DNA of 64,000 bases from Pseudidiomarina indica (GTDB taxonomy: Bacteria > Pseudomonadota > Gammaproteobacteria > Enterobacterales > Alteromonadaceae): NCBI GenBank assembly GCA_029279945.1, contig JAJUHK010000011.1:1-64000 (forward strand), written 5' to 3'. The translations under genes and the position numbers were made by a program. The stretch's first letter is position 1. Every line of letters starts with the position of its first letter. Below are positions 1 through 64,000 of the stretch, in pieces. The notes under the pieces were generated by a model. It was not told the origin of the DNA. It did no database searches and was given only the letters and a program-made list of their open reading frames with translations.

Positions 1-20
1 TTAACATAGTAAGTAGAGCA

Positions 21-42
21 CTGTATTTATACACAGTATAAT
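21..42 (+). promoter_or_regulatory. LexA (SOS) box with consensus -10 hexamer
   Basis: Bases 21-36 read CTGT, eight A/T-rich bases, ACAG, which is the gammaproteobacterial LexA operator pattern. A perfect TATAAT (37-42) follows directly, so LexA bound here would cover the core promoter. The promoter points right, toward the diguanylate cyclase that starts at 150. No good -35 hexamer is visible. The box is palindromic, so a gene to the left of the window could share it. Confidence 0.7.
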
Positions 43-100
43 TGCATGCGCCTTTATCTGAGTCAAGGTCGCAGACGGACTATAAACCTACGCCTTATAT

Positions 101-120
101 CCCCGCCCGACTGGGCGAGG
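101..120 (+). other. GC-rich hairpin in the leader of the diguanylate cyclase gene
   Basis: An eight-base arm (CCCCGCCC) and a near-complementary arm (GGGCGAGG) flank a four-base GACT loop, with one mismatch. There is no T-tract, so it is not an obvious terminator. It lies between the LexA-type promoter and the ribosome binding site (AAGG just before 150), where it could affect message stability or translation. That role is a guess. Confidence 0.35.
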
Positions 121-149
121 GTTTACGGCGTGATTGCTAAAAAGGCATC

Positions 150-1073
150 ATGAGAACAGATAGAACGGTTGCTGAATTAATAGAAGTCATTCCAGACGCT
201 GCATTGATCATTAACCGCCACAGCCGTTTGGTGTTGGTGAACAAAATGCTCGTTGACATGTTCGGCTACACAAAGCCTGAGGAATTGCTTGGGCAACCCT
301 TGGATATCCTATTGCCCGAATCGGCACGAGGTGATCACGCTAAGCATGTCGCAGCCTTTTTTCAGTGTGGAGAAAATCGACCGATGGGGAATGGGCTGCG
401 TTTTTCCGGACAGCGGCAAGATGGCAGTATTTTATATGTTGAAATTATGCTCAGTCATGTGGAATTTGAGAACGAACACTATGCCATTGCTTTTGTTCGT
501 GATGCCACTGAGTACCGTATCATGGAAGATAGAATTCGACGCGAGCTGGAGCAAGAACGGATCTTGGCTCAGACCGACCACCTCACTGGATTAAAAAACC
601 GGCGTGCTTTTGTGCGAGCATTGGAGCGCAATATTAAAGACTTGCAAATACACGACCGCCAATTCTCAGTCTGTTTTATCGACTTGGATGACTTTAAGCT
701 GGTGAACGATAACCTAGGGCATGATACGGGTGATCGCGTGTTGCAACAGGTCGCACATGTCATTGAGGCGAGTTGCCGTTCGCACGATATCGTAGCACGT
801 ATTGGTGGCGATGAATTTGCGACCTTGCATAATGGTGCTGAACTTAAGGATGCGATGCATGTGCTCGAGCGTATTCGCGAAAACTTAGTGCAAGCTTTTG
901 CAGAACACGAGTGGCCGGTAACCTTATCTATGGGAATTTGCCACTGCTATGACCCTATGCTTCATCGCGATGCGTCACTTATTTTGCGTGCGGCGGATAA
1001 AGCAATGTACGAAGCTAAAGCTCAGGGTAAAAATCAGATCAGGATAGCGACGGTCGCTGTCTATTCTGAATAA
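150..1073 (+). CDS. PAS-GGDEF diguanylate cyclase
   Basis: Soluble 307-residue signalling enzyme predicted to make cyclic di-GMP from two GTP. A PAS sensor domain spans about residues 8-125, followed by a short helical linker and a GGDEF domain (about 140-300). The active-site motif is intact (GGDEF, residues 219-223). An RSHD inhibitory site (210-213) sits five residues upstream, so product feedback inhibition is expected. No membrane segment is seen. The start is supported by AAGG about five bases upstream. A LexA box and TATAAT lie about 110 bases upstream, suggesting control by DNA damage. The 3' end overlaps the convergent GGDEF-EAL gene by 35 bases. The PAS ligand is unknown. Confidence 0.9.
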   Translation: MRTDRTVAELIEVIPDAALIINRHSRLVLVNKMLVDMFGYTKPEELLGQPLDILLPESARGDHAKHVAAFFQCGENRPMGNGLRFSGQRQDGSILYVEIMLSHVEFENEHYAIAFVRDATEYRIMEDRIRRELEQERILAQTDHLTGLKNRRAFVRALERNIKDLQIHDRQFSVCFIDLDDFKLVNDNLGHDTGDRVLQQVAHVIEASCRSHDIVARIGGDEFATLHNGAELKDAMHVLERIRENLVQAFAEHEWPVTLSMGICHCYDPMLHRDASLILRAADKAMYEAKAQGKNQIRIATVAVYSE

Positions 1074-2553
1074 AGATTGTGAGTTGCCCAATCGACATTG
1101 GACGCGCATACAAATACCCTTGGATTCCATCACATCCAGCACGAGTTAAATAGGCGGCCTGCTCGTGGTTTTCGACGCCCTCGGCCACGACGCGCAGATT
1201 CAGTGCTTTCGCCATCGCCAAAATAGTTTTCACCAGTTTAGCGTCTTGCTGATTCTCCATGATATCTGTAACGAAGGAACGATCGATTTTCACTTCACTT
1301 ATCGGTAGTTGGCGTAAAGTATTAATCGAAGAGTAACCGGTGCCAAAGTCATCTAAAGCAACTTGCACACCGCGTTTAGTAAGGGGGGATAGCACTTGTT
1401 TGACCCCTTCTGAATTTAGCAAAGCCGTACTTTCCGTTAGCTCTAAGGTGACCACTGACCAATCACCAGCCAGTCCACTGAGGTTATTCACTAAACGCTG
1501 CGAGCGTTGTTTATGCATGAAATCGGCGGCTGAAATATTAAATGAAACGCGGTGAATATGGTGATAAAGCAGATTCGCGTCGGTTAGTTCTTCGATCGCT
1601 TGGCGCATTACAAAGTCGGTAATACCGTGAATCAAGTGGTGCGATTCAGCCAGTGGAATAAACTCGCAGGGTGAAACTAAGCCTCGGGTAGGATGTTCCC
1701 AACGCACCAATACCTCAACTCCGATAATCTGGTGCGTTTTGGTACAAAACTGTGGTTGGTACACGAGTTTAAACTGGCACTGACTAACGGCAGTCTTGAG
1801 ATCAATGAGTAGTTTTTCCTGATCCGTCGCCCGTGCACTGATTTTTGCGTTAAATAGGTAATAACCACCGATATTTTTGCTCTGAGCGAGATCCATTGCA
1901 TGGGTGGCAGCATCAATTAACACTTTGGCGTACTCGCCATCACGAGGAAATAATGCAATCCCAGCACTTGCGCTGAACTGTAATAGTGGTACTTGGTGTA
2001 CCTTAATGCTGCGGATTCGCTGCAAAATTTGGTTAAGCACAGGTTCAATATCCTGCGGCCAAGTAGCATCGGGTAGGGCCAGTGCAAATTCATCATTCCC
2101 CAGCCTGGCGATCAAGGTACGGTGGTTACAGCATTCACGTAGGATATGAGCTACATCGATTAAAAATTGATCACCCGCTTCGAGCCCAGCGTGCTTATTA
2201 ATTTGTTTAAAGCCATCAATATTTAAGATAATAACAGCCAGATGAGCTTGGTTTGCTTTTGCTTGCTTAACTTCTTGGATGAGCTCACTTTCAAACATCG
2301 AACGGTTGAGTAAACCAGTTAAGCGGTCATTTTCGACGAGGTGGCGTTCTCGCTTCATTGCCCGATAAGCAAACCCATATAAGAGCAATGCGGTGACAGA
2401 GACAAAGAACCAACCTTTGTAGGTTTGTAGTTGATTGAGGTAGTAGGATTCCTTAGCTAGTTTTAGTAATAGTGTATCGGAATAGCTAATCCAGAGGAGT
2501 CCCAATACCAAGTAAAGAAACGCAATAGCAACAGCAGCTTGGCGCGGTGGCAT
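1039..2553 (-). CDS. Membrane GGDEF-EAL protein, probable c-di-GMP phosphodiesterase
   Basis: 504 residues. Two hydrophobic helices (about 7-24 and 47-63) frame a short periplasmic loop, then come a GGDEF domain (about 70-235) and an EAL domain (about 245-500). The cyclase signature is degenerate (GNDEF at 152-156), so cyclase activity is doubtful; the domain may instead bind GTP and regulate the EAL part. The EAL motif reads EVL (280-282), keeping the metal-binding Glu. Other catalytic signatures are present: FNIS, ELTES, DDFGTGYSS (401-409), VKIDRSF and VAEGVE. Hydrolysis of c-di-GMP is therefore the likely activity. It faces the cyclase gene tail to tail with overlapping ends, so the two may oppose each other both biochemically and transcriptionally. 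Confidence 0.87.
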   Translation of the reverse strand: MPPRQAAVAIAFLYLVLGLLWISYSDTLLLKLAKESYYLNQLQTYKGWFFVSVTALLLYGFAYRAMKRERHLVENDRLTGLLNRSMFESELIQEVKQAKANQAHLAVIILNIDGFKQINKHAGLEAGDQFLIDVAHILRECCNHRTLIARLGNDEFALALPDATWPQDIEPVLNQILQRIRSIKVHQVPLLQFSASAGIALFPRDGEYAKVLIDAATHAMDLAQSKNIGGYYLFNAKISARATDQEKLLIDLKTAVSQCQFKLVYQPQFCTKTHQIIGVEVLVRWEHPTRGLVSPCEFIPLAESHHLIHGITDFVMRQAIEELTDANLLYHHIHRVSFNISAADFMHKQRSQRLVNNLSGLAGDWSVVTLELTESTALLNSEGVKQVLSPLTKRGVQVALDDFGTGYSSINTLRQLPISEVKIDRSFVTDIMENQQDAKLVKTILAMAKALNLRVVAEGVENHEQAAYLTRAGCDGIQGYLYARPMSIGQLTIFIQNRQRPSLS

Positions 2554-2657
2554 AAAGAGCTCCTTGTAACATTAACTTAGGTCGCCGCGATCTGAGCAAC
2601 CTTGTATTTAAGTTAGCAAGGAGCTTGAAAAATTACCAGTTATTCTAAGGCTGCCAG

Positions 2658-4623
<1,966 letters not shown>

Positions 4624-4683
4624 TTAATAGGTTAATGTTAGATTTGCTAGTGTACCTGTTACCGAATGAAAATGGAAAAGGTC

Positions 4684-4709
4684 AAAAAAGCCACTCAATG
4701 AGTGGCTTT
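4684..4709 (-). terminator. Intrinsic terminator of the M16 peptidase gene
   Basis: Ten-base perfect stem (AAAGCCACTC / GAGTGGCTTT) with a three-base loop. On the minus strand it is followed by six T residues. It lies 21 bases past the stop codon of the peptidase gene. Confidence 0.85.
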
Positions 4710-4729
4710 CTATCCGCTAACTGGCCTGC

Positions 4730-7510
4730 TTATTGTAGCGGTTGACCGTCACTATCCAACATGATGACTTCGCCTAAGTTGAGCGAACGAATCTCATCCA
4801 CGATTTTTGCTGCATCGCCGATAATTACCCAGGTCAGTGACTCTGGTTGAATCAGCGTTTGCGCATTCTTGTGAACATCGTCAACAGTCACTGAGTGAAC
4901 CCGTTGTGCGTAGGTTTCTAACCACTCCATATCTTTGTCTTGATTTAGCGTACGAACAATCGCATTCAGTAACGCGCCTTTTGTTTCATACGCACCAGGT
5001 AGCTTCGCAGTTTTGTTGGATTGAACTTTTTCAAGCTCATCGGTGCTTGCCGGTTTTTCAGTACGATATTGCGATAATTCTTTCACGATTTCTTCAATCG
5101 ATTCTTTAGTCTTATCGGTTTGTACCGGAGCTAGCACAATGAACATACCAGCATGATCCCAACCCTGCCAAATGGTCCGGGCACCGTATGACCAGCCTTT
5201 ATCTTCACGTAGATTCATGTTGAGGCGGCTGGTGAAGCTACCACCAAGAATAGTGTTGGTGATGTCAATCAAATCAGCTTCATCAACTAATGCTGATGGC
5301 GCCAAATGACCTGCCAAAATAGTGGATTGCGGTGCATTCGGTTGATCAATCACGTACACTCGTTGTTCCTTAGTAATGCTTACAGGCGTGATCTGTTTAC
5401 TTGGTTTTGGGGTATTGGGTGCTTGCCAATCCGCGAGTGCAGCTTCCAACAGCGGTTGGATTTCTGCTGCAGTAATTGCCCCGACAATTACTAAACGCGC
5501 GTTATCAGGACGCAACCAAGTATCACGGAAACTTACCAAATCATCACGAGTTAGGGCACTAATGGATGCTTCAGTACCTGATCCTGTGAGTGGTACACCG
5601 TAAGCATGGTCGTCACCGAAAATGAGCCCTGGCAGAATTCGTAATGCTTGACTGGTTGGCGTCGCTTTCTCTTTCTTAATGCCTTCGATCCAAGTGCTTC
5701 GCTTACGCTCAATTTCGTCGTCAGGGAATGTTGCGTTTTTCAACACGTCAGCAAAAATCTCCAGACTTGGATTTAAGTTAGTGACGAGGCTGTCCATGTG
5801 TATGCTGGTGCGATCAATGCCCGCTCCAGCAGATAAACGGGTACCGAGAGTTTCAAGTTCCCGGGCAATGTCTTGTGACGAACGATTGGTTGTACCTTCA
5901 GTTAACATCGTCATGGCAAAACTTGCAGTACCGATGGTGCCGCCAAAATCAGCGACATAACCGCTATCAAACGAAAGGTTCATTTGGACGGTTGGTACGT
6001 CGTGACGCTCAGCCAAAGCAACAGTGAGACCATTCGAGAGCGTGAACGTGGTTAGCTCCGGCAAATCTAACTGAGGTAAGTCGCCAACTGGGGGGAGCTG
6101 AGAACGGTCAGACTTCATTTCAGTTGTGGTGTACTGTGGCTGTGGCACAACGTTCAAGACAAAGGCGCCGTCGGTTAGCCAACGCTGAGCTGCAGCTTGG
6201 ATATCTTGCGGTGTGGCATGTTGCAAGATGTCATATTCTCTTTGGTAGGCACCAGGATCATTTTGATACACCATGCCTGCCGCAAGAATATCTGATTTAC
6301 CGCCGAATCCACCGATGCGCTCTGCACCACGCACAAAGTTAGCAACTTCAGCAAACTTAACGCGCTGTAATTCTTCAACAGTAGGGCCATCGGCAACGAG
6401 TTTTGCTAATTCCTCATCGATGATAGCTTCAATTTGTGCAAGCTCAACACCAGGCTTAGCATCAGCAATCACAAAAAATTGACCTGCCAGTACTCGCTCG
6501 TATTGGAAGCCGGCAACCATACTGGCAATCTGCTCTTGGTGAACCAAACGCTGATACAAGCGAGAGTTTTTACCATTTGCTAAAATATTAGTGAGTAAGT
6601 TCAAGTAGGTCGAATCAGCAGTACCTAACTCAGCCGTGTTCCAGAGTTTGTATATCCGCGCTGCAGGAACATTATCTTCCATAGTCGCACGCTTTGTACC
6701 TGTACCTTTAGCAACCCAACTTTCGAGTTTTTGCAATGGCTTGCCTGGCGCAATATGGCCAAAATACTTTTCCATTTTTTCTTTTGCGGTAGCTACGTCA
6801 ATATCACCAGCGAGGACCACCACCGCGTTTGCAGCACCATAGTAATCATTAAACCATTGATGAACATCGTCTAATGATGCTGCGTCGAGGTCTTCCATCG
6901 AACCTATTACAGACCATGAATAGGGATGACCTTTCGGGAAGGTTTGTTCAGCAAGAAACTCAAATACCCGGCCGTATGGTTGGGCTAGACCTTGGCGTTT
7001 TTCGTTTTGGACAACGCCACGTTGTTCATCCAACTTTTCTTGTGTTACCGCACCTAATAAGTGCCCCATACGGTCTGATTCCATCCATAACGCCATATCC
7101 AACGCTGGGGTGGGTACGTTCTGGAAATAGTTGGTACGGTCATTGCTGGTCGTGCCGTTCATGTCGGTCGCGCCGGCGCGTTCAAATGGACCAAAGTACT
7201 CGTCGTCGTAATTTTCGGTACCATTAAACATCAAATGCTCAAATAAATGTGCAAATCCGGTTTGGCCTGGTTTTTCATCTTTAGAGCCGACGGCATACCA
7301 GACGTTAACCGCTACGATAGGAGCTTTTCGGTCTTCGTGAACAACGACACGTAAGCCGTTATCAAGAGTAAAAGTTTCATATTGAATATCGACAGCCGGT
7401 AATTGCTGTGCAGCAATGACCGAAGTTGTTGCCGCAGTCTGAGTGGTTTGACAACCGACTAGTAATGCCGCAGTAATTGCAACTGCTGCAAGAGATTTTT
7501 TTAATTGCAT
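4730..7510 (-). CDS. M16 family zinc metallopeptidase, lipoprotein
   Basis: 926-residue pitrilysin/insulinase-like protease. The N-terminus is a lipoprotein signal (MQLKKSLAAVAITAALLVGC) with lipobox LVGC and, after it, a Q/T/A-rich linker, so the mature protein is probably anchored in the periplasm. The first half has the inverted zinc motif HLFEH with a downstream glutamate (QNEKRQ), so it is catalytic. The second half repeats the fold but lacks HxxEH. It keeps the GWSYGAR-type substrate-binding segment. The start is set at the second ATG because AAGGA is spaced eight bases before it but abuts the first ATG at 7519. It is monocistronic, with its own terminator. Likely role: degrading short peptides in the envelope. 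Confidence 0.9.
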   Translation of the reverse strand: MQLKKSLAAVAITAALLVGCQTTQTAATTSVIAAQQLPAVDIQYETFTLDNGLRVVVHEDRKAPIVAVNVWYAVGSKDEKPGQTGFAHLFEHLMFNGTENYDDEYFGPFERAGATDMNGTTSNDRTNYFQNVPTPALDMALWMESDRMGHLLGAVTQEKLDEQRGVVQNEKRQGLAQPYGRVFEFLAEQTFPKGHPYSWSVIGSMEDLDAASLDDVHQWFNDYYGAANAVVVLAGDIDVATAKEKMEKYFGHIAPGKPLQKLESWVAKGTGTKRATMEDNVPAARIYKLWNTAELGTADSTYLNLLTNILANGKNSRLYQRLVHQEQIASMVAGFQYERVLAGQFFVIADAKPGVELAQIEAIIDEELAKLVADGPTVEELQRVKFAEVANFVRGAERIGGFGGKSDILAAGMVYQNDPGAYQREYDILQHATPQDIQAAAQRWLTDGAFVLNVVPQPQYTTTEMKSDRSQLPPVGDLPQLDLPELTTFTLSNGLTVALAERHDVPTVQMNLSFDSGYVADFGGTIGTASFAMTMLTEGTTNRSSQDIARELETLGTRLSAGAGIDRTSIHMDSLVTNLNPSLEIFADVLKNATFPDDEIERKRSTWIEGIKKEKATPTSQALRILPGLIFGDDHAYGVPLTGSGTEASISALTRDDLVSFRDTWLRPDNARLVIVGAITAAEIQPLLEAALADWQAPNTPKPSKQITPVSITKEQRVYVIDQPNAPQSTILAGHLAPSALVDEADLIDITNTILGGSFTSRLNMNLREDKGWSYGARTIWQGWDHAGMFIVLAPVQTDKTKESIEEIVKELSQYRTEKPASTDELEKVQSNKTAKLPGAYETKGALLNAIVRTLNQDKDMEWLETYAQRVHSVTVDDVHKNAQTLIQPESLTWVIIGDAAKIVDEIRSLNLGEVIMLDSDGQPLQ

Positions 7511-7690
7511 GATAGGCATCCTTTAGTTTACGCAATGTACACGACGGATAATATTAAAGCCTAACTGTGACGCCAAGCGCCACAGTAATAAATTATGTAA
7601 CAAGATAGTACAGGTGTAACAAAGCTTCCATTTAGTGGCTTGATCGACGATAATTGCGCACCGTTATCGGCCAAATGAAAGAAATCACGC

Positions 7691-8323
7691 GTGGGAAAAA
7701 CAACCATAATTGCTATTGCTGGTGCATCAGCTTCAGGGAAAAGCCTTTTTGCATCAACAGTTTATCAAGAACTGGTCGCGGAGTTAGGCGGGCAGGGGAT
7801 TGCGATCCTTGCCGAAGACTCTTATTACCGTGATCAAAGTCACCTCAGTTTTGAACAGCGCCAATTAACTAACTACGATCATCCGTCTGCATTTGAACAT
7901 GACTTGTTAGTACGGCATTTAGAAATGCTGCGCCAAGGGCACAGTGTTGAAATGCCGCAGTACAGTTATAAGACCCATACACGGTTAACCGAAACCATTC
8001 GGGTGAATCCGGGTAAAGTAATCATGGTTGAAGGCATCCTGTTATTGACTGATCCTAAACTTCGAAAAATGTTTGATATTTCAGTGTTTATGGATACACC
8101 CTTGGATGTTTGTTTATTACGGCGAATGATTCGAGATGTGGAAGAACGCGGTCGAACTATACAATCTGTTGCTGAACAGTATGAAGAAACGGTCCGTCCT
8201 GCTTTCTTCGAATTTATTCTTCCGTCAAAACAGTTTGCCGATTTAGTGGTCACCCGTGGTGGCCAAAACGAAATTGCAATTGACTTAATCAAATCTAAAA
8301 TTCGCCAGTTACTGGCAGAATAA
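7691..8323 (+). CDS. udk: Uridine kinase
   Basis: 210-residue P-loop kinase that phosphorylates uridine and cytidine to UMP and CMP. The Walker A motif GASASGKS is at residues 10-17, then the substrate segment EDSYYRDQ, and the later [15 protein letters not shown] region typical of Udk. The start is GTG; an in-frame stop lies 15 bases upstream, so no earlier start exists. The Shine-Dalgarno is weak. nupC follows 23 bases later, which makes an uptake-and-trapping pair for nucleosides. Confidence 0.92.
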
Positions 8324-8346
8324 TAACAAGACGAAACGGCTCAACT

Positions 8347-9591
8347 ATGAATAGCTTTCTCGGCATTGCCATTATTTTATTTATCGCCTACCTATGTTCA
8401 ACCAATCGCAAGCAAATTCGTTGGCGCACTGTCGCCGCAGCGTTTGGCTTTCAAGTTGGTTTAGGTGCATTTGTCTTATATGTGCCATTTGGACAAGAAG
8501 TTCTATTTTCAGTCGCTTCAGGTGTTTCTAAAGTCATTGCCTTCACAAATGCTGGTATTGACTTCATGTTCGGTGGTTTAGCATCACCTGAGTTTGGGTT
8601 TGTCTTCGCTATTCAGGTGCTCAGCGTTATTGTCTTTTTCTCATCACTTATTTCAGTGCTGTATTACCTCGGCATTATGAAATGGGTCATTCGTATTTTA
8701 GGCGGTACCCTACACAAAATTATCGGTAGTAGCCGGCCAGAATCTATGTCTGCGGCAGCAAACATTTTCGTTGGCCAAACTGAAGCGCCAATGATGGTTC
8801 GTCCATTTATCGCGAGTATGACGCGTTCCGAGTTGTTTGCGGTGATGGTAGGGGGTATGGCCTCAGTGTCGGGTTCAGTATTGGCCGGTTATGCGGGTGT
8901 TGGGGTTGAGTTAAAGTACCTTATCGCAGCGAGCTTCATGGCAGCACCGGCGGGCTTGTTGATGGCCAAAATGATTATTCCAGAAACTGAAAAACCGCGC
9001 GAAGATTTAGATGAGATTATCGCGGGAAAAACTGCTGACGGTAACAAGGATGTAATTGTTGAAGAGCGCTCAGTGAACGTGATCGACGCCGCCGCTGCTG
9101 GTGCCTCAAGTGGGGTACAATTAGCCATTAACGTGGGTGCTATGCTGATTGCGTTTGTGGCATTAATTGCTTTGATTAACGGTCTGTTTGGCTGGGTTGG
9201 TGGTTGGTTTGGTTACCCTGATCTATCCTTGCAGCAACTGTTTGGTTATATGTTCCAGCCGGTTGCTTATATTGTTGGTGTTAATTGGGAAGAAGCGCAA
9301 TTAGCGGGTAGCTTTATTGGCCAGAAACTAGTGATTAACGAGTTTGTCGCTTTTCTAGACTTTGTTAATTACAAAGAGCAAATGAGTCTGCATAGCCAAG
9401 TCATTATCACCTTTGCATTATGTGGCTTTGCTAACTTCTCGTCCATTGCAATATTGCTCGGTGGATTAGGTGGGATGGCTCCGAGCCGTCGCCATGATAT
9501 TGCGCGGTTAGGCTTAAAAGCTTTATTAGCAGCAACATTGGCGAACTTGATGAGTGCTGCTATCGCAGGATTCTTCGTATCATTAGGTTAA
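8347..9591 (+). CDS. nupC: Concentrative nucleoside transporter (CNT family)
   Basis: 414-residue inner-membrane symporter that imports nucleosides with H+ or Na+. Features include N-terminal hydrophobic helices, the [12 protein letters not shown] substrate-site segment (residues about 137-150), a conserved NEFVAF segment near residue 332, and the GFANFSSI segment in the last third. Length is near the family value (about 400). It lies 23 bases after udk on the same strand and ends at a strong terminator, so the two form an operon. Which cation couples transport cannot be told by eye; marine relatives often use Na+. Confidence 0.93.
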
Positions 9592-9610
9592 TAGGGTTAT
9601 ACTGTTAACC

Positions 9611-9641
9611 AAGGGCTGTCATATCATGACAGCCCTTTTTT
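9611..9641 (+). terminator. Intrinsic terminator of udk-nupC
   Basis: Twelve-base perfect stem (AAGGGCTGTCAT / ATGACAGCCCTT) with a three-base loop and a run of T bases to 9641. It begins 20 bases after the nupC stop and reaches the tesB stop. In the minus direction the T-tract is poor, so it mainly serves the plus strand. Confidence 0.9.
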
Positions 9642-9642
9642 A

Positions 9643-10512
9643 TCAGTTTTTATTGGAACGGTCGCGAATGACGCCTTCTTGCATTGTTGATGCGACTAAT
9701 ACGCCCTCACGGTTAAAGATTTGACCGCGCACCAGTCCTCTCGCACCAGTCGCAATAGGGCTGTCGATAGCATAAAGTAGCCAATCATCCATCCGAAACT
9801 CTTTGTGGAACCACATAGAATGGTCAATGGTTGCCATTTGCATGTGTGGTTGTGCAAAGCTACAACCATGTGGCTGTAAAGCAGTGGGTAAAAAATTAAA
9901 ATCCGACGCATAAGCTAATAAATATTTATGGATTCGCGTATCGTCAGGCATCGCACCATTGGCTTTTAGCCACACGTAGCGCCGCGGCTCATCAATGGTT
10001 GGCTTAAACGGGTTGTATGGTGTAACAAAGCGCATCTCGATGGGCTTTTCACAAATAAACTTCGGTCGGAGATGAGCTGGGATTAACTCGGCATGTTCGC
10101 GGTAAATATCGAGATCTGATACTAGCCCATCAGGACCTGGAACTTCTGGCATTGGGTCTTGATGCTCAAATCCGCATTCGTCAATTTGGAACGATGCAAT
10201 CATATCGAAAATCGGCTTACCGAATTGGATCGCTTGCACTCGGCGAGTAGAGTAACTTTTTCCATCGCGAATAGCTTCTACGTTGTATACGATGGGTTTA
10301 TGAGCATCACCTGGACGCAAAAAATAAGTATGTAACGAATGTACTTTCCGATCTTCTGGTAAGGTTTCTTTGGCTGCCGATAATGCTTGCCCAATAACTT
10401 GGCCACCAAATACAGCGCCAAACCCTAGATCCTGGCTCTGGCCGCGATAGATACCTTGCTCGATGGTTTCTAATTTAAGAAGGTTGAGTAGACCTTGTAA
10501 CACCTGACTCAT
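9643..10512 (-). CDS. tesB: Acyl-CoA thioesterase II
   Basis: 289-residue double hot-dog thioesterase that hydrolyses acyl-CoA to free acid and CoA. The N-terminal half carries the [12 protein letters not shown] and [12 protein letters not shown] segments. The C-terminal half has the DHSMWFH segment with the catalytic aspartate and a terminal region ([11 protein letters not shown]) containing the conserved glutamine. Length matches E. coli TesB (286). It is a single gene with a clear own promoter (-10 TATAAT), convergent with nupC and divergent from acnA. Confidence 0.94.
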
Positions 10513-10555
10513 GTGTTTTCCTTTGTCATGAACGATTCACTGGTATGATGAGTGC

Positions 10556-10583
10556 ATTATAAAGGCTCACAAAATCGGTACAA
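10556..10583 (-). promoter_or_regulatory. tesB sigma-70 promoter
   Basis: On the minus strand TTGTAC, a 16-base spacer and a perfect TATAAT lie about 45 bases upstream of the tesB start codon. Confidence 0.65.
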
Positions 10584-10681
10584 GGTTTTATCTATTGAGT
10601 TGATCTTTCAGCGGGGAGTATCCATAGTAACAACAGAAGGTGCGATAAGTGCGCAATGCATCAAACAGAAGGAGTGATGTC

Positions 10682-13363
10682 ATGTCGAGTAACGACAGTT
10701 TAAATACCCTAAGTACACTCGAAGTGAATGGCCAAACCTATCATTACTACAGTTTACCTAAAGCAGCTAAGCAATTAGCGAATACCGCTGATATTAGCAA
10801 GCTGCCAATGTCGATGAAAGTGCTGCTGGAAAACCTAATGCGGCATGAAGATGGTGAAACTGTTACAGTGCAGGATATTGAAGCGGTCGCTAGGTCATTA
10901 GGGAAAACCCCTGAAAATCGTGAAATTCAATATCGCCCGGCCAGGGTGTTGATGCAAGACTTTACCGGTGTGCCGGCCGTCGTTGACTTAGCGGCGATGC
11001 GTGATGCAGTGGCGAAAGCAGGGCATGACCCAGAACAAATTAACCCCTTATCAGCGGTCGACTTGGTGATTGACCATTCAGTAATGGTTGATAAGTTTGC
11101 CTCTCCCGACGCGTTTGCCGAGAACGTTCGGATTGAGATGGAACGCAACTATGAACGCTATCAATTCCTCCGTTGGGGACAAAGAGCATTTAAAAATTTC
11201 CGCGTGGTGCCGCCAGGCACCGGTATCTGTCACCAGGTAAACTTAGAGTATTTAGCGAAAGTTGCATGGACTCAAAAGGTGAATGGGCGTACCTATGTGA
11301 TGCCAGACACGCTCGTTGGGACGGACTCCCATACCACCATGATCAATGGTTTGGGTGTGCTTGGTTGGGGGGTCGGCGGTATCGAGGCAGAGGCGGCTAT
11401 GTTAGGTCAACCGGTTTCCATGTTAATCCCCGAGGTGGTTGGCTTCCGTTTGGTCGGCAAACTACGTGAAGGGGTGACCGCGACCGACCTAGTGTTGACC
11501 GTGACCGAAATGCTTCGTAAGCACGGTGTGGTGGGCAAGTTCGTGGAATTCTATGGTCCAGGCCTTGATCATTTACCACTAGCTGACCGTGCGACCATTG
11601 GCAACATGTCACCAGAATATGGCGCAACCTGTGGCTTCTTTCCGATTGATCAAGAAACCATGCGTTACTTGCGCTTAACTGGCCGTGACGAAGGAACTAT
11701 AGCGCTAGCTGAAGCTTACGCCAAAGCACAAGGGTTATGGCGTGAATCGGGTCAAGAACCAGTCTTTACCGATTCCCTAGAACTTGATTTAAGTACAGTG
11801 TCAGCGTCATTGGCAGGGCCGAAGCGTCCCCAAGATCGGGTGGATTTACCGCAACTTGGTGCAGCTTTTGACCTCTTTATGGATAGCTCCGGTCAAGGTG
11901 CCGAGAAAGATATTCGAATTCCTGTGGCTGGTACAGATTACACTTTAGGACATGGTGATGTGGTGATTGCGGCAATTACCTCATGCACCAACACCTCGAA
12001 TCCAAGTGTTATGATGGCTGCCGGTTTAGTAGCGAAAAAGGCGGTAGAACGTGGGTTGCAGCGTAAACCTTGGGTCAAATCATCGCTTGCTCCAGGTTCT
12101 AAAGTAGTGACTGATTATCTGGCAAAAGCCGGATTAACGCCGTACCTTGAACAACTGGGTTTCCATTTGGTTGGCTACGGATGTACGACTTGTATTGGTA
12201 ACTCAGGACCCTTACCAGAGCCAATTAGTCAGGCGATTCGTGAGGGCAATTTAAGCGTTAGTTCGGTGTTGTCAGGTAACCGTAACTTTGAAGGCCGTAT
12301 CCACCAAGAAGTGAAAGCTAATTGGTTGGCATCACCACCTTTAGTGGTAGCCTTTGCCTTAGCGGGGACCACCCGTGTTGATTTAAGTAAAGAACCCTTG
12401 GGACATGATGCTGACGGCAAGCCAGTTTATCTATCCGAAATTTGGCCGACCAGCCAAGAGATTGCTGATGCAGTACGTATGGTCGATGGCGCTATGTTCA
12501 GTAAGGAATACAGCGAAGTGTTTAGTGGTGATGAACACTGGCAAGCAATTCCGGTCGGTGATGGGAAAACCTATGATTGGCGCGATGACTCAACCTATGT
12601 GAAGAACCCGCCATACTTTGTAGATATTGAAAAGCCCATTGCATCTCTTGGTGATGTGGTTGGTGCTCGGGTATTAGCTATCTTCGGTGATTCGATCACC
12701 ACCGACCATATTTCTCCAGCAGGTTCCATCAAACCTGACTCACCAGCAGGGAAATACTTGCAAAGTCACGGTGTTGCAGTTGCCGACTTCAACTCGTATG
12801 GCTCACGTCGTGGTAACCATGAAGTGATGATGCGCGGCACTTTTGCCAACATTCGTATCAAAAACTTAATGCTAGATGGTGTAGAAGGTGGGTACACACG
12901 TCATATCCCATCAGGTCAGGAGATGTCAATTTACGACGCCGCCATGCTGTACCAAGAATCTAATACACCGTTGGTGGTCTTTGCAGGTAAGGAATATGGT
13001 ACCGGCTCAAGCCGTGACTGGGCTGCTAAGGGTGCTAACTTGCTTGGTATCAAAGCTGTGATTGCGGAAAGTTTTGAGCGGATTCACCGTTCAAACTTGG
13101 TGGGAATGGGCGTGCTGCCATTGCAATTTATCAATGGTGAAGGAGCTCATACCCATGGTCTTGTGGGTGATGAGCAGATCAACATCCTAGGGATCACTGA
13201 TGCTCTACAACCAGGCCAAATTCTGCGTGTAGAAGCTCACCGTGCTGATGGTTCGAAGGTTGAGTTCAATGTGAAGTGCCGTATCGACACGAGTAATGAG
13301 CTTAACTATTACCGGAGCGGAGGCATCCTTCACTATGTACTGCGTCAAATGATTGCTCATTAA
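10682..13363 (+). CDS. acnA: Aconitate hydratase A
   Basis: 893-residue [4Fe-4S] enzyme interconverting citrate and isocitrate in the TCA cycle. Cluster cysteines are visible in SCTNTSNP and in [10 protein letters not shown], and the C-terminal swivel domain has the [10 protein letters not shown] segment. Size matches E. coli AcnA (891), of the IRP1 type. An open frame reaches back to a GTG at 10649, but GGAG is seven bases before the ATG at 10682, which gives the family's normal N-terminus. The gene shares four bases with the convergent folM stop. It lies apart from the main TCA block further along, as in many relatives. Confidence 0.95.
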
Positions 13364-14073
13364 ATCATGAGTGAGCGGCCGCCATCGACTTTGATGGCCT
13401 CGCCGGTTATAAAAGCGTTATCGCGGAGGAAGCGAAGTGCATGAATAACCGGCTCTAAACCGCCTTCAAGCTGTAACGGTGTTTCGTTTAGCACGTGTTG
13501 GCGGTAATCTGAACCGTGCTCCGGTAAAAATAAAATTGGCCCCGGTTGAATTGCGTTTACGCGAACAGCTGGGGCTAATTTTTTTGCGAAACTTTGGGTT
13601 AAATTGGCCAAGCCTGCTTTTGCTGCACAATAAGCAACATAGTTTGGATTAGGGCTATCTACATATATGTCTGTGATATTAATAACATTTCCCTGATGTT
13701 TAGCGAGCTTAGGACTCAGCTCGTTAATGATTAAATAAGGAGCTAGGGTATGCACGTTGAAGACAGCAACCAGGTGCTCATCTGACTCCGCTACTTGCTG
13801 ATTGTCAAAAAAACAGGAAGCATTGTTAACTAACAAGTCGAGCCGCTCAGTTGTTTGCTGTAGTTGTGTTATAAGCCGGCGCACTTGCGTGAGATCGGCT
13901 AAGTTCGCTTGTAGAGCCTGTGCACCACGGTTAACGAGTTCCTGAACACCATCACTCGATGAATGATAATGAGCTATGACCTGGTAACCGTCATCGAGTA
14001 GCGCGTGGCTGATCGCAAGTCCAAGCCGTCGTCCAGCACCGGTAATAAAGGCTGTTTTCTGCGAATTACTCAT
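13360..14073 (-). CDS. folM: Pteridine reductase-like short-chain dehydrogenase (FolM)
   Basis: 237-residue SDR. It has the cofactor glycine motif TGAGRRLG (the arginine pair suggests NADPH), the NNAS segment, and the catalytic YxxxK in YCAAKAGL. The TGAGRRLG form and its pairing with a folate-pathway gene point to dihydromonapterin/dihydrofolate reductase activity (FolM) rather than a generic SDR. It follows a FolK-like gene after nine bases and is probably cotranscribed with it. Folate enzyme function is inferred from motif and context. Confidence 0.75.
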
Positions 14074-14082
14074 ATGCTCCTC

Positions 14083-14481
14083 TTATCGCTGCAATAATTG
14101 TTCGGCAATAGGCCGAATACTGGGAATTGCGTTGCGCAAATACTCAGGGACTTGAAGCCAGACTTGTTCGGATGTGAGCGTGCCGAGAATATCAATATCC
14201 ATTGGACGATCTTTTTGGGCGCTTAACGGGTCATCTCGATCACGCCCTAACTGCTTTTCAATGGTATTGAATTGTTGTTTTAGTGAGGCATGGTCGAGCT
14301 CTGAAGTCAGCACAAATAACGCATTCAAGAATTCCTTGTCGCTATCCATCGCCACTGGTTGGGTATAAAACGCGCGCGAATAATATGCCTGTCCGAGCTT
14401 CGAGAGATAATCGCGTGCTGCGGCAAAATTTATTTCAGGGGCAATGTTCGCGCCCATACTGCATAAATAATAAAACGTCAT
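14083..14481 (-). CDS. folK: Short HPPK-type 6-hydroxymethyl-dihydropterin pyrophosphokinase
   Basis: 132 residues, shorter than E. coli FolK (159). The signature region KDRPMDIDIL corresponds to the RTLDLDIL motif of HPPK, with the two metal-binding aspartates kept. The N-terminal SMGANI matches the usual GSNIG, and the FLNALFVLTSELD region matches the substrate-pocket segment. HPPK transfers pyrophosphate from ATP to 6-hydroxymethyl-7,8-dihydropterin. The shorter length removes loop sequence, so it may be a paralogue with a narrower or altered role alongside FolM in pterin metabolism. Whether another full-length folK exists cannot be seen here. Confidence 0.72.
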   Translation of the reverse strand: MTFYYLCSMGANIAPEINFAAARDYLSKLGQAYYSRAFYTQPVAMDSDKEFLNALFVLTSELDHASLKQQFNTIEKQLGRDRDDPLSAQKDRPMDIDILGTLTSEQVWLQVPEYLRNAIPSIRPIAEQLLQR

Positions 14482-14577
14482 AGCTAGCCTTTCTCACTCA
14501 CTTTGCAGGAGCATACCTGAAGTTGCAATGATTTTCCTCACTTGTTAGCCTAGTAATAAATCATCACGGGAGGATTT

Positions 14578-15072
14578 GTGTCAAACCGCGCAAGGTTTAG
14601 TTTAACTATTATTCTGGTGTTACTAATCACGCTGTATGCGCGCCCTCCGTCTGCGCATGAAGAACCCGCTGCAACGCTACCTGCAATCCCTCCGTTAAGT
14701 GCCATAAACTACAACAGCCGTGAAGGTTATTTCGTCCTTTATCTTGAGCATACTCCACAGCTGTCATTGATCGTTGACTACGCCACTGACCCTAGTTTTA
14801 CCACCATTTCAAATCAATACCCATGGTTTGCAGACTTCCAACAACTGACCTTGTCTGGCTTTACCGATGGAGAGCATTATTTTCGAGTGGCGCAGTACCC
14901 CGCGATAGGAGAACGTCAACGCCCCATTCAGGTAAGTAATACAGTAAAAGTTACGGTGCAACACTATGACACCTCGTTGGCATTAAGTTTATTGTTGTTT
15001 GGTGCTGCCATATTTGTGTGCTTAGTCGGCACGATTTTATATTTCCACACACGGTATCGAACCAATGACTGA
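14578..15072 (+). CDS. Periplasmic one-helix membrane protein in the symporter operon, function unknown
   Basis: 164 residues. I do not recognise a named family. A signal-type helix (about 7-22) is followed by a Pro/Ala-rich stretch, then an approximately 90-residue beta-rich domain resembling a fibronectin type III fold (YDTDPS-like strands, SGFTDGEHYFRV segment), then a C-terminal membrane helix (about 135-157) and a short basic tail. The bulk would therefore face the periplasm. The start is GTG with GGGAGG just upstream. Its end overlaps the symporter start by eight bases, so it is coupled to the transporter. It may present substrate to, stabilise or gate the symporter; this is inferred only from position. 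Confidence 0.7.
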   Translation: MSNRARFSLTIILVLLITLYARPPSAHEEPAATLPAIPPLSAINYNSREGYFVLYLEHTPQLSLIVDYATDPSFTTISNQYPWFADFQQLTLSGFTDGEHYFRVAQYPAIGERQRPIQVSNTVKVTVQHYDTSLALSLLLFGAAIFVCLVGTILYFHTRYRTND

Positions 15073-16495
15073 GTCAATGACGTACGCACTTCCCACGTCA
15101 TTGGGATTGATGATCATTTCAATTTTTGGCGTGATTTGGATTGTTTATGGTTGGTACTTAGGTCGTAACAACCGTACACACGATGATTTTGCCCTAGCGG
15201 GGCGGCAGGTAGGCTTAGGCTTGGCAAGTGCTACTGCTATGGCAACATGGGTCACTAGTAACACAACCTTAGTTGCTCCGCAGCTTGCATATCAACTGGG
15301 TATCTGGGGAATGGTCGGGTACTCTTTCGCCGCACTTGGTTTAATATTGTTTGCCCCATTAGCAGCTCGAATTAAGCTGTTGATGCCAAAGGGGCACACC
15401 TCAGGTGATTTCATTCGACTGAGGTTCGGTCGCCAAGCGTGGTGGCCATTTATTGTTATTTCCCTTATCTATGCGATTGGCTGGCTAGTGAGCTTAGGCA
15501 TGGCTGGTGGTATTTTGCTACAAGCCTTAACCGGGCTTGATTATCACACCGGCATGTCAATAATTTTGCTGGTTTGCGTGATGTATACGCTGTTTGGCGG
15601 CTTACGCGCGGTGATTGCGACGGATTTTATCCAGACGATCGTGATTATCGTTGGTGTGGTTGTGACAGCCTTGTTTTTGATCGATAACGTTTCTCTTGAG
15701 GTTATCCATAATGAGCTGCAGCACCATCATCCGCGCCTGTTGGATATGCTATTCCCAGCTGCATTAATGTTTCTTTTCAATAACATCTTTTTTGGCTTGG
15801 GAGAGATTTTTCACTCGAACGTGTGGTGGTCGCGCGCCTTAGCGTTCCGTAAGGACGTTGCTTTTAAAGCATTTATCTTGAGTGGCCTGCTATGGCTACC
15901 AATTCCCATAGTGACAGGTTTTATTGCATTGGCGGCACCATATCTAGGCATTTATCCGCCTAGCGCAGATATGATTGGACCAATGGTCACAGCGCATGTG
16001 TTAGGTAAATTCGGTGCTGTGTTGGTGTTAATCATCGTGTTTTCAGCCTTAGCATCAAGCTTAGATTCGTTGCTTGCGGCTACAGCAGATTTAATTACTC
16101 GGGATATTTATTGCCAGTTCATTGCGCCGCAGGCCAGTGATAAGCAATTGATCTGTGTTAACCGATTCTGTTTGGCTGGCCTGGGTGTATTTACTTGGTT
16201 GCTGTGCCTACCGCAAGTAACCACACTAGCGGCACTCTTGCATTTCACTGGTGCGTTTGTGGCCAGCACAATTTTCCCAATAGTGTTGGGGTTATACCAT
16301 CCTAATCTCAGTGGCCGTACCGCCGCACTAGCGATGACCTGTGGCTCCGTAATTGGCTTGCTGAGCTATTTTATCGTTGGTTTCTATGTGGCGGCACTAA
16401 CATCTTGCGCAGTGTCTATGGTGATTTGTGTCGTTGGCTTACGCACTTCAAATTTTTCGTTTCGTTGGCAACACATACGGGAGCATGACTCATGA
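15065..16495 (+). CDS. Sodium:solute symporter (SSS family)
   Basis: 476-residue inner-membrane transporter with about 13 hydrophobic helices. SSS hallmarks: the N-terminal DDFALAGRQVG segment, the GGLRAVIATDFIQ segment near residue 180, and the SSLDSLLAATADLITRD segment near residue 325, which matches the Na+-site helix of PutP-like proteins. The family imports amino acids, osmolytes, sugars or vitamins with Na+; the substrate cannot be read from sequence. It sits in an operon with a carbamoyltransferase and an amidotransferase, so the solute may be the product or precursor of those enzymes. It overlaps both neighbours (eight bases upstream, four bases downstream). Confidence 0.9.
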   Translation: MTESMTYALPTSLGLMIISIFGVIWIVYGWYLGRNNRTHDDFALAGRQVGLGLASATAMATWVTSNTTLVAPQLAYQLGIWGMVGYSFAALGLILFAPLAARIKLLMPKGHTSGDFIRLRFGRQAWWPFIVISLIYAIGWLVSLGMAGGILLQALTGLDYHTGMSIILLVCVMYTLFGGLRAVIATDFIQTIVIIVGVVVTALFLIDNVSLEVIHNELQHHHPRLLDMLFPAALMFLFNNIFFGLGEIFHSNVWWSRALAFRKDVAFKAFILSGLLWLPIPIVTGFIALAAPYLGIYPPSADMIGPMVTAHVLGKFGAVLVLIIVFSALASSLDSLLAATADLITRDIYCQFIAPQASDKQLICVNRFCLAGLGVFTWLLCLPQVTTLAALLHFTGAFVASTIFPIVLGLYHPNLSGRTAALAMTCGSVIGLLSYFIVGFYVAALTSCAVSMVICVVGLRTSNFSFRWQHIREHDS

Positions 16496-16611
16496 TAGGG
16501 CTAACGGCATTTTCAATTTTAATCTTGGCTTGTTTGCTGATCTCAGTGATAAGCCCAGTGCTCCTACTCATGTTGTGGGCGCGCGATATTATTTCTAATC
16601 AACTATGGTAA
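16492..16611 (+). CDS. 39-residue single-helix membrane protein, probable symporter accessory peptide
   Basis: A tiny frame whose ATG overlaps the symporter TGA (ATGA). It encodes 39 residues: a hydrophobic helix over about residues 3-30 (rich in L, I, V, S, A) and a short tail ending RDIISNQLW. The stop is six bases before the next gene. The tight overlaps on both sides and the amphiphilic C-terminus argue that it is real. Small one-helix subunits encoded after SSS transporters are known, so a structural role with the symporter is likely. No homology search was possible. Confidence 0.72.
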   Translation: MIGLTAFSILILACLLISVISPVLLLMLWARDIISNQLW

Positions 16612-16617
16612 TTAACA

Positions 16618-17682
16618 ATGACGATGCCTGACATTTCGTTTCAACGTAGTCGCCCGGATGTATATGGCGATGCGCATCCCAAAGCGTTGCTACGCGCAAT
16701 TCAAGAAGATGGCGATTATCTTATTCAATTGGCTAATCAGCATATTGTGTCCGGCGACCAATTTGATCAACAGACCATGAAACAGCTGTTTCGATTAGCT
16801 GCAAAAATTGAGAGTAATCCGAAACGATTTCATACCCCGTTGAGAAACAAGATCTTAATTAGCGCGTTTTATGAGCCGAGCACGCGTACTCGACTATCAT
16901 TCGAAAGCGCTTGGCATCGCTTGGGTGGCGACATTATGTCGATCACCGATCGATCGACGACTGGGATTGCTAAAGGGGAAGGTCTGGCCGACGTAGCAGA
17001 AATGTTTAATAACTACGGTGACTGCGTGGTATTACGTGATAATTGTAATTACTCACTCTATGAAATGATGGATTCCTTACGGATTCCAATTATCAATGCA
17101 GGTAATGGTACCGATGAGCATCCAACGCAAGCCCTAGCAGATCTGTATGCCATTTTTAAATGGCGATCTGATTTATTAAGTAATTCAGTATCTAACAAGA
17201 TCCGTGTAGGAGTTATTGGTGTACCCAATAAAATGCGCACGGTGCGAAGCTTCTTAAAATGTTTGTCGGTGTTTGCTCACGTGGTAGACGAGGTGGTTGT
17301 CGTTCATGACGAGTCGTCTGAACAAGAGTTGTTTGCCGAAGGTCAGCGCGAAGAACTGGAACAACGTGGACTGGTTATTTCAACCAGTCATCAACTCAAT
17401 GCGGTATTGCCAACATTGGATGTAGTTTATATCAATGCTATCTCGTGGGAAGGCGACAGCTTTCATACCTATGGTGGGCAATTTCATTTAACCGCAGCGT
17501 CACCCTTGAAGCCGGACGCCATTATTCTACATCCCTTGGCTCGTGGTGAAGAGCTATCAACCGATCTCGATCATACCCCGCATAACTGGTATTTCAGTCA
17601 AGCGCGTGGCGCTGTATTTATTCGAATGGCGTTACTGACCTGCATGGTTGAGCGGACTGAACATGTTATTGATGTGGTGTAA
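16618..17682 (+). CDS. Aspartate/ornithine carbamoyltransferase-family enzyme with altered acceptor site
   Basis: 354 residues, longer than catalytic ATCase chains (about 310) through an N-terminal extension of about 35. The carbamoyl-phosphate site looks complete: STRTR (about 88-92), the loop lysine in GIAKGEGLAD, the arginine in VLRDN, and HPTQ (about 168-171). MRTVRS (about 206) keeps the equivalent of ATCase Arg167. The segment that in E. coli reads TRVQ and binds aspartate reads NAIS here, so the equivalents of Arg229 and Gln231 are lost, and HPLPR is HPLAR. It should still transfer a carbamoyl group, but to an amine other than aspartate. It sits between a symporter/miniprotein and an amidotransferase, not beside pyrimidine genes. 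Confidence 0.88.
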   Translation: MTMPDISFQRSRPDVYGDAHPKALLRAIQEDGDYLIQLANQHIVSGDQFDQQTMKQLFRLAAKIESNPKRFHTPLRNKILISAFYEPSTRTRLSFESAWHRLGGDIMSITDRSTTGIAKGEGLADVAEMFNNYGDCVVLRDNCNYSLYEMMDSLRIPIINAGNGTDEHPTQALADLYAIFKWRSDLLSNSVSNKIRVGVIGVPNKMRTVRSFLKCLSVFAHVVDEVVVVHDESSEQELFAEGQREELEQRGLVISTSHQLNAVLPTLDVVYINAISWEGDSFHTYGGQFHLTAASPLKPDAIILHPLARGEELSTDLDHTPHNWYFSQARGAVFIRMALLTCMVERTEHVIDVV

Positions 17683-17697
17683 CAACAGGAGTTTTTA

Positions 17698-19713
17698 ATG
17701 TGTGGAATAGCAGGAATATTTAATCGTTGTGCGCATCAACAGCCACAGCCGCAACAATTAGTAAACATGGTTGCTATTATGGCTCATCGAGGGCCAGATG
17801 ATTTTGGTTATGAGGTGTTACCTGAGCATGGCATAGGATTTAGCCATGCGCGACTATCAATCATTGATCTCAATAACCAACGAGCCCGACAACCCTTTAA
17901 AAGTGATGACCAACAGTTAATGTTGGTGCACAACGGTGAATTTTATGATTTTCAACGTATTCGTGCAGATTTAACCGCACAAGGGACAGTATTCAGAAGT
18001 AAGTCAGATACTGAAATAGCGCTACATTTATATCAACGCTACGGCTTGGCGCAGATGTTACCGATGTTAAGAGGTGAGTTTGCATTTGCATTATATGACG
18101 CGGCCTTGGATACCTTATACTTGGTTCGTGATCGGTTTGGCGTAAAACCACTTTATTATGCGCAAACTGAATCAGGTCTAGTATTTGGTTCTGAATTAAA
18201 GACCTTGTTTGCCCATCCAGAAGTACCGCGGGAGTTTTCGAGCACTGGTTTATTTCATCAATTGATCCAAGTGATGGTGCCGGGGAGCACAGCATTTCAA
18301 GGTATTTATCAAGTCCCGCCAGGTCATGTGATTAAAGTAACGCGTGCTAAGGGCAAGTTGTCTATTAGTGAAGAGAAATATTGGGATTTAGAATTTCCAT
18401 TAGCCCAGTCATACCATACCGATCAAGTCACAGAGCAAGATTATATTGATGGAGTTCGGGAGCGGTTACTCGAAGCGGTGCAATTGCGCTTGACGGCAGA
18501 TGTACCGGTCGGATGCTATTTATCGGGTGGTATCGATTCATGTGCCATACTAGGGTTGGCGTCGGCGGTATCTCAGAAACCAATCAAAGCCTTTACTATT
18601 GGCTTTAATTCTAAATCTTATGATGAGACCGCCATCGCCACTGAAATGGCGGAGGCCACAGGTGCTGATCAGCAGGTGATGCGCTTAGCCGGTCCAGAGT
18701 TATACGATAACTTTGTTGCCACGCTGTGGCATACCGAACGAACTATTTATAATACCCTCGGGGTTGCGAAATACTTGATGAGTCAGCAAGTTCAGCAGTC
18801 CGGTTACAAGGTGGTATTAACAGGTGAAGGTTCTGATGAATTGTTTGCTGGCTATCCCTCCTTCCGGCAAGATATGTTTAAGCATGGACTGGCACACTTG
18901 CCGGATGCAGAGCGGGAGGCGTGGCAACAGCAACTAGCATCATCCAATGCACTGTTTAGAGGTGCCATGTTGGCGCTAAACGAATACCGCAGTTCAGCGT
19001 TGGATGATAAGGTTGGATTTACGCCAAGTTGCTTACAACCATGGTTGTCATGCAGTGAAATTGCATTACCGCTATTAGCGCCTCATCATCGTGCACAACT
19101 GGCCGACTATGATGCGGGTCGAGCTATCGCTGATAAGTTAGATGGAACAATGCTCAACCAGCGCCATCCACTTGATAAAGCACAATATGTATGGATTAAA
19201 ACAATGCTAGAAGGGCAAATCCTCACGTGGGGCGGTGACCGTGTTGATATGGCTCACTCTATGGAAGCTCGACCTGCATTTCTGGATCACCATTTAGCTG
19301 AGTATGCAGCTACTATTCCCCCGCATTTACGAATTAAGGATAATCGGGAGAAATATGTATTGCGCGAAGCGATGAAAGGACTATTACCTGACACGCTTTA
19401 TCGACGCGAAAAGTTCGCCTTTATGGCACCTCCGGCACACACAGATCCGCAAAAGTTGGCAGCTATACGGCAGTTGGCGGAGGTTTATTTAACAGAATCG
19501 GCGATAAATGCTGCCGGAGTGCTAAGTTATTCGGACGTGGAACAGTTGTTACAGCGGTATGAGTTGGGAACGACGTCAAATGAGGAAAAAGTACAGCTTG
19601 ATGCAATGGTAAATCACGTGCTGGGGGTGCAAATTTTGCACCAACACTTCGTTGCAACAGATGTGCCGAAGTTAGCCCAGCAACGTGCTATGGAGTTAGG
19701 CTGGATAGCTTAA
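17698..19713 (+). CDS. Asparagine-synthetase-type glutamine-dependent amidotransferase
   Basis: 671 residues. The N-terminal class II glutaminase domain (about 1-210) begins MCGIAG, with Cys2 as nucleophile, and has RLSIIDL and HNGEFYD. The ATP-pyrophosphatase domain (about 240-600) has SGGIDS (about 276), GEGSDELFAGY and a MEARPAFLDH segment. It would activate a carboxylate with ATP and amidate it with ammonia from glutamine. At 671 residues it exceeds E. coli AsnB (554), closer to AsnB-like enzymes that amidate other acids. AGGAG is six bases before the ATG. It is last in the operon after the carbamoyltransferase, so a dedicated substrate other than aspartate is plausible. True asparagine synthesis cannot be excluded. 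Confidence 0.85.
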   Translation: MCGIAGIFNRCAHQQPQPQQLVNMVAIMAHRGPDDFGYEVLPEHGIGFSHARLSIIDLNNQRARQPFKSDDQQLMLVHNGEFYDFQRIRADLTAQGTVFRSKSDTEIALHLYQRYGLAQMLPMLRGEFAFALYDAALDTLYLVRDRFGVKPLYYAQTESGLVFGSELKTLFAHPEVPREFSSTGLFHQLIQVMVPGSTAFQGIYQVPPGHVIKVTRAKGKLSISEEKYWDLEFPLAQSYHTDQVTEQDYIDGVRERLLEAVQLRLTADVPVGCYLSGGIDSCAILGLASAVSQKPIKAFTIGFNSKSYDETAIATEMAEATGADQQVMRLAGPELYDNFVATLWHTERTIYNTLGVAKYLMSQQVQQSGYKVVLTGEGSDELFAGYPSFRQDMFKHGLAHLPDAEREAWQQQLASSNALFRGAMLALNEYRSSALDDKVGFTPSCLQPWLSCSEIALPLLAPHHRAQLADYDAGRAIADKLDGTMLNQRHPLDKAQYVWIKTMLEGQILTWGGDRVDMAHSMEARPAFLDHHLAEYAATIPPHLRIKDNREKYVLREAMKGLLPDTLYRREKFAFMAPPAHTDPQKLAAIRQLAEVYLTESAINAAGVLSYSDVEQLLQRYELGTTSNEEKVQLDAMVNHVLGVQILHQHFVATDVPKLAQQRAMELGWIA

Positions 19714-21074
19714 CGCACTAGTTGGATGAGTGCTTTAGCAATATCAATGTTGTTGATATAGCCACGGAATTTATCAGCACCAGGACCATAGGCCATGACA
19801 GGAACATCAACCGCAGTATGCCCTGAGGTGGTCCAACCAGTTCGGGTGTGCTCGGTGATGATACTCGCAAGCACTTGGTGAATCGGATACAGACGTTCAC
19901 GACCTTGTGCCGAGTCATCGAACTGTGTACTGAGTAAGCGTTGCCATTGTTCATCAGTGACCGGTAGATTGAGTACTGGCGTTAGGTAGTCACGCCATTC
20001 CTCCCGTGGCAGTTGCGCTAACGTTGTTGCCATGGTTTCAATGGAACTGTTAATTCCCATGACCTTGTCTGTGTGCCAAGCATACTCACCACCTTGGCCA
20101 AGTGTTAAACCTCCGGTGGAATGGTCAGCGGTAATGACCAACAGGGTATTAGGATTCGTTGCGATATAGTCACGTACAACCTGTACTGCTGCGGCAAAGT
20201 CAGCCATCTCGTGAATGGCGCAGGCGATATCGTTGGCGTGGCCACACCAATCAATCATACTGCCTTCAATCATGAGCGCAAACGGTTTGCCGTTTTGCTG
20301 AGATTGCTTATCTAATAGGCGTAGCGCATGCTGCGTCATTTCGGCGAGACGCTCAGGGCGGTCATCAATGGCAAATGGCAGTGCTTTCGGAGCGAATAAA
20401 CCTAGGACAGGTAAATCGGTAACCGTTTCCAGTTCCTCTAATTGGGTGAGCACCTGCATACCTTGCTCAGTAAGTTGCGGCAGCCAGTTCACATCGTCGC
20501 GGTGGAAATAGCTATAGCCGCCGCCGAGTAATACATCATAACTCCAGCCACCGTTGGTGATTTGAGCGGCGTAGCTGTCGGCGATTTCGTTGTACATCCG
20601 CCGTGACGGATGGTGGGTGAAAAAGCTTGCTGGTGTTGCATGGTTTACTTGGACCGTAGCAACTGCTCCGGTGCCCCAACCATGTTCGCGAGCTAGCTCC
20701 ATTAATGTTTGTTGCGGATTCTTGTTGGCATCGAGAGCAATCGCACCATTATAACTTTTTACGCCAGTTGCAAGTGCGGTAGCGCCCGCGGCAGAATCAG
20801 TGACCCACGTATCGTCATCAGGGTAGGTCGTTGCTGCGCCCACGAGTAAATCATCAAACGGGGTAGGAGCTAATTCAGATTGACCTAATTCACTCATGGC
20901 ATAGCGGTAGGCCGAGATATACTCAAAGCCCATACCATCGCCAATCATAAAAATAATATTGGGTGCGGATGTGGTATGTGGCGCAACTGTGGTCGCTGAA
21001 GGGGCTGTCGCAGAACAGCTACTGAGAACCAAGGCAGATAGCGCAGTTAGTGAAAATAAAGTTAGCGATTTCAT
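19710..21074 (-). CDS. Alkaline phosphatase, lipoprotein
   Basis: 454-residue PhoA-superfamily phosphatase that releases phosphate from phosphomonoesters. A lipoprotein signal ends in LSSC (Cys about residue 20) and a Thr/Ala-rich linker follows, so it is probably anchored in the periplasm or outer membrane. Metal and catalytic motifs: MIGDGMG, TDSAAGATA (nucleophile Ser), the IEGSMIDWCGHAND segment, ITADHSTGG and TSGHTAVDVPV. A well-placed Pho box and -10 lie upstream, so induction by phosphate starvation through PhoB is likely. It ends four bases into the convergent amidotransferase gene. Confidence 0.92.
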   Translation of the reverse strand: MKSLTLFSLTALSALVLSSCSATAPSATTVAPHTTSAPNIIFMIGDGMGFEYISAYRYAMSELGQSELAPTPFDDLLVGAATTYPDDDTWVTDSAAGATALATGVKSYNGAIALDANKNPQQTLMELAREHGWGTGAVATVQVNHATPASFFTHHPSRRMYNEIADSYAAQITNGGWSYDVLLGGGYSYFHRDDVNWLPQLTEQGMQVLTQLEELETVTDLPVLGLFAPKALPFAIDDRPERLAEMTQHALRLLDKQSQQNGKPFALMIEGSMIDWCGHANDIACAIHEMADFAAAVQVVRDYIATNPNTLLVITADHSTGGLTLGQGGEYAWHTDKVMGINSSIETMATTLAQLPREEWRDYLTPVLNLPVTDEQWQRLLSTQFDDSAQGRERLYPIHQVLASIITEHTRTGWTTSGHTAVDVPVMAYGPGADKFRGYINNIDIAKALIQLVR

Positions 21075-21114
21075 GTTGTTATAATCCTAGTGGGTAACTT
21101 ACCGTGCTGCGCAT

Positions 21115-21148
21115 AGTGTACCACGTACAGATGACAGCTGGATGACGA
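21115..21148 (-). promoter_or_regulatory. Candidate Pho box and -10 of the alkaline phosphatase gene
   Basis: On the minus strand TCGTCAT (21142-21148), a four-base spacer, then a perfect CTGTCAT (21131-21137) form two direct repeats with the 11-base period of a PhoB site. TACACT (21115-21120) follows after exactly ten bases, the usual distance from a Pho box to the -10. The first repeat departs from consensus at two positions. The start codon is about 40 bases further on. Confidence 0.7.
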
Positions 21149-21149
21149 A

Positions 21150-21980
21150 TCAGTCTAATTGACAATTTTGTTCGGTTACCTTCCAAACGACCGGTTCCCA
21201 ATATTCGGCATTGATATACTTAAACCGTTTCGCTGGGATAAATTTCGCCGCAATATGATAGGTTTTATTAGGTTCTATGGTAAGGGTTAAATACTTTTCT
21301 GGCGCAATACCTCGGCCGCGACGTACGCTAGGATCTTGAATTAACTCATGGACTCCGATGCGATACTCCTGAGCAGCGAGTTTAATCGTCGGATTTTGAA
21401 TACGAACATTGTCGCCCGCAACGCTATTGATAAATGCAGGATGTAAGTCAGCTGCTGCCGGTGGCGTGAAGAATACGCTTAAGCGTCCACATTGCTGCTG
21501 GTTATCATTTGCCAGCGAGGCTTCGTCAAAGTCATGAAACACTTCCAAACGCCAGCCAGGAATAACGTTCGCTTGTACGGTGCCAGTCAGTTGCAGTGTT
21601 TGGCTGTCACGAATGATACCTACCACAAATTGTTGGTTATGTTCTAATTCAGCAATATGAGTTAAGAATTGTGCCAACTTTCCTGGTTCAAAGAGCTTGT
21701 CGTTGACATGAGTGAGTTGATCCCGTGGTTGCAACCCCATGATTGCGGCAACGCTACCCGGGCGGACGTTTAATACTTCTCCCTGTTCTGAAACAATCGC
21801 ACCCCACTCAAAATAGCTGCGGGCTGGTTCTTGTAGCACAATAGGGGCGGCAGAAGTCGAGGTTTTACCAGCGGCAACAGCCGCTGCCCGAGCATGTTCA
21901 CGAGCTTCAAACTCTTGGCTGTAGCCGTCAGTATGAACGCTTGCTATAGCGACCAAAAGGGTCATTAAACACCAACGCAT
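21150..21980 (-). CDS. Secreted PDZ-domain protein of an ECF sigma operon
   Basis: 276 residues from an ATG preceded by GGAGG at seven bases; the longer frame from 22022 overlaps the previous gene and lacks such a site. An N-terminal signal peptide (about 1-21) directs it to the periplasm. A PDZ-like region spans about residues 45-115 (AAIMGLQPRDQLTHVND core). The C-terminal 150 residues are beta-rich and unassigned. It lies 11 bases after the anti-sigma-like gene. By analogy with DegS and RseP, a PDZ protein beside an anti-sigma factor could sense peptides or misfolded envelope proteins, but no protease domain is present. Confidence 0.72.
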   Translation of the reverse strand: MRWCLMTLLVAIASVHTDGYSQEFEAREHARAAAVAAGKTSTSAAPIVLQEPARSYFEWGAIVSEQGEVLNVRPGSVAAIMGLQPRDQLTHVNDKLFEPGKLAQFLTHIAELEHNQQFVVGIIRDSQTLQLTGTVQANVIPGWRLEVFHDFDEASLANDNQQQCGRLSVFFTPPAAADLHPAFINSVAGDNVRIQNPTIKLAAQEYRIGVHELIQDPSVRRGRGIAPEKYLTLTIEPNKTYHIAAKFIPAKRFKYINAEYWEPVVWKVTEQNCQLD

Positions 21981-21991
21981 CAGTGTACCTC

Positions 21992-22378
21992 CTACTGTGT
22001 TAAGGCACGATATTGTGCCCAAAGTTGCGTGAGCTCTGACTCAGTTGCGCCGTGTAGGTACGCCTGCTGTAAGCGCCGTTCTAATGCATCAACGGTGTAA
22101 TTACTGGCTAACAGCATAGGCACTGCGGGCGGTTCAGCGTCCGCCAGCAGTAACGATTCCTGCTGAGGCGCGAGACCATTTGATACGTTGGTAAGCCACC
22201 AGACGATACCAACACCAAGCACAACCGCTGCCGCACTCAACCATAACGGGTGGAAGCGGGGCATTGATGCCCCTGCTGAATTTGCAATATGAGGATCAAA
22301 CTCCAAGCTCACCTGTTCGGCTTCTTGGGCGACAAATTGTTGCCATTGTTGGCGCAAATGACGTTCATTATTGGTCAT
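21992..22378 (-). CDS. Probable anti-sigma factor, single-pass membrane protein
   Basis: 128 residues. A charged N-terminal cytoplasmic part (about 1-45) precedes one membrane helix (about 47-64) and a periplasmic tail. There is no cysteine at all, so the zinc-binding HxxxCxxC anti-sigma motif is missing. The call rests on topology and on the start overlapping the ECF sigma stop by four bases, the usual sigma/anti-sigma layout. An alternative is a small regulator unrelated to anti-sigma factors. Confidence 0.68.
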   Translation of the reverse strand: MTNNERHLRQQWQQFVAQEAEQVSLEFDPHIANSAGASMPRFHPLWLSAAAVVLGVGIVWWLTNVSNGLAPQQESLLLADAEPPAVPMLLASNYTVDALERRLQQAYLHGATESELTQLWAQYRALTQ

Positions 22379-22938
22379 AGTTGCTCCTGTGATTGTGTTA
22401 TGTGGGCTTGCAACTTTGCTAATGCACGTTGATAGCGTTTACGAACAGTTGCTGCTGCTTCCCCGGTCAGTTGGGCAATTTCCTCATGGCTATAACCTTC
22501 ACCCAAATATAACCAGACTGAGTACCGCTCTGCCTCGGTCAATTGCTTAATTAAGGTATTGATATCACGCAATTGTATCAACCAATCTACCTGGTCGCTC
22601 CAACTGGGTAGGGTGGCGATATTGTCATCAAGAGGCTCCGGTGGCGGCGTTTGACTACGAAAATACGACAACGCAGTACGCACTGTGAGTTGTTTGAGCC
22701 AAGCTCCCAATCGCTGGGGATTCTTCAATTGGTGCAGCTTACGAAACGCTTGAATGAACACCTCTTGGGCAAGATCACGAGCTAGTTCACGATCATGACA
22801 CATACCAATTAATGTGCGCAGAACCGCAGTTTTATAGCGTTCGAAAATGACATGCTGTGCCTGACTTGAACCCTTGCTTGCTGCGCGGATAATGCTAGCG
22901 TCAGTTACTTGCCCAAATCCAAAGGTTTCCTTACTCAC
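22375..22938 (-). CDS. ECF-type RNA polymerase sigma factor
   Basis: 187 residues with sigma region 2 (DRELARDLAQEVFIQAFRKL, about 49-68) and region 4 helix-turn-helix (GYSHEEIAQLTGEAAATVRK, about 146-165). The spacer between them is short, as in group 4 sigma factors. A TTG start at 22971 is possible, but AAGG sits eight bases before the GTG at 22938, which fits better. It is first of a three-gene operon with the anti-sigma-like and PDZ genes, so it probably directs an envelope-stress or nutrient response. Target promoters are not visible. Confidence 0.88.
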   Translation of the reverse strand: MSKETFGFGQVTDASIIRAASKGSSQAQHVIFERYKTAVLRTLIGMCHDRELARDLAQEVFIQAFRKLHQLKNPQRLGAWLKQLTVRTALSYFRSQTPPPEPLDDNIATLPSWSDQVDWLIQLRDINTLIKQLTEAERYSVWLYLGEGYSHEEIAQLTGEAAATVRKRYQRALAKLQAHITQSQEQL

Positions 22939-23018
22939 TGTTGCGCCCTTGTTACATCTGCTATAAAACAAGATGCAACAAAGGCCATGAGTGTGACAAG
23001 CTATTTGTTATAAGTTGC

Positions 23019-24806
23019 TTAAAACTGGATATCGGCATACACCGGATCGTGATCAGAGGAACGGTAAGGCGTTGGTGCATACCAAGGGGTATCGGGTGTC
23101 GCATATTGATATTGCATCACGCTTGGTTCATCAGCGTTAATATGCCACACTGCTTGGTAAACAACGCGAGGGGCGAGGTTGCTGGAAACCAAAATGTGGT
23201 CCAGGCTGCCAGCTTGAGCATTAAACACATAGGTGTACGCTTGGGTATCAAATGCGTCGATTCGATTGTAGTAGCCGCGCTCTAATAACACCTGAATGGG
23301 GTCTTCCTGTGCGTAGGCATTAAAGTCACCTAACAGTACACGTAATGGATAACGACGTAAGTCAGGGTGCGCATCGATTGCATCAGCTAATAATTTTGCG
23401 GACTGTACGCGCACTTGGTTCCAACACCCTTGGCCATCACCTCGATCTGCGTTAGCGTCAGCAGCGTTCTTCGGACAACTCCCTTTTGATTTGAAATGGT
23501 TTACTGCTACCACAATATTCTCGACGGTGTTGTGTGGTGAGAAGCGTTGAATTAGCGGCGGCCGACTGCGAGTATTAAAAGGGTATTCGTTGACTGTAAC
23601 GGCTTCACCTTGCGGGGTGACTTTATCACTACGGTAAATAATACCGTTGGTGATTTGATCAGAACCCAATTTAGACGAAGTTGGTTTAATGAAGTCCCAC
23701 GGCTTACCGGTAACGTCACGTAGTGCGGTCACTAACTCCACAATAGCACTATGTGGGGCATAACCATCATTTTCGATTTCCAATAGGCCAATAATATCGG
23801 CATTTAGCTGACTGAGTGCAGCGATGATTTTTTCATGCTGGCGGGTGAACTCTTGTTTGTTACGAGCACCACGCTTGGTCGGGAAAGTTTTTTCAGCGCC
23901 TTCACCGTTAAAGTAGTTCAGGACATTAAAAGCAGCGACTCGAATGGTGTTGGTCGCCGGTGGTTCCAACGCAGTAGGGCGCGGGTTGCTCGTACTGATT
24001 TCAATCGCACTGGTGGGTTGCAGCTGATAATGATCGTGTTGCTGATTGATGATACCAGTAAGTGGCGCCAAAGTGTCGCCGCTGCGTATGGGCTGTGAGG
24101 CCGTTAACTGTAAACGTTGCGCAATGGTGGTTGGATTGGCTACCGATAGATTGTCATCAATGATTAGCTGCGCTAATTGGTTTTGTGCAGCGCGCTCGGC
24201 GGCTGCAGCCCCCGGTTTTAGATGTTGGGTCGGGGTATATAACCGTTCATGGGCCACGGTAAATTGGCCGTGGCGCGCTAGTCGATAATGGCCATTAACG
24301 ACCAATGGCTGGTTGAGACGTATGGGCATGCCTTCCAAGGCTTCTAAGTCAGACTGTTGCGTGAACGGTAATTGCACCTCAGTATATGCGAATGATTGTT
24401 TTTGCTGACATACCGCAACCTGCGTAAGTGCCGTAAGTTGAGTCATTTGGTTAGTTTCCGCGACTGTGCCAGTAACATAGACTAAATCACCAACATTGAC
24501 CGTATGAGGAGTATCTGCGGTGTGAATAAATAATCCCTCAGAAGTAGTGGGATCTTGATCATCATCAGCTTGCGGGCTGCGAATGAAAAACCCTTGTAAT
24601 TCGTTCTGCGCCTGCCAAGTGGCAGTAACAATGCCGCGTGTGGTCAGTTGCTCATTAAGCAACGGTGATATCGCTGCAGCACCTTGAATTTTATTAATAG
24701 GCGTAATGGTGCTGTCGCATAGTGGTGGTTGATTGAGTTGTGCACAGGCGCTGAGGAAAGTGAGTAGAATTCCAATAGTTATTGTTGTAATTCGCTGATT
24801 ATTCAT
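23019..24806 (-). CDS. Extracellular nuclease lipoprotein (ExeM/NucH-like)
   Basis: 595 residues. A signal with lipobox LSAC starts at the ATG at 24806; an upstream TTG start (24845) would bury the signal behind 13 extra residues. An OB-fold-like region (about 35-130) is followed by an endonuclease/exonuclease/phosphatase domain (about 285-595). Catalytic signatures are VAAFNVLNYF, LLEIENDGY, VNHFKSKGS, LGDFNAYAQEDP, SLDHILVS and SSDHDPVY. The family degrades extracellular DNA in biofilms and for phosphate or carbon supply. It lies 41 bases after csiV and 80 bases before the ECF sigma operon on the same strand. Confidence 0.87.
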   Translation of the reverse strand: MNNQRITTITIGILLTFLSACAQLNQPPLCDSTITPINKIQGAAAISPLLNEQLTTRGIVTATWQAQNELQGFFIRSPQADDDQDPTTSEGLFIHTADTPHTVNVGDLVYVTGTVAETNQMTQLTALTQVAVCQQKQSFAYTEVQLPFTQQSDLEALEGMPIRLNQPLVVNGHYRLARHGQFTVAHERLYTPTQHLKPGAAAAERAAQNQLAQLIIDDNLSVANPTTIAQRLQLTASQPIRSGDTLAPLTGIINQQHDHYQLQPTSAIEISTSNPRPTALEPPATNTIRVAAFNVLNYFNGEGAEKTFPTKRGARNKQEFTRQHEKIIAALSQLNADIIGLLEIENDGYAPHSAIVELVTALRDVTGKPWDFIKPTSSKLGSDQITNGIIYRSDKVTPQGEAVTVNEYPFNTRSRPPLIQRFSPHNTVENIVVAVNHFKSKGSCPKNAADANADRGDGQGCWNQVRVQSAKLLADAIDAHPDLRRYPLRVLLGDFNAYAQEDPIQVLLERGYYNRIDAFDTQAYTYVFNAQAGSLDHILVSSNLAPRVVYQAVWHINADEPSVMQYQYATPDTPWYAPTPYRSSDHDPVYADIQF

Positions 24807-24847
24807 AACATTCAACTTTTCAATGAGGCATTTTCTAGGTTGCAAGA

Positions 24848-25930
24848 TTATCGACGTGCCGATAAATCTGTGCGACGGATTTGTACGACCAAGCCAAGTT
24901 TTGGGTGATCAAAATAATGAGTTTCATGACTAATCACACGGCGCAGCTGGTTGAGTCGGTAACTACGTAAAAATTGTGATGTAGTTTGCCCTGACCGTAA
25001 CGCGTGTTCAATCTGCCCGGCCAGTTCACGTTGGTTAAAGCGTACTGTTTGCGGTACTCGCAGTTCAAGATCACTATCGATGTGTAAATAATTTCCCACT
25101 AAATAGATATGCAATAAACCATCGAGCTCCCACACTGGCTGGTGTAGGTTTCCAACATCGTCAGTCGCTGATAAGGATGGTGGATTAGGAGTTCCGTGAT
25201 CGCGATAGCTAAGCTGTAATTGCTGCTTTGATATTTGCTCAAATAATTGGTTTAACTCGTCAAATAATTGTTGTTTGCCAAAATCGGTGGTGGCATCTTC
25301 AACGTCTTGGGGCGGCGGGACCGGGTAGCCGCTAGTAAGAAACTCATGGCCGTAATTGCGGCCACCGAATAATCGAATGGTTTGCCCGCGATCGCGAGTG
25401 AATACCGGGAGTCGATAACTTAAATGCAATAACGGTTCTCCTACACCACGGCGAACCAATTGTTGGCGGAAACCATTAAACAAATGGTTATCACGCGCCA
25501 TTAAAAATGGTGTAGTACTGGTATAGATGTCACCACCTTGGCCATCGACGATGGTTTGTGGTGCCGATTGAAAACGGCTCAACATGTGCTCGGGCTGATA
25601 CCAAGGTTCGGCAAAGGGGTCTATTTCGTTTGCCTTCGCACATAACACAACGAAGTTGAAGTCATCATCAGTCGGTTCGGGGCACAGTGGTAGCCCATTT
25701 AAATAACCGAAATAATTCGGCGCGTAATGCGGCGTTAATAAGTCGATAGCAGGGTTGAATTGCCGTGGTGCATGCCAAGGAAATGACTCAAGATCACTGT
25801 TCTCGTGATGTTTAAACACTAAAACTTCCACTTCAAACCAGCGCCAGTCAGCTGGTGATTCCTGTGCCATCAAGGGCCCACTTAGTGTCAGGACAACGAG
25901 TATCGCTCCAATTCGCAACCAGTCAGTCAT
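24848..25930 (-). CDS. csiV: CsiV family periplasmic protein
   Basis: 360 residues with a signal peptide (about 1-22, ending near LMAQES). The RWFEVEVLVFKHHEN segment just after it is the hallmark of the CsiV family (peptidoglycan-binding, needed for growth on D-amino acids in Vibrio). The C-terminal region (NYLHIDSDLELRVPQ, RVISHETHYFDHPKLGLVV) is also typical. It begins two bases after mfd, the standard position in this order, so it is cotranscribed with mfd. Role in this organism is by family only. Confidence 0.85.
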   Translation of the reverse strand: MTDWLRIGAILVVLTLSGPLMAQESPADWRWFEVEVLVFKHHENSDLESFPWHAPRQFNPAIDLLTPHYAPNYFGYLNGLPLCPEPTDDDFNFVVLCAKANEIDPFAEPWYQPEHMLSRFQSAPQTIVDGQGGDIYTSTTPFLMARDNHLFNGFRQQLVRRGVGEPLLHLSYRLPVFTRDRGQTIRLFGGRNYGHEFLTSGYPVPPPQDVEDATTDFGKQQLFDELNQLFEQISKQQLQLSYRDHGTPNPPSLSATDDVGNLHQPVWELDGLLHIYLVGNYLHIDSDLELRVPQTVRFNQRELAGQIEHALRSGQTTSQFLRSYRLNQLRRVISHETHYFDHPKLGLVVQIRRTDLSARR

Positions 25931-25932
25931 AG

Positions 25933-28900
25933 TTATCCTCTGCTAAATTCTTCTAGTAATGACTCTACCAGTTTCAGACGTTCTTGAGTATCGTCAATTT
26001 TACGAAGAACGCGTAAACGCATTGGACCATCAATGCGATAATCCTGTGGTGCTTGTTGAATAAGTTGAATCAAGTATTCCGGCGGAATTTTAGTCTCTTT
26101 GGAAAATTCAAAGTTAATTCCCTGTGGACCACCGTCAACCTTACGGATACCTAGTTGTTGTGCACGCTGGCGAATCTCAGCAACACGGATAAGGTTTTTC
26201 ACCGGCTCGGGCAGTAGTCCAAAACGGTCAATCAATTCGACTTGAATCTCATCAAGTGCATCATGGCTGGTACTACTTGCAATACGTTTATAGATGCTTA
26301 AGCGGGTATTCACATCAGCAATATAAGTGTCTGGCAGTAATGCTGGGATCCGTAAGTCAACGTCGGTTTGCTCTTGTAGCAAATCTTCTAATGCTGGCTC
26401 TTTACCTTCGCGTAGAGCTTTAACAGCTTGTTCGAGCATTTCCATATATAAGGTGAATCCAATGGTTTCAATTTGGCCGCTTTGTTCATCGCCTAAAAGT
26501 TCACCAGCACCACGGATCTCGAGGTCGTGCGTCGCGAGCATAAAGCCAGCACCTAAGTCTTCGAGTTGCGAAATAGCATCGAGGCGCTTCAACGCATCTT
26601 TGGTCATGTTTTTAGGAGGCGGTGTAAGCAAATACGCATAGGCTTGATGGTGGGAGCGACCCACCCGACCACGTAATTGATGCAGTTGCGCCAGTCCTAA
26701 TTTATCAGCACGGTCAATAATGATGGTATTCGCTGTTGGTATATCAATACCTGTTTCAATAATGGTCGTACACACCAAAACATTAAAGCGTTGATGATAA
26801 AAATCTGACATGATGCGCTCGAGTTCACGCTCACGCATCTGGCCATGAGCAACAGTGATCCGAGCTTCCGGCACCAACTCGGCAAGCTCTTCTGCGATTT
26901 TCTCGATGGTATCGACGTTATTGTGCAAGAAGTACACTTGTCCACCACGAAGTATTTCACGTAAGACCGCTTCTCGAATGGTAAGTGCATCGTATTCACG
27001 TACGAAAGTTTTGACCGCTAAGCGCTTGGCTGGTGGAGTGGCAATAATGGAAAGATCACGTACGCCGTGCATTGCCATATTTAACGTTCGTGGAATTGGG
27101 GTTGCTGTAAGCGTCAAAATATCAACATCGGCACGTAACCGTTTAATGGTTTCTTTTTGCCGTACACCAAAGCGATGCTCCTCATCCACAATCAATAAAC
27201 CTAGATCTTGGAATTTCACATCGGCACCAAGCAACTTATGCGTACCTATGACAAGGTCAATTTTTCCATCTTGCAATTCCTTAAGAACTTGCTGGGTTTG
27301 TTTTGCTGTTTTAAAACGCGAAAGCACTTCGATACGAATCGGCCAATCGGCAAAGCGGTCTTTAAAATTTTCGTAGTGTTGTTGCGCTAATAAGGTAGTC
27401 GGCACGAGTACAGCCACTTGCTTATTATCGTTCACTGCAACAAATGCCGCACGCATAGCAACTTCCGTTTTGCCAAAACCGACATCACCACAGACGAGTC
27501 TATCCATCGCGGTGGCAGCTTGCATATCCTGCAGCACGGCGGCAATCGCAGCGGCCTGATCTTCGGTTTCTTCAAACGGGAAGCTGTTAGCAAAGCGCTG
27601 ATAATCAGCCTCATCGATAGTAAATGCGTAACCGGGTTTGGCTTCACGACGGGCGTAAATCTCCAGCAGCTCAGCGGCAACGTCGCGAATTTTTTCTGCG
27701 GCTTTACGTTTCGCTTTGTCCCATTGATCGTTACCTAATTTGTGTAATGGGGCTGCAGCTTCTTCGCCACCACTGTAACGGCTGAGCACATGTAATGATG
27801 CAACGGGTACATATAATTTGCTGTTGTTGGCATATTCAATGGCGACAAATTCAGTCGTGACTCCACCTGCTGGTAAGGTTTGCAGCCCTTGATAACGCCC
27901 CACACCATGCTCGATGTGAACCACTGGCTGCCCGATTCGCAATTCAGCTAAATTGCGTACCATATTTTCCGTGGTGACTGACGTTTTATGATCGCGGCGC
28001 CGCCGTTGTACAATGCGTTGACCTAACAGCTCGGTTTCTGTAATCACCAATAATTGTTCTTGGCTCAAGAAAAACGAGTTACCAATTGGGCCGATAGCTA
28101 CCGCAACATCAATATCTTGGTCAATTGCGTCATATAAATGGTTAACTTCGGTGAGCCGCAGCTGTAGCGGCATGAGTAATTCACGGAGCGATTCCCGTCG
28201 ACCGGCTGATTCAACCATAAATATCAACCGTCGATAATCACGCTCGGCCAACCGAGAGGCAAGTTTTTCCAAGGGATTTTTTAACTGATGGTTGACCGCA
28301 ATTTCGCCGACTCCTGCTGTGGCAAATGGATGTGGACCTGGTTGTGGTTTGTCAGCGGGAACCATGGCGCGGATGCGAGGTAGTGCTTTAAAATTCCCAT
28401 GAATAGAATCAACGCTTAAGTAAAGTTGCTGGGGCGCTAAAATCGGTCGTTGTATATCATAGCGGCGTTGTTCATAACGCTGCTGAATATCGCGCCAAAG
28501 CTGGTCCAGATGCGCCTGTAAATCGCCTAAGGTAATTAATAAGGTGTTTGCTGGTAAATAATCAAATAAACTTGCCGTGGATTCAAAAAATAGCGGCAGA
28601 TAATATTCAATACCGCCGGGAAACTGGCGGTTGGAGACCTGCATGTACACCGATTCCCGATCGTTTGAAGCATCAAACAGCTCGCGGTAATTGACTCTAA
28701 AACGTTCAATAGCAGTGGGGTCGGTCGGGAATTCATGGGCTGGCAGCAAATCGATTGCATCTACAGTGCCGGTGGATAATTGTGTATCGGCATCAAATAA
28801 TCGAATGGAATCGATCTCGTCATCAAAAAAATCAACCCGATAAGGCTGAGTGCTCCCCATGGGGTATAAGTCTAGTAGTGACCCACGCACACAAAATTCA

Positions 28901-29394
28901 CCGTGTTCCATCACTTGCGCGACATGACGGTATCCAGTGCGCTCAAGACGTTGTCGTACACGATGAATATCAAGTGTCTGACCTGCTTTGATTTGGATGC
29001 TTTGACCCGCAATATAGTCGGTAGGGGCAAGGCGTTGCAGTAGTGTATTAAGGGATACGATGACGCCACCTTTGGTCAGATCCGGTAGCCTCGATAACAC
29101 CCGCAAGCGTTCCGAAATAATATCATGATGCGGAGAAAAGCTATCGTAGGGTAGCGTTTCCCAATCAGGTAGCATCATGACTGGTTGCTGTTTCGGTTGG
29201 GCAAAGTATTGGATTTCTTGTTCCAGACGCAGGGCAGTTGGTGTATCTGGAGCAACGATCAGCACCGGACCATGGTGCTGTTCAATGATCTGAGCAATCG
29301 CCAGAGCAATACTACTACCAACGAGGTTTTGCCAAGTAATATCATGTAATGCCGACTTTGGTTGTGGTGGCGAAAAAGGAGACGCAATCGTCAT
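25933..29394 (-). CDS. mfd: Transcription-repair coupling factor
   Basis: 1153-residue ATP-dependent translocase that removes stalled RNA polymerase and recruits UvrA to DNA damage. A UvrB-like N-terminal module is followed by the RNA-polymerase-interaction domain (near the IEHGVGRYQGL segment), then the RecG-like motor with Walker A GDVGFGKTE and box DEEH, the TRG motif region (RLDAISQLEDLGAGF), and the C-terminal D7 domain. Length matches E. coli (1148). It is the first gene of a minus-strand run with csiV and diverges from lolC. Confidence 0.97.
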   Translation of the reverse strand: MTIASPFSPPQPKSALHDITWQNLVGSSIALAIAQIIEQHHGPVLIVAPDTPTALRLEQEIQYFAQPKQQPVMMLPDWETLPYDSFSPHHDIISERLRVLSRLPDLTKGGVIVSLNTLLQRLAPTDYIAGQSIQIKAGQTLDIHRVRQRLERTGYRHVAQVMEHGEFCVRGSLLDLYPMGSTQPYRVDFFDDEIDSIRLFDADTQLSTGTVDAIDLLPAHEFPTDPTAIERFRVNYRELFDASNDRESVYMQVSNRQFPGGIEYYLPLFFESTASLFDYLPANTLLITLGDLQAHLDQLWRDIQQRYEQRRYDIQRPILAPQQLYLSVDSIHGNFKALPRIRAMVPADKPQPGPHPFATAGVGEIAVNHQLKNPLEKLASRLAERDYRRLIFMVESAGRRESLRELLMPLQLRLTEVNHLYDAIDQDIDVAVAIGPIGNSFFLSQEQLLVITETELLGQRIVQRRRRDHKTSVTTENMVRNLAELRIGQPVVHIEHGVGRYQGLQTLPAGGVTTEFVAIEYANNSKLYVPVASLHVLSRYSGGEEAAAPLHKLGNDQWDKAKRKAAEKIRDVAAELLEIYARREAKPGYAFTIDEADYQRFANSFPFEETEDQAAAIAAVLQDMQAATAMDRLVCGDVGFGKTEVAMRAAFVAVNDNKQVAVLVPTTLLAQQHYENFKDRFADWPIRIEVLSRFKTAKQTQQVLKELQDGKIDLVIGTHKLLGADVKFQDLGLLIVDEEHRFGVRQKETIKRLRADVDILTLTATPIPRTLNMAMHGVRDLSIIATPPAKRLAVKTFVREYDALTIREAVLREILRGGQVYFLHNNVDTIEKIAEELAELVPEARITVAHGQMRERELERIMSDFYHQRFNVLVCTTIIETGIDIPTANTIIIDRADKLGLAQLHQLRGRVGRSHHQAYAYLLTPPPKNMTKDALKRLDAISQLEDLGAGFMLATHDLEIRGAGELLGDEQSGQIETIGFTLYMEMLEQAVKALREGKEPALEDLLQEQTDVDLRIPALLPDTYIADVNTRLSIYKRIASSTSHDALDEIQVELIDRFGLLPEPVKNLIRVAEIRQRAQQLGIRKVDGGPQGINFEFSKETKIPPEYLIQLIQQAPQDYRIDGPMRLRVLRKIDDTQERLKLVESLLEEFSRG

Positions 29395-29453
29395 GGGTCA
29401 GAAAATCTCTACTGCTGCAAAAAAATATGGGGGAGTATAACTTAAGTTGCTGC

Positions 29454-29482
29454 TTGGATCAGTGCTGAGTTTTCATTATGCT
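29454..29482 (+). promoter_or_regulatory. lolCDE sigma-70 promoter
   Basis: TTGGAT, a 17-base spacer, and TATGCT. Transcription would begin near 29489, which excludes an ATG at 29478 and supports the lolC start at 29511. Confidence 0.55.
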
Positions 29483-29510
29483 TGCAACGCTACTTATTTT
29501 AGGGAACACC

Positions 29511-30752
29511 ATGTTTAAACCTGCTGCACTCTTTTTGGGATTGAGATACAGTCGAGCTCGTTACGGGAATCGCTTTACCCGCTTTATTAATCGTATTGCG
29601 CTAATGGGAATTCTTATTGGCGTTGCTGCACTCATTATTGTTAGTTCAGTTATGAACGGTTTTGAGCACCAACTAAAGCAACGCATCTTAGGGGTTGTCC
29701 CACAATTGACGGTGTCAAGTGCGGCAGATGGTACACTCGCTAATTGGCAACCACTCGCGGAACATCTCACTGGCGCAGTGACCAATATCGGTATTGTGCC
29801 TCAAGTAAGTAGCGCAGCAGTAGTGCAAAGCCAAAGTGAGCTGCGCCCCGTTATGATCCAAGGTCTATTCCCCGACGTTGCAGATGCAGCGGTACAATGG
29901 GCACCATTACAAGAGCATTTGGTTTACGGCAGCCTGACCACGTTAGAAGCAGGGAGTTACCAGGTTGTGTTAGGACAAAGTTTAGCGCAACAATTGAACG
30001 TTTGGCCTGGCGACACGATTCGGGTTATTGCCGCGGGTGGCGGTGTCTATACACCGCTTGGATTGATGCCGGCGCAGCGGCAATTCACCGTGGCCGGGAT
30101 TGTTGCGATGCAGTCAGAGGCTGATAATCATTTATTGGTGATGCATGGTGCAGATGCGGCTCGGTTACTGCGCTTACCCCAACAACATGTATCTGAATTA
30201 CGATTCTACTTTGCTGATCCGTTTGCAGCACTCACTGCTGAAACGACAGTTCAACAGCTGCTCGGAGCTTCCTATCGTACTGTCACTTGGCGTGACCGAT
30301 ACGGCGAATTGTTCGATGCGGTACGTATGGAAAAGCGGATGGTCGGTTTATTACTCAGTCTGATCATTGCCGTTGCAGCCTTTAATGTTGTATCTGCCTT
30401 GATGATGGTGATTCAAGATAAAGAAGCCGATATCGCTATCTTACAAACAATGGGGCTACGACAACGTCAGCTCTACGAAATGTTTCTGGTGCAAGGTGGC
30501 ACTTGTGGACTAATTGGTAGTTTTGGTGGTTTAGTACTAGGGGTAATTGGCGCTCGCTATCTCAATGAAATAATGCGCTTCTTACAGATTGATATTAGCT
30601 TTACCGGTCAGGCAGGGCTCCCAGTATTAATGCAGCCGGATCAAATTGCCGTCATAGTATTGGTGGCGTTGGCTCTGACCTTGCTGGCAACACTATATCC
30701 CGCGTGGCGAGCCAGTCAAGTAATGCCGGCACAAATGTTGCGTTATGAATAA
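29511..30752 (+). CDS. lolC: Lipoprotein-releasing ABC transporter permease LolC
   Basis: 413-residue inner-membrane permease of the LolCDE complex, which extracts outer-membrane lipoproteins and passes them to LolA. It has four membrane helices: one near the N-terminus (IALMGILIGVAALIIVSSV) and three in the last third, separated by a large periplasmic domain. The N-terminal FKPAALFLGLRYSRAR fits LolC. AGGGA is six bases upstream of the ATG; a frame from 29478 would start before the likely transcription start. It is followed by lolD after 18 bases. Confidence 0.93.
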   Translation: MFKPAALFLGLRYSRARYGNRFTRFINRIALMGILIGVAALIIVSSVMNGFEHQLKQRILGVVPQLTVSSAADGTLANWQPLAEHLTGAVTNIGIVPQVSSAAVVQSQSELRPVMIQGLFPDVADAAVQWAPLQEHLVYGSLTTLEAGSYQVVLGQSLAQQLNVWPGDTIRVIAAGGGVYTPLGLMPAQRQFTVAGIVAMQSEADNHLLVMHGADAARLLRLPQQHVSELRFYFADPFAALTAETTVQQLLGASYRTVTWRDRYGELFDAVRMEKRMVGLLLSLIIAVAAFNVVSALMMVIQDKEADIAILQTMGLRQRQLYEMFLVQGGTCGLIGSFGGLVLGVIGARYLNEIMRFLQIDISFTGQAGLPVLMQPDQIAVIVLVALALTLLATLYPAWRASQVMPAQMLRYE

Positions 30753-30770
30753 CTCAAAGGAATCACAAGC

Positions 30771-31454
30771 ATGTTGATGGAATGCCGTCACGTCTCGCGT
30801 CGCTACCAAGATGGTGATCACTACTTGGACGTGCTCAACGATATTAATTTGTGCATTACTGAAGGGGAAATGCTTGCCATTGTTGGTAGTTCCGGCTCCG
30901 GCAAAAGTACATTACTGCATTGTATGGGCGGGCTAGATCGTCCCACCACAGGTGAGGTGTTGTATCAAGAGCATGCTATAAATCAATGGAATAGTAATCA
31001 ATTAGCTGACTGGCGCAACCGTGAACTAGGTTTCATTTATCAGTTTCACCACCTTTTACCTGAATTCACTGCGCTCGAAAACGTGGCAATGCCACTGCTT
31101 ATTGCGGGTAAATCTGTGGCAAAGGCACAAGCACGAGCGCAATTATTATTAGAACGGGTAGGGTTGGCGCAGCGCTTAACGCATCGTCCTGCGGAGCTCT
31201 CTGGTGGTGAGCGACAACGCGTTGCGATTGCCCGAGCACTGGCTAATGAGCCACGTTTGGTTTTGGCGGATGAGCCAACAGGAAACTTGGACGATACCAC
31301 AGCTGAGCAGGTCTTTGATTTATTACTCGAACTGAATGAAGAACTGAATACTGCATTTGTCATTGTTACTCACGATCAGGAGTTAGCGGCAAAATTACCG
31401 CGTACGATGACCCTGCATTATGGTCAACTAGCACCGCAGGAGCGTACGCGGTGA
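30771..31454 (+). CDS. lolD: Lipoprotein-releasing ABC transporter ATPase LolD
   Basis: 227-residue ATPase that powers LolCDE. Walker [10 protein letters not shown] (about 42-50), signature [15 protein letters not shown] (about 145-159), Walker B LVLADEP and the switch histidine in VTHDQE are all present. It is in the LolD/MacB branch of ABC ATPases. Its TGA overlaps the GTG start of lolE by four bases, so the two are translationally coupled. Confidence 0.96.
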
Positions 31455-32680
31455 CAACATCGTGGTATTTGCTTTGGCAATTGGCGCGGCGATTCCGAAA
31501 AGGGCGCCAACGTAACCAATTTATTTCATTCATCTCAGCATCATCAACGATAGGCATTGCCTTAGGTTGTATGGTGTTTATTACTGGATTCAGTGTCATG
31601 AATGGCTTTGAGAAAGTGCTCCAAGAGCGTTTTCTTAGCTTAATTCCGCATGTCGAGTTTACTGCGGTACAGCAGCAGTTGCGTGATCCAGACAGGATAA
31701 TTGAGCAGAGCTTGGCCCATCCGAACGTGGTCAGTGCTCGTGCGGTTATTCGTACTCAAGCGATGGTACAGCAGGGGACTCAGTTTACCGGCATACAAGT
31801 CAATGGCATAGATGTTGAACAGCCGCAAGCTATTAAAGAGTATATGGACGACGCGACCTGGGAGAAGTTGGTTGCTACCCCCAATGGTGTCGTGCTAGGC
31901 GTCAAACTAGCCCAGCAGCTGAAGCTCAGCGTGGGTGATCAATTTACTACGTTAGTGGCGAGAAATTCTGATTTTCGTGAACCCCAACGTATCCGGTTGC
32001 AGTTAGCTGGAACCTTCGAGTTTGGGGGGCAAGTCGATCATCAACTGGCGTACGTAACGTTAGCAACAGCGCGGAATATGGTCGGTTTGTCCGATGGTGT
32101 CACTGCCATTGAATTAACGTTGAACGATATCATGGCAGCACAGCAAGTAGCCGTTAGTATTGGTCAACAGGTTGCTGACTATATTTACTTGGATCACTGG
32201 ATGCGCGCGCAAGGACATTTGTACCAAGATATCCAATTAGTACGGGTAGTCATGTACTTAGTGCTGGTGTTAGTACTGGCTGTGGCCTGCTTTAATATTA
32301 TTTCTACCTTAGTCATGACGGTACAGGAAAAGCAGCGACATATAGGTATCCTCCGAACCATAGGCTTGCGTGCACGCCACATTATGCTCGTGTTCGTTTT
32401 ACAAGGATTACAAAATGGTGTGGTTGGTATTTTGATCGGCTGTCTCGCCGGTGTGTTGCTGACGTGGGGATTACCAGATTTGATGGGGTTGATACAATGG
32501 CTCAGTGGCGAGCCGTTATTAACGAGCGATGTGTATTTTATTGAACAAATTCCCGTACAGCTGCAATGGCGCGATGTGATTATTGTGGCCGCCGTAGCTT
32601 TTGTATTGAGTTTTGCGGCTACCCTCTATCCTGCGTGGCGAGCAGGGCGCATCGAAATTGTCGAAGCCATCAATGATTAG
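31451..32680 (+). CDS. lolE: Lipoprotein-releasing ABC transporter permease LolE
   Basis: 409-residue partner of LolC with the same four-helix layout: an N-terminal helix near residues 25-50 ([19 protein letters not shown]), a periplasmic domain, and three C-terminal helices. The start is GTG, overlapping lolD. It is similar to LolC (shared MNGFE and TLYPAWRA segments), reflecting the gene duplication that gave rise to the pair. It ends 11 bases into the convergent DUF2062 gene. Confidence 0.94.
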
Positions 32681-33230
32681 TGTTGGTATCTTGCTGCGCG
32701 CGTTGTTTGGCTTTTTCGACCATTCGACGCGTGCGTTCACGCCATGCATTCACGACAGCTTGGCGCCATAACAAGCTAATTGTAAAATATCCTACAATAC
32801 TACTGACGACAGCCATAACAAAACAACCGAGCAAAAATGCTGGACCTATGGTGGTGATACTTTGTCCCAACCAGTGCCAACTGAGTTCAAACGTAAAAGT
32901 TTGTTCAGGCTGCCCTAAAATCCATGTACCAAGCACATAACAAAAATAAAAGATAACCGGCATGGTGATAGGGTTTGTTATCCATACCATAGCTACCGCT
33001 AACGGTAAGTTGACGCGAAACGAAATCGCAGCGGCTGCTGCCAGTGCCATTTGAAATGGCACTGGGATGAATGCACAAAATAAGCCAACGGCAAAAGCTC
33101 CTGCTGCAGAGCGGCGGTTTAAGTGCCATAAGTTAGCGTCGTGCAACAAGGACCCAAAAATCTTTAAGCTTTTACTGTTTTTAACAGCTTCATGCTTTGG
33201 CATGATGCGTCGAATGAACTTACGTGGCAT
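32670..33230 (-). CDS. DUF2062 family membrane protein
   Basis: 186 residues with three or four membrane helices. The DUF2062 hallmarks are the small-residue helix FAVGLFCAFIPVPFQM (about 48-63) and WITNPITMPVIFYFCY (about 86-101). No enzymatic motif is seen and the function of the family is unknown. A very basic C-terminal tail (RERTRRMVEKAKQRAQQ) would lie in the cytoplasm. In this gene order it sits between lolCDE and comEC on the opposite strand, as in related genomes. Confidence 0.85.
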   Translation of the reverse strand: MPRKFIRRIMPKHEAVKNSKSLKIFGSLLHDANLWHLNRRSAAGAFAVGLFCAFIPVPFQMALAAAAAISFRVNLPLAVAMVWITNPITMPVIFYFCYVLGTWILGQPEQTFTFELSWHWLGQSITTIGPAFLLGCFVMAVVSSIVGYFTISLLWRQAVVNAWRERTRRMVEKAKQRAQQDTNTNH

Positions 33231-33278
33231 CTTTAATCCATCATAACGTAATTAATCTATTAAGCAGGTACAACGTCC

Positions 33279-35555
33279 ATGGATCGGTGGTTGTGCGCAG
33301 CACTATTTGGCTATGCTTTAACCTTTATTGTCAGTACTCCAAAACAGCTACTGTTGTGGGCTTTGCTGTTTAATGCGGCAGTTGTTCTTGCCGCAAAATT
33401 AAGACTATTATACCTGAATCGGCTCCTAATAGGGTGCATATTGTGCGGTATCGCATGGGGAAGTATCAATGTTTATTTTTATCAAGAGGCTAAGCTTCCA
33501 TCCGATTACTATGGCGTCACACTACCAGTAAAAATTTCCATTCAATCAATAACGCAAGTCTACCCGAATTTCTGGCGAATCGAAGGTGATTTGTTGGCAG
33601 TTGGTGAGGAGCTGTTGACGTATGTACCCCGTGCTCGGTTAAGCTGGTTTGCCCCCCCTGACGATTTGAAACCACCACAAGTAGGTACTGTCTGGTTGTT
33701 GCAGGCACGCTTAAAAGCCCCTCAGGGTGTGCGTAACGACGGTGGTTTTCTTTACCATCGCTATCTTGTTGGGCAGGGAATTCATGTCTTAGGTTCTATC
33801 CGTGACGGCCAGCTGCTTGGCGGGCAACCGAGTTATCGGCAGCAGTTATACAATCAGTTGTCAGAGTTGCTGCGTCACTCTGAGCATGCTGGTATCTTAC
33901 AAGCATTGACTGTGGGTGAGCGACAGCAAATTTCTCCAGAACAGTGGCAACTCTATCAGCGCACAGGTCTGGCGCACTTGATTGCAATTTCAGGTCTGCA
34001 CTTAAGCTTAGTGGCAATCGGCGTCATTTGGGCCGCCCAGTGGTTGCTAAGGTTTTGTGCGCGTCATCGTGGGCGACGAGAGCAATTGAATAGTTGGTAC
34101 TGGGCAATGTTAATTGCTCTTGTGGCCACATTGTATTACGCCGCATTAGCTGGATTTGCTACCTCGACAATACGAGCGTTTGCGATGTTTTCGGTGGTTC
34201 TGTGGCATAAATATTACCGGATTCACACACCGCCAAGCCGTGTATTGCTACGGGCTGTTGCCTTGGTTGTCATAGTGCAACCTTTTGCTCCATTGCAAAC
34301 CGGGTTTTGGTTGTCGGTAGGAGCCGTTGCAACGATTTTATTGATGAACTGGCGTTGGTTACCGATTCAAGGCCGTTGGGCATCCTTACGTTCATTATGG
34401 CGGTTAGAGGTGGTGTTAACACTCGCGCTTTGGCCCTTAACAGCACTATGGTTCGGTGGGCTTCCAATATTGGCACCGCTGACTAATTTACTGGTTATTC
34501 CCGTGGTGACCTTTTGGGTGTTACCGTTGGCTTTGATAGCAATGTTATTGTTAATGCTGAGTCTGCCGTCGGCGGCAAAACTCCTATTTGACGGTGCTGC
34601 TTTGCCATTGGCAATGTTTGAGCCAAGTTTACAAATCATTGCTGATGCCAAATGGCAGTGGCTGCCTACTCATTTAACCGGTTCTTGGAGTGTGCTTAGT
34701 ATCTTACTATTGAGTTGGGTATGGCCGTGGCATTGGCGCTACAAGCTATGTTGCGGGTTAGTATTGATTTTGACCCAATTGATTAGTTGGGAGCTGCAAT
34801 GGCGTGATACTGAAGTACGATTACACGTTTTAGACGTAGATCAAGGCAGTGCTATTGTGATTGAGCAAGGACACGAAGCAATGCTAATCGATACTGGCGC
34901 GAACTGGGAATTTGGTAGTTCAATGGCGGAGCGGGCAATTATTCCTTTTCTAACGCATCACCGACTCACCCCTGTGGTGGGAGTGGTGAGCCATACCGAC
35001 AATGATCATTTGGGTGGTTATCTGCAATTAGTAGAAGCTTATCCCTTTATGCGTTGGTATGGCAGTGGCACCGGGCTTCCTTGTGTGGCGGGGCAATCTG
35101 GTCAATGGCGTCGTGTGAAATGGTTGGTATTACATCCACGGCGAGTAACCAATAATCGTCATAATGACGACTCTTGTGTGGTACGGGTAACGATTGGCCA
35201 GCATTCGGTATTGATTCCGGGGGATATTACTTATCGTGCTGAGCGGCAACTCTTGGCTTTTGTTGCGCCTGTAGCAAGCGATATTTTGGTGCTAGCACAT
35301 CATGGCAGCAATAGCTCCAGTGAACGGCTATTTTTAGCAGCAGTAAACCCTCAGCTTGCCATTGTTAGCCGCGGACGCAACAATGCGTACGGTATGGTCG
35401 CGACGCCTGTTAAAGAACGTTTGAATGAGTTACAAATACCATTACTAGATACCGCCCTAGGTGGACAGATAACATTGCGCTTTAATTCGTCAGAATGGTC
35501 TGTTGAACAGCCATGGGCAGGGGCTGATAGGCCGTGGTTTGATTCAGATAACTAG
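33279..35555 (+). CDS. comEC: DNA uptake channel / competence protein ComEC
   Basis: 758 residues. An N-terminal helix cluster and soluble OB-like region (about 1-200) lead to the polytopic Competence domain (about 210-510, with the SGLHLSLVA segment). A metallo-beta-lactamase-like domain (about 520-758) carries SHTDNDHLGG and an LAHHGSNSS segment. ComEC is the inner-membrane channel for single-stranded DNA in natural transformation. The domain set is full-length and intact, so the organism may be transformable. It is followed by msbA after 57 bases. Confidence 0.93.
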   Translation: MDRWLCAALFGYALTFIVSTPKQLLLWALLFNAAVVLAAKLRLLYLNRLLIGCILCGIAWGSINVYFYQEAKLPSDYYGVTLPVKISIQSITQVYPNFWRIEGDLLAVGEELLTYVPRARLSWFAPPDDLKPPQVGTVWLLQARLKAPQGVRNDGGFLYHRYLVGQGIHVLGSIRDGQLLGGQPSYRQQLYNQLSELLRHSEHAGILQALTVGERQQISPEQWQLYQRTGLAHLIAISGLHLSLVAIGVIWAAQWLLRFCARHRGRREQLNSWYWAMLIALVATLYYAALAGFATSTIRAFAMFSVVLWHKYYRIHTPPSRVLLRAVALVVIVQPFAPLQTGFWLSVGAVATILLMNWRWLPIQGRWASLRSLWRLEVVLTLALWPLTALWFGGLPILAPLTNLLVIPVVTFWVLPLALIAMLLLMLSLPSAAKLLFDGAALPLAMFEPSLQIIADAKWQWLPTHLTGSWSVLSILLLSWVWPWHWRYKLCCGLVLILTQLISWELQWRDTEVRLHVLDVDQGSAIVIEQGHEAMLIDTGANWEFGSSMAERAIIPFLTHHRLTPVVGVVSHTDNDHLGGYLQLVEAYPFMRWYGSGTGLPCVAGQSGQWRRVKWLVLHPRRVTNNRHNDDSCVVRVTIGQHSVLIPGDITYRAERQLLAFVAPVASDILVLAHHGSNSSSERLFLAAVNPQLAIVSRGRNNAYGMVATPVKERLNELQIPLLDTALGGQITLRFNSSEWSVEQPWAGADRPWFDSDN

Positions 35556-35612
35556 CCAGTGACTAGGCAAAACGGTTAGAATGCAGATATTGTAAAACTT
35601 TGTAAGACTAGC

Positions 35613-37385
35613 ATGAACGCAGAAATCAATTCTGAAAACCTAACGGAAACCCAAAAGAAACGTACGTTTCGTCGATTATTAGGGTATATTAAACCGTATC
35701 GGGCGGCCTTTGTGTGTTCGGTTTTTGCCATGATCGGCTACGCAGCTGTTGATACATTTTTCTTTTCTCAAATCGAAACATTAATTGATGAGGGTTTGAC
35801 GGAACAAAATTCAAAAATCTTAGTATATGGCGCAATTTTTGTACCGCTGGTGTTTATTGCACGAGGTGCTTTTAACTTCATTTCTACTTATCTGTTAAAT
35901 TGGGTGGGCTTTCGAGTAATCACCACCTTACGTCAACAGCTGTTTGATCATATGATGAAGTTGCCCGTGTCATTTCACGATAAACACTCTACTGGTGATC
36001 TCCTTTCAAAAATAACCTACACCACACAACAAGTTGCCGAAGCTAGTTCACGTGCAATTTTGGTGTTAATCCGTGAAGGCGCATTTGTCATTGGGCTGTT
36101 ATGCTTGATGTTCTATATCAGCTGGCAGCTGTCATTGGTGTTTCTAGTCGTTGGGCCGTTGATTGCCAAAATTGTTTCAGTGGTATCGAAACGTTTTCGG
36201 CAAGTGTCACGTCGTATTCAAACAGCCATGGGGAATGTGACGACTACCGCCGAACAAATGCTGAACGGCCATAAAGTAGTGGTGATGTACGAAGGTCAAG
36301 GTCGAGAATCAAAGCGCTTTAGCGAGATCAACAATGTGACCCGCAACCAAAATATGAAGTTGATCAACGCACAAACAGTCAGTACATCGCTGATTCAATT
36401 GATCGCCTCGTTTAGCTTATCAATGGTACTCATTTTAGCCAGTTACCCAGATATGCTGGAAAAACTATCGGCAGGGGCTTTCACAACTTTACTCACGTCC
36501 ATGATTATGCTGCTACGCCCGTTGAAGCAATTGACCACGGTGAATAGTGATTTCCAACGCGGTATTGCAGCAGCACAAAGTATTTTCCAGGTGCTCGATG
36601 AAACAGCTGAGCCAAATACAGGAACTCATGTTGTTGAACGGGCGGCGGGACACATTCGGTTTGACGATGTGACCTTTACTTATGATAAAGCAGAAACACC
36701 GGCACTGGATCACGTAAGTTTTGACGTTCAACCTGGTAAAGTACTCGCGTTAGTGGGACGTTCAGGTAGTGGAAAATCAACCATTTCAAACTTATTAACG
36801 CGTTTCTATTCACCACAAAGTGGCAAAATTTATCTTGATGATGTCGATATTTACGATTACCGGTTGAAGTGTTTACGGCGTCAGTTTGCGTTAGTCTCGC
36901 AGGATGTGACGTTGTTCAATGACACCATCGCCAACAACATCACCTACGGTGCGCGTGGGGAAGTATCGCCAGAACGTATTCGCAAAGTTGCTGAGCAAGC
37001 GTTTATCACTGAGTTCACTGACAACTTACCATTAGGACTAGATACTATGGTGGGTGAGAACGGGGTCATGTTATCTGGTGGTCAGCGGCAACGTATCGCT
37101 ATCGCGCGAGCGCTGTTGCGTGATGCGCCGATTTTAATTCTTGACGAAGCAACGTCGGCATTAGACACAGAGTCAGAGCGGCATATTCAAAAAGCATTAA
37201 ACCGCTTGCAACAAAATCGGACCTCGATTGTTATTGCGCATCGATTATCGACCATTGAAAATGCAGACGAAATTTTAGTTATGGAAGATGGTAAGGTTCT
37301 TGAGCGTGGTGATCACCAAACCTTATTAGCGAAGAAAGGTGCATACTATCAACTGTATCGTTTGCAATTTGGTGGTGAAGTTTAA
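35613..37385 (+). CDS. msbA: Lipid A export ATP-binding/permease protein
   Basis: 590-residue ABC half-transporter that flips lipid A-core across the inner membrane. Six membrane helices (about 25-310) are followed by a nucleotide-binding domain with Walker A GRSGSGKST (about 385-393), signature LSGGQRQR and Walker B ILILDEATS. Length is near E. coli MsbA (582). lpxK begins two bases after the stop, the standard pairing. Confidence 0.96.
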   Translation: MNAEINSENLTETQKKRTFRRLLGYIKPYRAAFVCSVFAMIGYAAVDTFFFSQIETLIDEGLTEQNSKILVYGAIFVPLVFIARGAFNFISTYLLNWVGFRVITTLRQQLFDHMMKLPVSFHDKHSTGDLLSKITYTTQQVAEASSRAILVLIREGAFVIGLLCLMFYISWQLSLVFLVVGPLIAKIVSVVSKRFRQVSRRIQTAMGNVTTTAEQMLNGHKVVVMYEGQGRESKRFSEINNVTRNQNMKLINAQTVSTSLIQLIASFSLSMVLILASYPDMLEKLSAGAFTTLLTSMIMLLRPLKQLTTVNSDFQRGIAAAQSIFQVLDETAEPNTGTHVVERAAGHIRFDDVTFTYDKAETPALDHVSFDVQPGKVLALVGRSGSGKSTISNLLTRFYSPQSGKIYLDDVDIYDYRLKCLRRQFALVSQDVTLFNDTIANNITYGARGEVSPERIRKVAEQAFITEFTDNLPLGLDTMVGENGVMLSGGQRQRIAIARALLRDAPILILDEATSALDTESERHIQKALNRLQQNRTSIVIAHRLSTIENADEILVMEDGKVLERGDHQTLLAKKGAYYQLYRLQFGGEV

Positions 37386-37386
37386 G

Positions 37387-38373
37387 ATGGCCTTACAGCG
37401 TGCATGGTACCGGCCTAAGTTCACCTGGTGGTTGATTGCTTTATTGCCACTGCACGCGTTATTTGTGATTGTGAGTGAATGCCGGCGTTGGTGTTATCGT
37501 TGGGGATGGTGTGCGCGTTACAAAGCGCCTATTCCTGTGATTGTAGTGGGTAATATTAGTGTGGGCGGTACGGGCAAAACTCCGGTAACTGGGGCTTTAG
37601 TGCATTGGCTAAAGCAACAAGGCTTTCAACCTGCGATTATTTCGCGTGGGTATGGAGGCGAGGGGCCATTTCCGCAGTTAGTTACAACACAAACGCCGCC
37701 ATCAATGGTTGGTGATGAACCAAAATTGTTAGCTCAGCGAACTGCCGTGCCGGTTGTGGTTGGTCCAAACCGACAACAGGCTATCGAACTTCTCATACAA
37801 TCATTTCCTGCTGTTAATATCATCATCAGTGATGATGGGTTGCAACATGAACGCTTGAGCCGTGATTTAGAAATTGCGGTTGTCGACGGTGAGCGAGGTA
37901 TTGGTAATGGCTGGCGTTTGCCAATAGGACCATTACGTGACCCGGTAACCAGGTTGCAGCAAGCTGATCTCGTTGTGCAAAACGGGGTCGGACAGCGGAC
38001 ATTCGGTCACTGTTTTCAACTACAACCGGGCGCGTGGCGACGGGTTGTTGATGATCAACCCGTAGCACCACCATTTGGGCGCGCGATTGCGATAGCAGGT
38101 ATCGGCCATCCGCAACGTTTTTTTGCAACGCTGCAACAGTTAGCTATTGCTGTAGAAGACAGTCTTGCATTCGCCGATCATCATCCATACAGCACTGAAG
38201 ATTTTGCGGCTATCACCCACGACGTTGCAGTGCTGATGACCGAAAAGGATGCGGCAAAATGCAGAACATTCGCGCGGGATAATTGGTATTATTTGACGGT
38301 ATCAGCGGTGTTTGATGATACCTTTTGGCAAGAATTTAGTCGTCAGGTTAACCGAATAACACAGGAGCCTTAG
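37387..38373 (+). CDS. lpxK: Tetraacyldisaccharide 4'-kinase
   Basis: 328-residue membrane-associated kinase that phosphorylates the 4' position of lipid A precursor. The N-terminal segment (FTWWLIALLPLHALFVIV) is a membrane anchor, and the P-loop GNISVGGTGKTP is at about residues 55-66, with SDDGLQH further on. The frame opens inside msbA at 37339, but the ATG at 37387 gives the normal N-terminus. It is part of msbA-lpxK-Trm112-kdsB, almost certainly one operon. Confidence 0.95.
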   Translation: MALQRAWYRPKFTWWLIALLPLHALFVIVSECRRWCYRWGWCARYKAPIPVIVVGNISVGGTGKTPVTGALVHWLKQQGFQPAIISRGYGGEGPFPQLVTTQTPPSMVGDEPKLLAQRTAVPVVVGPNRQQAIELLIQSFPAVNIIISDDGLQHERLSRDLEIAVVDGERGIGNGWRLPIGPLRDPVTRLQQADLVVQNGVGQRTFGHCFQLQPGAWRRVVDDQPVAPPFGRAIAIAGIGHPQRFFATLQQLAIAVEDSLAFADHHPYSTEDFAAITHDVAVLMTEKDAAKCRTFARDNWYYLTVSAVFDDTFWQEFSRQVNRITQEP

Positions 38374-38375
38374 CT

Positions 38376-38570
38376 GTGGTTGATGAAAAAACGTTAGCGA
38401 TTTTGGCATGCCCGTTATGTAAGGGGAAACTACTTTGGATCGCTGAACAGCAAGAATTAGTGTGCCGTGGCGATCGGTTAGCATACCCAGTCAAACAGGG
38501 AATACCGATGTTACTTAGCCATGAAGCGCGCGAGCTAACATCTGCTGAACTTGAGCAATTACCATCATGA
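38376..38570 (+). CDS. Trm112/YcaR family small zinc-ribbon protein
   Basis: 64 residues. [13 protein letters not shown] (about 6-18) is the typical N-terminal Cys pair of the family; a second Cys lies near residue 31 ([12 protein letters not shown]), and the C-terminal [10 protein letters not shown] is characteristic. The start is GTG with AGGAG eight bases before it. The stop overlaps the kdsB ATG by four bases. Always found between lpxK and kdsB in gammaproteobacteria; its role is not clear, perhaps as a partner of a methyltransferase. Confidence 0.9.
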
Positions 38571-39319
38571 GTTTTACCGTTATTATTCCAGCTCGCTATG
38601 CCTCGTCACGGCTACCTGGGAAACCCTTAGCTATGATTGGCTCGAAGCCAATGATTCAACGTGTCTATGAGCGAGCCATGCAAGCGGGTGCAAAGACTGT
38701 GATTGTCGCTACAGATGATCAGCGTATTGTCGATGTTGTTGCGCAATTTGGTGGGCGTGCATTACTCACTTCAGCGGAGCATCAGTCGGGTACTGAACGC
38801 CTCGCTGAAGTGATCGAACAACTGGGTCTAGCTGATGATGAGGTTGTGGTTAATGTGCAAGGTGATGAGCCATTCATTCCACCATCTATTATCGGTCAAG
38901 TGGCAGGAAACCTTGCTGCACAAAATGATGCAGGCATGGCCACCTTAGCGGTACCTATGACTGAGTTGGATGATGTGTTAAGCCCACATGCGGTTAAAGT
39001 TGTCACTGATAAACAGGGGTATGCACTGTATTTTAGTCGTGCTGCAATCCCATATGAGCGCGACGGTTTGAGTGAAAAACGTTTGGGTGCTTTGGCGAAT
39101 TATCAACGTCACATTGGTATTTACGCTTATCGTGCTGGCTTTATCCGCCGTTATATTACGTGGCCTGCAAGCCCGCTTGAACAGATTGAATCTTTGGAGC
39201 AACTACGGGTGCTTTGGCATGGAGATAAAATTCACGTGGCTCAGGCTTGCGAACAGCCGCCGGCTGGCGTGGATACACCAGCCGACTTGGTACGCGCTAT
39301 CCAGGCAGTAGACGATTAA
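38567..39319 (+). CDS. kdsB: 3-deoxy-manno-octulosonate cytidylyltransferase
   Basis: 250-residue cytoplasmic enzyme that makes CMP-KDO from CTP and KDO for LPS core assembly. The nucleotide-binding N-terminus [14 protein letters not shown] and the NVQGDEPFI segment (about 99-107) are diagnostic. Length equals the family norm (about 248). It is the last gene of the lipid A operon and its end overlaps the convergent RND permease by 23 bases, with no terminator between them. Confidence 0.96.
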
Positions 39320-42300
39320 TGTGCTGTTGTGCTTGGAGCCGCAAGCGAGTCCAACGCATATTGAGTCCCAGTAACCGCGCGTAAACATAAGGCACTAGGA
39401 ACAAACTGGTAATTGTTGAGAATAACAACCCGCCAATGATGGCAATAGCCATCGGTGTGTAAGCCGGACCATCACCACCGATTTGCGTGTTGCCAACGGC
39501 AAGAGGAACGAGCCCTAAGACGGTGGTGGCGACTGTCATTAGAATGGGCCGGAAGCGGTTTAAACTGCCTTCCAAAATGGCTTCTTCAAGGTCCATACCC
39601 GTGTTCCGCAGTTGGTTGATGCGGTCGACCATGACGATGCCGTTATTCACCACAATGCCCATCAAAATCAAGATACCAATCATGGCCATCACCCCCATTG
39701 ACTGCTCTGTGAGCATGAGTGTCCAAAACACTCCGACAATAGAATAAATCAACGAAGTGATAATGGCTGTTGGCAAAATGAGCGATTCAAATAACGCAGC
39801 CATCACGATATAAATCAGTGCTACGGCCAATAATGAGTTCATCAGCATCACGTTCTCATTATCGCGCTGGCGTTGGAAACTACCGTCAAGACTCCATAAA
39901 TAGCCAGCTGGAAGTTCAATTTGGTTCAGTGCTGCGGTAATTTTTTCACGCGCTTCACCTAACGTAAGATCCGCTAAGTTTGCATTGATTTGCAGTGCGG
40001 TACGCCGATCAATGCGCCGAATCTGAGAGAGTTGTGGTTGTTTTACAATAGTAGCTATATCTTGCAACGCCACTACTTTGTCATTGAACTGCGTAACGGG
40101 TAATCGATATAACGCTGGGATTGAGTGTTCTAATTCACGATCAAACGCCACACGTAATTCGATTTCACCATTAGGATCACCACGGTAAGACCGTAATCGC
40201 TGACCACGCAATGCTGTTGCTACAGTTCGAGCAACATCAGCGGAGCTTAACCCAAGGTGGTGTGCACGTTCCCGATCAATTTGGATAACAAGTTCGTATT
40301 GTCCGGCCTCCATTTCGGTTTGCACGTCAGTTAATCCTTCAATTTGGCTCAATATCGGTACCACGTCATTACTAATACGCTTCAATACATCGGTCGATTG
40401 CCCACTGAGTGTTACTTGAACACCGTCACGACCGCCACCAAAACCAAATTTCGGCTCACTGCGTAGCATATTTGGCATGCCTTCACGTATCCGCTTCATC
40501 AGCGCAGGTGTTTTCTCTGGCCGATTTTCCTTAAGTAGCAGCGTTGAGATCGCATAGTTCGATGTGTAATAGCTATACACTGCGTCAATATGGAAGCTAT
40601 CTTTATTGGCATACAGATAGCTCTCTAATTGGTCAACTTCCTCTTTAACCTCTTGTAGGGTGTACTGTGATTTTATGTGGTAGTTGATGAAAAGACGATT
40701 GTTGAAATCTTGACCTTCATCATCGCCTGAGATAGCTCCTATTGGTACGATAATACTGACTAATAAGATCAACGCTATGACACCAGTCCAGCCGGGGTGG
40801 TTAAAGGTCCATTGCAAGGACTTACGATACCGAGGAAATTGGTGGTATCCGCTGGTTTTGCTCGATTGCAGACGCGGTAGCTTTGTTATGAGTAACGGTA
40901 CCAAAGTTTGTGACACTAATAGCGACGCAAACAATGAGATGCAAATTGCGACGGCAGTATGCTCTAAGAAAATCGTTAAATCAGTTTGTTGCCCAAAAAT
41001 ATTAGGCAAAAACACAATAGCTGTGGTAGCTGTCCCGGTAATAACAGCCAGTGATACCTGACCAACGCCATCGATCGTCGCTTGCTTAGGAGCTGCACCA
41101 TGTTCCCGTTCGTACAATATGCTTTCGGTAATAACCACGGCGTTATCGATAAGCATCCCCACGGCCAACATCAACCCCATAAGGGAGAGGATGTTCAGCG
41201 AGTAGCCTAAGAAATACATACCCCCAAGAGCGATACAAATCGCAATCGGAACACTCAGTACAATCACTAAGGTGGTGGCAATATTGCGTAAAAAGGCGTA
41301 GAGGATCAGGAATGAAAGAAATGCCCCAACCAAGCCTGCAGAGAGTAAATCACTGAGGGATGTAGTAACGCCCTTTGCTGTATCGTCCATGATGTATAAG
41401 TTGATTCCGTTAAATTGCGGATCTTGGCGGATTTGTTCAATAACTTTCATAACTCGCGCAGATACATCAACTAAGTTGGCGTTGGATTCTTTAAATACCT
41501 CCATGCCAATGGCATACCGTTGGTCTAAGTGGCGCCCATCGAACTTCCGCGGCATTTCTCGTGATATTTCAGCAATATCACCAAGTTTCAGGCCTGGCCG
41601 GATAGGGAACTCACGAATTTCGTATTCAGAGCGAAATTCGCCGACAGGATTGACTAAAATACGCTCGTAATCATTTTCAATATAACCTGCGGTTAATGAG
41701 AAGTTCGCTTTCTGTAGGGCGGCGGTGATCATAGCCGGATCTAGTTTATTAGCGAGCAAGTCGACGCGGTTAAGGCGAATAACAATTTGTTGCGGTTCAA
41801 CACCATACAAAGTAACGCGGGAAACCCCTTCAACCCGTTCGATGGGTTTGCGCAAGCTACGGTCAAGCAAGTCATAAGCGTTGGTTAGATCACGCTGACT
41901 ACTAATCCGCAGTTGAAACACCGGCATATCTTCGGTATTGAACTGGAAGATAACGACCCGGTCAGCGTCGGCTGGCAGTAGATGTTTAATCGCGTCAACT
42001 TTTTCACGGGCTTCAACAGTCTTGGTGCGAATATCTTGTCCCCAATCAAATTGCAGCAATACTTGGCCTTGTTCAGACGTTGACGTTGAGCGCATCCGTT
42101 TGACGTTACTAATAGTGGCAAGTGCTTCCTCTAATGGTCGAGTGATTAAGCGCTCGATTTCCAGTGGAGTTGAGTTGGGATAGCTTACTTGGACGACGAT
42201 TTCAGGAATATCAATGCCTGGAAATTTCTCCAAAGGCAGGAGGCGAGAACTGATTGCCCCCAACAGAATCATTGATAAAAACAACATGCAAGTCGTCACT

Positions 42301-42353
42301 GGCCGCCGCAATGCCCAACGAGCCAGTGCTGAACCTAATTCTGCAGCAGTCAT
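39297..42353 (-). CDS. RND efflux permease, second of a pair
   Basis: 1018-residue inner-membrane proton-driven exporter of the AcrB/MdtB type (HAE-RND). There are 12 membrane helices in two halves, each with a large periplasmic loop. The helix-4 acidic residue lies in [13 protein letters not shown], and the helix-10/11 segment [18 protein letters not shown] is typical. It overlaps the upstream permease gene by four bases (ATGA), so it is translated with it. Substrate range cannot be predicted from sequence. With its neighbour it probably forms a mixed trimer, as MdtB and MdtC do. Confidence 0.9.
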
Positions 42354-45300
42354 ACTTGGTGCTCCTTGGTGATCTGCTTGCGGTCAACCAGCAAGTACAA
42401 GCATGGTATAAAGAGTAGTGTGAGTAGTGTTGAAAATAGCAACCCAGCGATAACACTGATTGCCATTGGCGCACGAACTTCAGCACCTTCCCCTAACCCT
42501 AAAGCAAGTGGCAATAACCCCAATACTGTGGTCAGCATCGTCATCATGATAGGCCGTAAGCGCTGAGTCGCGGCGGCCAGTACAGCTTGATAGCGATCAT
42601 GTCCTTCTTGACGGAGTTGATTAATACGGTCAACTAAGACGATAGCGTTATTTACCACAATACCAGCCAGCATAATTAAACCAATAAAGACAATGACGCT
42701 TAACTCGGTTCCGACTAAGTACAGGCCTAGAATAGAACCAGCTCCTGCCAAAGGTACGGTGAATAGAATAAACAATGGATGTAGCAGGGATTCGAACTGT
42801 GAGGCCATAACTAAATAGACCAAAAATACTGCGAGGATGAGCGCAAACTGTAGTGAACGGAACGAGCTTTCCATTTCCTCGTTTTGACCGGCTATATGGG
42901 CGTTAACGGTTAGCGGTAAGTTCATAGTGTCGAGCAATTGTTGTGCTGTAAGTACAGCAAGGCCAAGATCGGTATCGACAATATTTGCCTCCACCAACGC
43001 TGTACGTTGTTGATTGACACGAGTAATCTGGCTAGGACCTAACACGGCAACAATGTCGGCGATCGCTTGCAATGGGATTTCTCGTACAGCACCTGGATTA
43101 ATAATCAATTGTTGGAGATCTTGAACTGAGTTGCGATCGATAGACTGGTTGCGCACCAAAATATCAATTTTGCGATCATCTAAACTGAATTGAGTGGCAA
43201 CTTTTCCGCCGATCTTGGTCGCAATCAAGTCGGATACATCAGCGCTGGTCAAACCATACTGAGCTAACTTGGCGTGATCAAAATGTATTGCTAATTCTGG
43301 TTGACCATCGGTCATATTCACCCTGACATCAGCGAAGTTGGGGTGTTGTTCGAGTATGGTCGCGTACTTATTAGCTGCTTGTTGCAATGATTCTAAATGA
43401 TAACCGACGAACTCAACCATGATTGGGCTGGAAAAACTAAATAATTCAGGGGTACCAAATTTGGCACTCACGCCAGGCATTTTTAAAATGGCTTGGCGAA
43501 GCTGTTCTTGTACTAATGCTGTGTCCTCTGCATTATTGGAGGTCATATGAACGTTTAATCGCCCCCACTGATTGCCACTTTGTCCTGGTGCTGCGTTTAG
43601 CAAGCTACCGGTACCTGCAACCGAATAAAAGCGCTCAACGCGTTCATCAATCTGTGGGCTTGTCGTAATAACCCGGCCCAACTCTTGTAATGTCCGATCT
43701 GTTTCGTAAATGGTTGCACCTGGCTGCAGCTCGATTTCGACAAAGAATTCGCTTTGCGTCATGGTTGGCATTAACGAAACTGGCAGTAATGGAAGGAGGG
43801 CATAACAACCGATAGCGCCAAATAAAATAACTCCTAGAGTAAAACGGGCACGCTGCAATGCAGCAACTAGGAAACGCTGATACGTCACTGTAAACGCGCC
43901 ATATAACCAGTTAAACGCATTCACCACAGGACGGCTAAGCAAGCTAAAACCTCGTGCAATAAGGCGGCTAATCAAGATAATGAGACTAACGATGCCAAGT
44001 GGGATCCAGCGGACGAACAGATATATAGGGCTTTTAACCCAGAAGCGCCAACCTTTGGCATAAACAAAGGGTTCCACTGGTGCGGCTTCACGCTTACGGC
44101 GGCACGACAGCATAGGGATCAAAGTCAGCGCTACAATGAGTGATACCAAGAGGGAAAAACTAACGGTCAGTGCTTGATCACGGAATAGTTGTCCGGCAAT
44201 ACCTTCGACAAATACTAATGGGAAGAATACCGCCAGGGTCGTTAGTGTTGATGCAACGATGGCGCCAGAAACTTCTTTAGTACCTACCTCTGCAGCTTGG
44301 TCTGCTGGAACGTCTTGTTGGTGTCGTGCGATATTCTCTAATACCACGATCGCGTTATCCACAAGCATCCCGATGGCCAACGCAATACCACCAAGAGACA
44401 TCATATTCAGTGTAACATTGTTAGCGTACATGAGGTTGAACGTAGCAATAACGGAAACAGGAATTGCAATACTGATGATAATGGTAGGCCAGACCCGTTG
44501 TAAGAACAGGTAAATGATAACCATGGCTAATAAGCCGCCAGAAATTGCAGCACCTTTTACTTCAGCAATGGCTGCACTGATAAACACGGCCTGATCATAG
44601 ATAGGTTTGACCGTATATTGTTTAGGCAACAATTGTGCAGTTTGTAAATGTTGTAAGTGTGCTTGGATCGCTTTTGATACCTGGACGGTATTAGCATCGC
44701 CTTCTTTGTAGAGTGAAACTTCAACGGCTTCCATCCCGCCTACGCGGCTGATGGCATTCCGTTCTTTATAACCATTCTCAACTATCGCAACATCTTTTAA
44801 GAAAATCGGGCGATTGTTGCGCGTGGTCAGGTAAATATTGCGGATTTCATCAAGGTTTTGAAATTGATTCAGGGTTCGTACCAAGTATTCCGCACGTTCT
44901 GACTCAATTCGCCCACCAGAGAGGTTGATATTTTCATCTCGCAACCGTTGTGTAATCAATGACATCGGAATTTGTAAAGAAGCTGCCTGGCGCTCGTTCA
45001 CTAATACTTGGATTTCATCTTCAAGACCACCACCTAGACGAACCGAGGCAACACCTTCGATACTTTCAAGCTGGCGTTTCAAATCCTCTTCAGCAAAGAT
45101 ACGCAACTGCTTCAATGCTGCAATATTTTGTGCGCCATCAGCGCGGGCTAAGGCGAGCCGGAATATTGGATCCTCACTTGGATTAAAACGCAGTAGTACA
45201 GGCTTATCGAGATCTAGTGGAAGATCGATCCAATCCAGTTTCTCGCGCACCTCTAAACTGGCCATATCCATATCGGTACCCCAGCTAAACTCCAAGAGAA

Positions 45301-45571
45301 CATCGCTTTGGCCAGCGCGAGAAATGGATTCAATGCGGCGTAACCCTTTTACTGTCCCAAGAGTTTCTTCAATGGGTTTACTCACCAACTGCTCAATCTC
45401 ACTTGGTGCGCCCCCCGGGAAATCAGTGCGTACCGTAAGGGTAGGGTACGCTAGATCTGGTAATAGTGTTACGGGAATGCGACCCAGTGATACAAAGCCA
45501 AATAACAGGATGGCAATAGTCATCATGGAGATGGTGACTGGCCGTTTAACAGCAAGACTAACGATACTCAT
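42350..45571 (-). CDS. RND efflux permease, first of a pair, with extended central segment
   Basis: 1073-residue HAE-type RND permease. It has the same plan as its neighbour (GMLVDNAIVVLENI in helix 4, [18 protein letters not shown] in the second half). It is longer by about 55 residues because of an insert after helix 6, containing an extra hydrophobic stretch (about residues 525-545, IPLGIVSLIILISRLIARG) flanked by basic residues. It starts four bases inside the adaptor gene and is followed by the second permease with a similar overlap. The insert may be an additional membrane or amphipathic helix. Confidence 0.9.
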   Translation of the reverse strand: MSIVSLAVKRPVTISMMTIAILLFGFVSLGRIPVTLLPDLAYPTLTVRTDFPGGAPSEIEQLVSKPIEETLGTVKGLRRIESISRAGQSDVLLEFSWGTDMDMASLEVREKLDWIDLPLDLDKPVLLRFNPSEDPIFRLALARADGAQNIAALKQLRIFAEEDLKRQLESIEGVASVRLGGGLEDEIQVLVNERQAASLQIPMSLITQRLRDENINLSGGRIESERAEYLVRTLNQFQNLDEIRNIYLTTRNNRPIFLKDVAIVENGYKERNAISRVGGMEAVEVSLYKEGDANTVQVSKAIQAHLQHLQTAQLLPKQYTVKPIYDQAVFISAAIAEVKGAAISGGLLAMVIIYLFLQRVWPTIIISIAIPVSVIATFNLMYANNVTLNMMSLGGIALAIGMLVDNAIVVLENIARHQQDVPADQAAEVGTKEVSGAIVASTLTTLAVFFPLVFVEGIAGQLFRDQALTVSFSLLVSLIVALTLIPMLSCRRKREAAPVEPFVYAKGWRFWVKSPIYLFVRWIPLGIVSLIILISRLIARGFSLLSRPVVNAFNWLYGAFTVTYQRFLVAALQRARFTLGVILFGAIGCYALLPLLPVSLMPTMTQSEFFVEIELQPGATIYETDRTLQELGRVITTSPQIDERVERFYSVAGTGSLLNAAPGQSGNQWGRLNVHMTSNNAEDTALVQEQLRQAILKMPGVSAKFGTPELFSFSSPIMVEFVGYHLESLQQAANKYATILEQHPNFADVRVNMTDGQPELAIHFDHAKLAQYGLTSADVSDLIATKIGGKVATQFSLDDRKIDILVRNQSIDRNSVQDLQQLIINPGAVREIPLQAIADIVAVLGPSQITRVNQQRTALVEANIVDTDLGLAVLTAQQLLDTMNLPLTVNAHIAGQNEEMESSFRSLQFALILAVFLVYLVMASQFESLLHPLFILFTVPLAGAGSILGLYLVGTELSVIVFIGLIMLAGIVVNNAIVLVDRINQLRQEGHDRYQAVLAAATQRLRPIMMTMLTTVLGLLPLALGLGEGAEVRAPMAISVIAGLLFSTLLTLLFIPCLYLLVDRKQITKEHQV

Positions 45572-46662
45572 GACTGATGCTCACTCTTCACAATTTCAAC
45601 TGGGGCGGCATCTTTTAGATTCGCTTGGCCATTGATAACTATAGTATCGCCAACGTTGAGACCAGAAGTGATTTCTAAGTGAGTTTCGTCTTCAAAGCCA
45701 ATTTGCACGTCGATTTTACGCGCAATACCTTGAGCGTCGACAGTGAACACACTGTATTGGTTATCAAGGCTTTGTACTGCGTAGCGTGGCACGGTTACAG
45801 TTGAGTTACGGGTCGCATAATTAATGTGTACATGTGCAAACATCCCCGGTTTTAATTGGCTATCGGAATTTTCGACGTGAAGAACTACTTTAAATGTACC
45901 AGATTGAGTATCTATGATTGGGCTAATACGAGCGACTTTAGCTTCAACCACTTGGTTATTTAACGCCGCCAGTTTTAATTGTGCAGTTTGCCCCACTTGC
46001 ACGCGTTGCAATTCACGCTCTGGTAGGTACACGTTTCCTTGTAATACGTCAGATGCGACGATATGGAATAGTTTATTTTGCTCATACTGACGCACTAAGT
46101 TACCAGGTTTAACGTAGCGATGCGCAATATAACCACTGATTGGTGCACGAATTTCGGTTTCAGCTAAATTCAATGCAGCCATGTCATAACGCGCTTTTAA
46201 TAAATCGGCTTGAAAGCGTAGCTTGTCATATGCGTCGGCGCTGATCATATCGCGTTCGGCCATGTCTTTGACACGTTTGAGTTCTTGTTTTACCGAATTT
46301 AACTCGGCACTGGCTTGTGCCAATTGAATTTGATACTCATCGTCACGCATATAAGCTAGGACTTGGCCCGCCTCAACATAATCGCCTTCCTCAACTAAAA
46401 TACGTTCAATAATTCCCGTAGCCTTGCTCGTAACATCTGCTTCGTCGCGCGCTTCTAATGTTGCAGTTGTTTTAAAATTTGCAGTAATAGTGCCAGCAAC
46501 AACTGTCTGGGTAGCTACAGGAATACGAGCTATTTGTACCTGTTCTTGTTGTTTTGCTTGCACACCATTAGCACCAACATCACTACAGGCACTAACTGAG
46601 AGGCCAAGTAATGTCGCAAGTGCTAGGATAGAGATGCGATTCGTGGAAGTTGTGATGTTCAT
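45568..46662 (-). CDS. RND efflux periplasmic adaptor (membrane fusion protein), lipoprotein
   Basis: 364 residues from the ATG at 46662 (AGGA eight bases upstream). The lipoprotein signal ends LSVSAC. Next come a barrel-sandwich/lipoyl-like part split around a coiled-coil (GIIERILVEEGDYVEAGQ; then QASAELNSVKQELKRVKDM), an ISGYIAHRYVKPGN segment, and a beta-barrel. It bridges the RND pumps to an outer-membrane channel. It is first in the three-gene efflux operon. No TolC-type channel gene is next to it. Confidence 0.92.
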   Translation of the reverse strand: MNITTSTNRISILALATLLGLSVSACSDVGANGVQAKQQEQVQIARIPVATQTVVAGTITANFKTTATLEARDEADVTSKATGIIERILVEEGDYVEAGQVLAYMRDDEYQIQLAQASAELNSVKQELKRVKDMAERDMISADAYDKLRFQADLLKARYDMAALNLAETEIRAPISGYIAHRYVKPGNLVRQYEQNKLFHIVASDVLQGNVYLPERELQRVQVGQTAQLKLAALNNQVVEAKVARISPIIDTQSGTFKVVLHVENSDSQLKPGMFAHVHINYATRNSTVTVPRYAVQSLDNQYSVFTVDAQGIARKIDVQIGFEDETHLEITSGLNVGDTIVINGQANLKDAAPVEIVKSEHQS

Positions 46663-46862
46663 GTGTTTCAATCCTGGTATCAAAGTTCGTTATTTTAGTT
46701 AAAGCGTTTAAAACGAATACTGGAAATATCCTTAATGAAACATATGCAGGTTTTGTGCCAATTGTATTCACCTAGTAACAAGGAATAATTAAATTCAATA
46801 AAATCAATGTTATACGTTGTATTTGTGGTTTTGGGTAAGAGAGTTTTTAGTGTCAAAGGCAT

Positions 46863-46888
46863 AAAAAAAGCACTCCGAAGAGTGCTTT
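46863..46888 (-). terminator. Intrinsic terminator of gltA
   Basis: Nine-base perfect stem (AAAGCACTC / GAGTGCTTT) with loop CGAA, followed on the minus strand by a seven-base T-tract. It lies 34 bases after the gltA stop. Confidence 0.88.
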
Positions 46889-46921
46889 ATACTAATAAGT
46901 AGTGTGTTTAACTATTACTGC

Positions 46922-48205
46922 TTAGCGATCTGCTAGTGGAGTGAAATCACGCTGAGCTTGGCCAGTATATAGTTGACGAGGACGACCAATTTTTTGGTTT
47001 GGTTCACCCATCATTTCATGCCAGTGTGAAATCCAACCAACAGTTCGTGATAGGGCAAAAATAACCGTGAACATGTTCGTTGGGATACCAATGGCTTTCA
47101 AAATGATACCTGAGTAGAAGTCCACGTTTGGATATAACTTTTTCTCAATGAAGTATGGATCTTCCAACGCAATACGCTCAAGTTCCATAGCGACATCAAG
47201 TAATGGGTCACTGATGTTCAACTCTTTCAGTACTTCGTGAGCGCTTTCACGCATGACTGTCGCACGTGGGTCAAAATTCTTATATACGCGATGACCGAAA
47301 CCCATGAGACGGAACGGGTCGTTCTTGTCTTTGGCTTTTTCGATGTAATGTGGAATATTTTCCACGCTACCGATCTCACTCAACATACGTAAGCATGCTT
47401 CGTTAGCACCACCGTGTGCAGGCCCCCATAATGACGCAACGCCAGCGGCGATACATGCATATGGGTTAGCGCCAGATGAACCAGCTAAGCGTACGGTAGA
47501 GGTTGATGCGTTTTGCTCATGATCAGCGTGAAGGATAAAGATCCGATCCATTGCTTTAGCAATAGTTGGGCTGATTTTGTATTCCTCAGCTGGTACTGAG
47601 AACATCATGTTTAAGAAGTTTTCTGAGTACGATAAATCATTACGCGGGTAAACAAACGGTTGGCCAATGCTGAATTTGTAGGCCATCGCAGCGATAGTAG
47701 GCATTTTCGCGATTAACCGATAAGCACTGCGTAACCGCTGTTTATCATCATAAATATCTAAGTCATCATGATAGAATGACGATAATGCACCAGTTACAGC
47801 GCATAACATAGCCATTGGGTGAGCATCACGACGGAAACCATTAAAGAAATTATGCAAGCCTTGGTGCACCATAGTGTGCTTGGTAATGGTTTCTTTAAAT
47901 TCAGCGTACTCCGCTTTGGTCGGTGCTTCACCGTGGAGCAGCATGTAACATACTTCGAGATAATCCGCATGCGTCGCGAGCTGATCAATGGGATATCCGC
48001 GATGCAGAAGAACGCCTTGTTCACCATCGATATAGGTAATTTTTGACTCACATGCACCAGTGGCTAAAAAACCAGGGTCAAATGTGAAGTAACCATGTTT
48101 ACCTAAAGTACGCACGTCAATTACGTCATAGCCGGCTGTACCAGATAACACTGGTAATTCAATGGATTGGCCGTCAATCTGCAGGGTGGCTTTACGATCA
48201 GCCAT
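46922..48205 (-). CDS. gltA: Citrate synthase
   Basis: 427-residue type II (hexameric, NADH-sensitive) citrate synthase, condensing acetyl-CoA and oxaloacetate. Active-site histidines are seen in [10 protein letters not shown] and [14 protein letters not shown], with the catalytic aspartate in the VDFYSG segment. Length equals E. coli GltA. AAGGAG precedes the ATG. It diverges from sdhCDAB, the conserved arrangement, and has its own promoter and terminator. Confidence 0.97.
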
Positions 48206-48251
48206 AAGGAAATCTCCTTGTTTAAGTCTGCTTCATCACTAAGGGCGTTAG

Positions 48252-48281
48252 AATTTACTTGATCTTAACTGTGTCTGTCAA
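48252..48281 (-). promoter_or_regulatory. gltA sigma-70 promoter
   Basis: On the minus strand a consensus TTGACA (48276-48281), an 18-base spacer and TAAATT (48252-48257). Transcription would start near 48245, about 40 bases before the start codon. Confidence 0.6.
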
Positions 48282-48453
48282 TTCAAACGGGTGTTTAAAC
48301 GAAATGAATGGATAAATATCTAGCTCGGATGACTTATACGTTAAATTCCGATTTAATGGTATCAGACTAAGGTATAGTTGCCATTGTAACACATTTAACG
48401 CTCGAATTAGAAAAGCGGCCAAAATCTTACGTTTTTAGACGAAAGGGGCGCTA

Positions 48454-48469
48454 AAGAATTGTAATTCTT
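48454..48469. promoter_or_regulatory. Perfect 7-2-7 palindrome over the sdh -35
   Basis: AAGAATT, two bases, AATTCTT. It covers the -35 hexamer of the sdhC promoter, the position of a repressor operator. It does not match CRP, FNR or ArcA sites that I know; the binding protein is unknown. Confidence 0.5.
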
Positions 48470-48487
48470 GAGCTTGGCTTATATACT
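48459..48487 (+). promoter_or_regulatory. sdhCDAB sigma-70 promoter
   Basis: TTGTAA, a 17-base spacer and TATACT. The start of transcription would be near 48494, leaving a leader of about 95 bases. Confidence 0.6.
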
Positions 48488-48508
48488 TTGGCGGCGATCT
48501 AACAGGGT

Positions 48509-48535
48509 CCTCTTAACCACTCGAAAGTGGAGAGG
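48509..48535 (+). other. Leader hairpin upstream of sdhC
   Basis: Outer stem CCTCT/AGAGG and inner stem CCAC/GTGG, with a TAA bulge and a six-base loop, in the untranslated leader. No T-tract follows, so it is not a terminator. It could be a stabilising or small-RNA-contact structure. Confidence 0.45.
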
Positions 48536-48588
48536 ATGTTTGAGGTTCCGAGCATATTTACAATGCTTTTCGTTAAGGCACAGCAATC

Positions 48589-48963
48589 GTGAAAAAACAA
48601 AGACCTGTAAATTTAGAATTAACAACAATCAGCTTTCCGGCTGCAGCTATAAGCTCCATTTTACATCGTGTATCTGGGGTCATCATGCTTGTTGGCGTTG
48701 GATTTCTGATTTGGGCTTTAGCAACTGCGCTCCAGTCCGCTGAAGGGTTTGCTTTGGTAAAAGGGCTGCTAACTGGCTTTATCGCCAAGTTTATTGCCTG
48801 GGGCATCCTTACAGCATTGGGTTACCACTTGTTAGCAGGTGTACGCCATATGTTTATGGACTTGGGTTATTTTGAAGAACTTGTTTCAGGACGAGTGACT
48901 GCGCAAGTCGTTATTGGTGTAGCGGTTATTTGGTCAATCTTGGTAGGAGTGTGGTTATGGTAA
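48589..48963 (+). CDS. sdhC: Succinate dehydrogenase cytochrome b556 subunit
   Basis: 124-residue membrane anchor with three helices. The start is GTG with AAGG ten bases upstream. The RPVNLELTTISFPAAAISSI motif and SGVIMLVG near residues 30-38 are typical, and the haem-ligand histidine lies in GYHLLAGVRHMFMD. It binds haem b with SdhD and passes electrons to ubiquinone. It overlaps sdhD by seven bases. Confidence 0.95.
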   Translation: MKKQRPVNLELTTISFPAAAISSILHRVSGVIMLVGVGFLIWALATALQSAEGFALVKGLLTGFIAKFIAWGILTALGYHLLAGVRHMFMDLGYFEELVSGRVTAQVVIGVAVIWSILVGVWLW

Positions 48964-49313
48964 GTTCTGCATCGACGTTCGGTCGCTCTGGCAGCCATGA
49001 TTTTATCTTGCTTCGTGCGACCGCCATTATTATGGCGCTGTACACCATCTTTATGGTGAGTTTTTTCGTTTCGGCAGATGCCGTTACTTACGCCTCGTTA
49101 ACTAATCTTTTTGCTCATTTGGGGATGAAAATCTTCACGATGTTAGCGCTAACTGCGATTTTAATTCACGGTTGGATTGGGATTTTCCAAGTGTTAACCG
49201 ACTACGTGAAAAAAGTAGGGTTACGAGCTTTTCTTCAATTCGTTGTATGTGTCGCATTAATCGTTTACTGGTTAGTCGGTTTATTGGTTGTGTGGCCAGT
49301 GGAGGGTGTCTAA
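48957..49313 (+). CDS. sdhD: Succinate dehydrogenase membrane anchor subunit
   Basis: 118 residues from the ATG at 48957 (AGGAG eight bases upstream); an earlier in-frame start at 48930 lacks such a site. Three hydrophobic helices. The region with HGWIGIFQVLTDYVKK holds the expected haem/quinone-contact residues. It ends directly at the GTG start of sdhA. Confidence 0.93.
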   Translation: MVSSASTFGRSGSHDFILLRATAIIMALYTIFMVSFFVSADAVTYASLTNLFAHLGMKIFTMLALTAILIHGWIGIFQVLTDYVKKVGLRAFLQFVVCVALIVYWLVGLLVVWPVEGV

Positions 49314-51080
49314 GTGAGCGTACAAACTCTCGAATTTGACGCGGTAGTAATTGGTGCCGGTGGCGCTGGTATGCGTGCCGCATTACAAATCTCTCAATTA
49401 GGCATGACCTGTGCCTTGATGTCAAAAGTATTCCCAACCCGTTCGCACACAGTATCTGCACAAGGTGGTATCACCGTTGCGTTAGGTAACGCTCACGAAG
49501 ATAACTGGGAATGGCACATGTTTGATACCGTGAAAGGTTCAGACTACATTGGTGACCAAGACGCAATTGAATACATGTGTAAAACTGGCCCAGAAGCTAT
49601 TCTAGAGCTAGAGAACATGGGCTTACCGTTCTCACGTTTTGAAAACGGCCGAGTATATCAACGTCCATTCGGTGGCCAATCGAAAAATTTCGGTGGTGAG
49701 CAAGCAGCGCGTACTGCAGCTGCTGCAGACCGTACCGGCCATGCTTTATTACACTTGCTCTACCAACAGAACGTTAAAAATAAAACCACAGTGTTTTCTG
49801 AATGGTATGCGCTTGATCTCGTGAAAAACGACGATGGTGCAATTGTTGGTGTTACGTCCATTAATATTGAAACGGGTGAATTGTACTACGTCAAAGCCAA
49901 AGCAGTGGTACTAGCAACCGGTGGTGCAGGACGTATTTATGCGTCAACCACCAACGCTCATATCAATACTGGTGACGGTATTGGTATGGCAATTCGCGCT
50001 GGCATCCCGATGCAAGACATGGAAATGTGGCAATTCCATCCAACCGGTATTGCTGGTGCTGGTACGCTAGTAACAGAAGGTTGCCGTGGTGAAGGTGGCT
50101 ATCTGTTAAACAAAGATGGCGAACGTTTCATGGAACGTTACGCACCAAATGCGAAAGATTTGGCGTCACGTGACGTCGTTGCACGTTCGATGATGACTGA
50201 AATTCGGGAAGGACGCGGCTTCGATGGCCCATTAGGTCCACATTTAAAGCTGAAGTTAGATCACTTAGGCCGTGAAGTACTTGAAAGCCGCTTACCGGGT
50301 GTTTGTGACTTAGCGAAAACCTTTGCTCACGTTGATCCAGCGGAAGAGCCCATTCCAGTTATCCCAACCTGTCACTATATGATGGGTGGTATCCCTACCG
50401 ACGTAAACGGTCAAGCACTGCACGTTGATGCAGACGGTAATGTGAAGCCAATCCCAGGCTTATTTGCTTGTGGGGAAGTGGCTTGCGTATCTGTTCATGG
50501 TGCGAACCGCTTAGGTGGTAACTCATTGCTAGACTTGGTTGTATTTGGTCGCGCAACGGGCTTGCATTTGGCTGACGAAATCAAAATGTTGGCAGAGAAC
50601 AAAGAAGCTAACCAAGATCAGGTTGATGCTGCATTAGCTCGCGTGCGCCGTTGGGAAAACAACCAAAACGGTGAAGATCCAGTACAAATTAAGAAAGATC
50701 TACAGCAATGCATGCAATTGAACTTCTCGGTATTCCGTGAAGGTAAAGCCATGGCTGAAGGTTTAGAGCAGTTGAAAGAAATCCGTGAGCGCTTAAAGAA
50801 TGCGCGCTTGGATGACACCAGTAAGGAATTTAACACGCAGCGTATTGAGTGTTTAGAGTTAGATAACCTTATGGAAACTGCGTATGCAACAGCAGTGGCG
50901 GCGAACTTCCGTACGGAAAGCCGAGGTGCACATAGCCGTGCTGACTATCCAGAGCGTGATGATGTAAACTGGTTAGTTCATACCGTGTATCGTCCAGAAG
51001 ACGAGAGTATGGTGAAGCGTGCCGTGAACATGCAACCTAAGTTGCGTGAAGCATTCCCGCCAAAAGCGCGGACTTACTAA
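49314..51080 (+). CDS. sdhA: Succinate dehydrogenase flavoprotein subunit
   Basis: 588 residues, GTG start directly after sdhD. FAD-binding [11 protein letters not shown] (about 14-24) and SHTVSAQGG, whose histidine carries covalent FAD. Substrate-site segments HPTGIAGAG and the HYMMGGI region follow. It oxidises succinate to fumarate in complex II. Length equals E. coli SdhA. Confidence 0.97.
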
Positions 51081-51095
51081 GGTTAGGTGACAACG

Positions 51096-51815
51096 ATGCA
51101 GAAGTTGAATGTTTCAGTTTATCGTTACAACCCAGACGTTGATAACGCACCATACATGAAAGACTACACCATCGAGGTGGAGAAAAATCGTGATATGATG
51201 GTGCTTGATCTACTTTTATTATTGAAAGAGCAAGATCCAACGTTGGCGTTCCGTCGCTCATGCCGTGAAGGTGTGTGTGGTTCTGACGGTTTGAATATGA
51301 ACGGAAAGAACGGTTTGGCGTGTATTACGCCATTGTCTGCGCTAAAAGGTGGCGATAAGAAAATTGTCATTCGTCCACTACCAGGCATGCCAGTTATTCG
51401 TGATTTGATTGTGGATTTAAGTCAGTTCTACGCACAGTACGAAAAAATTAAGCCTTATTTGATTAATGATGATAAGACACCACCAGCGCGTGAACGTCTA
51501 CAGTCTATTGAAGAACGGGCGAAATTGGATGGCTTGTACGAGTGTATTCTTTGTGCATGCTGTTCATCATCATGTCCATCGTTTTGGTGGAATCCAGATA
51601 AATTTATCGGCCCAGCAGGGCTGTTAAATGCATATCGGTTCTTAATTGATAGCCGCGATACGGCAACTGAAGAGCGCCTCAATGACCTTGATGATGCCTT
51701 TAGTGTGTTTCGTTGTCACGGGATTATGAACTGTGTAAACGTGTGCCCGAAGGGCCTCAACCCAACGAAGGCTATTGGTAACATCAAATCCATGCTACTG
51801 AAGCGTGCAATTTAA
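51096..51815 (+). CDS. sdhB: Succinate dehydrogenase iron-sulfur subunit
   Basis: 239 residues. The frame opens at a GTG at 51087, but the ATG at 51096 has AGGTG six bases upstream and gives the standard MQKLNVSVYRYNPD start. Three clusters: [2Fe-2S] in CREGVCGSDG, and [4Fe-4S]/[3Fe-4S] in CILCACCSSSCPS and CVNVCPKGLNP. It links SdhA to the membrane anchor. A terminator follows before sucA. Confidence 0.96.
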   Translation: MQKLNVSVYRYNPDVDNAPYMKDYTIEVEKNRDMMVLDLLLLLKEQDPTLAFRRSCREGVCGSDGLNMNGKNGLACITPLSALKGGDKKIVIRPLPGMPVIRDLIVDLSQFYAQYEKIKPYLINDDKTPPARERLQSIEERAKLDGLYECILCACCSSSCPSFWWNPDKFIGPAGLLNAYRFLIDSRDTATEERLNDLDDAFSVFRCHGIMNCVNVCPKGLNPTKAIGNIKSMLLKRAI

Positions 51816-51853
51816 TTAAATTGCACTGTTGTAGTAATGGCCGAGCTGTATCG

Positions 51854-51887
51854 AAATAGCCATCCAGCTTGGGTGGCTATTTTTTTA
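51854..51887 (+). terminator. Terminator between sdhB and sucA
   Basis: Ten-base stem (ATAGCCATCC / GGGTGGCTAT, one wobble pair), loop AGCTT, and seven T bases. It precedes the sucA ribosome binding site by a few bases. Likely partial termination, so that sdh and suc transcripts can differ in amount. Confidence 0.85.
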
Positions 51888-51910
51888 TAAACGAGTGTGA
51901 AGGAACAGCG

Positions 51911-54715
51911 ATGCAAGATGGCGTAATGCAAGCCTGGCTAGAATCCTCCCACCTTGCTGGTGGTAACATGGCTTATGTCGAGGAATTATTCGAGTTATAT
52001 CTTGATGATCCAACGGCGGTTAGTGATGACTGGCGTAAGTTCTTTGATCAATTGCCACGCGATGGTGTAGCGGTTGATACAAAGCATAGTTTGATTCGTG
52101 AACAATTCCGTTCGCTTGCAAAGAATAAGCTAAAGCAGGCTGGCACGGTAACGGTTGGGGCACCTGATCATAAGCAAGTGAAAGTCTTGCAATTGATCAA
52201 CGCCTACCGTTTTAGAGGCCATCAGCACGCGAACCTTGACCCTCTAGGGCTTTGGAAACAAGAGCCAGTGCCAGATTTGGCATTAGAACATCACGGTTTA
52301 AGTAAAGACGATTTCAACACCGAGTTTAACGTCGGTTCTTTGGCCGTTGGTCAAGAAACGATGAAACTTGGTGAGATCTATGAACTGCTGAATAAAATCT
52401 ACTGCGGGCCGATTGGTGCTGAGTACATGCATATTGTTTCAACCGAAGAAAAACGGTGGATTCAGCAGCGCTTGGAAGGTGTCCGTGGGACGCCAAAGTT
52501 TGACCAAGAATGGCAGCGTAAGATTCTTAAAGAATTGGTTGCTGCGGACGGCTTAGAGAAGTACTTGGGAGCCAAGTTCCCTGGTGCGAAACGCTTCTCG
52601 TTAGAAGGTGGCGATAGCTTAATTCCGATGTTGAAAGCGATCATCAGCCGCGCTGGTGAGCAAGGCAGTAAGGAAGTCGTGATTGGTATGGCGCACCGGG
52701 GTCGTTTGAACGTATTAGTCAACGTACTCGGGAAAAAGCCGCAAGATTTGTTTGATGAGTTTGCTGGTAAGAATCCGCACAAAGGTTCAGGTGACGTTAA
52801 GTATCACTCAGGCTTCTCTTCTGATTTTGAAACCCCAGGTGGCAATGTACACTTGGCGTTAGCATTTAACCCGTCGCATCTTGAAATTGTTAACCCAGTC
52901 GTTATGGGGTCGGTGCGGGCACGTATGGATCGCTTAGGCGACACTTCAGGTGAGAAAGTATTACCAATTACTATTCACGGGGACTCGGCGATTGCTGGTC
53001 AAGGTATCGTTCAAGAAACCTTTAACATGTCGCAAACCCGTGCGTATCAAGTCGGTGGTTCAATTCGTATCGTAGTGAATAATCAAGTTGGATTCACCAC
53101 TTCCAAACGCGAAGACACCCGCTCAACGCAATACTGCACCGACATCGCGAAGATGGTTCAAGCACCTATCTTCCACGTGAATGCAGACGACCCAGAAGCG
53201 GTTGTATTTGTGACTCAGTTGGCGCTTGATTTCCGCAATACGTTTAAGCGTGATGTCATGATCGACTTGGTATGTTATCGTCGTCATGGTCATAACGAAG
53301 CGGATGAACCGAGTGCAACCCAGCCGTTGATGTATAAAAAAGTTAAGCAGCATCCAGTAGCGCGTGCGATCTATGCTGAACAGTTACTTCAAGCTGGTGT
53401 GATCAAGTCTGATGAGCCAGAGCAGTTGGTGAATGATTACCGTGATGCGTTAGATCGTGGTGACATCGTAGTCGATGAGTGGCGTGAGATTAAGCATCAT
53501 TCCTCTATCTGGTCATCTTATATCGGTAACGAATGGGATGCAGAGTACGACGCTACTATCAGCCTAGATAAACTCAAAGAGTTAGGCGTGGCGATGAGTA
53601 CAGTCCCGGCCGAGCATAAGCTACATTCACGTGTTGCCAAGGTTTATGAAGACCGTATGAAAATGGCGATGGGTGAAAAGCCAATGGATTGGGGGTTTGC
53701 TGAGAACTTAGCTTACGCTACGTTGGTGGATGCGGGCGTCCATATACGGTTAACTGGGCAAGATAGTGGTCGTGGTACTTTCTTCCATCGCCATGCAGTA
53801 TTGCATAACCAAGAAGATGCAAGCACCTACATGCCACTGAATAATATTCGAGACGGTCAAGGCCGCATCGAAATTTATGACTCAGTGTTATCTGAAGCTG
53901 CGGTCGTTGCTTTTGAGTACGGCTATGCAACTGCTGAACCGAGATCCTTAGTCATGTGGGAAGCGCAGTTTGGTGATTTTGCTAACGGTGCTCAGGTTGT
54001 TATTGACCAATTCCTAAGTTCTGGTGAGCAGAAGTGGGGCCGCCTCTGTGGATTAACCTTGCTACTGCCACACGGTTACGAAGGTCAAGGCCCAGAGCAT
54101 AGCTCGGCACGGCTAGAGCGCTTCTTACAGTTGTCAGCAGACCACAACTGGTCGGTGTGTGTACCAACGACGCCAGCGCAAGTATTCCACATGCTCCGTC
54201 GTCAGCACATTCGTCCGGTGCGCCGTCCGTTGATTGTAATGACACCGAAGTCATTACTACGTAACCCATTAGCAGTGTCTGAACTGGAAGAGCTCACTAC
54301 AGGTGTATTCTTAAATGCGATTGGTGAAATCGATTCTTTAGACCCCAAAAAAGTGAAGCGCGTGATAATCTGTTCAGGTAAAGTCTACTTTGACTTGCTG
54401 CAAGAGCGTCGCAAGCGTGAGCAAGACGATGTTGCGATCATTCGTATCGAGCAGTTGTATCCATTCCCGATGGATGAAGTTAAAGAGATAATGAAAGATT
54501 ATCAACACGTAAAAGACTTTGTTTGGTGTCAGGAAGAGCCGCAGAACCAAGGTGCTTGGTATAGCAGTCAGCATCATTTCCGCGCCGCAATTCCAGCTGG
54601 CGCTGAATTAAGTTATGCAGGGCGTGCCGCATCTGCAGCACCGGCGGTAGGGTATCTATCTGAACACAATAAGCAGCAACAGCAATTAGTCGATGACGCG
54701 CTAACCATTAAATAG
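51911..54715 (+). CDS. sucA: 2-oxoglutarate dehydrogenase E1 component
   Basis: 934-residue thiamine-diphosphate decarboxylase of the 2-oxoglutarate dehydrogenase complex. Length equals E. coli SucA (933). AAGGA precedes the ATG at 51911; the frame extends to 51869 only by reading through the terminator hairpin. Visible segments: MAHRGRLNVLVNVLGK, the GDSAIAGQG thiamine site, and SGRGTFFHRHA. sucB follows 13 bases later. Confidence 0.97.
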   Translation: MQDGVMQAWLESSHLAGGNMAYVEELFELYLDDPTAVSDDWRKFFDQLPRDGVAVDTKHSLIREQFRSLAKNKLKQAGTVTVGAPDHKQVKVLQLINAYRFRGHQHANLDPLGLWKQEPVPDLALEHHGLSKDDFNTEFNVGSLAVGQETMKLGEIYELLNKIYCGPIGAEYMHIVSTEEKRWIQQRLEGVRGTPKFDQEWQRKILKELVAADGLEKYLGAKFPGAKRFSLEGGDSLIPMLKAIISRAGEQGSKEVVIGMAHRGRLNVLVNVLGKKPQDLFDEFAGKNPHKGSGDVKYHSGFSSDFETPGGNVHLALAFNPSHLEIVNPVVMGSVRARMDRLGDTSGEKVLPITIHGDSAIAGQGIVQETFNMSQTRAYQVGGSIRIVVNNQVGFTTSKREDTRSTQYCTDIAKMVQAPIFHVNADDPEAVVFVTQLALDFRNTFKRDVMIDLVCYRRHGHNEADEPSATQPLMYKKVKQHPVARAIYAEQLLQAGVIKSDEPEQLVNDYRDALDRGDIVVDEWREIKHHSSIWSSYIGNEWDAEYDATISLDKLKELGVAMSTVPAEHKLHSRVAKVYEDRMKMAMGEKPMDWGFAENLAYATLVDAGVHIRLTGQDSGRGTFFHRHAVLHNQEDASTYMPLNNIRDGQGRIEIYDSVLSEAAVVAFEYGYATAEPRSLVMWEAQFGDFANGAQVVIDQFLSSGEQKWGRLCGLTLLLPHGYEGQGPEHSSARLERFLQLSADHNWSVCVPTTPAQVFHMLRRQHIRPVRRPLIVMTPKSLLRNPLAVSELEELTTGVFLNAIGEIDSLDPKKVKRVIICSGKVYFDLLQERRKREQDDVAIIRIEQLYPFPMDEVKEIMKDYQHVKDFVWCQEEPQNQGAWYSSQHHFRAAIPAGAELSYAGRAASAAPAVGYLSEHNKQQQQLVDDALTIK

Positions 54716-54728
54716 GTGATAATTGACC

Positions 54729-56225
54729 ATGGCAATTGAAATTAAAGTTCCTCAACTCCCTGAATCTGTTGCTGATGCAACAGTCGCTACTTGGCATGTT
54801 AAGCCAGGTGATAAAGTTTCGCGCGATCAAAACTTGGTCGATATTGAAACTGATAAAGTCGTACTTGAAGTGGTTGCGCCCGCTGATGGTGTGATCGGTG
54901 AAATTCTTGCCGAAGAAGGTGCTACTGTCGTCGCGGAAGAAGTTATTGGTAAGTTGGTTGAAGGTGAAGGCGCAGTGGCTGCAGCAGCTGCAGCTGCACC
55001 TGCCAGCACAGCGCCATCAGCATCAGCGTCAAGCAGTGGTGAAAAACTGGAAGTGAAAGTACCACAGTTACCAGAATCAGTTGCTGACGCTACTGTTGCT
55101 ACTTGGCACGTTAAACCAGGTGATGCAGTAACACGCGACCAGAACTTGGTTGATATTGAAACTGACAAAGTGGTACTTGAAGTTGTTGCTGCAGCAGACG
55201 GCGTATTGTCTGAAGTTCTTCACGCTGAAGGTGCGACAGTTACCGCTGATGAAGTGATAGGTATTATTACTGCAGGTGCAGTTGCCACTGCAAGTGAGGC
55301 TCCAGCTGCAGCAACGACTGACGAAGGTGATAGTGAAGTAGCTGGTCCAGCGGTACGTCGTATGTTGGCAGAGCACGGTTTGCAAGTGGCCGATGTTAAG
55401 GGTACTGGCAAAGGTGGTCGGGTGACGAAAGAAGACGTTGAAAATCACTTGAGCAAAACCGCTTCAGCTTCCGCTGCGGCAGCTCCAGCAGCGCCAGCAT
55501 CAGCACCAGTAGTTGCGTTAGGTGATCGCGAACAGAAACGCGTCCCTATGACACGCCTACGTAAAACCATTGCAAAACGTTTATTGGAAGCGAAAAATGC
55601 AACGGCCATGTTAACCACATTTAATGAAGTTAACATGAAGCCAATTATGGATTTACGTGCTAAATACAAAGATGAGTTCGAAAAGCGTCATGATGCACGC
55701 TTAGGCTTCATGGGCTTCTACGTGAAAGCTGTTACTGAAGCACTGAAGCGCTTCCCAGAAGTGAATGCGTCTATTGATGGTGATGACATTGTTTATCACA
55801 ATTACTTCGATATCAGTATTGCGGTATCAACACCACGTGGTTTGGTAACACCTGTATTACGTGATACCGACAAGATGAGTATTGCTGAAATCGAAAATGG
55901 TATTCGAGATCTCGCTATCAAGGGTCGCGATGGCAAGTTGACGCTTGACGATATGCAAGGTGGTAACTTCACAATCACCAACGGTGGCGTATTTGGTTCG
56001 CTGCTATCAACGCCAATTCTGAACCCACCGCAAAGTGCGATTTTGGGTATGCACAAAATCCAAGATCGTCCTATGGCCGTGAATGGTAAAGTGGAAATCT
56101 TACCCATGATGTACCTAGCGTTATCATATGACCATCGAATTATCGATGGTAAAGAGTCGGTTGGATTCCTAGTAACCATCAAAGAGTTGTTAGAAGATCC
56201 GCACCGTCTATTACTGGATTTATAA
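54729..56225 (+). CDS. sucB: Dihydrolipoamide succinyltransferase (E2), two lipoyl domains
   Basis: 498 residues. It has two lipoyl domains (about 1-77 and 105-181), each with the lipoylation motif [11 protein letters not shown] (lysines 43 and 147), then a peripheral-subunit-binding domain (about 203-241) and the catalytic acyltransferase domain (about 268-498) with the active-site DHRIIDG. E. coli SucB has one lipoyl domain (405 residues). Ala/Pro/Ser-rich linkers separate the domains. The ATG at 54729 is chosen over an upstream TTG. It hands succinyl groups to CoA; lpd is not in this window. Confidence 0.96.
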
Positions 56226-56236
56226 TCCAATGAACG

Positions 56237-56288
56237 CAGCCGCTGTGATGAGTTGTTAATTCAATTTCAAACAGCGGCTGTATTTTTT
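56237..56288 (+). terminator. Terminator or attenuator between sucB and sucC
   Basis: Perfect ten-base stem (CAGCCGCTGT / ACAGCGGCTG) with a 24-base loop, followed by TATTTTTT. The long loop makes it weaker than a typical terminator. It begins 11 bases after the sucB stop. Confidence 0.75.
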
Positions 56289-56373
56289 GCGCATGAAAAT
56301 GTAGAATACGTGCGAATTTTCGGGTAAGCAGCATTGAGCTGTTTTTGTTGTTCAAACGAATCGGAAGATCATC

Positions 56374-57540
56374 ATGAACTTGCATGAGTATCAGGCTAAA
56401 CAACTCTTCAAAGAGTTCGGATTGCCAGTGTCTGAAGGCTATGCGGTAGATACTGCAGACGAAGCCGTAGAAGCTGCAAAAAAAATCGGCGGTGACCGTT
56501 GGGTGGTTAAGGCTCAAGTACACGCTGGCGGCCGTGGTAAAGCGGGCGGTGTTAAACTAGTTTCAAGCTTGGATGAAGTCCATGCTTTCGCAAGCAACTG
56601 GTTAGGTAAAAACTTAGTTACTTATCAAACAGATGAGAAAGGTCAGCCAGTTTCAAAGATCCTTGTTGAAAGTTTGACTGATATCGCTTCAGAACTCTAT
56701 TTAGGCGCAGTCGTTGATCGTGCATCACGTAAAATCGTGTTTATGGCATCAACAGAAGGTGGCGTTGAAATCGAGAAAGTTGCTGAAGAAACGCCAGAAA
56801 AAATCTTAAAAGTAACCATCGACCCAATCGTTGGTCCATTACCTTACCAAGGCCGTGAGCTTGCGTTTAAGTTAGGCCTCAGCGGTGACCAAGTGAAGCA
56901 GTTCACAAACATCTTCATGGGCTTGGCCAAAATGTTTGAGCAGTATGATTTCGCCTTATTAGAAATCAACCCGTTGGTAATCACTGACCAAGGTAACTTG
57001 CATTGCTTAGATGGCAAGATCAACATTGACAGTAACGCCTTGTATCGCCAACCGAAAATCCGTGAAATGCACGATCCAAGCCAAGAAGATGAGCGCGAAG
57101 CTCGTGCGGCTAAATGGGAACTGAACTACGTAGCACTTGACGGTAACATTGGCTGTATGGTGAATGGTGCTGGTTTGGCCATGGGTACCATGGATATCGT
57201 TAAGCTGCACGGTGGTCAACCAGCAAACTTCCTTGATGTAGGTGGCGGTGCGACCAAAGAGCGCGTTACCGAAGCGTTCAAAATCATCTTATCTGATGCT
57301 GAAGTGAAAGCTGTGTTGGTTAACATCTTCGGTGGTATTGTTCGCTGTGACATGATTGCTGAAGGTATCATGGGTGCAGTTGAAGAAGTTGGCGTAAAAG
57401 TTCCAGTTGTTGTTCGTTTAGAAGGTAACAATGCTGAACTAGGCCGTCAAAAATTAGCAGAAAGTGGCCTGAACATTATCCCAGCAGAAAGTTTGACTGA
57501 TGCTGCTGAGAAAGTAGTTGCCGCGGCAGGAGGTCAATAA
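56374..57540 (+). CDS. sucC: Succinyl-CoA ligase beta subunit
   Basis: 388 residues, the same as E. coli SucC. ATP-grasp N-terminal half ([29 protein letters not shown]) and a CoA-ligase-like C-terminal half (the [10 protein letters not shown] region). It forms the nucleotide-binding half of the alpha-beta enzyme that makes ATP or GTP with succinate from succinyl-CoA. It overlaps sucD by one base. Confidence 0.97.
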
Positions 57541-58412
57541 TGTCAATCTTGATCGACAAAAACACGAAGGTTATCTGTCAAGGTTTTACCGGTGGTCAGG
57601 GTACTTTCCATTCAGAGCAAGCTATTGCTTACGGTACCCAGATGGTCGGTGGTGTAACGCCAGGTAAAGGTGGACAAACTCACTTAGGTTTACCAGTATT
57701 CAATACTGTTCGTGAAGCAGTTGAAGCAACTGGTGCAACTGCATCAGTGATTTACGTTCCAGCTCCATTTTGTAAAGATTCGATCGTCGAAGCTGCAGAT
57801 GCTGGTATCGAGCTGATTGTATGTATTACCGAAGGCATTCCAACCTTGGATATGCTCTACGTGAAAGAATACTTGACGCACAAAGGTGTTCGCATGATCG
57901 GCCCTAACTGCCCAGGTGTGATCACTCCTGATGAATGTAAGATTGGTATTATGCCAGGACACATTCATAAGAAGGGTAAAGTAGGTATAGTGTCACGTTC
58001 CGGAACACTGACCTATGAAGCAGTGAAGCAAACCACTGATGAAGGTTTCGGCCAATCGACCTGTGTTGGTATTGGTGGTGACCCAATCCCAGGTTCAAGC
58101 TTCATCGATATTCTCGAATTATTTGAGAAAGATCCAGAAACTGAAGCAATCGTGATGATTGGTGAAATTGGTGGTTCTGCTGAAGAAGAAGCAGCAGAAT
58201 ACATCAAAGCGCATGTGACTAAGCCTGTTGTTTCTTACATTGCTGGCGTAACAGCGCCTCCAGGTAAGCGTATGGGTCACGCTGGTGCGATTATTTCAGG
58301 TGGTAAAGGGACTGCAGATGAAAAATTTGCAGCGCTTGAAGCCGCTGGTGTGAAAACAGTCCGTAGCTTAGCTGATATCGGTAAAGCATTACGTGAAAAA
58401 ACTGGTTGGTAA
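57540..58412 (+). CDS. sucD: Succinyl-CoA ligase alpha subunit
   Basis: 290 residues. The CoA-binding N-terminal domain has [14 protein letters not shown] (about 15-28), and the phosphohistidine lies in [13 protein letters not shown] (about 245-257). It shares one base (TAATG) with sucC. It is the last gene of the TCA block, before a strong terminator. Confidence 0.97.
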
Positions 58413-58426
58413 TTTATTACCAAAAC

Positions 58427-58454
58427 AAAAAGCCGCTCAATTGAGCGGCTTTTT
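58427..58454. terminator. Bidirectional terminator between sucD and azoR
   Basis: Perfect 14-base-arm palindrome (AAAAAGCCGCTCAA / TTGAGCGGCTTTTT) with no loop bases outside the arms. It has T-tracts on both strands, so it can end both convergent transcripts. It lies 15 bases after sucD and 7 bases before the azoR stop. Confidence 0.92.
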
Positions 58455-58460
58455 TGTTGC

Positions 58461-59021
58461 TTAAATAGCCGCAATGGCTTCCTTCGCTGCGGTCAACGCT
58501 TGTTGGCGAGGCTCATCACCCATGGCCACACCTTCGGCGCGAATGATGTGGACATCCGTAATGCCAATAAACGCCAAGACTTGTTGTAAGTACGTTTCTT
58601 GATGGTCGAGCGAGATTTGCTCACCGCTACTGAATTTTCCACCGCGACCCGAGGCAATATATGCAGTTTTACCTGTTAACAATCCTTCGGGACCTTGTTC
58701 GGTATAGCGGAAGGTCACGCCAGCTTTCAGAACGCGGTCAAGCCAAGCTTTGAGCTGGGTTGGAATGGTGAAGTTATACATAGGCGCACCAATAACTAGG
58801 ATGTCAGCATCTTTAATTTCAGCAATTAACGTCGTGGCTAATTCGTCATTGTTGGCCATTAAAGTTTCAGCAGATAGGTGTGGGATCGGCTCGCTAACGA
58901 GATCACGATAAATAACTTGTGTGGGCTTCTGCTGACTTAAATGTGCAACTATCTCACGACTAATTTTGCGGCTAATCGATTGCTCAACGAATAAGCCAGA
59001 ATCTAAATGTAGAATTTTCAT
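58461..59021 (-). CDS. azoR: FMN-dependent NADH-azoreductase
   Basis: 186-residue flavodoxin-like quinone/azo reductase. The FMN-phosphate segment begins LHLDSGLFVEQSISRKI (about 4-20), and the APMYNFTIPTQLKAWLDRV segment (about 80-98) is the family hallmark. AzoR reduces quinones and azo dyes by two electrons and protects against thiol stress. It is a little shorter than E. coli AzoR (201). It diverges from a LysR regulator, which probably controls it. Confidence 0.93.
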   Translation of the reverse strand: MKILHLDSGLFVEQSISRKISREIVAHLSQQKPTQVIYRDLVSEPIPHLSAETLMANNDELATTLIAEIKDADILVIGAPMYNFTIPTQLKAWLDRVLKAGVTFRYTEQGPEGLLTGKTAYIASGRGGKFSSGEQISLDHQETYLQQVLAFIGITDVHIIRAEGVAMGDEPRQQALTAAKEAIAAI

Positions 59022-59112
59022 AAAACCTCTGTCTTTAATATATGATTGCTATTGATGTATATTTTATAGGTGTCCCAATATTGTAGGTAGTGTGTTAGTT
59101 TGGGATTTGTCG

Positions 59113-59126
59113 TTCCGTAAATGGAA
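59113..59126. promoter_or_regulatory. Possible LysR-type operator between azoR and its regulator
   Basis: TTCC, six bases (GTAAAT), GGAA: an inverted repeat with extra partial symmetry outside (GTTCC/GGAAT). It lies in the divergent intergenic region where a LysR protein would act on both genes. The sequence is short, so it could be chance. Confidence 0.4.
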
Positions 59127-59159
59127 TGCTTTGGGGTGCCAATATCAGAGGGGGCGGCA

Positions 59160-60098
59160 ATGTCTGTACCTGATTTAACCAACTATTATATTTTCGCTCG
59201 AGTAGCCGCAGCTGGCAGTATTAGTGCTGGTGCAAGGGAGTTGAACATGCCCAAATCAACGGTCAGCCGCCGCTTGACTGATTTGGAAGAAGCACAAGGC
59301 GTACGCTTGCTACACCGTAGTACACGGGGGCTCAAATTAACTGATGTTGGCCAGGCATTTTTAGTGCACTGTGAAACTATGGTGGCTGCGGCTGAGGCTG
59401 CGCAACAAGTAACACAGTTGGTACAAGAAACACCACGAGGTGAGATTAATCTAAGTTCGCCCTATGCAATAAGCCAAAGCATGCTGGTAACCTTATTGCC
59501 AGAATTTATGGCGTTATACCCTGAAGTTAAAATTAATCTGGTGGTAACGAATCGTCCCGTGAACCTCATTGATGAAGGGATAGATATTGCTTTACGAGTA
59601 CGTTCACATATTGAAGACTCATCGCTTATAGCGCGTCCGCTAGCTGATGCACCCGCAACATTGGTTCGTAGCCCAGACCGTGGTGATGTTGCACGGATCG
59701 AACACCCACTTAACCACCCACTTGATCTGATTAAGTTTCCGCATTTAAGCTTACATTTTACCAGTGGTCGGTATAGTTATGAGTTACGTTCACAGCAGGG
59801 TGATAAGCTAACAGTGAGTTATCGCCCACGCTTGATTACCGATGATTTAATGGTGTTACGCGAAGCCGCTATTGAAGGGTTGGGTATTGTGTCATTACCC
59901 AATTATTTGTGTGAACAAGAATTACATGATGGTGTACTCGAACGAGTATTACCGGAGTGGTCCTTACCCGTTGGGATCATGCACATGGTATATCCATATC
60001 GCCGCGGCTTGTTACCCGCGGTGCGTGTGTTAATCGATTTTCTAGCAGAACGCCTGCCCATAACTGCGCGTAGCTCACTAACGAGTCCGTTTCGTTAG
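59160..60098 (+). CDS. LysR-family transcriptional regulator
   Basis: 312 residues from the ATG at 59160. The N-terminal winged helix-turn-helix is clear (FARVAAAGSISAGARELNM, PKSTVSRRLTDLEEAQGVRL, about 10-50), followed by a periplasmic-binding-like effector domain with the SPYAISQSMLVTLLPEF segment. The SAGARELNMPKSTVSR form is common in regulators beside quinone reductases. It diverges from azoR, so azoR is the likely target, with quinones or electrophiles as the likely signal. Confidence 0.9.
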   Translation: MSVPDLTNYYIFARVAAAGSISAGARELNMPKSTVSRRLTDLEEAQGVRLLHRSTRGLKLTDVGQAFLVHCETMVAAAEAAQQVTQLVQETPRGEINLSSPYAISQSMLVTLLPEFMALYPEVKINLVVTNRPVNLIDEGIDIALRVRSHIEDSSLIARPLADAPATLVRSPDRGDVARIEHPLNHPLDLIKFPHLSLHFTSGRYSYELRSQQGDKLTVSYRPRLITDDLMVLREAAIEGLGIVSLPNYLCEQELHDGVLERVLPEWSLPVGIMHMVYPYRRGLLPAVRVLIDFLAERLPITARSSLTSPFR

Positions 60099-60107
60099 GC
60101 TGCTGAC

Positions 60108-60578
60108 TTATTCGGGGCATGTCGCCAAAGCTGCGGTATAGATACTAATAGTATCGGGCACGCCCGTGGCGGTTTCAAAAATCACGGATGAGCGTGCTAG
60201 GTACACTTCGCTACGATTACCCGTATGTTGAATGAGTAGTTGAAGAGGCCGTTGCCACGCTAAGCTCAAGCAAGCAGAATAGGGCGCGGTGGCAATGCGT
60301 GACCAGTCTCGAGCAGATACGTCATAAAGCCACACTTCATAACCCAGCCATGGATTCGAGGGCGCGCCTCGCTGACATTGAAATAGGTGCACTTCAGCGG
60401 CTTGATCAGCTGTGAACAGCTGCTGCATCCGCTGACACTGGGCGGTATCTGGTGGTGTTGGTGTGGCGGTGAGATATTTATATATCAATACCGCTATGAA
60501 CAGCGTAGCTAATACACTTGCTGCTGCAATAAGCCAATGACCGAGGCGGCGTATGCCATGTTTTAATTGTTGCCACAT
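60108..60578 (-). CDS. Small membrane-anchored protein, function unknown
   Basis: 156 residues, not recognised. One N-terminal membrane helix (about 16-37, WLIAAASVLATLFIAVLIYK) precedes a soluble domain with three cysteines (the CQRM, CQRG and CLSLAW regions), which may form disulfides in the periplasm. No catalytic motif is seen. It is on the same strand as the pirin gene, nine bases after it, so it may be cotranscribed, but no functional link is known. Confidence 0.6.
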   Translation of the reverse strand: MWQQLKHGIRRLGHWLIAAASVLATLFIAVLIYKYLTATPTPPDTAQCQRMQQLFTADQAAEVHLFQCQRGAPSNPWLGYEVWLYDVSARDWSRIATAPYSACLSLAWQRPLQLLIQHTGNRSEVYLARSSVIFETATGVPDTISIYTAALATCPE

Positions 60579-60587
60579 ACGTAAAGT

Positions 60588-61520
60588 TTACCTGTGATAA
60601 GAACGGTATCGGTGCACCTCGCCAAAGCGTGGGTGACCGACTTCCCAATCACGCTGCGCTTGTTCAACACGTTGCTGTGATGCACTGACAAAATTCCACC
60701 ATATTTTAACGGGCTGGGCAAAAGGCTCACCCCCTAGGATTAGAATCGTGCAATCCGCGCTTAACGTTATGGTGAGCTCGTTACGTTGCGACCCTAAGCT
60801 TAGTAAATGGTGAGCTGGTATGGTTGTGGTATCTACCGTAAGTGTTCCTTGCAACACATATATCCCATACTCAAACTCATTTTTTAACTGTAAGCTAATA
60901 GTATCAGCTAGATTGGCCTCAAGAAGTAACGCTAGGTGTGGGGTGAAACTCAATGCAGGACTATGCCAACGGCGTTCTGGGGTGATGTAACTCCCAGTGA
61001 TTAAGGTTGCTGAGCACTGACCGAGTGAGAATTGGGGCACTGTTGGGTAATGATCAAAGCGTGGCTCGGTTTCTTCATGCGCAGGTGGTAGAGCACACCA
61101 AAGTTGTAAGCCGTGTAACGCTGTTTGTGGTCTTTGCTCGGCAACTTCAGCGTGGCTGATGCCACGGCCAGCTGTCATTAGATTTAATTGTCCAGGCCGC
61201 AGGGATTGCTCGTAGCCTAAACTGTCGAGGTGCATGAGTTGTCCTGATAGTAACCAGGTGATGGTCTGCAAACCAATGTGTGGATGCGGAGCTACGTCAA
61301 ATAAACTATAGTGTTGTGCATCGATAGGACCAAAATGATCTAAGAAACACCAGGGGCCAATCATACGGATGGCACGTTGTGGGAGCACTCGCTGCACCAA
61401 AAGCTCGGGTGTAAGCGGGCGATCTAATGCCGAATACACAGTCGCATCGTGCTGCAACCATGCAGATTCACAAGTATCTAGTTGATTATCGTTACTCGAA
61501 CGGGACATAGAGACACTCAC
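60588..61520 (-). CDS. Pirin family protein
   Basis: 310-residue bicupin. The first cupin carries the metal-binding HPHIGLQT (about 86-93) and GRGISHAE (about 128-135) segments with conserved histidines and a glutamate, as in quercetinase-type pirins. A C-terminal cupin-like domain follows (about 205-300, PVKIWWNFV). Pirins can have quercetin 2,3-dioxygenase activity or act as redox-responsive cofactors; which applies here is open. Confidence 0.87.
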   Translation of the reverse strand: MSVSMSRSSNDNQLDTCESAWLQHDATVYSALDRPLTPELLVQRVLPQRAIRMIGPWCFLDHFGPIDAQHYSLFDVAPHPHIGLQTITWLLSGQLMHLDSLGYEQSLRPGQLNLMTAGRGISHAEVAEQRPQTALHGLQLWCALPPAHEETEPRFDHYPTVPQFSLGQCSATLITGSYITPERRWHSPALSFTPHLALLLEANLADTISLQLKNEFEYGIYVLQGTLTVDTTTIPAHHLLSLGSQRNELTITLSADCTILILGGEPFAQPVKIWWNFVSASQQRVEQAQRDWEVGHPRFGEVHRYRSYHR

Positions 61521-61657
61521 ATAGTGTTAGTAGCGCAAAAATGAGTATGACATTTGCTACTTTGTTAGTCGAATTTTAACCAACAACTCTTTTACATCGA
61601 TGAAGTTTTCAGTAAGGTGGAGGTTATAACTTATTATAACTACAAGGTAGCAGAATA

Positions 61658-61948
61658 ATGATGAAATCAACAATTGCGAGTCGGATTGGTGCGTTGGCGG
61701 TTATTGTCATTGGGATTTTATTTGTCGTGTTAGCACCGGCAGGGGAAGCGGTGAGCAGCTATCGTCAGCTTGGCGCGGTGGTGATGGTGATCGGCATCTA
61801 TTGGTTATTGCGGCAGCGACGAAATGTGGTTGATTCAGAACAGGACGGTGAGTTTGTCCGGCAACAATTACACTGGTATCAATCACCCGTGGTGTGGATG
61901 CCAGTTATCGTAATTATTTTGATAATACTCATACAGCTATGGCGATAA
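61658..61948 (+). CDS. Small three-helix membrane protein, function unknown
   Basis: 96 residues with three hydrophobic helices (about 10-27, 38-50, 75-94). AAGG lies before the ATG; a second ATG follows at once (MMKS). I do not recognise the family. It stands alone between the pirin and glnS, about 160 bases before glnS. Likely inner membrane. Confidence 0.6.
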   Translation: MMKSTIASRIGALAVIVIGILFVVLAPAGEAVSSYRQLGAVVMVIGIYWLLRQRRNVVDSEQDGEFVRQQLHWYQSPVVWMPVIVIILIILIQLWR

Positions 61949-62108
61949 TGCTGAAGCTGTTGCCGTTGTTCACGCGTTGTGCCAGTTAGTGGCAGCGTGT
62001 CGGTACTTTAACCTTGTGGCTTAGCTCTTGCGTCGCCCTCGATAAACTGCGATCATAGTCTTCATTTTTGCATTAACTTTTTGAATGGACTTCGGAGTAC
62101 AGGAATTC

Positions 62109-63788
62109 ATGGCCGCAGATAAGGCAGCAAATACACCACGTAGTAATTTTATCCGACAAATTATCGATCATGACTTGGCTACAGGTAAGCACAGCCATGT
62201 GCATACTCGGTTTCCGCCAGAGCCTAACGGTTTTCTCCATATCGGTCATGCTAAGTCTATTGTACTGAATTTTGGAATTGCGGAAGACTACCAAGGGCGC
62301 TGCAATCTTCGCTTTGATGATACCAACCCGTTAAAAGAAAAACTCGATTACGTTGAATCAATCCAAGCCGACGTGAAGTGGTTGGGCTATCAATGGGATG
62401 GTGAAGTTCGTTATTCATCAGACTACTTCGAGCAGTTGCATAGCTATGCGATTGAGTTGATCGAAAAAGGTTTAGCGTACTGTGATTTCTCAACCCAAGA
62501 AGAAATGCGTGCGATGCGCGGCACATTAACGGAGCCAGGCGTCAATAGTCCATACCGTGATACGCCGATTGAAGAAAACTTAAAGATCTTTGCGGATATG
62601 ACCGCTGGCAAATATAACGAAGGCGAGGTCTGCCTGCGCGCAAAAATCGATATGAGCTCACCGTTCATGTGTATGCGTGATCCGGTCATTTATCGGATTC
62701 GTTTCGCTCACCATCACCAAACAGGTGATCGTTGGTGTGTGTATCCAATGTATGATTTTACGCATTGTATTTCTGATGCACTTGAAGGTATCACACACTC
62801 GCTGTGTACTCTTGAGTTCCAAGATAACCGTCGCTTGTATGACTGGGTATTGGACAACATCACTATTGATTGCCACCCACAACAAATTGAGTTCTCACGA
62901 CTGAACTTGCAATACACGGTGATGAGTAAACGTAAACTCAACGAACTGGTGGAAGCAGGGAAGGTGTCTGGTTGGGATGACCCACGCATGCCAACCATAG
63001 CCGGAATGCGTCGCCGTGGTTATACACCAAGTGCTATCCGCGAGTTCTGCCATCGGATCGGTGTGACCAAAATGGACAATCAAGTTGAAATGAACATGCT
63101 TGAAGCATGTATTCGTGATGACTTAAACCAGAACGCACCACGTGCCATGGCTGTGATTGATCCAGTACGGTTGGTCATTGAAAACTATCCGGAAGATAAG
63201 CACGAAGAACTGCAAGCGCCAAATCATCCAAACGATGCATCAATGGGCACCAGAGTGTTGCCGTTTGCACGTGAAATTTATATTGAACGAGATGACTTTC
63301 GCGAAGAAGCAAACAAAAAGTACAAACGCTTAGTGCTTGGTAAAGAAGTTCGCTTGCGTAATGCGTATGTGATTAAAGCTGAGCGTGTGGAAAAGAACGA
63401 GGCGGGTGAAATCACCACTATTTATTGTAGTTATGATGCCGAAACGTTAGGCCGTGATCCAGCTGATGGCCGTAAGGTAAAAGGCGTCATACACTGGGTT
63501 TCTGCAGCTCACGCGTTACCAGCCGAGTTCCGGTTGTATGATCGTTTGTTCCAAGTTCCCAATCCAGCGGCAGAAGAGGATTTCTTTAGCACGTTGAACC
63601 CAAACTCGTTGGTGGTGAAACATGGATTTGTGGAGCCAAGCTTAGCGGATGCGGAACCGGAGAAAGCCTATCAATTTGAGCGTATTGGCTACTTTTGTGC
63701 AGATAATAAAGACAGCAAGCCAGGAGCATTGGTTTTTAACCAAACGGTTGGTTTGCGTGATACTTGGAATGAGAATAACGACGCTTAG
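62109..63788 (+). CDS. glnS: Glutamine-tRNA ligase
   Basis: 559 residues from the ATG at 62109, with AGGA five to six bases upstream; the longer frame from 62085 adds only eight residues. Class I synthetase motifs HIGH (about 44-47, in HIGHAKS) and MSKRK (about 276, the KMSKS equivalent) are intact. The tRNA-binding beta-barrels lie in the C-terminal third. Attaches glutamine to tRNA-Gln. E. coli length is 554. The final 12 coding bases before the stop form half of a palindrome shared with fur. Confidence 0.97.
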
Positions 63789-63800
63789 GCGTCGTTATTC
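63773..63800. terminator. Palindrome spanning both glnS and fur stop codons
   Basis: Perfect 12-base arms (GAATAACGACGC / GCGTCGTTATTC) with loop TTAG. The palindrome overlaps the last glnS codons and the last fur codons. No T-tract follows on either side, so it is an imperfect intrinsic terminator. A strong convergent hairpin may still stop both transcripts or protect both 3' ends. Confidence 0.7.
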
Positions 63801-64000
63801 TGTGTTGGCATTTTGATTGTTGACACAAGTGTCTGGTGTTTTGCATTCGCCGTACAAGTACAAGCTATGATTCGTCAGTGTAATATTGTTAGCTTCAGCA
63901 ACTTGTAACTGACGTTCTTCGATAACTTCGTCTTCAAATTCAAAAACATGTCCACAGGTTAAGCAAACAAGATGGTCATGATGGTCATTTGAACGGAGTT
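63795..64000 (-). CDS. fur: Ferric uptake regulator Fur, C-terminal part
   Basis: Partial: the gene runs off the right edge, and about 68 C-terminal residues are seen. The frame reads SNDHHDHLVCLTCGHVFEFED, then IEERQLQVAEANNITLTNHSLYLYGEC, the dimerisation and metal-binding part of Fur. The HHDH and CLTCG segments carry metal ligands. The tail has three more cysteines. Fur represses iron uptake genes when iron is plentiful. It converges on glnS across the shared palindrome. Confidence 0.93.
   Translation of the reverse strand, partial: LRSNDHHDHLVCLTCGHVFEFEDEVIEERQLQVAEANNITLTNHSLYLYGECKTPDTCVNNQNANTE

What the first reader, a model, noticed from the sequence alone, without database searches (positions are those of the whole stretch)
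14578..19713. Five-gene operon that may make and import a carbamoylated, amidated amino-acid solute
Seen: five genes on one strand with overlaps or gaps of at most 15 bases, encoding an FN3-like one-helix membrane protein, an SSS symporter, a 39-residue membrane peptide, a carbamoyltransferase that has lost aspartate-site residues, and an AsnB-type amidotransferase. Known: AsnB-like enzymes amidate a C-terminus in the osmolyte N-acetylglutaminylglutamine amide, and N-alpha-carbamoyl-L-glutamine 1-amide is a known compatible solute of a halophilic Ectothiorhodospira whose genes, as far as I know, are undescribed. Inference: carbamoyl transfer to an amino acid (perhaps glutamine) followed by amidation of C1 would give such a compound, and the Na+ symporter could import or recover it. 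A novel osmolyte locus is the best reading.
Basis: partly seen in the sequence, partly recalled or inferred. Interest (0 to 1): 0.88.

Follow-up and report, generated by a model that had tools for sequence, protein, structure and literature searches.

The report
Candidate genes for carbamoylglutamine amide osmolyte
A five-gene operon of a marine-type bacterium probably makes and takes up a small uncharged salt protectant, and the same two enzyme genes lie in genomes that match the bacterium in which carbamoylglutamine amide was found, so the unknown origin of that compound becomes testable.

Summary
The five genes are as described. The carbamoyltransferase (CT) is a third paralogue beside ArgF and PyrB; AsnA is present, so ASN is not needed for asparagine. 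In 117 of 119 CT-like sequences the carbamoyl-phosphate residues stay and PyrB's R229 and Q231 are lost; two distant relatives differ. CT and ASN orthologues occur in the same 23 of 369 sampled genomes of the class and are adjacent in 113 of 118 loci. New here: the cluster often carries an M20 carbamoylase-family hydrolase (73 of 118) and an isochorismatase-fold amidohydrolase (35 of 118), which would undo both steps. [quoted passage not shown] mobilis hold all four. Best reading: CT and ASN make that solute and the SSS carrier imports or recovers it. Searches of an open-licence library listed no paper on these genes.

The parts
14578..15072 (+). 164-aa membrane protein: N-terminal hydrophobic helix, FN3-like beta domain, one C-terminal helix; role unknown, perhaps accessory to the carrier or a sensor
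   Evidence: same single-linkage cluster in 82 of 118 loci at a 35% identity cut
15065..16495 (+). SSS-family Na+/solute symporter, proposed to import or recover the product
   Evidence: PF00474 103.3 bits; present in 101 of 118 loci
16492..16611 (+). 39-aa single-helix membrane peptide, proposed small subunit of the symporter
   Evidence: overlaps the symporter stop by 4 bases; short hydrophobic ORF at the same place in 99 of 101 loci with SSS
16618..17682 (+). CT: aspartate-carbamoyltransferase-fold enzyme with changed amino-acid site; proposed N-alpha-carbamoylation of an L-amino acid, most likely glutamine
17698..19713 (+). ASN: AsnB-type glutamine-dependent amidotransferase; proposed amidation of C1 of the carbamoyl amino acid
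   Evidence: orthologues in the same 23 genomes as CT

Best explanation
[quoted passage not shown] CT transfers the carbamoyl group of carbamoyl phosphate to the alpha-amino group of L-glutamine; ASN then activates C1 with ATP and amidates it with ammonia from a second glutamine. The SSS carrier, with its 39-aa peptide and perhaps the FN3 membrane protein, imports or recaptures the solute. In other lineages the cluster also carries an isochorismatase-fold amidohydrolase and an M20 carbamoylase-family hydrolase, which would remove the amide and then the carbamoyl group, and in part of them a MarR-type regulator; the window's lineage shows only the making and importing half. Shown here: gene content, orthology, co-occurrence, residue changes, neighbours, presence in the genus of Ectothiorhodospira BSL-9. 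Inferred: substrate, order of steps, osmolyte role, roles of the hydrolases and membrane proteins.
For: CT is a third OTCase-fold protein beside ArgF and PyrB, both told by eye from sequence and neighbours. AsnA is present, and ASN is the only Asn_synthase protein of the genome. Residues: carbamoyl-phosphate site kept in 116-117 of 117, R229 and Q231 lost in 117 of 117, N273, I275 and W277 invariant; two 37-40% relatives (L191, L205) set apart. CT and ASN orthologues in the same 23 of 369 genomes; adjacent in 113 of 118 loci. M20 hydrolase (4 of 73 scanned): TIGR01879 hydantoinase/carbamoylase 349.7-401.2 bits, cut-off 204; best solved relative of one of them an N-carbamoyl-L-amino acid hydrolase, E 1.3e-71. 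Isochorismatase-fold partner (4 of 35 scanned) nearest to biuret, N-carbamoylsarcosine and other cysteine hydrolases. In the genus of BSL-9, 10 of 10 genomes hold M20-ISO-CT-ASN; the genus is fixed by G432 = 3,550,080 bp = Ectothiorhodospira sp. BSL-9. G378 and G429 match E. marismortui and E. mobilis in size, contig number, GC and mutual identity (93.6% over the locus; published ANI 92.6); each has three OTCase-fold proteins, CT being the weakest scorer. CGA is reported from E. marismortui (PMC1224877; PMC3857566). Two genomes that fit Ectothiorhodosinus mongolicus (G164) and E. magna (G427), species reported to lack betaine and ectoine synthesis genes, hold the cluster. The window's genome lacks ectoine synthase.
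Against: No enzyme, metabolite or expression data. CGA is a minor solute where found, a 2013 review knows it from one organism only, while the genes are far wider spread. For Thioalkalivibrio glycine betaine is the main solute reported; the main texts of a salt and a cold study on it contain no mention of carbamoyl or asparagine synthase genes. A Raman study saw no CGA signal in E. marismortui, having no reference spectrum. The top NCBIfam model of the M20 protein is named allantoate amidohydrolase (512.3-537.4 bits, cut-off 399) and the N-carbamyl-L-glutamate amidohydrolase model is missed (360.6-391.2, cut-off 520); no curated model over cut-off names the isochorismatase-fold protein. Two near-complete genomes of the window's genus lack CT (G013, G025). 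The MarR link to EctR/CosR could not be tested.
Confidence: 0.62

Rival explanations
1. Same chemistry, different amino acid: CT and ASN make an N-carbamoyl amide of asparagine, alanine or another neutral L-amino acid, or different products in different lineages.
For: Nothing in the sequences names glutamine; positions 274 and 276 vary (A/S/T and A/S/V/T) across 117 CT.
Against: The one metabolite of this type found in the papers searched comes from a species whose matching genome carries the genes, and it is the glutamine compound.
Confidence: 0.18
2. The cluster handles an N-carbamoyl amino acid amide as nitrogen store or scavenged nutrient, not as osmolyte: SSS imports, the hydrolases break it down, CT and ASN lay it down when nitrogen is plentiful.
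For: Hydrolases are linked in 73 (M20) and 35 (ISO) of 118 loci; CGA holds four nitrogens.
Against: The window's genome has no M20 homologue at E 1e-10 and 0 of 36 Idiomarinaceae loci carry one within the stretch held, so there the product is made but not obviously broken down (the isochorismatase-fold protein was not sought in the whole genome); CGA was described as a compatible solute.
Confidence: 0.1
3. The product is not a simple amide: ASN closes a ring or joins the carbamoyl amino acid to another molecule, as some AsnB relatives do, giving an unknown metabolite.
For: AsnB-family models include lactam and macrolactam formers; the ASN family has a conserved stretch of its own around residues 420-510.
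Against: The glutaminase start MCG and other conserved glutaminase residues are kept, which ring-closers often do not need (recalled); the linked hydrolase families fit an amide and a carbamoyl group.
Confidence: 0.07
4. Ordinary aspartate and asparagine metabolism: CT is a spare PyrB and ASN the asparagine synthetase.
For: Fold and family names; ASN passes the general asparagine synthase model TIGR01536.
Against: PyrB, ArgF and AsnA exist elsewhere in the genome; CT misses the PyrB equivalog cut-off (198.2 against 236.95), lacks R229 and Q231 and forms its own clade.
Confidence: 0.03

Closest known systems
[quoted passage not shown] passages seen)
   Same: Product predicted from CT plus ASN; a genome matching the producer carries the gene pair in an operon with two hydrolases of fitting families
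   Different: The known work is chemical; no paper listed in the searches named describes its genes; the window's organism has not been tested for it
N-acetylglutaminylglutamine amide (NAGGN) pathway
   Same: Uncharged glutamine-based osmolyte with an AsnB-type enzyme amidating the end carboxylate (pathway recalled)
   Different: ASN misses the NAGGN amidotransferase model (310.8 against 570.1 bits); here a carbamoyltransferase would cap the amine
Aspartate carbamoyltransferase (PyrB)
   Same: Fold and carbamoyl-phosphate site
   Different: R229 and Q231 replaced by small residues in 117 of 117; invariant N273, I275, W277
Ectoine clusters with EctR/CosR regulators (PMC7876524, passages seen)
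   Same: Compatible-solute genes with a MarR-type regulator beside them in part of the lineages
   Different: Different chemistry; kinship of the regulators was tested and gave no answer

Membership tests
Aspartate carbamoyltransferase (PyrB) | Carbamoyl-phosphate site: STRT, K84, R105, H134, Q137 (labels recalled, E. coli numbering) | tested here: met
   116-117 of 117 CT sequences; not in the distant L191 and L205
Aspartate carbamoyltransferase (PyrB) | Aspartate site R229 and Q231 | tested here: not met
   0 of 117 CT; 11 of 13 PyrB keep both
Aspartate carbamoyltransferase (PyrB) | NCBIfam equivalog score | tested here: not met
   TIGR00670 198.2 bits, cut-off 236.95; NF002032 192.2, cut-off 263
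Ornithine, acetylornithine or putrescine carbamoyltransferase | NCBIfam score | tested here: not met
   TIGR00658 90.7 (280.85), NF003384 35.7 (288), TIGR04384 60.9 (500)
Asparagine synthase, glutamine-hydrolysing (TIGR01536) | Model score over cut-off | tested here: met
   449.3 bits, cut-off 267.1
Asparagine synthase, glutamine-hydrolysing (TIGR01536) | Makes asparagine from aspartate | not testable with these tools
   indirect: AsnA also present in the genome
NAGGN amidotransferase (TIGR03104) | Model score over cut-off | tested here: not met
   310.8 bits, cut-off 570.1
Sodium/solute symporter family | Pfam SSF PF00474 score over cut-off | tested here: met
   103.3 bits, cut-off 22.8
Sodium/solute symporter family | NCBIfam superfamily TIGR00813 and the PutP and PanF equivalogs | tested here: not met
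   147.5 (184), 86.8 (515.5), 81.9 (328.05): no solute can be named
N-carbamoyl-amino-acid hydrolase (linked M20 protein, not in the window) | Hydantoinase/carbamoylase model TIGR01879 | tested here: met
   349.7-401.2 bits, cut-off 204, in 4 of 4 scanned including the E. marismortui match
N-carbamoyl-amino-acid hydrolase (linked M20 protein, not in the window) | Substrate-named equivalog (ErtE, N-carbamyl-L-glutamate) | tested here: not met
   360.6-391.2 bits, cut-off 520
CGA biosynthesis locus | Present in the known producer | tested here: met
   G378, matched to E. marismortui by genome statistics, holds MarR-M20-ISO-CT-ASN; the species name is inferred
CGA biosynthesis locus | Enzymes convert glutamine and carbamoyl phosphate to CGA | not testable with these tools
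   needs enzyme assays
Compatible-solute locus | Induced by salt | not tested
   no expression data on these genes seen; linked MarR regulators only suggest regulation

The most novel reading that the evidence does not exclude
CT is a previously unrecognised family of N-alpha-carbamoyltransferases acting on glutamine, and CT plus ASN is the missing pathway of carbamoylglutamine amide, a solute known from one phototroph but in fact coded in many marine, soda-lake and halophilic bacteria of several classes, with a self-contained cycle of synthesis, uptake and breakdown.
Probability: 0.58. Interest if true: 0.88.

Novelty: new variant of a known kind. Interest (0 to 1): 0.82.

Why it matters
A compatible solute described in 1991 and said in a 2013 review to be known from one organism only would gain its genes, and its range would widen to Idiomarinaceae, Kangiella, Alteromonas, Pseudoalteromonas, Nitrosomonas halophila, Kordiimonas, Thioalkalivibrio-type bacteria and a Cyanobium. 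It would add a carbamoyl cap made by a PyrB relative to the ways in which cells neutralise amino acids for osmotic balance, and would correct annotations of these enzymes as aspartate carbamoyltransferase and asparagine synthase. The question becomes directly testable with two enzymes.

Tried and rejected
Spare PyrB and asparagine synthase: rejected. NAGGN pathway: ASN misses its model. Glutathione-amide synthesis by ASN: considered because PMC8877833 (passages seen) predicts glutathione amide in most Ectothiorhodospiraceae; disfavoured because that paper found no glutathione reductase in E. mobilis and E. marismortui, whose matching genomes hold ASN, and because ASN tracks CT. EctR/CosR kinship of the linked MarR: eight ectoine loci were fetched and no MarR relative was found in them, so no answer. 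Which carboxylate of the substrate R167 and R229 bind in ATCase: terms sought in two papers did not give it, so the argument that the kept R167 reads the alpha-carboxylate is recalled only. The promoter scan found fewer sites than shuffled sequence and the terminator scan about as many. A first clustering of neighbours counted M20 in 55 loci; the later tblastn table counts 73 of 118 and is used. A first residue count admitted rows by a motif of the carbamoyl-phosphate site, which is partly circular; a recount without motif took some rows on the wrong strand; the count used picks the strand by alignment to the window's CT and has no motif filter; it agrees. A literature search for the ErtE enzyme found nothing of use.
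Full report
What is there. Five + strand genes at 14578-19713, with spacings of -8, -4, +6 and +15 bases: an FN3-like one-helix membrane protein (model pLDDT 91.1; FN3 modules among the best structural hits, none at E 1e-3 or below), an SSF symporter, a 39-aa membrane peptide, a carbamoyltransferase (CT) and an AsnB-type amidotransferase (ASN). The genome is 2.1 Mb in 28 contigs, and CT is closest to that of Pseudidiomarina indica, 89%, so a Pseudidiomarina-like host is inferred.

Not housekeeping. The genome has three proteins with the OTCase domain: one I read by eye as ArgF (genes like argG and argB beside it), one as PyrB (a hemL-like gene beside it), and CT. It has AsnA, and ASN is its only Asn_synthase-family protein. 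It has no ectoine synthase and no homologue of the M20 hydrolase at E 1e-10. The isochorismatase-fold protein was not sought in the whole genome.

Residues. Labels of E. coli PyrB residues are recalled; their columns come from the alignment. Of 119 sequences (the window and one per locus for 118 loci) two, L191 and L205, are distant relatives (37 and 36%) and were set apart. In the other 117, STRT is kept in 116 (one gap, the broken BSL-9 gene), K84, R105, H134, Q137, R167 and R269 in 117; R229 is A in 99, S in 17 and T in 1, Q231 is A in 78, S in 37, V in 1 and T in 1; N273, I275 and W277 are invariant. Of 13 PyrB, 11 keep R229 and Q231. In a tree of 63 rows CT forms one clade apart from PyrB (100/99), with long-branch warnings.

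Spread. Among 59 relatives, 20 of 25 same-genus genomes and one genome of another genus carry CT at 69% identity or more; of the five same-genus genomes without it G013 and G025 are near-complete. In 369 genomes of the class 24 pass E 1e-55 for CT and 24 pass E 1e-120 for ASN. Leaving out one 39% outlier (G329, CT) and one 38% outlier (G195, ASN), the two sets of 23, the window's genome among them, are the same. A scan of named genomes found 538 relatives of CT, ordinary PyrB possibly among them, of which the best 80 are held; all 80 have SSS-CT-ASN in order. They are a best-match list, not a random sample; besides Idiomarinaceae they include Kangiella, Alteromonas, Pseudoalteromonas, Nitrosomonas halophila, Kordiimonas and a Cyanobium.

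Neighbours. ASN follows CT within 700 bases on the same strand in 113 of 118; SSS is in the stretch in 101; the M20 hydrolase in 73; the isochorismatase-fold protein (ISO) in 35; a MarR-type regulator within 5.2 kb in 31. By group: Idiomarinaceae 36 (M20 0, ISO 0), other named 44 (M20 39, ISO 1), genus of BSL-9 10 (M20 10, ISO 10, MarR 9, SSS 0), other genera of that family 8 (SSS 5, ASN 6, M20 6, ISO 7), other genomes 20 (SSS 16, ASN 17, M20 18, ISO 17). Loci without ASN beside CT: L183 (its genome G468 has an ASN orthologue elsewhere, 64%), L184 and L195 (short contigs), L191 and L205 (the distant CT). The M20 protein was scanned in 4 of 73 loci, one of them the E. marismortui match: TIGR01879 hydantoinase/carbamoylase 349.7-401.2 bits (cut-off 204); the highest model, NF006771 (512.3-537.4, cut-off 399), is a subfamily named allantoate amidohydrolase; the allantoate deiminase equivalog AllC (265.2-290.3, cut-off 597.75) and the N-carbamyl-L-glutamate hydrolase ErtE (360.6-391.2, cut-off 520) are missed. 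One was compared with solved structures: best an N-carbamoyl-L-amino acid hydrolase, E 1.3e-71. ISO was scanned in 4 of 35 loci: Pfam isochorismatase in the two tried, no NCBIfam model over cut-off, biuret amidohydrolase the nearest (61.4-87.3, cut-off 370); among solved proteins cysteine hydrolases and N-carbamoylsarcosine amidohydrolase. Two enzymes that would add a carbamoyl group and an amide thus often travel with two of families that remove such groups.

The known producer. In the order that holds G164, 41 of 47 genomes carry CT, and 38 of 38 that are at least 90% complete and at most 5% contaminated. One genus in it (10 genomes) holds G432, a single contig of 3,550,080 bases, the exact length given for Ectothiorhodospira sp. 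BSL-9 in Table 1 of PMC8877833 (passages seen). G378 (2.6 Mb, about 40 contigs) and G429 (2.8 Mb, about 110 contigs) have the high GC (68.6% at the locus) of E. marismortui DSM 4180 (2,624,954 bases, 35 contigs, 68.2%) and E. mobilis DSM 237 (2,796,053, 119 contigs, 68.3%), and are 93.6% alike over the locus against a published ANI of 92.6; over the loci pooled their GC is 66.9 and 67.5%. G164 (1,995,095 bases, GC 55.4%) fits Ectothiorhodosinus mongolicus (1,990,961, 55.6%) and G427 (2.7 Mb, about 60 contigs, GC 62.2%) fits E. magna (2,721,342, 58 contigs, 60.9%); PMC7824335 (passages seen) reports that these two lack betaine and ectoine synthesis genes and, for the first, names carbamoylglutamine amide among possible solutes. 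All these names except BSL-9 are inference. G438 fits Thioalkalivibrio K90mix: 2,744,800 plus the 240,256-base plasmid gives the published 2,985,056. All 10 genomes of the genus have M20-ISO-CT-ASN in order on one strand; in BSL-9 CT lies in two frames. Five genomes searched (G378, G429, G432, G438, G164) each have exactly three OTCase-domain proteins. [quoted passage not shown] marismortui, the latter as a minor solute found in one organism only; PMC7824335 speaks of it more loosely, as found in purple sulfur bacteria.

Mechanism. Likely: CT carbamoylates L-glutamine at N-alpha, ASN amidates C1, SSS with the small peptide imports or recaptures the product. That CT acts first is inferred from the kept R167 (role recalled). 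The osmolyte role is inferred from the published role in E. marismortui, from carriers that seem to lack the usual solutes, and from MarR regulators beside part of the clusters, the family of EctR and CosR (PMC7876524, passages seen); their kinship could not be tested.

Against. No metabolite, activity or expression data. Thioalkalivibrio is reported to use mainly glycine betaine (PMC3368412, PMC9062515, passages seen), and term counts over the main texts of PMC9062515 and PMC8092127 give no mention of carbamoyl or asparagine synthase genes. Raman spectra of E. marismortui extracts showed no signal assigned to the compound, which was not in the reference library. Nothing in the sequences singles out glutamine.

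Literature. Searches (listings seen) showed no paper that describes genes for this compound. The library holds only open-licence PubMed Central papers, so a report elsewhere is possible. Of the papers opened, only PMC5064118 was read whole; the rest were seen as passages.

Noticed in passing
L182 (G432, Ectothiorhodospira sp. BSL-9): CT matches in two frames, so the gene is broken or the assembly holds an indel; if real, a natural strain to compare with producers.
   Followed up: partly
L191 (G304, second copy) and L205 (G329): Distant relatives of CT (36-40% identity) without ASN beside them and with other residues at the carbamoyl-phosphate site: a further subfamily of unknown substrate.
   Followed up: partly
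G195:C3:66297-68204: ASN-like protein of 38% identity in a genome without a CT match at E 1e-55.
   Followed up: no
27 of the 36 Idiomarinaceae loci, about 2.5-6 kb downstream of ASN: A MarR gene related to those beside the cluster elsewhere lies some kb downstream; none is listed for the nearest relative L053, and by eye none is among the window ORFs of 110 aa or more at 22.3-32 kb.
   Followed up: partly
window 16492-16611: 39-aa single-helix peptide ending in LW; a short hydrophobic ORF sits at the same place in 99 of 101 loci with the symporter (the 17 printed end in W): a likely small subunit of an SSS carrier.
   Followed up: partly
window 19710-21074: Alkaline phosphatase gene converges on ASN with ends overlapping by 4 bases; the same gene is found at this place in 15 of 36 Idiomarinaceae loci.
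   Followed up: no
G468 (locus L183, GC 55.6% over the loci held, 3.2 Mb): CT and ASN orthologues lie far apart in this genome, the one clear exception to linkage; size and GC would fit Thiorhodospira sibirica (3,188,869 bases, 56.7%), not checked further.
   Followed up: partly
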